A stretch of 34,286 nucleotides of DNA from Methylococcales bacterium. GTDB taxonomy: Bacteria; Pseudomonadota; Gammaproteobacteria; Methylococcales; Methylomonadaceae. The position numbers and the translations under genes were made by a program. The stretch is from NCBI GenBank assembly GCA_028713145.1, contig JAQTOT010000004.1, forward strand, positions 1-34,286, in the 5' to 3' direction. The notes under the pieces are model-generated. The model was not told the origin of the DNA. It saw only the letters and a list, made by a program, of their open reading frames with translations, and did not search any database. Each line of letters opens with the position of its first letter. Within the stretch, counting starts at the first letter, position 1. Below, in pieces: positions 1 through 34,286 of the stretch.

Positions 1-138
1 CGAATTGAATTAGAACATTTAGGCATTACAGACGTTTTAGGTGGTGAATTTTGTACCGTTACCGATGCCGAACGTTTTTATTCGTATCGCCGTGATAAAA
101 AAACAGGTCGAATGGCGACCTTAATTTGGCGTGATTAA
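1..138 (+). CDS. pgeF: Peptidoglycan editing factor PgeF / YfiH (laccase-domain) C-terminus, truncated at window start
   Basis: Frame 1 translation RIELEHLGITDVLGGEFCTVTDAERFYSYRRDKKTGRMATLIWRD* matches the typical YfiH C-terminus (C-T-x-x-D-x-x-R-F-x-S-Y-R-R-D...TGRMA). Confidence 0.88.
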   Translation, partial: RIELEHLGITDVLGGEFCTVTDAERFYSYRRDKKTGRMATLIWRD

Positions 139-189
139 CTGTCGAAAATACCAAATTAAAACGGTTTTGTGTGCGTGTCACACCATAAA

Positions 190-215
190 AAAATGCGCTA
201 GCTCGCACGCATTTT
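190..215 (+). terminator. Possible hairpin after pgeF (aaaatgcg...cgcatttt)
   Basis: 8-bp inverted repeat 190-197 / 208-215 just downstream of the pgeF stop; no clean U-tract, so weak. Confidence 0.3.
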
Positions 216-223
216 GAAAAAAC

Positions 224-234
224 TATAATACAAT
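224..234 (+). promoter_or_regulatory. Candidate -10 box(es) for the oad operon (TATAAT / TACAAT)
   Basis: Sequence aactataatacaatg about 40 bp upstream of the oadG start; no convincing -35. Confidence 0.3.
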
Positions 235-269
235 GCACCAATTATAATTTACCGAGTAAGTGAACCATC

Positions 270-506
270 ATGACAGAACTTATGAGCAGCGGCTTAGAAT
301 TGATGTTTGCAGGCATGGGCATCGTATTTTTATTTTTAGCAATGCTTGTTGGCGCAATCAATTTAATGTCAGCAGTTGTACAGCGATATTTCCCAGAAGC
401 TCCCGTAACCAGCATTAGTATTCCAGTTGCTCAAAATGCAGCGACGGACAAAAGCTATATTGCCGCAATTACCGCTGCGGTGCATCAATATCGCAATACG
501 CACTAA
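270..506 (+). CDS. oadG: Oxaloacetate decarboxylase gamma subunit (OadG family)
   Basis: 78-aa protein with one N-terminal TM segment (GLELMFAGMGIVFLFLAMLVGAINLM), immediately upstream of oadA/oadB. Confidence 0.88.
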   Translation: MTELMSSGLELMFAGMGIVFLFLAMLVGAINLMSAVVQRYFPEAPVTSISIPVAQNAATDKSYIAAITAAVHQYRNTH

Positions 507-548
507 CCCTTAACTTTTCAATCCTGCCAGTAAAGCAAGGAGATATAA

Positions 549-2330
549 ATGGCTACGAATAGCAAAAAATTAGGCATCACCGAAGTTGTATTGCGTGACG
601 CTCATCAATCAATTTTAGCAACACGCATTCGCACGGAAGATATGTTGCCGATTTGCGCTCAATTAGACGAAATCGGTTATTGGTCAATTGAATCTTGGGG
701 TGGCGCAACATTTGATGCCTGTATTCGTTATTTGGGCGAAGATCCGTGGGAAAGATTACGCGCATTAAAAGCCGCGATGCCAAAAACACCACAACAAATG
801 CTGTTGCGTGGTCAAAATTTACTCGGTTATCGCCATTATGCTGATGACGTGGTGGATAAATTTATCGAACGTTGCGCTGTGAATGGCATTGATGTGTTTC
901 GTATTTTCGATGCAATGAACGATATGAGAAATATCGAGCATTCAATTAAAGCCGTTAAAAATACTGGTAAGCACGCGCAAGGCACACTTTCTTATACAAC
1001 AAGCCCTGTTCACACCACAAAAACATGGCTCGATTTAGGTAAAAAAATCGAAGACATGGGCGCAGATTCAATCTGCATCAAAGATATGGCGGGATTATTG
1101 AAGCCGTACGATGCGTATGAACTCGTTACAAAATTGAAAAAAAGTACCTCAATTCCAATTCATTTGCATTGCCACGCGACGACAGGTTTAAGTGTTGCAA
1201 CGTTAATTAAAGCGATTGAAGCAGGTGTTGACAACGTGGACACGGCGATTTCATCTTTGAGCATGACTTACGGTCACAGTCCCACAGAAACGATTGTTGC
1301 CAGTTTAGAAGGTGAAAAACGCGCTACAGGTTTGGACTTGGTTAAATTAGAAGAAATCGCCCATTATTTTCGAGACGTGCGTAAAAAATACGCGCAATAC
1401 GAAGGTGGTTTGAAAGGTGTGGATGGACGCATTTTGATTTCACAAGTACCTGGTGGAATGCTCACCAATATGGAAAGCCAACTCAAAGAACAAGGGGCGG
1501 CAGATAAATTCGACGAAGTGTTAAACGAAATTCCGCGCGTGCGTGAGGATTTAGGTTTTATTCCACTTGTTACGCCAACCTCGCAAATTGTCGGCACACA
1601 AGCGGTTATTAACGTGATGAATGGCGAGCGTTATAAATCGATTACCAAAGAAACAGCCGCTGTTTTAAAAGGCGAATACGGCGTAACGCCCGCGCCAGTC
1701 AACGCGCAGCTTCAAGCAAAAGTGTTAGATGGCGCACAACCTATCACTTGTCGCCCAGCCGATTTAATCGACGCTGAAATGGGCAAATTGATTGCTGACG
1801 TACAAGAAAAAGCGAAAGCTGAAAACGTGAAACTCGGTTCAAATGTAGAAGAAGATGCGTTAATTAACGGTCTATTTGCACAAATTGGTTGGAAATTCTT
1901 AGCCAACCGTAATAATCCAAGTGCATTTGAACCTAAACCAGATGCCGAAGCATTTGCAGCGGCTAATGCACCGAAAAAAGATACAGGCGTTGAAACCTAC
2001 ACCGTGAATGTTGACGGTAAAAATTTCAATGTAGCAGTCGCAGTAGGCGGCGTGGCACTCGATATTCAACCGGTTTCAGCGGCTTCAACCGCAGCACCAT
2101 TAGCGGCTATCGCAGGCAGTGGCGCGACAATTGAATCACCAATGGCGGGCAACATTTTAAAAATCTTGGTTCACGCAGGTAGCGAAGTTCAAGAAGGCGA
2201 TGTCGTCGTTTTGATGGAAGCGATGAAAATGGAAACTGAAATCCGTTCAAAATTTTCAGGCGTTGTTAGCGCAATTCACGTCAAAGAAGGTGCTGCTGTT
2301 ACAGGTGGCGCGGTATTAGTGTCGCTTTAA
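549..2330 (+). CDS. oadA: Oxaloacetate decarboxylase alpha subunit (carboxyltransferase plus biotinyl domain)
   Basis: N-terminal [14 protein letters not shown] carboxyltransferase motif; C-terminal biotinylation motif [13 protein letters not shown]. Confidence 0.96.
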
Positions 2331-2339
2331 GGAAGATTT

Positions 2340-3467
2340 ATGGAAAATTTAGCCGCTTTATGGCAAAGCACTGGTATTTATAACTTCACTATCGGACAAG
2401 CATTTATGATGCTGGTCGGTTTTTTGTTGTTATTTTTGGCGATTAAGAAAAATTTTGAGCCACTTTTATTGTTGCCTATCGGTTTTGGTGCGATTTTGAG
2501 TAACATTCCTGTCGCAGGTATTGCCGAAGAAGGTGGTTTGCTTTATTACCTCTATTTTGGCATTAAATTGGGCTTATTCCCGTTGCTCATTTTTATGGGT
2601 GTAGGGGCGATGACCGATTTTGGCCCGATGCTTGCCAATCCAAAAACATTACTACTTGGTGCGGCGGCGCAATTTGGTATTTTCGCGGCATTACTTGGTG
2701 CATTAGCGTTAAATTTTATTCCAGGCATGGAGTTTTCGTTAAAAGATGCGGCGGCGATTGGTATTATCGGGGGGGCAGATGGACCGACGGCAATTTATGT
2801 TGCCTCAAAAATGGCTCCTGATTTATTAGGGGCAATTGCCGTTGCGGCTTACTCTTATATGGCGTTGGTACCGTTGATTCAACCACCCATTATGCGAGCT
2901 TTAACAACTGAAGCTGAACGCAAAATTGAAATGCAACAACTTCGTCATGTTAGCAAAACGGAAAAAATGGTTTTTCCATTGATGCTTTTGGTGTTGTCGA
3001 TTTTGTTATTGCCTTCTGCAACGCCTTTAGTTGGCGCGTTTGCTTTTGGTAATTTGATGAATACTTGCGGTGTGGTCGATCGTTTAAGTCAAACCGCGCA
3101 AAATGAATTGATTAACATTGTGACAATTTTCTTAGGTTTATCCGTCGGTTCAAAACTGAGTGCAGACGCATTTTTGCAACTCAAAACATTAGGGATTTTA
3201 GGATTAGGCGCAATTGCTTTTGCAATTGGCACCGCATCTGGCGTTTTGATGGCAAAACTCATGAATCGTTTCAGCGATACGCCGATTAACCCGTTAATTG
3301 GCGCAGCAGGCGTTTCAGCCGTTCCAATGGCAGCGCGAGTTGCTAATAAAATTGGTTTAGAAAGTAATCCACATAATTTCTTATTGATGCACGCGATGGG
3401 ACCCAATGTTGCGGGCGTAATTGGTTCAGCGGTTGCGGCTGGTGTTTTGCTAAGTTTGATTCGATAA
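2340..3467 (+). CDS. oadB: Oxaloacetate decarboxylase beta subunit (Na+-translocating)
   Basis: 375-aa polytopic protein with [14 protein letters not shown] and [19 protein letters not shown]; 9 bp after oadA. Confidence 0.95.
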
Positions 3468-3485
3468 TTTTCAATCGCTTACCAC

Positions 3486-3522
3486 GAAAAAAGCCAAACT
3501 CGTAATGAGTTTGGCTTTTTTG
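3486..3522. terminator. Rho-independent, likely bidirectional terminator between oadB and trxA
   Basis: Near-perfect hairpin aaaaaagccaaactc-gtaat-gagtttggctttttt between convergent genes. Confidence 0.88.
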
Positions 3523-3542
3523 TGTGCGTGAAAATTGAAGGC

Positions 3543-3869
3543 TTACAAATGTGCGTTGATAAATTCAACTAATTGCACTTTGCTTAAGGCACCAACTTTC
3601 GTCGCTTCAATTTCCCCGTTTTTGAATAACATCAACGTTGGAATACCACGCACACCGTATTTTTGTGGCGTAGCAGGACTTTCATCGATGTTCAATTTCG
3701 CAACGGTTAATTTCCCTGCAAATTCTTCTGAAATTGCGTCTAAAAGAGGCGCAATCATTTTGCAAGGTCCACACCATTCTGCCCAAAAATCTAGCAATAC
3801 AGGCAACTGCGCTTCTAAAACTTGTTCATTAAAATCATTGTCATTGACATAAACTACAGCATCACTCAC
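3543..3869 (-). CDS. trxA: Thioredoxin
   Basis: 108 aa with active site [14 protein letters not shown] and cis-Pro region [12 protein letters not shown]. Confidence 0.96.
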
Positions 3870-3898
3870 GTTCTTCTCCAGATGTGAAAAGTAAAAAT

Positions 3899-5650
3899 TT
3901 AAGGTGTAACTATACCAGAATTGCCGATTTTTCGCGTGTTGGCACTCACAAAAAATGGAGCGGCTAAAACGCTCAAACTAACAAGCCAAATCAATAATTG
4001 TGTATTTGCCACGGTAAATAAAATTGCCGTTTGCAAACGTTCGCTGATTAGTGGATACGCCATAATAAAATCACGGCTCACCATAAACGCATAACTTTCG
4101 CCAATTAACAACGCGACACTTAGCCCCATTAAACAATACGCCACAAGCGGAATATGGCTAGGTTTGCGTGGAATATAATCAAACAAGGTCGTTAAATGTA
4201 TTTGGTCAGAAAACGACATTTTTTCGCTGAACACGTTGATTAAGAATAGCGAAATTAAGCCAAAAACCTGCAATTGCGTCACGATATTTGGGAACATAAC
4301 GTAACGTCCATTCCACGCCAAAATCGCGGTTTTAATCATCGCGTAAGTAATCACGATTAGCAAACCGTAATAAAGACGTTTGGTATTTTTTTGCGAGGCA
4401 GTTTGTTTGTTCAAAACCTCATTCACTCGTTGCAATAGAAAACTTCCCCACGCGCCATTAAAACCCACAATCAACAGTGTTTGCAGACGTTGAAAATCGG
4501 TGTAACTAGTTTGCCAAAGCGTTGTGATTTGCGACACAAATAATGCTGCTAAAATTTGTGCAATGACTAGAAAACTGACTAAACGCACGTTGTTTAAATT
4601 CGTTAATTTTCTTTTGAAGATAAGAACGATTACGACAACTAAGTCGATGGAAGCAAATAATTTTTCTAGCCAATTTTTATCTTCAACTACTTTGCCCGTT
4701 AAAGGAAAAACTTGCTGACGTGAACTGTCATACAAGCCCCATTTCGCACCAATAATGCCTTCAAACGCCGCTTTCCAAGGCTGATTAAACGCTTCAACAA
4801 TGTTGTAATCAAAGCCGTTTTTATTCGCCACTTTGATGAAATCACGAATAAATTTTGCTTCATTCACCACGCTAGGAATGGCGATACCACGCTGTTTTCC
4901 ACCGCTAGGCCAACCTGATTCACCAATTAAAATGGGTTTGTCTACGCCCATTGATTTCGCTTCTTGCTGAACTTGTTTGTAAATACGTTCGATATGCGCG
5001 GGCGCATCTTCAACAGAAATTGGCTCATCTTCCCAATAAGGCAAAATATGAATCGTGATGAAATCCACTTCTTTAATCAGCTGCGGATATTTCATGTACA
5101 TCGACCACACATCAGCATACGAAACAGGTTGTTTCACGGCTTGTTTGACTTTGCGAATGTATTCAATCAATTCTTCAGGTTCTAAATCGCCACGCAATAA
5201 CACTTCATTACCAACGATTACCCGCTTTACAACGTCTGAATGCTCATTTGCGGAGTGAATTAACTCTGCCATTTCCAGCTCATTTTTAGCTTTTAATTCG
5301 GTAGTTTCTTCAGCGGTATCTGCTTTATAAGAGCCAAGCCAACCACCTTGCAACATCGTCAGCCCGTACTTTTTTGCCAAAGGTGGAATGAGCGGCATCG
5401 TCCCTTCTGCACTGGCGTAAGTTCGAATGTTATGCGTGACTTGCCCCATTAACGCTAAATCTTCTTCAAGCTGTTTAACGTTGGGGAAAAGCTCCAGCAT
5501 CGGATCGTGACCTTCTCGAAAAGGGGCGAACGATAAACTACTGAGTTTTCCTGCTGGTACATCGTCGCCCACATTTTGAGGCTGATTTGTTGCCCAACTA
5601 AAAATTACGTTGAGCAAAATGACTAACGTGAGAAATGAAAAAATTTTCAT
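3899..5650 (-). CDS. GH17-like beta-1,3-glucanase/glucanosyltransferase domain fused to a multi-TM domain
   Basis: Signal/TM N-terminus, then GH17-type motifs ([39 protein letters not shown]) followed by about 7 predicted hydrophobic segments. No GT2 domain. Confidence 0.8.
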
Positions 5651-8226
5651 AAACTTTTACTTGCAAGTTCAAATACGTCGTTAGAAATACCTTTTGTGTC
5701 GATAATACGTTGCAACTGCGCTTTCATGAGCTGTTGACGCGCTTCATCGACTTTTCGCCACGCGGTTAAAGGTGTAAGCATTCGTGAGGCAACTTGTGGA
5801 TTGATTGCGTTCAATTCCAAAATCGTATCTCCTAAAAACGCATAACCTTCACCATTTTTAGCATGGAAATGAACAGGATTCGTTTGTGAAAATGCGCCAA
5901 TTAACGAGCGTACGCGATTTGGATTTTTTATGTCAAACGCAACGTGTGAATGTAACGATTGCACCGTTTCAAACGCACCTGACGCTGGGCTACTCGCTTG
6001 CAAGGCAAACCATTTATCAATCACTAACGGTTCAGATTCCCATTGTTGATAGAATTTCTCCAAGCTGGCTGCTTTTGCTGGGTGATTATTGTGAACAACC
6101 GCACTCAACGCTGCCATTTGGTCAGTCATGTTTTTGGCATTTTCAAATTGCGCTTGTGCAAGTTCATGAATTTGTGTCGAATCTAATTTGCTCAAGAATG
6201 CTAAACACGCATTTTTCACGCGGCGACGACCAATCGCTTCGGGACTGAAATTACCCGATTCGTCTTTGTGATGCGCGTTGTAAATGGATAAAAATTGCGT
6301 TTCAAATTTTTCAGCAAGCGTTTTTAAAATACGTTCCCGCACGTTGTGAATACCGTCGAAATCCACAACTTCCATGCGTTCCGCTAAATAATTTTCCGAT
6401 GGCAACGAAAGCAACAACGAGAAATATGCCAAATCGTCAATCGGCGCGTTTAAAACTTTTTCGAACGTTTTTAACAAAATGGCTGGAATTTCAACATCTG
6501 GCGTTTTCACCAAATCCAAAATAATGTTTTCAGCCAAAGATTGCGACGCATCCCAACGATTAAACGAATCACTGTCATGTTGTGATAAAAACGCTAATTC
6601 TTCCAAACTGCGTTCCATTTCAACATTCACAGGCGCAGAAAAGCCGCGTAACAACGACACAATTGGCGCAGCATTTAAATTTTCAAACGTAAAAGTTTGT
6701 TGCATTTCGTTAAACTGCAATAACGTTTCGGGCAATAAATCCGCGCCTGTTGTTGAATCTAACAAACCTAATCGAATTGGAATTAAAAGCGGTTCGGTTT
6801 GATTTGGATAACTTTGCGACAGTGTGAGCGTAAAGGTTTTTGTTTTTTCATCAAAATGTGATTCGACTTGAATTTTCGGTGTGCCTGCTTGTGAATACCA
6901 CAACCGAAATTGACTCAAATCTAAGTCGTTTGCATCTTGCATTGCGCTGACAAAATCATCACACGTTACCGCTTGTCCGTCGTGGCGTTCAAAATACAAA
7001 TCACTGCCACGTCTAAAACCGTCTGCACCAAGCAAGGTGTGTAACATTCGCACAACTTCTGCGCCTTTTTCATAAACAGTAAGCGTGTAAAAATTATTGA
7101 TTTCGATATACGAATCTGGGCGAACTGAATGCGCTAACGGACTGGCATCTTCGGCAAATTGGCGAGTGCGAAGTTGCGTTAGGTCTTCAATCCGTTTTAC
7201 GGCGTGAGACGTTCTGTCAGCAGTAAATTCTTGGTCACGGAAAACCGTGAAACCTTCTTTTAAGCTCAATTGAAACCAGTCACGGCAAGTGATTCGATTA
7301 CCTGTCCAATTGTGAAAATACTCGTGCGCGATAACGCCTTCGATGCCTTCATAATCAAAATCGGTCGCTGTATCTGGTCGTGCCAACACGAATTTGGTGT
7401 TGAAAACATTTAAACCTTTATTTTCCATCGCACCCATATTGAAATGACTGACGGCAACAATCATGTACAAATCTAAATCGTATTCACGCCCATAAACTGC
7501 TTCATCCCAACGCATTGCATATTCAAGTGAGCGCATGGCGTGATCGCATTTGTCTTTATCGTGCGCTTCGACGAAAATTTCTAAGTCGATTTTTCTGCCT
7601 GACTGCGTGATAAAAGTGTCGGAGACACATTCTAATTGCCCCGCAACCAGCGCAAATAAATAACACGGTTTTGCAAACGGGTCGTTCCATGTGACCCAAT
7701 GTTGGTTATTTTCAAATTCACCGCTAGCAACTTTGTTCCCGTTTGAAAGCAACACGGGATAATCGGTTTTATCTGCAACAATTGTGACGGTAAATTTGCT
7801 CATCACGTCAGGACGGTCGAGGAAATAAGTGATTTTTCTAAAACCTTCCGCTTCACATTGTGTGCAAAGCATTCCATTCGATAAATAAAGCCCTTCGAGC
7901 GCAGTATTTTCTTTCGGATTTATTGTGTTTTCGATAATCAACGTGAACGATTCAGGCACATTTAAAATCGTCAACGTTTCAGGTGTGAGCGCGTAATCAG
8001 TCAATTCGGTTTCATTCAAAATGACTTTTTGCAAAACGAGCTTTTCGCCGTTTAAAACTAGCGGAGCAGTTTGATTTTTACTCGCAGAATTACGTTGTAA
8101 CGTCAGCGTTGAAAGCACTTTTGTGTTTTCGGCATCGAGCGAAAAATGCAGTTTCACATCCTGAATCAAAAAATCAGGCACGGTGTAATCGTTGCGATAA
8201 ATGGTTTTAGGTGTTTGGGTTGTCAT
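5647..8226 (-). CDS. pepN: Aminopeptidase N (M1 family); start taken at MTTQTPKT rather than the longer ORF start (8331)
   Basis: GAMENKGLNVFN and VIAHEYFHNWTGNRITCRDWFQLSLKEG zinc-peptidase motifs; the upstream ORF extension would overlap the preceding gene. Confidence 0.96.
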   Translation of the reverse strand: MTTQTPKTIYRNDYTVPDFLIQDVKLHFSLDAENTKVLSTLTLQRNSASKNQTAPLVLNGEKLVLQKVILNETELTDYALTPETLTILNVPESFTLIIENTINPKENTALEGLYLSNGMLCTQCEAEGFRKITYFLDRPDVMSKFTVTIVADKTDYPVLLSNGNKVASGEFENNQHWVTWNDPFAKPCYLFALVAGQLECVSDTFITQSGRKIDLEIFVEAHDKDKCDHAMRSLEYAMRWDEAVYGREYDLDLYMIVAVSHFNMGAMENKGLNVFNTKFVLARPDTATDFDYEGIEGVIAHEYFHNWTGNRITCRDWFQLSLKEGFTVFRDQEFTADRTSHAVKRIEDLTQLRTRQFAEDASPLAHSVRPDSYIEINNFYTLTVYEKGAEVVRMLHTLLGADGFRRGSDLYFERHDGQAVTCDDFVSAMQDANDLDLSQFRLWYSQAGTPKIQVESHFDEKTKTFTLTLSQSYPNQTEPLLIPIRLGLLDSTTGADLLPETLLQFNEMQQTFTFENLNAAPIVSLLRGFSAPVNVEMERSLEELAFLSQHDSDSFNRWDASQSLAENIILDLVKTPDVEIPAILLKTFEKVLNAPIDDLAYFSLLLSLPSENYLAERMEVVDFDGIHNVRERILKTLAEKFETQFLSIYNAHHKDESGNFSPEAIGRRRVKNACLAFLSKLDSTQIHELAQAQFENAKNMTDQMAALSAVVHNNHPAKAASLEKFYQQWESEPLVIDKWFALQASSPASGAFETVQSLHSHVAFDIKNPNRVRSLIGAFSQTNPVHFHAKNGEGYAFLGDTILELNAINPQVASRMLTPLTAWRKVDEARQQLMKAQLQRIIDTKGISNDVFELASKSL

Positions 8227-8227
8227 G

Positions 8228-9415
8228 TTATTTTCTTGAATCGTGAAGTAATTGTTGAAATGCGGCAAATAAATTCGCCATGTGCGTGGGTTTGTAAGGA
8301 AATAAATCAATCGGGTCAATGGCATGAACAATCATGCAGCTGTCGATTTCAAAAATCAGCAATTTGCCATCAGGCGTTTCGCTGCAATCCAGTCCGACAT
8401 AATCCAAACCAGAACGCTCATAAATTTTTTGAAAAGCGACGGTGTGTTTTTTAGCAAACGTTTCGTTGAAACAGTCCATTACACGCGCTTCTTCTTCGCG
8501 TTTTTGCGCGTTGTCTGCCATGCCTGCATTCAAATAATGAATCATCCAATTTTGCGAAATTGCCAAATGCGCTAAAAATGGTTTGCCTGCAATCAGCATC
8601 ACGCGATATTTACGAAACAAGCCATCCGCGTTGCGATAATCGATAAATTTTGCGACAAAAAACTCGCTGTAATTTTGCTGTGTTAGGTAATTTTTTAGTG
8701 CGTTTTCAGATTCAATTTTGTTTAAATCATGTCCCGCGTGCGAATCAATTGGACGAATAATGATGGGATAATCAAACGATGCAGAATTCAAACTTTCAAG
8801 CGAATAACGCAACGTTTCTGGCATTTCAATTTCATCGATATTTGCCAGTAATTGACACGCAGCATCACGCGACATGTTAGTGATTTTTTCAGGTTGATTT
8901 AGAACAGGTTTGTCCCAGTTTTTTAAAATCGGCTCAAGTTGTTTTAACAGCGGCAAATTTTCTTCTGATTCGGCAATCGCGACAAATAACACGTCATGCT
9001 CAGGCAAATCCTCATTCAAATTTCCCGCCACAGTAAATAAATCTTCGGTAACAAAAAACTGCGTCAATTCAATGTCTGAATTTTCAACCAAAAATTCAAT
9101 TGGTGTATTTGCCATTAGATCGCCTGCACTTATTAATGCAAGCACTCGTAAAGTTGGATTTTTTGCAGGTAAAACGTAAGCACGCTGTAATTCAATGGCT
9201 TGCCGTTGCACTTGCAAAGCTAATTCTCGATTGCCACGCAGTTGCAACACAATTCCCAAATCAAGCAGCGCGTTAGCATCGTCGGGATTTTCAGCCGTTT
9301 TTTCAATCAGTATTTGTCCAATTGGCGAAATATCAACGTTTGCGTGCGCTAATCGCATCAATTCAACTAAACCAATTAACGGTTTTGTTGCAAGCGCATT
9401 CAAATTTAATTTCAT
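8228..9415 (-). CDS. TPR-containing ATP-grasp-like protein of unknown substrate
   Basis: N-terminal TPR-like segment (NPDDANALLDLGIVLQLRGNRELALQVQRQAIEL); C-terminal ATP-grasp features (DYPIIIRPIDSHAGHDL, KFIDYRNADGLFRKYRVMLIAGKPF, LLIFEIDSCMIVH). Confidence 0.7.
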   Translation of the reverse strand: MKLNLNALATKPLIGLVELMRLAHANVDISPIGQILIEKTAENPDDANALLDLGIVLQLRGNRELALQVQRQAIELQRAYVLPAKNPTLRVLALISAGDLMANTPIEFLVENSDIELTQFFVTEDLFTVAGNLNEDLPEHDVLFVAIAESEENLPLLKQLEPILKNWDKPVLNQPEKITNMSRDAACQLLANIDEIEMPETLRYSLESLNSASFDYPIIIRPIDSHAGHDLNKIESENALKNYLTQQNYSEFFVAKFIDYRNADGLFRKYRVMLIAGKPFLAHLAISQNWMIHYLNAGMADNAQKREEEARVMDCFNETFAKKHTVAFQKIYERSGLDYVGLDCSETPDGKLLIFEIDSCMIVHAIDPIDLFPYKPTHMANLFAAFQQLLHDSRK

Positions 9416-9420
9416 ATTTT

Positions 9421-10830
9421 TTAGGGGGTAGAAGTGGTTAAAACATTGCCAAATTTCAAAACAGCTTCCAGCAAAATTGCAATATCGTTTTCCGTTGTAC
9501 GGTGATTCACAATCGCGGCGCGAATTGCCACATTTCCATTCAATGTCGTAGAGGAGGGCGCAGCAATCCCCGATTCTTGCAAGGCAATGACAATTTCGGT
9601 ATTCACACGGTTTGCATCATCGCAACGATAACGAAAACACACGATATTCAACGCCACAGGCGCGAGCAATTCTAATTCGGGCGAGTTTTCAATGTTACGT
9701 TTTAAAAGTTGTGCTAATTCGCAAGTATGCGCGATGACTTGCCCGAGTTTTTCGTTGCCATAAACGCTCAACGTGAACCATGTTTTTAATGCTCTAAAAC
9801 TGCGCGACAAATCCAAACCTAAATCACACGCCCAAGGTGAATTCGCAGACAATCCACGTTCTTGACGCTGCAAATATGCTGCTGGCGATGCAAAAGTTTT
9901 TTGATGAATCTCACTATCTCGAACCAAGATAAAACCTGCGTCGTAAGGCACTTGTCCCCATTTGTGAAAATCGAACGCAATCGAATCGGCAAGTTCAATA
10001 CCTTTCAAACGTGGTGCAAGTTCTGGCGAAAGCATTGCCAATGCACCAAATGCGCCGTCGATATGAAACCAAACTTTTTCACGTTCACAAATTGCGGCAA
10101 CTTTTTGCAAATCATCAATTGCACCGACATCGACTGTGCCAATGGTTGCTACGACTAGAAACGGTGTTTTGCCCGCTTTTTTATCCGAAATAATGGCTTG
10201 TTCTAAGGCCAAAACATCCATTTCGTAATTTTCATTGACAGGGATTTTTTGCAGCGCATTTTTGCCAATGCCGCAAATATCGAGTGATTGTGCGACGCTG
10301 ATGTGTGCGGCAGTTGAAGTGTAAGCGGTTAAATTTTCAGCATCATTAGCTTGTGATTTTGCACACAAGCAGCCAATCAAATTTGCCATCGATGTTCCCG
10401 TGACAAACAAGCCGCTAGCCGTTTCAGGGAAACCAAATAAATCACGCACCCAGCGCATTACTTGGCGTTCAATTTCAACAGGAGCTTGATTACGCCCACC
10501 TAAATTTGCATTCAAGCCAGCGGCAAGCATTTCAGCCACCATGCCAACAGGTGTGCCGCCGCCATGAACCCAACCCATAAAACGTGGATGTGTGTTACCG
10601 ACTGCGTAAGGCAAAATGTTTTGCATGAAATCGACGTGTGCATCGCCTAGCGTTTTTTCGGTGAGCGAGCCACGCAAATGCGTTTGAACTTCAGCAGGCA
10701 TAGGTTGCCAAACCGCACGAGCATTCAAACCTTGCGTGTAATCGAGCATATCATCAAGCATTTTGTGTGCTTGCGCTCGAAACGCCGTCCAATCGGCGGG
10801 GTCTAGTGATTTACCTTCCGTTTCAAGCAT
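9421..10830 (-). CDS. PLP-dependent group II amino acid decarboxylase (aromatic-amino-acid decarboxylase-like)
   Basis: VHGGGTPVGMVAEML, LFVTGTSMANLIG, VWFHIDGAFGALAML and PLP-lysine motif DFHKWGQVPYDAGFILV. Confidence 0.88.
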   Translation of the reverse strand: MLETEGKSLDPADWTAFRAQAHKMLDDMLDYTQGLNARAVWQPMPAEVQTHLRGSLTEKTLGDAHVDFMQNILPYAVGNTHPRFMGWVHGGGTPVGMVAEMLAAGLNANLGGRNQAPVEIERQVMRWVRDLFGFPETASGLFVTGTSMANLIGCLCAKSQANDAENLTAYTSTAAHISVAQSLDICGIGKNALQKIPVNENYEMDVLALEQAIISDKKAGKTPFLVVATIGTVDVGAIDDLQKVAAICEREKVWFHIDGAFGALAMLSPELAPRLKGIELADSIAFDFHKWGQVPYDAGFILVRDSEIHQKTFASPAAYLQRQERGLSANSPWACDLGLDLSRSFRALKTWFTLSVYGNEKLGQVIAHTCELAQLLKRNIENSPELELLAPVALNIVCFRYRCDDANRVNTEIVIALQESGIAAPSSTTLNGNVAIRAAIVNHRTTENDIAILLEAVLKFGNVLTTSTP

Positions 10831-11302
10831 CGACGCGCCATTGGCTATAAGGATTTTTGGCTAAATTATTATTGTAATAACGCACATCTTGGGTAACTTC
10901 TGCGCCAAGCCAATCAGGTTTTGAAAAAGTTTCATCCGTTGCATCTAATTCAACTTCTGCAACGATTAAGCCTGCATTTTCACCGTCAAATTCGTCAATT
11001 TCCCACAAATGATTTTCGTGTTTTACAAAATGACGTGTTTTTTCAATGACAGGTTTCAAACACAAGTTTTCTAAAATTTCCTGCGCGTCAGAAAGTGGAA
11101 TTTCATATTCATATTCGCTGCGTTGCGTGCCAATGGTTGCACTTTTGATATTGAGCCACGCTTGTTTATCACTGATTCGCACCCGAATGGAACTGGTTGG
11201 CTGTGAGCTTAAATAACCTTGTTTATAAATGGCTTGATGACTGACATTTGCACGCCAATCATCGCTTTTGAGTAAAAATTTGTGTTCGATTTCGGTTGCC
11301 AT
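10823..11302 (-). CDS. CYTH domain protein (inorganic triphosphatase / class IV adenylate cyclase-like)
   Basis: N-terminal MATEIEHKFLL signature (ExExK-type); start chosen at MATEIEH (11302) instead of ORF start 11368, which would overlap the upstream gene. Confidence 0.88.
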   Translation of the reverse strand: MATEIEHKFLLKSDDWRANVSHQAIYKQGYLSSQPTSSIRVRISDKQAWLNIKSATIGTQRSEYEYEIPLSDAQEILENLCLKPVIEKTRHFVKHENHLWEIDEFDGENAGLIVAEVELDATDETFSKPDWLGAEVTQDVRYYNNNLAKNPYSQWRVDA

Positions 11303-11310
11303 TTTTGCGC

Positions 11311-11544
11311 CTAACGTGAATGCGTGCCGTCGCAATATGGCGCGTTGCCTGTTTTTCCACACGCACACAAATAAGCGGTTTTGGTTTCTTCGGCGACAAA
11401 TTTTAATGAGCGTTTATCGGTTTCAGCCGTTTTATGTGCGCCATCACAAAGTGGCATTTCGCCACTCAAGCCACAACTGCACCAGCTATAAGTTTTGCCA
11501 GCTTCAAGTTCAACAGCGATTGGCGCGGTGTATTTTTCAGTCAT
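11311..11544 (-). CDS. Double CDGSH iron-sulfur domain protein
   Basis: Two motifs: CSCGLSGEMPLCDGAH and CACGKTGNAPYCDGTH. Confidence 0.92.
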   Translation of the reverse strand: MTEKYTAPIAVELEAGKTYSWCSCGLSGEMPLCDGAHKTAETDKRSLKFVAEETKTAYLCACGKTGNAPYCDGTHSR

Positions 11545-11620
11545 GATGTTTTACCTTTTTTGAATTTAAGAAAGCGCGAATTATAAGCGAACTTGATGTT
11601 AATGGTATTTCACAATTTTA

Positions 11621-11650
11621 TTGCGCCAGCTCAGAAAATTAGAACATAAT
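11621..11650 (+). promoter_or_regulatory. Candidate sigma70-type promoter for the lipoprotein operon
   Basis: TTGCGC (11621-11626), 18-bp spacer, CATAAT (11645-11650), 36 bp before the ATG at 11686. Confidence 0.35.
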
Positions 11651-11685
11651 CGCAAACCTCACAAATACAAGAAGGAAGCTCGCTT

Positions 11686-13182
11686 ATGAAACGAACAAGA
11701 ATTTATGCCGTGATGGCAACTGTTTTATCTTTGCACGGTTGCGCCACATTTAGGTCTTACAATTCAGAAACAGCAACGCTCGTTTCCAGTGTCGCTCAAG
11801 GTCAAGTTGATCAAGCTCTCACGCAACATGAATCAACAACGGGTTCAGATAAAGATTTGTTATATTTCATGGAAAAAGGCGAGCTACAACGTCTAAAAAA
11901 ACTGTATCCCGAAACCATTGCAACGTGGACGCAAGCTGACCAACTCATCGCGCAATGGGAAAATGAAGCCAAAATTACAGGTTCCAAAGTCGGTGGTGCA
12001 ATGGGTTCTGCTGTCGTGAATGACAAATTACGTCGTTATGATGGTGAAGATTATGAAAAAGTGATGCTGTCAACACGTCTTGCGCTTGCCTATTTAGCGG
12101 CTGGAAAAACCGAAGACGCGCTGGTTGAAATTAAAAAAACGTGGGAACGCGAAGATTTAATTAAACGGCAACACGAAAAAGATATTGATGAAGCGGAAAA
12201 CGAAGCAAAACAAAAAGGCTATAAAACCAATGTTGAAGAATTAAACGGCTATCCGATTGCCTCATTAAATAATCCCGATGTCACCAATTTAAAAAATGGC
12301 TATCAAAATGCGTTTAGTCATTATTTATCAGGTTTTTTATATGAAGCGGCAGGCGAAACCGCTTTAGCAACTGCAAGTTATCGCACAGCAATTGAATTGC
12401 AACCGAGTTTAAGCATTTTAAAAGACAGTTTAGCAGGCATCGATAAGCGTTTAGCAACGCCGCTAATTCCTACGACGGTTTCCGAACCTGCACCATTACC
12501 TGTTGCAAAAGCATCAACAAAAAAGTCGAAAGCGAGCAAAAAATCGAAAAAAGTTGCCCCAAAAATTGCTGTTGCACCGATTGCCACACCAGCTAAAACG
12601 TCACCATTTATCGCACCATCAATCGAAAGTGATGTGTTATTTGTTGTGGAAACAGGCGTTGCCCCATTCAAAAAATCCATTCTCATTCCGCTGCCAATTC
12701 CTTATGCGGGCATTGTGCCAATTTCATTTCCTGTTTTAGAAACAAATCCAATTTCAGCAAACCGAGCGATTTCGCTTACGTTGCCAAATAATTCGACCAC
12801 GCAATTAACCACGATTGCGAGCATCGAAAATTTATCGCGCCGTTCGCTAAAAGATAATTTGCCTTGGATTATGGTTCGCGCCGCCATTCGCGCTGCGGTA
12901 AAAGGTGGCGCACAAGCAGCGGTTTATAATCAAAACTTGATTGCAGGTTTAGTTGTGAATGCGGTGAATGTGGCGACCGAACAAGCGGATGAGCGCACTT
13001 GGGGCTTGTTGCCGTCAGAAATCACGATTGCGCGAGTGAAACTTCCCGAAGGGCAAACGACGGTGAAAATTCAAACCTCACAAGGCATAAAAGAAGTAAG
13101 CGTAAATGTTTCAGGCAAACACGTTGTGGTGCCAATTCGAGTCATTGGTAATTCGATTTATAACTTGCAAGCGGGTTTATAA
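11686..13182 (+). CDS. TPR-containing lipoprotein, COG3014-like
   Basis: Lipobox LSLHGC-A; TPR-like region (ALAYLAAGKTEDALVEIKKTW; FLYEAAGETALATASYRTAIEL); upstream of YcfL/LpoB-like genes. Confidence 0.75.
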   Translation: MKRTRIYAVMATVLSLHGCATFRSYNSETATLVSSVAQGQVDQALTQHESTTGSDKDLLYFMEKGELQRLKKLYPETIATWTQADQLIAQWENEAKITGSKVGGAMGSAVVNDKLRRYDGEDYEKVMLSTRLALAYLAAGKTEDALVEIKKTWEREDLIKRQHEKDIDEAENEAKQKGYKTNVEELNGYPIASLNNPDVTNLKNGYQNAFSHYLSGFLYEAAGETALATASYRTAIELQPSLSILKDSLAGIDKRLATPLIPTTVSEPAPLPVAKASTKKSKASKKSKKVAPKIAVAPIATPAKTSPFIAPSIESDVLFVVETGVAPFKKSILIPLPIPYAGIVPISFPVLETNPISANRAISLTLPNNSTTQLTTIASIENLSRRSLKDNLPWIMVRAAIRAAVKGGAQAAVYNQNLIAGLVVNAVNVATEQADERTWGLLPSEITIARVKLPEGQTTVKIQTSQGIKEVSVNVSGKHVVVPIRVIGNSIYNLQAGL

Positions 13183-13215
13183 AACAATTTTTTAACATTT
13201 TTTGAGGATTTCAAC

Positions 13216-13605
13216 ATGAACAAAAACGCTTTTTTAAAATCTTGCCGCGTGGCATTGATTCCTATTTTGCTTGCAGGTTGTGCTACACCGTTGCCACCCG
13301 CACCAGGTTCTGCGGCATCAAAATTGATTTTTTTGAATGACTTATCGGATATTTCGCTTGGCGATTTACGCGCTGTTCCCGTAAATGATTTTATGACTGT
13401 GGAAGCAGAATTTATCAATAACTCCAGCAGTTACACCTCGTTTCAATATCGTTTTCAGTGGCGCGACAGAAGCGGAATGGAAGCAGGCAACGAAGAAAGT
13501 TGGAAAGTGTTAAATCTCAGTCCGTCGCAAGCGCAACGAATCAAAGGCATTGCAACCTCTAAAAAAGCCACCGACTTCAAAATTGAACTTAAAGAAAATA
13601 ACTAG
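13216..13605 (+). CDS. YcfL-like (DUF1425) lipoprotein
   Basis: Lipobox LLAGC-A; FMTVEAEFINNSSSYTSFQYRFQWRDRSGMEA; between COG3014-like and LpoB-like genes. Confidence 0.8.
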   Translation: MNKNAFLKSCRVALIPILLAGCATPLPPAPGSAASKLIFLNDLSDISLGDLRAVPVNDFMTVEAEFINNSSSYTSFQYRFQWRDRSGMEAGNEESWKVLNLSPSQAQRIKGIATSKKATDFKIELKENN

Positions 13606-13614
13606 GAGCAACTC

Positions 13615-14235
13615 ATGACAACGCAAACAAAAATTTCAGGTTTAGCAATCGTATTGACTGCAACGCTCGGCGCAACAGGTTGCGCGACGAATCAACCTGC
13701 ATATTCTGCGGGAAATGTGCAATACGGTGACACAAAAGCGGCTGAAACGCTGACCAATGAAATTGGTTTGACCGATTTTCAAATGATGGCAGAAAAAATG
13801 ACCACCTCGCTGTTAACCAGCCCCTTAATCGCAGGCAGCAAACAAAAACCAACTATCACGATTTCTGACATCAAAAACAAAACTAGCGAACACATTGATA
13901 CGCGAGCCATTGCGTTAAAAATTCGTACCCAACTTTCAAAATCACAAGCCGTACGTTTTATGGGGGATAAAGCCGATGAATCACACGCTTTGACCGAATT
14001 ACAAAGACAAGGACAATCGGGACGTTATAAAGCCTCTAAATCGGTAAAAATGGGCAATGCCGAAGGTGCGAAATACTCGCTTTACGGTGAAATTACCTCA
14101 ATTGTGAAACGCGCTGACGATGTTAAAAACATCGATTACATCCTCAATTTGACGCTTGAAGATTTAGATTCAAGCGAAATCGTTTGGACGGAAGAAAAAG
14201 AAATCCGTAAAACCTCTGAACGTTCCATGTTTTAG
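13615..14235 (+). CDS. lpoB: LpoB-like penicillin-binding protein activator lipoprotein
   Basis: Lipobox GATGC-A; KPTITISDIKNKTSEHIDTRAIALKIRTQL; YSLYGEITSIVKR...YILNLTLEDLDSSEIVWTEEKEIRK. Confidence 0.85.
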   Translation: MTTQTKISGLAIVLTATLGATGCATNQPAYSAGNVQYGDTKAAETLTNEIGLTDFQMMAEKMTTSLLTSPLIAGSKQKPTITISDIKNKTSEHIDTRAIALKIRTQLSKSQAVRFMGDKADESHALTELQRQGQSGRYKASKSVKMGNAEGAKYSLYGEITSIVKRADDVKNIDYILNLTLEDLDSSEIVWTEEKEIRKTSERSMF

Positions 14236-14238
14236 GTC

Positions 14239-15015
14239 GTGATCATGAAAATTTTAGCGACATTTTTTGCAGGGTTACTGTTTATGAATCCCGTCATGGC
14301 AAAGTCGATTGCCGTGACGGATTTAGCGTATTCGGACACGATTGAGCAATATGTTCACACGATTGATTATCACAACAGTAGCAAGTCGTCCGAATCGTTC
14401 AACCGTTCGAGCGAGAGTGATAAAACCGATTATCACGAATCGGAAAAGAATTTTTCGTATATTGAGCATGGTGAACTGAAAAAATTCACGGGTGACATTA
14501 AAGGCGAGTTAATTAACTCACGTCAGTTCAAATTAGTTCAGGCAAAACCTGCGCCCACGAAAAAAGATGAATCGGTCTACAACATCATTGCCCGAATTAA
14601 AAAAGGCGATTTTCCCAAAGCGGATTATGTTTTGTTTGGGCGTTTGAGCGATTTGAGCTTTAACAGCAGCACTTATTCTGTCAATGACAGCAACATGAAT
14701 TTTGTGTTGAATTTAACGCTCACGGCTGAATTTAGCTTGATTAACACCAAAACGTACGAAATCGTGGCGAGTTTTAGTGCCACAGGTGAAGGGCAAGATA
14801 CGAAAATGTTATCGTCTGGTTCGCTAGCTACGCCAAATCGAGCCGCCGTCGTGTCGCAAGTGTCGAAAAGTTTAGGGCAAGACGTATTTAGACAACTTGA
14901 AGAACAAGTTTTTGACCGAAGTCCAAGTGAATCAAATCAAAATTTCGATTCAAGGCAAAATCCAAATGCCATGCCTCCACTTGAAAAACCACAAGATGTA
15001 ACGGTTTTTCAATAA
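14239..15015 (+). CDS. Secreted LpoB/CsgG-like protein
   Basis: Signal peptide ending VMA-K; SIAVTDLAY...KADYVLFGRLSDLSF...FVLNLTLTAEFSLINTKTYEIVASFSATGEG; 3 bp after the lpoB-like stop. Confidence 0.6.
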   Translation: MIMKILATFFAGLLFMNPVMAKSIAVTDLAYSDTIEQYVHTIDYHNSSKSSESFNRSSESDKTDYHESEKNFSYIEHGELKKFTGDIKGELINSRQFKLVQAKPAPTKKDESVYNIIARIKKGDFPKADYVLFGRLSDLSFNSSTYSVNDSNMNFVLNLTLTAEFSLINTKTYEIVASFSATGEGQDTKMLSSGSLATPNRAAVVSQVSKSLGQDVFRQLEEQVFDRSPSESNQNFDSRQNPNAMPPLEKPQDVTVFQ

Positions 15016-15033
15016 CTGATGTTACGCAGTACA

Positions 15034-15166
15034 AAAGCAAATCCCCCTGCGGCTATCGCCGCTCCCCCTTCAAAAAGGGGGAAAACCATTAACATCAAAA
15101 ATTCTCTTTTCAATCTTTCGCCCCCTTTTTGAAGGGGGCAGCCTGAAAGGCTGGGGGATTTGCTTT
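15034..15166. repeat. 133-bp nested inverted-repeat (MITE/REP-like) element
   Basis: 14-bp perfect terminal inverted repeats aaagcaaatccccc (15034-15047) / gggggatttgcttt (15153-15166), plus an internal 18-bp exact inverted repeat cccccttcaaaaaggggg (15064-15081) / cccccttttt-gaaggggg (15121-15138). Confidence 0.85.
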
Positions 15167-15292
15167 AAACACCGCGTCACATAAGCCAATAAATCGTCGT
15201 TTTACATTCCAAAGCCCGCGTGGCGTGTGAGAGTTGAAAGCAATCAGGTACAATAGCCGCCTTTCAATTTTCACCGCAAGCGGGCTTTTTTC

Positions 15293-18118
15293 ATGAACGA
15301 TTTACGGACATTTTTTCAAGATTCGTCGAGTTTTTACGGCAGCAATGCAGGTTTTATCGAGGAGCTTTACGAACGTTTTTTGGATAATCCCGAATCTGTT
15401 GAACCCAGTTGGCAAGCGAAATTCCGTGAGTTTCAACAAGCGGGAAATTATGAAATTGCTCACAGCCCGATTATTGAACGTTTCGCGCAGCTTGCCCAAA
15501 AATCCCAAAATCGCCTCAAAAAACTACAAGGTTTCACCGAAGAAAGCGTTAAAAAACAATCGGCTGTTTCGCGTTTAATCAATCATTACCGTGTTCGCGG
15601 TCATCAAATTGCCAATAATAATCCGCTCGGTAAATCGGCTTTTATGCCGCCCGATTTAGACCCCAGTTATTACGGTTTATCTGCGCTGGATATGGATACG
15701 TTGTTTGATACGGGAACTTTGCAAGGAAATGTTTATGCGCCGTTGCGTGAAATTATGGCGAATCTGGAAGATATTTATTGTGGCAGTGTGGGTGCAGAAT
15801 TTATGCACATTGTTGATACCGCAACTCGCCGCTGGATTATCAATCGTTTAGAACACAACGATTTTGCTTTAAAAAAACAACGACTTTCGGCTGAAAAAAA
15901 ACGCCAAACCTTAAAACAACTGATTGCCGCAGAAGGCATCGAAACGCATTTGCATGGCAAATTTGTGGGGCAAAAACGTTTTTCGCTTGAAGGCGGTGAA
16001 TCGTTGATTCCGATTTTAGACGAGTTAATTCAAGGCTTGGGTGCAAAAGGCGCGAGAGAAATTGTTATCGGCATGGCGCATCGTGGACGTTTAAGTGTTT
16101 TGGTGAACATTTTTGGCAAAAATCCAACGGTTTTATTCAACGAATTTGCTGGCACGTCGCCGCTTTCAGAAGGTGTGAGCAGCGGTGATGTGAAATATCA
16201 CATGGGATTTTCGTCGGATGTACAAACCGAAGGCGGCAGCGTTCATATTACGTTAGCGTTTAATCCGTCACATTTGGAAATTATCAATCCTGTGGTCGAA
16301 GGTTCGGTGCGAGCGAGGCAAGACCGAGCAGGCAAAAACGGTATCAATCAAGTCATTCCCGTTTTGATTCATGGTGACGCGGCGTTTTCAGGGCAGGGCA
16401 TCATTATGGAAACGCTCAATATGTCACAAACCCGCGCGTTTTATACGGGCGGCACGGTACATATTGTTATCAATAATCAAATTGGTTTTACTACCAGCAA
16501 TCCACAAGATTCACGCTCAACGCTTTACTGCACCGACGTGGCGCGAATGATTCAAGCACCTGTGTTTCATGTGAACGGCGACGACCCCGAAGCGGTTTTA
16601 TTTGTGACACAACTCGCATTAGATTTTCGCGTTAGATTCAATCGTGATGTGGTGATTGATTTGATGTGTTATCGCCGTTTAGGTCACAACGAAGCCGATG
16701 AACCTGCAATGACACAGCCGTTGATGTACAAAAAAATTCGCGCTCGGCAAACTACGCGCGAAATTTACGCACAACAATTGATTAACGAAGGCGTAATTGA
16801 TGCCGCTGAGGTTCAAAAAGAAATTGACGATTATCAGCAACGTTTAGAAGCAGGCGATTGTGTGTCACGTCCTGTTTCGCATTTGAAGTATTCGTACAGC
16901 GCACAGTGGCATCCTTTTTTACACGCGCATTGGACAACGCCATGTGAAACGAGTGTGAAATTAGAAACGTTGCGTTATTGCTCGGAGCGACTTTTACATT
17001 TGCCTGAAAACTTTGAAATTCATCCGCGCGTTGCCAAAGTGATGGAGCATCGTGCTGAAATGATGGCGGGAACTGCGCCGCTTGATTGGGGCTTTGCAGA
17101 AAATATGGCGTATGCCACGTTGCTTTTAGATAAATTTAATGTGCGTTTAACAGGTCAAGACGTCGGACGCGGCACGTTTGTACATCGGCACGCAGTTTTG
17201 CATAACCAAAATGAGAATCGCGCTTACACACCACTCAAGTATTTGCACAAAGAACAAGGTAACGCACAGATTTACGATTCGCTGTTGTCGGAAGCGGGTG
17301 TTTTGGGTTTTGAATACGGTTACAGCACGACGCTACCGAATACATTGGTGATTTGGGAAGCGCAATTTGGCGATTTTGCGAATGGCGCACAGGTTTTAAT
17401 CGACCAATTCATCAGTTCTGGCGAAACGAAATGGGGCAGAATGTGTGGGCTGGTGATGCTGTTACCACACGGTTTTGAAGGGCAAGGCCCTGAACATTCA
17501 TCGGCGCGATTAGAACGTTATTTGCAGCTTTGCGCCGAGCAAAATATCCAAGTTTGCAGTCCCACAACACCTGCACAAATTTTTCATTTATTACGTCGGC
17601 AAATGCTTCGGAAATATCGCAAACCGCTAATTGTGATGAGTCCGAAAAGTTTGTTACGTCATAAACTCGCTGTTTCAATACTCGATGAATTAACAAACGG
17701 GCAATTTCATCCGATTTTAGGCGAATCTGAAATTGACGATGAAAACGTCACTCGTTTGGTTTTTTGTGCGGGCAAAGTTTTTTATGATTTGCTCGAAACA
17801 CGCCAAGAAGAAAATTTACAGCACATTGCGATTGCACGAATTGAGCAGCTTTATCCTTTCCCTGAAGAATTATTTAAAGCTGAAGTGGCGCGTTATAAAA
17901 ATTTGAAAGAATTTGTTTGGTGCCAAGAAGAACCGAAAAACCAAGGCGCGTGGTACAACTCAAATCATCATTTTTTGGATAATTTACCCGCTGGCATTCC
18001 AATGATTTATGCAGGACGCGAAGCTTCTGCCGCGCCTGCGGTGGGAAATTTTCGTGTACATGTAGAACAGCAAAAAGCGGTCGTTAGTGCCGCACTTGAC
18101 CTGATGAAATCTAACTAA
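15293..18118 (+). CDS. sucA: 2-oxoglutarate dehydrogenase E1 component
   Basis: 941 aa with GMAHRGRLSVLVNIFGK, HGDAAFSGQGI, NNQIGFTT, YRRLGHNEADEPAMTQPLMY. Confidence 0.97.
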   Translation: MNDLRTFFQDSSSFYGSNAGFIEELYERFLDNPESVEPSWQAKFREFQQAGNYEIAHSPIIERFAQLAQKSQNRLKKLQGFTEESVKKQSAVSRLINHYRVRGHQIANNNPLGKSAFMPPDLDPSYYGLSALDMDTLFDTGTLQGNVYAPLREIMANLEDIYCGSVGAEFMHIVDTATRRWIINRLEHNDFALKKQRLSAEKKRQTLKQLIAAEGIETHLHGKFVGQKRFSLEGGESLIPILDELIQGLGAKGAREIVIGMAHRGRLSVLVNIFGKNPTVLFNEFAGTSPLSEGVSSGDVKYHMGFSSDVQTEGGSVHITLAFNPSHLEIINPVVEGSVRARQDRAGKNGINQVIPVLIHGDAAFSGQGIIMETLNMSQTRAFYTGGTVHIVINNQIGFTTSNPQDSRSTLYCTDVARMIQAPVFHVNGDDPEAVLFVTQLALDFRVRFNRDVVIDLMCYRRLGHNEADEPAMTQPLMYKKIRARQTTREIYAQQLINEGVIDAAEVQKEIDDYQQRLEAGDCVSRPVSHLKYSYSAQWHPFLHAHWTTPCETSVKLETLRYCSERLLHLPENFEIHPRVAKVMEHRAEMMAGTAPLDWGFAENMAYATLLLDKFNVRLTGQDVGRGTFVHRHAVLHNQNENRAYTPLKYLHKEQGNAQIYDSLLSEAGVLGFEYGYSTTLPNTLVIWEAQFGDFANGAQVLIDQFISSGETKWGRMCGLVMLLPHGFEGQGPEHSSARLERYLQLCAEQNIQVCSPTTPAQIFHLLRRQMLRKYRKPLIVMSPKSLLRHKLAVSILDELTNGQFHPILGESEIDDENVTRLVFCAGKVFYDLLETRQEENLQHIAIARIEQLYPFPEELFKAEVARYKNLKEFVWCQEEPKNQGAWYNSNHHFLDNLPAGIPMIYAGREASAAPAVGNFRVHVEQQKAVVSAALDLMKSN

Positions 18119-18238
18119 GAAAAAAGGGGGAATTCTGATTTTTAGATAAGAGCATCGAAAAATAGCATTTTCCTTTGTTGCAAGTTTTATCTACGATTCT
18201 TCACATAAACAGATTTCAACACATTTTCAGAGGCTTTC

Positions 18239-19108
18239 ATGGATTTGCATTTACTCGGTGGCTATATCGTTTCAGGCTTGCTGGTTGGCGTATTAGTCGG
18301 ATTAACGGGCGTGGGTGGCGGCTCACTTATGACACCGCTTTTGGTTTTTTTATTCGGTTTTAAACCCGCCACAGCGGTTGGAACAGATTTACTATTTGCC
18401 GCGTTGACAAAAACAGGTGGTGTTTGGGTTCATCATACCAAACACAGTTCAGTAGATTGGCGCATTGTGCGTTGGTTATCGCTGGGTAGTTTGCCCTTTG
18501 CCGTGGCGACATTGTTCGTTTTAAATCACTTTGCAAGCATTGGTAAAGAAACCACCAGCATGATTACCTCAACACTTGGGGTTGCATTATTGCTCACGGC
18601 TTTTTCGATTTTAGTTCGCAGCATTTTGATTCACCGTAATCAAAAAAATTCGGTAAATGTCGTTGCCATTGCCGATGTTGAAGAAGAAACCGAAAGTGAA
18701 TTAGAACAAGATGAAAAAATTGACGAAATTAAACGTGGACGATTCAATCGTTGGCAAATTCCTGCAACCGTTTTGGTCGGTGCGGTACTGGGTGTTTTAG
18801 TCACGCTTACTTCTGTTGGTGCAGGTGCATTAGGAACAATTGTTCTACTATTCTTGTACCCTAAAATGCTCACCGTAAAAGTGGTCGGCACAGATTTAGC
18901 GCACGCCATTCCTTTAACAGCAGTCGCGGGTTTTGGACATTGGATGCTTGGAAATGTCGATTTTATTTTGCTAGGCAGTTTGCTTATCGGCTCATTACCA
19001 GGTATTTGGGTTGGCAGTTTGCTGAGTGCAAAATTACCAGAGCGTTTTCTACGTCCAATTTTAGCGGTATTACTGGTGCTGATTGGGTTAAAATTCGTGA
19101 CAATTTGA
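18239..19108 (+). CDS. Sulfite exporter TauE/SafE family permease
   Basis: 289-aa polytopic protein with duplicated VGLTGVGGGSLMTPLLVF / VTLTSVGAGALGTIVLLFLYP motifs. Confidence 0.88.
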   Translation: MDLHLLGGYIVSGLLVGVLVGLTGVGGGSLMTPLLVFLFGFKPATAVGTDLLFAALTKTGGVWVHHTKHSSVDWRIVRWLSLGSLPFAVATLFVLNHFASIGKETTSMITSTLGVALLLTAFSILVRSILIHRNQKNSVNVVAIADVEEETESELEQDEKIDEIKRGRFNRWQIPATVLVGAVLGVLVTLTSVGAGALGTIVLLFLYPKMLTVKVVGTDLAHAIPLTAVAGFGHWMLGNVDFILLGSLLIGSLPGIWVGSLLSAKLPERFLRPILAVLLVLIGLKFVTI

Positions 19109-19129
19109 TTTTCAAGACGAGAGATTTTT

Positions 19130-19633
19130 ATGGCAACGATTACTTTTCAAAACAACCCGATTCAAACTTGTGGTGAATTGCCTGCAATCGGTAGTGATGC
19201 ACCGAACTTTTCACTGACCAATATCGAACTTAACGATGTCACGTTAGACACTTATGCGGGAAAACGTAAAATTTTAAGCATTGTTCCCAGTTTGGACACG
19301 CCAACTTGCGCGGCTTCTGCGCGTAAATTCAATCAAAAAGCCGCTCATTTAGAAAATACGGTCGTTTTAGTTGTCTCAGCAGATTTGCCATTTGCACAAT
19401 GTCGTTTTTGTGAAATTGAAAGTTTGGATGATATTGTGGTCTTATCGAGCTTTCGAAGCCATTTTGCAACCGATTACGGCGTGCAAATCAGTGACAGTGC
19501 ATTAGCGGGTTTGACAGCAAGAGCGATTGTAATTATTGATGAGCAAAATAAAATTTTATATACCCAACTCGTTTCAGAACTTGCTCACGAACCTGATTAC
19601 GAAGCCGTTTTTAGCGCGTTAAAACACCTCTAA
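19130..19633 (+). CDS. tpx: Thiol peroxidase
   Basis: GSDAPNFSLTN; peroxidatic motif VPSLDTPTCAASARKFN; ADLPFAQCRFCE. Confidence 0.95.
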   Translation: MATITFQNNPIQTCGELPAIGSDAPNFSLTNIELNDVTLDTYAGKRKILSIVPSLDTPTCAASARKFNQKAAHLENTVVLVVSADLPFAQCRFCEIESLDDIVVLSSFRSHFATDYGVQISDSALAGLTARAIVIIDEQNKILYTQLVSELAHEPDYEAVFSALKHL

Positions 19634-20553
19634 TTGTTTGTTGGTTCATATAACACGGCTTGATTTCTACCTTGATTTTTTGCCGTGTAAAGCGCTAGGT
19701 CAGCGTGTTGAACTAATTTTTCTGCTGTTTTATTTTTGGATGGTATTTCTACTGCAACACCTGCACTCAATGTTAGCCTTCCAATGTTTGATTCAGCGTG
19801 CAGCAAGTTTAATTCTCTCAAGCTACGACACAGGGCATTAGCAATTTTTAACGCCACTTTTCCGTCTGTCATCGGTAAAATCAACCCAAATTCTTCACCA
19901 CCGTACCTTGCAACTAAATCACTACTGCGTTTGACGCTACGAATGAGCAAATTCGCCACTTCACGCAAACAATCATCACCTGCTTGATGTCCGTAATAAT
20001 CGTTGTAATTTTTAAACCAATCAACATCAATCATCACAACTGACAGATATTGCCGCATGCGCGTCGCACGTTGCCATTCTTGTGTGAGCTGTTCGTCAAA
20101 TTTACGTCGATTAGCCACGCCTGTTAAACCGTCCGTCATCGCAAGTTGCAATAATTTTTCACGAGCGCATTTGAGTTCAATTTGGTAGGAAACCCGCAAT
20201 TTAACAATAGCGGCACAAAAAGGTTTGCAAATATAATCAGCTGCGCCCATTTCAAGACCTAAAATTTCATGATCTGTATGCGACTTTATTGTGATAAAAA
20301 TAATCGGAATGTCACGGGTTAAATGGTCGGATTTCATCAATCGACATACTTGATAACCATCCATCTCAGGCATCATCACATCAAGTAACATCACATCGGG
20401 TTTTTCTTGCATCGCTACGCGCAATGCTTGTTTGCCATCTGTTGCAAACAAAATGTGATATTCATTATCAAAAATGGCGGCGAGCGCACGAATGTTGTTT
20501 GGATCGTCATCGACAATCAAAATGCGTTGCCTGATTGGTTCAGCATTCATCAT
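19630..20553 (-). CDS. Response regulator diguanylate cyclase (REC-GGEEF)
   Basis: REC motif VMLLDVMMPEMDGYQV; MTDGLTGVANRRKFDE; active site YGGEEFGLI with RSSD I-site five residues upstream. Confidence 0.95.
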   Translation of the reverse strand: MMNAEPIRQRILIVDDDPNNIRALAAIFDNEYHILFATDGKQALRVAMQEKPDVMLLDVMMPEMDGYQVCRLMKSDHLTRDIPIIFITIKSHTDHEILGLEMGAADYICKPFCAAIVKLRVSYQIELKCAREKLLQLAMTDGLTGVANRRKFDEQLTQEWQRATRMRQYLSVVMIDVDWFKNYNDYYGHQAGDDCLREVANLLIRSVKRSSDLVARYGGEEFGLILPMTDGKVALKIANALCRSLRELNLLHAESNIGRLTLSAGVAVEIPSKNKTAEKLVQHADLALYTAKNQGRNQAVLYEPTNN

Positions 20554-23143
20554 TGTTTCCTTTCAAAAAATGTAATGTAATTTTATCTAACACAGGCAAT
20601 GCGGATTGAAAATCCAATTGGTCTAACCATTCTGTTAATTGCTGCGTTTCCTCGCGCAACCCGTTGTGTATCAAATGACCTTTTATTTGTTCAAATAATT
20701 CAGTGGCATTGAAGTGATTACTACGCAATGCGACGTTAAATTGGGTGAGTAGTTTGGAAAATTCAATGTCATCAAGCTCATTTTCCATTGCTGGGTTTTC
20801 GACGGAGATTGGTGGTAACAAGGTAATGGCATTTAGCGCGATAGTCAGCGTGCGTGCGAGTTCTGCTAATAAGGTTTCAATGTTTTCATATTGTTCACAA
20901 TGTAAGGCAAATTCAAGTGCATCGGCGGCGGCGCGTAATTCTTGTGCGGCAAGCGTGCCTGCAACGCCTTTGAGTGAATGCGCTAAATGCTCGGCATGAA
21001 AAAAATCTTTCTCACTAATCCATTGCGTTAATTCGGCAATGGCATTTTGATAACGAGGCACGAAACTAAGTAATAATTGATGCAATAATTTAGGGTCATC
21101 ACCTGTGAATTTTAAGGCTTTTGCTAAATCAAACGGTGGCAAATCGGTTGGCAATAAATCCCAGTGAACGATCTTTTTTTCAATGGGTTTGAGTTCATAA
21201 TCTACCGTTAACCAACGGTTTAAAATACTGACCAATTTATCGATTTCAATGGGTTTGGTTAAATGATCATTCATACCCGCCGCCAAACTTTTTTCTTTAT
21301 CGCCAATCATCGCGTGCGCCGTCATGGCAATAATGGGCAGAGTTTGCAGATGTTTTTCTTGACGAATTAAGCGTGTAGCACTCAAACCATCCATGATAGG
21401 CATTTGAATATCCATCAACACTAAATCAAAATTTTCGCTCAAAACACGCGCTAAACCTTCTTGTCCATTATTTGCAACGCTAACTTCTAGTCCCATGGAC
21501 GTTAATAGTTCAAGTGCGACTTGTTGATTTATTTCATTATCTTCAACAAGTAAAATGCGTTGCGTGTGATAAGTAGGATAATCGCTTGATGTTTTTTCAG
21601 TTTCATTGAACATTTCTAATCCCTCTACACAACGTGGCAATAACACATTAAACGTAAATGTGCTGCCTTGTCCTTCTTCACTGCTCACTTGAATTTCCCC
21701 CCCCATCAATTCCACTAATTGTTTGCAAATTGTAAGACCTAATCCTGTTCCGCCATATTTGCGCGTTGTTGAGGTATCGGCTTGTGAAAAGGGTTGAAAT
21801 AAGCCATTCAATTGTTCTTCGTTCATGCCAATGCCCGTATCAGACACGCAAAAACACAATTCGGCTTCATTTTCAAACACATTTCTTGGCTCAATAGACA
21901 TCATGACTTCGCCTTTATGGGTAAATTTCACCGCGTTCCCTAGCAAATTGAGTAGAACTTGTCCTAAACGCAATGAATCACCAATAAAATAATGTGGTGT
22001 ATTGATAGCCACTTTGAAATTCAGCGAAATCCCTTTTTGCTCGGCGCGAATTTTGAGCATATCAAGCAAATCAATCAGTAATTTATCAAGTGAAAAAGGC
22101 GTGCTTTCAATCGTCATTTTCCCCGCTTCAATTTTAGAAAAATCTAAAATGTCATTGATAATGGCAAGTAATGCTTGTGCTGCCGTTTCAATTTTTTCCA
22201 AATAATCGCGTTGTTTTTCTGTTAATTCCGTTCGTTGTGCTAATTGCGTCAATCCCATAATCGCATTCATCGGCGTGCGAATTTCATGACTCATATTGGC
22301 TAAAAAGTCAGATTTTGAATGACTCGCCGCATCCGCAGCGTTTAGAGCTTTTTGTAAATCAAGTGTTTGTTCATCAACAATTTCTCGCAAATGCTTTAAA
22401 TGGTGCGAAAGGGCTTGCTCGGCTTCATCACGTTGTTGAAAACTTAAATTCAATTGACGCAACATCTCATTAAACGCATCAACTAAACGTCCAAATTCAT
22501 CATTGTTTTCTTTAATTGCCTGCACATTGTAGCTTTTTGCACTTGTCACGCTATGAATGAAATTAACGATTCTGATAATTGGCGTTGAAATGATGCGTTG
22601 TAATTTCAACGACAATAACAGTGCGAGCGCAAGCGTGACACCAAAAGCACTCAGTAACATCAAAGTAAAATCCAACAACTTTTTGTTAAAGGAATCAAAA
22701 CTTGAACGTAAAACTAAATAGCCCAGTAATTCACCATGCAAATCAATAGGCTGCGTAATTTGTATAAAATCTGCTGTCTCAATTTGCGGGGGCAGGGTTA
22801 ATAAATCATTTTCAGCAATCAATTGACCTGTGTAATGCCCATTTCGATAAGCATCTAACAGCTCTTGCTGCGCGTTATAAAGTCCTGCGAACAAAATATC
22901 AGGATTATGTTTTAACGCACCAAGCGTTTTGCGGGTCGTAGAATCATCCATAAACGCAAGTGAAGCTAAACTATTTTCAGAAATAATTTCGGCTTGTGTT
23001 TGCAAATTGTGAATCAAATCACGCTTTGCAAAAGTCATTTCGTAAGTGAATAAAATTAAACTGAACACCAAAAGCGCAAGAATACTGCTTAACGCGGTAA
23101 TGAAAATTAACTTTGTTTTAATCGAGCAATCTTTAAACATCAT
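20540..23143 (-). CDS. Hybrid sensor histidine kinase (periplasmic sensor, HAMP, HisKA, HATPase, REC, Hpt)
   Basis: Two TM segments; [18 protein letters not shown] (H box), [12 protein letters not shown] (N box), [32 protein letters not shown]; Hpt [14 protein letters not shown]. Confidence 0.95.
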
Positions 23144-23703
23144 GGTTGCGGCTCTTTTGACAAAGTTAATAGTTGAGAACTAATTTTTAAGCCTGATAAA
23201 AGAGCTTGAGAATTATTGATAAAAAAGCGGATTTTTTGGTTATCTTCAAACAAATAAATGATGCCTTGATCAAGGATATTTTTTTGTTCGCCAACGGTGA
23301 GAATCGATTTTTTACGAAGCGTTGCTAATACATCTGCTGGCACCACATTTGGAAAATAAAGTAACTGGCATTCGTCGAAATTAGCCTGTGCGTCTACCGT
23401 TTGCACACTAATTTGCAAACCACTCATCATTTTTCCCGCATAGGCTTGTTTTAGTAATTGACCAAAATGCGCGTCATCATAAACACAATAAGTAAAAACA
23501 GACGGTTTTGTTGCCCATTCGGTGAATTGGCTGAAATGAAATAAATAGGCAATTTTGATTTTTTCTGTGCGCTCGACTTCGGTATCTGCAAAAGCAAAAA
23601 CAGGTGAAAAACAGCAAAGTCGCAAAAACAACACGAACGCGCATACTATGCGAAAAATTCGCGTTGTTTGAAAAGTATTCTCGCAGCCAGTTATATTCAG
23701 CAT
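23140..23703 (-). CDS. YfiR-like (DUF4154) periplasmic protein
   Basis: Signal peptide; KIKIAYLFHFSQFTEWATKPSVFTYCVYDD and C-terminal GIIYLFEDNQKIRFFINNSQALLSGLKISSQLLTL are YfiR-type; ATGA overlap with the kinase gene. Confidence 0.85.
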   Translation of the reverse strand: MLNITGCENTFQTTRIFRIVCAFVLFLRLCCFSPVFAFADTEVERTEKIKIAYLFHFSQFTEWATKPSVFTYCVYDDAHFGQLLKQAYAGKMMSGLQISVQTVDAQANFDECQLLYFPNVVPADVLATLRKKSILTVGEQKNILDQGIIYLFEDNQKIRFFINNSQALLSGLKISSQLLTLSKEPQP

Positions 23704-23711
23704 TCTAGCGT

Positions 23712-25739
23712 TTAATATGAAAGACCAACGGTGAAATATACTCGGCGAGTTTCTTGTGGTAAACGTGGCAAGCCACCGCTTAACGCACTGCCGTCAGGCA
23801 AAGGAATCGTAGCAAAACTATCGTTCAAATTCACGGTGTAATACTTGGTATCAAACACATTATTAACACCTAAATCAAAACTGAATTCTGCCGAATTCAG
23901 GGGCAACGCATAATGTACGTTACTGTCAAAAATCGTCACACCGTGTGCAGATTTGCCCTTATAAATGACATTCGATTCATGTGAGTCTACATCATCAAAC
24001 CAGCGTCCCGTAAATCGGAAAGTAAATTTATCCTGTGAATACAGTAAATTACTTTTAATCATGTGTTTGGGGACATTCGTGACATCAACCATCTTATTTA
24101 ATTTCTCAGCATCTTGTCTGCCTAGCGTATAAACATAATTCACATCTGCGCTAATGCCATTTTCAAAGTTTTGCGATTCTCCGACTTGAAAACCATACGT
24201 TTTAATCGTCGCTAAATTATTGTTTGTATTGGGTTTGCCTGTAAAAACGTTATTCACAACGCGAATAATATCGGTGCCAACGTTATAAAACCCCGACAAT
24301 TTAAACGCATTATTTTTGAAGGGCTGGGCATTTAAACCTAATTCATAAGTTTCCAAACGCTCAGGTTTCAACCCCAAATTTGCTCGATGAAAAATAGGGT
24401 CTTGTGGCGTATTCCACGTTTCATAAATTAAATACGGAGATGGTGCAAGATAAGACGTTCCCCACGCGCCAAAGAAACGTAAATCGTTTAACGCTTGCCA
24501 TGAAAAGCCTAAACGTGGATTAAAATCAGGATCATAACGTGAATCCGAATCCATCCGTAGCGAGCCGTTTAAAACAAGTGTTTCTGTTAAATCGTAATTT
24601 AACTGACTGAAAACGGCATAATTTTGGTAATCCGTATGTTTAATTAACGAACTGGCATCCGCACTATTTTTGGGTTGTGAGTGCATAAAACTCAATTCGA
24701 CACCTGTTAACCAATTAACGTTACCTTTTAAATAAGCAACTGTCTCATTGAATCGCATCGCATCGCCATGCCATGAAATTGGCGCACTCGCGCCCCAAGC
24801 ACGATAACTTGAACCATCTGCCAACTCTGTACTTTCATAACTCAAACTGGTTTTGGCTTGCCAAAATGGATTGATGTCCCAGTTATAGGTTGCGTTTGCC
24901 ATTTGATTAACGGTTTCAAAAAACGCTTTACCAGAATAATCATAGCTAATCGGTGGCGCAGGATTAAACGACAAACTGGTATTTGCATTGTTATGAATAC
25001 GGTAATAACTGAGTGTTAAATCTTTGTAGTTAGCTTTGAAATGAATGTTGTGATTTTGCTCTGTTAAATCAACAGGCGTTTTGCCGTAAATTTCTGGGTA
25101 ATTTTGACTTAAATTTTCCTGTGCGCTGTTATGAAAACTGCCTGACAAAGACACGTTAATGTCTTCGTTAATTTTTTTCCCCGCCGCGACTTGCACTTCG
25201 GCAGTATCGCGCGTTGCACCTGTGGCTTTAATTTTTATGCCATTTAAATCGTTACCGCTTTGCGTGACGATGTTAATGGTGCCAAGCATGGCATCTGCGC
25301 CATAAATGGATGAAGAAGAACCTAAACTAATTTCAACTTGTTTTACATCAAGCAGCGGCATGGCGTGATAAAACGCAGTGGGTTCACCTGTTGGTGCTTT
25401 GACTTTATTACCGTCAATTAACAATGTAATTTTGTCGTTAGCAAAAATGCCTCGTATGTAAATTTCAACGCCTGCTTTTTCGGTAGAAGCTAAATTTGCA
25501 AGGTGAATATCGGGGATATTTTTCAAAATGTCGGTTAAAAAACGATAGCCTTTGCGCGAAATTTCGTCTTGCGAAATAACGTATGCCGTGACAGGCGATT
25601 TGTTAATCGACATCGGCATTTTAGTAATCGAGGTGACTTGCACGTCCATTAACTGATCAAACGGAACGTCAGTAAATTGCCCTTCGGCGCACACGACTTG
25701 AGTAAAAACCAATGATAAGAATAGGGGATTTAGTTTCAT
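23712..25739 (-). CDS. TonB-dependent receptor (copy 1)
   Basis: Signal peptide, plug domain (PVTAYVISQDEISRKGYRFLTDILKNIPDI...YIRGIF...LLIDGNKV...GSSSSIYGADAMLGTINIVT), beta-barrel ending in aromatic TVGLSY. Confidence 0.93.
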   Translation of the reverse strand: MKLNPLFLSLVFTQVVCAEGQFTDVPFDQLMDVQVTSITKMPMSINKSPVTAYVISQDEISRKGYRFLTDILKNIPDIHLANLASTEKAGVEIYIRGIFANDKITLLIDGNKVKAPTGEPTAFYHAMPLLDVKQVEISLGSSSSIYGADAMLGTINIVTQSGNDLNGIKIKATGATRDTAEVQVAAGKKINEDINVSLSGSFHNSAQENLSQNYPEIYGKTPVDLTEQNHNIHFKANYKDLTLSYYRIHNNANTSLSFNPAPPISYDYSGKAFFETVNQMANATYNWDINPFWQAKTSLSYESTELADGSSYRAWGASAPISWHGDAMRFNETVAYLKGNVNWLTGVELSFMHSQPKNSADASSLIKHTDYQNYAVFSQLNYDLTETLVLNGSLRMDSDSRYDPDFNPRLGFSWQALNDLRFFGAWGTSYLAPSPYLIYETWNTPQDPIFHRANLGLKPERLETYELGLNAQPFKNNAFKLSGFYNVGTDIIRVVNNVFTGKPNTNNNLATIKTYGFQVGESQNFENGISADVNYVYTLGRQDAEKLNKMVDVTNVPKHMIKSNLLYSQDKFTFRFTGRWFDDVDSHESNVIYKGKSAHGVTIFDSNVHYALPLNSAEFSFDLGVNNVFDTKYYTVNLNDSFATIPLPDGSALSGGLPRLPQETRRVYFTVGLSY

Positions 25740-25777
25740 ATTTTAAACGTGAGCATTTTTGCGTAATTATGATGGGT

Positions 25778-27778
25778 TTAATATGACAAACCAACAGTTA
25801 AATACACTCGGCGAGTTTCTTGTGGTTGAACTGGCAGACTACCGCCAAAACTGTCATACAAAGGCACGACATAATATTTCGTATCAAGTAAATTATTTAC
25901 GCCTAAATCCACACTAAATTCTGCCGATTGAATCGGTTGCACATAATGGATGTTGCTATCAAAAATGGCTGTGCCGTGCATTTGATCCCCCTTGTAAATT
26001 TTATTCGATTCATGTGTGCCAATATCGTCAAACCAACGTCCTGTGAAACGAAAAGTGAAATTATCCCATGCGTAAAGCAGATTACTTTTTATCATGTGTT
26101 CGGGGGAATTCGTGATATTTACCATGCTATTTAATTTTTCTGCATCTTGCTGTCCTTGAGTTAATGTATAACTTAGGTCTGCACTCAAATCGCGCGTGAA
26201 TGTTTGACGTTCGACTATTTGAAGACCATACGTTTGCGACGTTGCAATGTTATCCCAAAAGCCAAGATTTCCTACGTTTGTCAATCTTATAAGGTCTTTA
26301 CCATCGGTAAAAAAGCCCGACATTTTGAGCGAATTCCCCTTAAATGGCTCAACGTTAAAACCTAATTCTGTCGTCATGGTTTTTTCTGGGCGCAAATTCA
26401 AATTAGGACGACCATAAGCGGGGTCGCTTGGCATATTCCATGTTTCATACATTGAAGACGGAGCCGGTGCTAAATATGACGTTCCGATAGAGCCAAAAAA
26501 TCGGAGTTCTGTCATTGCTTGCCAAGAGAAACCAAACCGAGGATTGAAAACAGGAGAGTAACGAGAATCGGCATCCATTCGCAATGAGCCATTTAATGCG
26601 AGTGTTTCGGTTATGTCATAATTGAGTTGTGTATAAACAGCGTAATTTTGATACCTGAGGTGATATTTTGGCAAAGTGGGTACATCGTATTGATTTCTGG
26701 GTAACGAATTCATCGCACTGACTTCGATACCACTTAGCCAATTGATGTCGCCTTTGAGATAAGCAAGTGTTTCTGAAAAACGTGCTGCCTCACCAAACCA
26801 TGTCATATTTTGGTCAGGCGTAAGACCTGTTTTAAAACTTGAGGCTTTTGATAATTCTGTACTTTCATAGCTTAAACTCGATTTTGCCTGCCAAAACGGA
26901 TTGATTTCCAAATTATAAGTGACATTTGCAGTTTGATTAGTGGGTTCCCAAATGGATGGTACACCAGAATAAAACTCAGGATTGAATGAAAGAACATTGT
27001 TATTTCGAGTTTGTGTGCGGTAATAACTGACGAGTAAACTTTTGTAATTTGCGTTGAAATGTAGATTTGAATTTTGTTCAGTTAAATCTAAAACGTTAGC
27101 TTTGCCATAAATTTCAGGATAATTTTCTTTCAAATTTTCTTGGCCTGAATGATGAAAACTTCCCGTTAATGAAACGTTAATATCTTCATTTATTTTTTTT
27201 CCAGCGGCGACTTGAACTTCTCCCGTATCGGCTGTTCCGCCCGTTGCTTTTATTTTCAAACCGTTTAAATCCCCCCCCGTTGTTGTCACTAAATTGATTG
27301 TGGCGAGCATCGCATCCGCACCATAAATGGATGAAGATGCACCTAAACTAATTTCAACTTGTTTGACACCGATGAGCGGCAAGGCATTGTAAAATGTCGT
27401 AGGTTCACCCGTCGGTGCTTTGATTTTATTACCGTCAACAAGCACCGTAATTTTGTTATTAGCGAAAATGCCGCGAATGTAAATCTCATTCACGCCTTTT
27501 TCGGAAAAAGCTAAATTTGTGACATAAAATTCAGGGGTATTTTTCAAAATATCAGTCAAAAAACGATAGCCTTTATGACTAATTTCATCTTGCGAAATCA
27601 CATAAGCGGTGACAGGGGATTTATTGAGAGACATTGGCATTTTGGTAATCGATGTGGTTTTCACATCGACTAATTCCTCCAATGGAATATCTGTAAATTT
27701 GTCAGTCTCTGCAAAGCCGTCTGAAAAAAAAACAGCCATTCCAATGAATGATACTAATGTGAGCCAATATAATGTCAT
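25778..27778 (-). CDS. TonB-dependent receptor (copy 2), paralogous to the preceding one; likely start MTLYWLTL (27778); ORF extends to 27823
   Basis: Signal peptide MTLYWLTLVSFIGMAVFFSDGFA-ETDKF; plug domain nearly identical to copy 1; C-terminal LTVGLSY. Confidence 0.92.
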   Translation of the reverse strand: MTLYWLTLVSFIGMAVFFSDGFAETDKFTDIPLEELVDVKTTSITKMPMSLNKSPVTAYVISQDEISHKGYRFLTDILKNTPEFYVTNLAFSEKGVNEIYIRGIFANNKITVLVDGNKIKAPTGEPTTFYNALPLIGVKQVEISLGASSSIYGADAMLATINLVTTTGGDLNGLKIKATGGTADTGEVQVAAGKKINEDINVSLTGSFHHSGQENLKENYPEIYGKANVLDLTEQNSNLHFNANYKSLLVSYYRTQTRNNNVLSFNPEFYSGVPSIWEPTNQTANVTYNLEINPFWQAKSSLSYESTELSKASSFKTGLTPDQNMTWFGEAARFSETLAYLKGDINWLSGIEVSAMNSLPRNQYDVPTLPKYHLRYQNYAVYTQLNYDITETLALNGSLRMDADSRYSPVFNPRFGFSWQAMTELRFFGSIGTSYLAPAPSSMYETWNMPSDPAYGRPNLNLRPEKTMTTELGFNVEPFKGNSLKMSGFFTDGKDLIRLTNVGNLGFWDNIATSQTYGLQIVERQTFTRDLSADLSYTLTQGQQDAEKLNSMVNITNSPEHMIKSNLLYAWDNFTFRFTGRWFDDIGTHESNKIYKGDQMHGTAIFDSNIHYVQPIQSAEFSVDLGVNNLLDTKYYVVPLYDSFGGSLPVQPQETRRVYLTVGLSY

Positions 27779-27795
27779 TAAGCAATTGTTTACCT

Positions 27796-28863
27796 TTAAA
27801 TTCCAACGATGGGTTCTATCCATTCAAAACTGGGTGCGCCATGAACATTATCACTGTCGCTAATACGCAAACTCATCATTTCATGAGCAATAGATGTCAT
27901 ATTGTGCATTCCATTGATAATCGCATCATATAAAATAGATGGATTGCCATTAAAAGCCTTTGCCAATTGGAAAAGCATTAAAGAGTATTGACTATTAAAT
28001 TCATCATTTAGAGATGCCAAATGAGAGCCGACTGGATAATCGGAACTTTTTGCATTACGTTTGATAGGAAATACGGCTTTATAATCGACTTCAAAATGTT
28101 CGCCAGAAGGCGGGTCTTTTGGTTTATCGCCAGCTTGATAATAACGACCACAGGCAATTTCGTTGAAACGAAAGTAATGGGCAATTTCATTTGGTTGCTC
28201 AAAATAGGTCTCATCACCATCAAAAATCGAATCATGCGAACCTTCGCCTTGTTTTATGATGACGTTCAATGCTTCTAATGCCGTTTCAAGCGAATGAATG
28301 AGAATTGGTTTTCCTCCACCAGCCCAATAATATCTTTCATTTATTTGATCATCTGTGTTGCCGCAAAACACCTCAGATTCTGGAAATTTCGAACACATCT
28401 TTTCCAATAATTCCATTATTTGCTTATAAAATTCACCAATGGTGATACCTGGAATTTCCACCTCTGGCGATTCATCTTGCACTGACGTTTTAGATATGAA
28501 ATTGGCGGGCATTTCAATTTGCTTGAAAATGTTGATTGCTTGAGGAGAAAACGCCTCCAAATTAACATCGAATTCCCTATCTTTAAATCGTTTGCCTTCA
28601 AATTCCAATCGTAGCGGATAAGTTGGGATATTTTGTTTTTGCAAACAAACTTTTCCGCCAAGACTAGAAATCAAATTCCCTACCAATGTCATGTGTAGCA
28701 TTTCTTCCATGAACACACTTCTTATCAAATTAGCAGATATTCGATTTTGATGCTTTTTCATACTTAAAAGAGCAGTCAAATAGGGCGGAATTGTTGATAA
28801 TTCCACCTCAAAAGCCGTTTGTAACTGTGCTAAAACGTTAGCTTTTTGATTTTGTAGAGTCAT
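27796..28863 (-). CDS. Ferritin-like protein of the iminophenyl-pyruvate dimer synthase (VioB/RebD C-terminal-like) family; start at MTLQNQK
   Basis: N-terminal helix pattern LQTAFEVELSTIPPYLTALLSM ... IRSVFMEEMLHMTLVGNLISSLGG (E...EExxH-type metal site), YFRFNEIACGRYYQ. Confidence 0.7.
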   Translation of the reverse strand: MTLQNQKANVLAQLQTAFEVELSTIPPYLTALLSMKKHQNRISANLIRSVFMEEMLHMTLVGNLISSLGGKVCLQKQNIPTYPLRLEFEGKRFKDREFDVNLEAFSPQAINIFKQIEMPANFISKTSVQDESPEVEIPGITIGEFYKQIMELLEKMCSKFPESEVFCGNTDDQINERYYWAGGGKPILIHSLETALEALNVIIKQGEGSHDSIFDGDETYFEQPNEIAHYFRFNEIACGRYYQAGDKPKDPPSGEHFEVDYKAVFPIKRNAKSSDYPVGSHLASLNDEFNSQYSLMLFQLAKAFNGNPSILYDAIINGMHNMTSIAHEMMSLRISDSDNVHGAPSFEWIEPIVGI

Positions 28864-28877
28864 ACGTTTTTCCTCCC

Positions 28878-30497
28878 TTATTTTGAATATTCGCAATTAT
28901 GATATGCAGACGTACCGTTTAGATAATCGCCAAGACGTAAAGCAAGCGCAGTTAACGTTAAAGTCGGATTTATTGCCCCAGACGACGGGAAAACGGCAGT
29001 GGAACAAATATACACATTATCTACACCATGAATCTGCAAGTTAGAATCAACCACACCGCTTTTTTCATCGTCGCTCATTCTGCATGTGCAAGCCGCATGG
29101 TCTGCACGCCAAGATATATTGGGTTTTCCTGACAATGTAGCTGACATAGTCTCAAAAATACGTTTAACATGCTCTTGAATTTCTTGCATACGTTGGTCAA
29201 ATCCGTCAGCCTGACTAAAATCAATGGCTGTTTCAATCATTCCCATGTGGTTAATTCGATTGAAGTTAGTAACGCGGTCTTTGAAATCACCAACAATTTC
29301 TACCATGCCATGCAATTGAATTTCGTTGTTTCCCTTAACGTAATTATCGATGTCTTCTCTGCTATTCCCAGATTGCATCTTACTTAGCAAATCTACTGAA
29401 GGTGAACTTGGCGGATTAACCAGAATGAATTTACCTTTAGCTTGTTCTTCTTTGCTATCAAAATGACGCGTGCAAAGTGTTGGGAAATTCATTTCAGACT
29501 GTAAATCAAGTGGGTTAGTAGACATATTCCCAGAAAAAACAAAATACGGATGCGTGATGAAATGACGACCGACTAAGTCATAATCATTCCCTAGTCCATC
29601 ACACCAAAATTCGGAAGTAGAACGTTGCAACAACTTAGAAGATTCTATTGTTCCCGCCGCAATAATTACTTTATCCGCATCTACGGTTGTCCATTTTCGG
29701 TTTTCTTTATCAAAAAACATTGCGCCACTCGCACGATGTTTTGAAGACATAATTATTTTATCTACCACACAATTGAGTTTAATTTGAAAGTTTGGATAAT
29801 CGTTCCAAGTTGTCATATCACTCAAGAAATTATTAGCAGAATAGCGTGCGCCGAAGGGACAATAATCGCATGTGCCAGTTGTTTGGCAAGGAGCATGAGT
29901 TGACGTAGTGTTTGTTATGCCATGTCTAGCTATCGGTACATGACTATAACCTATGCAAAGTGAGTTTAAGGCTTTTGCAATAGGTTGATCTTCTAAGGTG
30001 TATGGAAAAGCGGGAAATGGGTAATTTTCAGATCGTGGAACGGTCGTATCATTTGAATCACCAGAAACACCAATATACCATTCTGCTTGGTTGTAATACG
30101 GTTCAAGTTCATCATAACCGAATGGCCAATCCATACCTTGCCCAGTGTTAGAGAATAGATTGAAATCTTCGGGTTTTAATCTAAATGCCCATCCCCCCCA
30201 ATGAATTGTTGACCCACCATAAGTAAAAACACGAGCATTTCTCAATGGTACGGTAGTTTTTCCAAGACTAACATTTTCACCTTTATGATCTCGTTCAGGA
30301 TAGGATTCGTCATAATACTTAGTGTAAGGCAGTTTCGCAGATACAATGTAATCTTGCCAGATTGCAGAATCTTGCATTTTTACCTTAGTTCCCGCTTCAA
30401 GTATTAGTATTGATGCGTGAGGATTTTTCAAAAGTAAGCGTTGTGCAAGTGCTGTCGCTACAACACCAGAACCTATTATCAATGTTTCTACTTTCAT
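28878..30497 (-). CDS. GMC-family flavin oxidoreductase with CX5CX2C motif
   Basis: FAD Rossmann motif LIIGSGVVATALAQRLL...ILEAG; GGSTIHWGGWAFRLKPEDF; CQTTGTCDYCPFGARYSA; C-terminal VYICSTAVFPSSGAINPTLTLTALALRLGDYL. Confidence 0.88.
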   Translation of the reverse strand: MKVETLIIGSGVVATALAQRLLLKNPHASILILEAGTKVKMQDSAIWQDYIVSAKLPYTKYYDESYPERDHKGENVSLGKTTVPLRNARVFTYGGSTIHWGGWAFRLKPEDFNLFSNTGQGMDWPFGYDELEPYYNQAEWYIGVSGDSNDTTVPRSENYPFPAFPYTLEDQPIAKALNSLCIGYSHVPIARHGITNTTSTHAPCQTTGTCDYCPFGARYSANNFLSDMTTWNDYPNFQIKLNCVVDKIIMSSKHRASGAMFFDKENRKWTTVDADKVIIAAGTIESSKLLQRSTSEFWCDGLGNDYDLVGRHFITHPYFVFSGNMSTNPLDLQSEMNFPTLCTRHFDSKEEQAKGKFILVNPPSSPSVDLLSKMQSGNSREDIDNYVKGNNEIQLHGMVEIVGDFKDRVTNFNRINHMGMIETAIDFSQADGFDQRMQEIQEHVKRIFETMSATLSGKPNISWRADHAACTCRMSDDEKSGVVDSNLQIHGVDNVYICSTAVFPSSGAINPTLTLTALALRLGDYLNGTSAYHNCEYSK

Positions 30498-30967
30498 TGT
30501 TTATCCTCAAATGTTCTGTAAGGAGCTGGTTGATCAGGTATATAAGCCCTACCAATATAACCACAATAATTCTTCGCACCCCATGATTTAAAACCACCTA
30601 ATGCAAGTTGCCATGCCATGAATTCATTAGCCACTTTTTGTCGTGTTAACGCAAGAGGCGTTTCAGGTGGTGATTCCATTGCATTGTTATCGGTGAATAA
30701 AAATTCATAAGCTTTGTCGTTTCCGTATTCTAAAATCAGCTCATCCATAACGTTTTTTGCAATTTTGTAATAGTCGTTATAAATCGGACGTAGGTTGATA
30801 CGATTGACCATGAAACTGTAAAGCTGAGATTTTAACGGCTGTGGATCATCCAAATTTTGCCAAAATTTGCCAATATGAATAAAAATTTCCCACATGGACG
30901 TAAAAACCTCATCACTAATAGGAGGTAAATTGGCACATAGTGGATGTTTTGCAGCTTTTTGATACAT
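30494..30967 (-). CDS. Uncharacterised 157-aa protein, candidate small partner subunit of the GMC oxidoreductase
   Basis: Good ORF with RBS (aggag) upstream; ATGA overlap with the GMC gene start; no motif I recognise with certainty (C-terminal ALGGFKSWGAKNYCGYIGRAYIPDQPAPYRTF). Confidence 0.7.
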   Translation of the reverse strand: MYQKAAKHPLCANLPPISDEVFTSMWEIFIHIGKFWQNLDDPQPLKSQLYSFMVNRINLRPIYNDYYKIAKNVMDELILEYGNDKAYEFLFTDNNAMESPPETPLALTRQKVANEFMAWQLALGGFKSWGAKNYCGYIGRAYIPDQPAPYRTFEDKQ

Positions 30968-31020
30968 ACGAATTACTCCTGAAAAATTGACGAAGTTTTG
31001 TTACACCAAGAATAAAATTT

Positions 31021-31881
31021 TCAACAAATAATTTGCCCGATTTTTTCACCGACCTTCACAGATTTTCCTGCAAAAAAATTACTATCCCAATTCATTTTGT
31101 CTTTTTCAAACAGCACAATAATCGTCGAACCCATATTAAAACGTCCCATTTCGTCGCCAATTTTTAGCGTTGGTGCGTCGTTGTCATAAGTCCAGCGGCG
31201 AATTTCTTTGCACGTTGGCGGCGTAACCACACCGTGCCAAACCGTTTCAATACTGGAAACGAAAATTGCCCCGACCAAAACCAATGCAACTTGTCCGATT
31301 TCGGTATCGAAAATTGCCACGACGCGCTCATTTTTTGCAAATAAACCATTCACAGCCTGCGTTGTTGCGCCGTTGACGCTAAATAATTTTCCAGGTACAT
31401 GAATCATCTCGCGCAACGTGCCAGTGAGCGGCATGTGCAAACGGTGATAATCTTTGGGCGATAAATAAATCGTCGTGAATTCGCCGTCGTTGAATTTTTC
31501 AGCGCGAGCCAAATCGCCACCGAGTAAATCCCTGACCGTAAATCTTTTGCCTTTTGCTTGAAAAATATCACCACTTTCAATTTTTCCTGCTTGACTGACA
31601 ACGCCATCAGCAGGGCTTGCAATGGCATTTTTTTCAGTTGTTAAGGGTCTTGCGCCCGCTTTTAATTCACGAGTGAAAAAGTGATTGAAACTTTTAAAGG
31701 CATTTAAATCTTGGGTAATCGATTCGTCCCAGTTCACGCCGTAGCGTGTGGCAATTTGGCGAATCAAAAAGTTTTTCCATGTCACGTTTTCACAATGCGT
31801 AAATTTACTCACAAATTGTGACAAGGTGTGTTGCGGCAAAATAGTTTGTGAGAATTCAACGAGCGTATTTTTTAAAGTCAT
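31021..31881 (-). CDS. psd: Phosphatidylserine decarboxylase proenzyme
   Basis: [55 protein letters not shown] (autocleavage G-S-T site). Confidence 0.96.
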
Positions 31882-32156
31882 GAGTTTGGGGAATCAAGTG
31901 TTTTTCCGCTGAGTCCGTAAGCAAATGCAATGACTTCGGCAACAGCGAGATAGAGTTCTTCGGGAATTTCGTCACCCAAAGGAATTTTAGACAACATATT
32001 GACCAATTCGGGGTCTTTATAAATTGGGATGTCGTGTTCCTGAGCAATTTTTAAAATTTGCTCGGCATTTAAACGTGCGCCTTTTGCCGTCACGGTTGGC
32101 GCATTGTCTTTTTCTAGTTCGTATTTGAGCGCGACGGCAAAATTAGGCGGCAACAT
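31878..32156 (-). CDS. Stand-alone FlhB/EscU C-terminal-domain-like protein
   Basis: 92 aa: [75 protein letters not shown] is the cytoplasmic C-domain of FlhB without the membrane domain. Confidence 0.88.
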
Positions 32157-32158
32157 AA

Positions 32159-32548
32159 TTAAGGCAATGTCACAACTTCAGGTGCAATCCACGCTTCGTT
32201 GCGATGTTCCACCACAACACTCGTATAAATGCCACCACGCACATAAAAATCAGCACGAACACGCATAAAGTTTGGTGAAATCGCGTGAACTAAGTCATCT
32301 AAAATCTGGTTGGTAATCGCTTCATGAAACGCGCCTTCTTCACGAAATGACCACATATATAATTTGAGCGATTTTAATTCGACACACAATTCAGCAGGAA
32401 CGTACTCGATTTTAATTGTCGCAAAATCAGGTTGTCCTGTTTTTGGGCAAAGGCAAGTAAATTCAGGAATATCAAAACGGATGGTGTAATCACGATCCGT
32501 TTGTGGATTGGGGAAAGTTTCTAAGTCTTTTGAAGGTCTTGTAGTCAT
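32159..32548 (-). CDS. queF: NADPH-dependent 7-cyano-7-deazaguanine reductase (preQ1 synthase)
   Basis: 129 aa: [47 protein letters not shown]. Confidence 0.96.
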
Positions 32549-32621
32549 GTTTTTCTAGGTTTGACGTTAAAAATTGGTCTTCATTTTAATGCAAACCTAG
32601 GCAGATTCATAACTCGTTAAA

Positions 32622-33404
32622 TTACGCGCGTTTTGCTTCGTTCCAAAATGTGTCTAATTCATCTAACGAATAATCCTTTAATACACGCCCAGCGGTAGCG
32701 ACTTGTTTTTCAATATATTGAAAACGTTTAGAAAATTTCTGTGTACTTTCTTTTAACGCAAGTTCGGGATTGACGTTTAAATGCCGCGCTAAATTCACCA
32801 CAACCAGCAACAAATCACCGATTTCTTCTTGAATATGCACTTGATTACCCGATTCCCAAGCTTCTTTGACTTCATCTAATTCTTCCAAAACTTTCTCAAA
32901 AACGGGTGGAACTGTTTGCCAATCAAAACCATGTTGCGCGGCGCGGTCTTGAATTTTTTCACATTCTAAAAGTGCGGGAAGTGAACGGGCAACGCCTGAT
33001 AAAACGCTTTCTAATTCGGGACTTTTTTCTTTTCGTTCATCGGCTTTAGATTGTTCCCACGCCGCATGACGCTGTGCATCGGTTTCAAAAATCGCATCAC
33101 CAAAAACGTGCGGATGACGACGCACTAATTTGTCGGCAATCGATTGCGCCACATCGTCAAATGAAAACAAGCCGCGTTCGTTGGCAATTTGCGAATGAAA
33201 CACGACTTGCAACAGTAAATCACCGAGTTCAGCGCGTAAATCGTCTAAATCTTCACGTTCAATAGCGTCAACGACTTCGTAGGCTTCTTCGATAACGTAG
33301 GGAATTAAACTAGCGAAATCTTGTTTAACATCCCACGGACAACCCGTTTCTGGATGGCGAAGTTGCGTCATAAGGTCGAGTAAATTTTGAGTATTTTTTA
33401 ACAT
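32622..33404 (-). CDS. mazG: Nucleoside triphosphate pyrophosphohydrolase MazG
   Basis: LRHPETGCPWDVKQDFASLIPYVIEEAYEVVDAI...DLRAELGDLLLQVVFHSQIA; second EELDEVKEAW...EIGDLLLVVVNLARH. Confidence 0.96.
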   Translation of the reverse strand: MLKNTQNLLDLMTQLRHPETGCPWDVKQDFASLIPYVIEEAYEVVDAIEREDLDDLRAELGDLLLQVVFHSQIANERGLFSFDDVAQSIADKLVRRHPHVFGDAIFETDAQRHAAWEQSKADERKEKSPELESVLSGVARSLPALLECEKIQDRAAQHGFDWQTVPPVFEKVLEELDEVKEAWESGNQVHIQEEIGDLLLVVVNLARHLNVNPELALKESTQKFSKRFQYIEKQVATAGRVLKDYSLDELDTFWNEAKRA

Positions 33405-33521
33405 GGTTTTAAGTGTCCAAAGAATGAGTGGCGAAATTATACAACGACTTGCTAAATCGCCACGTCAGCTTATTTTCGGCTATAATTTCGCATCTTTTTT
33501 CGTTTAATTTCGGTCAATATC

Positions 33522-34286
33522 GTGTCAACAAATCAAAAAGTAACCACCTTTCAAGGGCTAATTTTGGCTCTACAAACTTATTGGGCAGAACAAGGTTGTG
33601 TGCTGCTACAACCACTAGATTTAGAAGTCGGCGCGGGAACCTTTCATCCTGCAACTTTCTTACGCGCTATTGGCCCTGAGCCTTGGAGTGCGGCGTATGT
33701 ACAACCTTCACGTCGTCCAACAGATGGGCGTTATGGAGAAAACCCAAACCGTTTGCAACATTACTACCAATTCCAAGTGATGCTCAAACCGTCGCCTGCG
33801 GATATTCAAGATTTGTATTTAGGTTCGCTCAAACGCTTAGGTTTTGATTTACTTGAACATGATATTCGTTTTGTCGAAGACAATTGGGAATCGCCAACGC
33901 TTGGGGCGTGGGGTTTAGGTTGGGAAGTTTGGCTCAACGGCATGGAAGTCACGCAATTCACTTATTTCCAACAAGTCGGTGGGCTGGAATGTCGCCCCGT
34001 CACAGGCGAAATCACTTACGGTTTGGAACGTCTTGCCATGTATTTGCAAGGCGTGAACAGTGTTTATGATTTGGTTTGGACAGAAACGCCACATGGCGTG
34101 GTGACTTACGGTGACGTGTTTCATCAAAACGAAGTGGAAATGTCAGCGTTTAATTTTGACCACGCAAAAGTCGATTTTCTGTTTGAATGTTTCAACACTT
34201 ATGAACAAGAATGCCAAAAATTGATTGCCGCTGATTTGCCCTTGCCTGCGTATGAAATGGTGTTGAAAGCCTCACACACGTTTAAT
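33522..34286 (+). CDS. glyQ: Glycine--tRNA ligase alpha subunit, GTG start, truncated at window end
   Basis: Translation from GTG at 33522: [86 protein letters not shown]...; absent from the supplied ORF track because it is GTG-initiated and runs off the end. Confidence 0.97.

Follow-up and report, generated by a model that had tools for sequence, protein, structure and literature searches.

A One-Strand Gene Cluster in a Methylococcales Genome Very Probably Combines a Resident c-di-GMP Signaling Operon with an Acquired Oxidoreductase Trio

Eight consecutive genes on one strand of a Methylococcales genome very probably represent two unrelated modules lying end to end, a resident c-di-GMP signaling operon and an acquired trio encoding a 157-amino-acid protein (p157), a GMC oxidoreductase, and a ferritin-like protein, because the signaling cassette occurs without the trio in congeners and the trio occurs without the cassette elsewhere. 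This reading draws on observations of gene content, conservation, insertion boundaries, codon bias, and independent occurrence of the trio. The apparent pathway from enzymes to signal is most likely a by-product of where the genes happen to lie, and the trio and the relay are linked at most by read-through from a shared promoter.

RESULTS

Layout of the eight-gene cluster

The window (the whole stretch of DNA that was analyzed, 34,286 nucleotides) belongs to a genome that carries a PmoA/AmoA-family gene, and the host is therefore read as a methane oxidizer. A first-pass annotation had described eight consecutive minus-strand open reading frames, and all eight were found at exactly the coordinates it gave. 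The ATGA overlaps that it reported at 30494-30497 and 23140-23143 were read in the sequence, and the overlap at 20540-20553 is likewise present and spans 14 bp. Two further overlaps in the open reading frame list (GMC/ferritin-like and ferritin-like/TBDR1) are artifacts of longest-frame choice, which placed the ferritin-like gene at 27796-28896 and TBDR1 at 25778-27823. Judging from the sequence, the likeliest start of the ferritin-like gene is ATG 28863, which lies behind GGGAGG and 14 bp past the GMC stop; for TBDR1 it is ATG 27778, 17 bp past the ferritin-like stop, and the TBDR1 product read from this ATG begins with a plausible signal peptide. The cluster and its upstream neighbor are as follows.

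31021..31881, minus strand: psd, phosphatidylserine-decarboxylase-like (named from the protein sequence), fixed upstream neighbor of the cassette in the genus
30494..30967, minus strand: p157, 157-aa small protein, first trio gene, no known family, no signal peptide
28878..30497, minus strand: GMC oxidoreductase, FAD-glucose/fructose-dehydrogenase-like, with Cys204/210/213 and catalytic His467/Asn510 conserved
27796..28863, minus strand: ferritin-like PF12902 protein, ATG 28863 favored over TTG 28896
25778..27778, minus strand: TBDR1, TonB-dependent receptor, likely ATG start at 27778
23712..25739, minus strand: TBDR2, TonB-dependent receptor, 99.6% identical to its counterpart in the nearest species, G002
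23140..23703, minus strand: YfiR/HmsC-like periplasmic protein, DUF4154
20540..23143, minus strand: hybrid histidine kinase, CHASE8-HAMP-HisKA-HATPase-REC-Hpt
19630..20553, minus strand: REC-GGEEF diguanylate cyclase with RxxD I-site

A Pfam scan confirmed the N- and C-terminal GMC_oxred domains, PF12902, two plug-and-barrel receptors, DUF4154/YfiR, the kinase domains, and REC-GGDEF. In a sequence scan across the cluster, promoter- and terminator-like sites were as frequent as in shuffled sequences, i.e., at chance level, so that a single transcript is possible but unproven. Furthermore, psd lies only 53 bp upstream of the trio, a spacing that by itself would allow transcription to begin before the trio edge.

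The signaling cassette is resident in the genus

The relay half of the cluster (TonB receptor, YfiR, hybrid kinase with Hpt, and REC-GGEEF protein), which the first-pass annotation had assigned with the trio to a possible single transcription unit, is conserved in the genus as an operon-like block. The YfiR gene was present in 15 of 17 same-genus genomes, being split across two contig ends in one of them (G014). Gene maps of these congeners showed the order psd–receptor–YfiR–kinase–cyclase, and the same TSUP-like and peroxiredoxin-like genes flanked the cassette in most congeners mapped. The receptor is missing in G013 and G016 and is doubled in G003 and G002, and no cyclase is listed adjoining the kinase in G010, G011, and G015. 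Wherever a congener contig covers the junction, no trio lies between psd and the cassette.

A receptor, a YfiR-like protein, and a YfiR-associated kinase are thus encoded together in the window and in most congeners. Each of these three protein kinds was matched by the corresponding NCBIfam model, all below the curated cutoffs (NF053590, 83.5 and 107.8 bits versus 645; NF053591, 80.3 versus 125; NF053592, 154.2 versus 194). The cassette is a resident signaling operon, a relative of a kind already modeled by NCBIfam; our literature search found no description of a TonB–YfiR–kinase cassette.

All phosphorelay motifs of the kinase (His, Asp, and Hpt) are intact, as are the GGEEF motif and RxxD I-site of the cyclase. 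The most likely function of the cassette is to relay events at the outer membrane to c-di-GMP. An event at the receptor would alter YfiR in the periplasm, YfiR would gate the periplasmic CHASE8 domain of the kinase, presumably by contact, and phosphate would then pass from His to Asp to Hpt and on to the REC domain of the cyclase, whose GGEEF domain would make c-di-GMP as the output.

The trio is a foreign insert between psd and TBDR1

Comparison with the nearest species delimited an inserted segment and two divergent flanks.

31012..31280: divergent left flank, psd 3' end, 86.6% identical to the nearest species versus 96% further on
27700..31011: inserted segment, missing in the nearest species, which has 80 bp instead
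26755..27699: divergent right flank, TBDR1 5' half, 82% identical to the nearest species versus 96% further on

Window positions 16955-27699 and 31012-34286 align to the nearest species, in which the intervening stretch of about 3.3 kb is represented by the 80 bp and psd abuts TBDR1. The flanking proteins, except TBDR1, are 94 to 100% identical between the two genomes. Divergence is confined to 945 bp of TBDR1 and 269 bp of psd, beyond which identity returns to 96%; this drop on both sides of the insert points to a recombination tract, as import from a relative would leave. The window genome is a draft metagenome-assembled genome of 248 contigs, for which an assembly join is conceivable, though both flanks stay syntenic with the nearest species.

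None of the ferritin-like, GMC, and p157 sequences had a match in any of the 17 same-genus genomes. Synonymous codon usage was compared with a background of 100 genes of the same genome, drawn from 20 contigs plus the window. The GMC gene scored higher than every one of the 90 background genes comparable to it in length, the ferritin-like gene was at the 98.9th percentile, and p157 was at the 92.3 percentile of a background of only 13 genes. By contrast, TBDR1, TBDR2, and the kinase gene were ordinary (percentiles 54, 7, and 30, respectively), while the YfiR and cyclase genes, both short, stood at percentiles 89.5 and 93.7. Codon usage separates the trio from the cassette, whereas GC content does not. 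Altogether, the trio is a foreign, horizontally acquired insert between psd and TBDR1.

The trio most likely came from an unsampled relative through homologous recombination, in which case the imported tract would have replaced the psd 3' end and the TBDR1 5' half. A donor carrying both the trio and the cassette probably existed at least once. Since the TBDR1 5' half shares the tract of the trio, the enzymes may have been transferred along with a variant receptor.

The trio moves between distant Pseudomonadota

The p157-GMC-ferritin-like gene order recurs on plasmids of Rhizobium johnstonii (pRlX3, two strains), Methylorubrum extorquens (pME152), and Rhizobium NZLR1 (p3), and the GMC proteins of these Rhizobium and Methylorubrum trios are about 56% identical to that of the window. 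The same order was found on a Magnetococcia-like chromosome, in a 749-kb contig of genome G433, with a GMC protein 63% identical. In G1261, a methanotroph genome of the host's own family, p157 and GMC genes are paired and the ferritin-like gene is missing (58.6% identity for GMC and 56.7% for p157); the pair lies on what looks like a mobile element, with RecT, YqaJ, and DnaN genes and a gene that is SSB-like by sequence. In more distant pairs (37 to 38%) from G442 and G873, the small protein carries a twin-arginine leader. In trees of the three genes, Rhizobium and Methylorubrum form a common clade and the main groupings agree, with low support at several other nodes. Only a few loci of the trio are known. 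It is a mobile oxidoreductase set of three genes, passing between distant Pseudomonadota.

Relatives of p157 were rare. Among 369 genomes of the host's class, none was credible besides that of the window genome; the 385 genomes from the class of G452 contained one, with two in 48 genomes of the class of G433 (a small class that we take to be Magnetococcia), and one more in 301 genomes of the host's order. Viral contigs yielded no p157 relative and a single weak ferritin-like fragment, and p157 was not found in phage records. The one further match in the host's class, in G378, was a chance one, falling inside an RND-type transporter.

Genes of known defense systems lie near several of these loci. 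The pair in G1261 adjoins GajA and GajB (Gabija), and in R. johnstonii TP5, IetA and IetS directly follow the trio; ThsB-like TIR proteins (Thoeris) are encoded near the trio of Rhizobium NZLR1, all by PADLOC match, and a SIR2 protein with a weak PADLOC match is encoded near that of M. extorquens. CHAT-domain genes lie near the G433 and G442 loci. We can speculate, with rather low confidence, that the three genes form an undescribed mobile oxidoreductase system that gives its carrier a selectable trait and in which a new small-protein partner replaces the hitchhiker of glucose dehydrogenase (GDH). Conjugative plasmids and integrative elements would have disseminated such a system in the company of Gabija, IetAS, and Thoeris genes, and its trait might be, for example, phage defense or a small oxidized metabolite for competition. 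Another proposal, compatible with the two-module reading, is that the trio serves in defense islands or in competition between elements, as an oxidoreductase set shielding its carrier element or host from phage, with no role in c-di-GMP signaling. The neighbors listed above favor it, yet we consider it unlikely, as genes of this sort commonly abound in plasmid cargo regions, none of the three proteins matched PADLOC-DB, the window locus has no defense neighbor, and the trio has no effector-like domain. The defense neighborhood is therefore a lead only.

The trio and the relay are not linked in the other loci surveyed

The first-pass annotation had proposed that the trio makes or modifies an oxidized small molecule which is bound by the two TonB receptors, with YfiR, the hybrid kinase, and the cyclase converting this binding into a c-di-GMP output. 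Eight genes on one strand with tight spacing fit this proposal, and so does the position of the TBDR1 5' half in the divergent tract of the trio, as one receptor could have arrived together with genes that make its ligand. However, the evidence runs strongly against it. No trio gene was found in the 17 congeners, of which 15 keep the YfiR gene of the cassette, and in the nearest species psd directly adjoins the receptor gene; the codon usage of the trio is foreign, whereas that of the receptors and kinase is native. Moreover, the trio proteins carry no secretion signals, and no exporter is encoded within the insert. The gene-neighborhood survey that the annotation had suggested was carried out, and no TonB–YfiR–kinase–cyclase genes lie beside any other trio or pair locus examined, so that the two halves were never linked within this survey, the outcome that the annotation itself had named as refuting its proposal; the genomes of G1261 and G433 do encode distant homologues of YfiR, away from the pair or trio. 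Coupling of the trio to the relay through a ligand is thus very improbable. Least tenable is an ancestral trio lost from the other species of the genus: the flank identities leave the event unpolarized between gain by the window genome (G000) and loss by G002, but the trio would have had to disappear from G002 and from every other congener sampled, and the codon bias would be left unexplained. Gain by G000 is favored because the trio is missing across congeners and is biased in codon usage, not because of the flanks.

p157 and GMC probably form a cytosolic dehydrogenase

The acquired trio found no precedent in the literature searched. p157 had no family match in Pfam, NCBIfam, or PADLOC and no match in the PDB, and its AlphaFold model from a single sequence (mean pLDDT, 41) is unusable. 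None of the p157 proteins of trio loci has a secretion signal, whereas the pair relatives in G442 and G873 have a twin-arginine leader, which argues for a cytosolic location of the trio protein. An automatic "RR" flag for L092 corresponds to MYQRRAIHP, with no hydrophobic stretch behind it. We most likely deal with a cytosolic FAD/Fe-S GMC dehydrogenase and a small partner protein, the Fe-S cluster and activity being predicted from conserved residues. No multiheme cytochrome c or heme c subunit is encoded in the window cluster; upstream of the Rhizobium loci lies a single CxxCH protein and no more.

The ferritin-like protein matched PF12902 (4.4e-53, 180.8 bits) and resembles PDB 3hl1. E21, E53/E54, H57, E207, H229, and E235 (numbered from the 28863 start) are conserved, and these acidic and His residues could be ferritin-type metal ligands. 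The protein is most likely a di-metal enzyme, putatively acting on the same substrate as the GMC enzyme or on the next one.

DISCUSSION

A tidy one-strand cluster can consist of two unrelated modules joined by recombination, and operon logic alone would, on our reading, yield a false ligand-to-c-di-GMP pathway here. What keeps its interest is the trio itself, a mobile combination of a family-less small protein, an Fe-S-type GMC dehydrogenase, and a ferritin-like partner, compact enough for expression and assay.

The first-pass annotation had labeled the ferritin-like protein VioB/RebD type. The label holds for the ferritin-like PF12902 domain, in which the protein is like the iminophenyl-pyruvate dimer synthases VioB and RebD; it does not hold for full-length VioB, whose equivalog model gave a weak match of 16.4 bits against a cutoff of 1250. 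Unlike VioB and RebD, the window protein is a stand-alone protein of about 356 amino acids, and its partner is a GMC enzyme rather than the VioA/RebO-type amino-acid oxidase of VioB/RebD sets. The trio is not a violacein or rebeccamycin set.

The cassette clusters the same three protein kinds as those modeled in NCBIfam as TOL_0244 TonB receptor, TOL_0243 YfiR-like protein, and "HK near YfiR-like," with the differences that a REC-GGEEF gene usually follows here and that the receptors may be in tandem. YfiBNR (TpbB) is a c-di-GMP system of Pseudomonas aeruginosa with a YfiR/DUF4154 periplasmic protein and CHASE8 in its partner. The cassette resembles it in having a YfiR/DUF4154 protein (PF13689, 1.1e-30; 38.9 bits against a YfiR equivalog cutoff of 85), a periplasmic CHASE8 domain in the partner, and c-di-GMP as output. 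In contrast to YfiBNR, CHASE8 is carried by a hybrid kinase, the cyclase is a separate soluble REC-GGEEF protein, and a TonB receptor is added; neither a YfiB/OmpA-like gene nor a membrane-bound YfiN cyclase is encoded in the cluster.

The window GMC protein shares its fold over the full length with the catalytic proteins of the GDH and fructose dehydrogenase (FDH) complexes (BcGDH, PDB 6a2u; FDH, PDB 7w2j; 2.5e-64 by profile), and, as in those complexes, a small-protein gene lies directly upstream of the GMC gene. H467 and N510 align to the catalytic H476 and N519 of BcGDH, and C204, C210, and C213, which are invariant in the alignment, occupy the 3Fe-4S positions of BcGDH, where C212, C218, and C222 hold the cluster (PMC6719666); the spacing is CX5CX2C in the window protein versus CX5CX3C in BcGDH, one residue shorter. 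Unlike the GDH gamma subunit, the p157 of the trio has no TAT signal and no detectable homology to the hitchhiker protein, and a diverged gamma subunit is rejected because the p157 profile, when aligned to 18 gamma-type proteins with hhalign, gave a probability of <1% and because p157 had no PDB match. By sequence, p157 would thus be a hitchhiker analogue in position only. Compared to the GDH and FDH complexes, the ferritin-like gene is an extra component here.

Receptor exchange and variable ends of the signaling cassette

Along with the trio-carrying insert, the 5' half of the TonB receptor gene TBDR1 (window 26755-27699; plug and part of the barrel) diverges from the nearest species, G002, whereas the 3' half retains 96% identity to it. 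The pattern is that of a receptor half-swap. Among congeners, the gene listings for G011, G010, and G015 (loci L048, L049, and L041) showed no cyclase next to the kinase, and the cassette receptor was absent from G013 and G016 (loci L050 and L051); thus, the cassette's ends are optional. One further gene belongs to a run that also includes psd and a QueF-like gene:

31878-32156: orphan 92-aa protein; match to FlhB/YscU (PF01312), C-terminal part only

Neighbors of the trio and the p157-GMC pair

On Rhizobium johnstonii plasmid pRlX3 (L090, 11528-18571), the trio (157-aa protein p157, GMC oxidoreductase, and ferritin-like protein) is followed after 411 bp by IetA/IetS-like defense genes. On plasmid p3 of Rhizobium sp. 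NZLR1 (L092, 2605-5916), ThsB-like TIR proteins are encoded close to it. Upstream of the trio, both plasmids carry a gene for a secreted protein that contains a single CxxCH motif. CHAT-domain proteins were observed close to the trio in G433 (L094, 14578-18069) and to the p157-GMC pair in G442 (L095, 11951-14593).

A Bradyrhizobium elkanii plasmid (L093, 7320-9029) retains the ferritin-like gene (46%) next to a truncated GMC gene of ~80 aa, possibly a decaying copy. A distant ferritin-like relative (33%) in G045 (L057, 6917-9861) lies downstream of 652-aa and 329-aa proteins, neither with a Pfam family.

Within the host's own family, G1261 carries the p157-GMC pair adjoining a GajA/GajB (Gabija) pair (L125, 214-12430). 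RecT, YqaJ, DnaN, and helicase genes lie next to it as well and are likely part of a mobile element.
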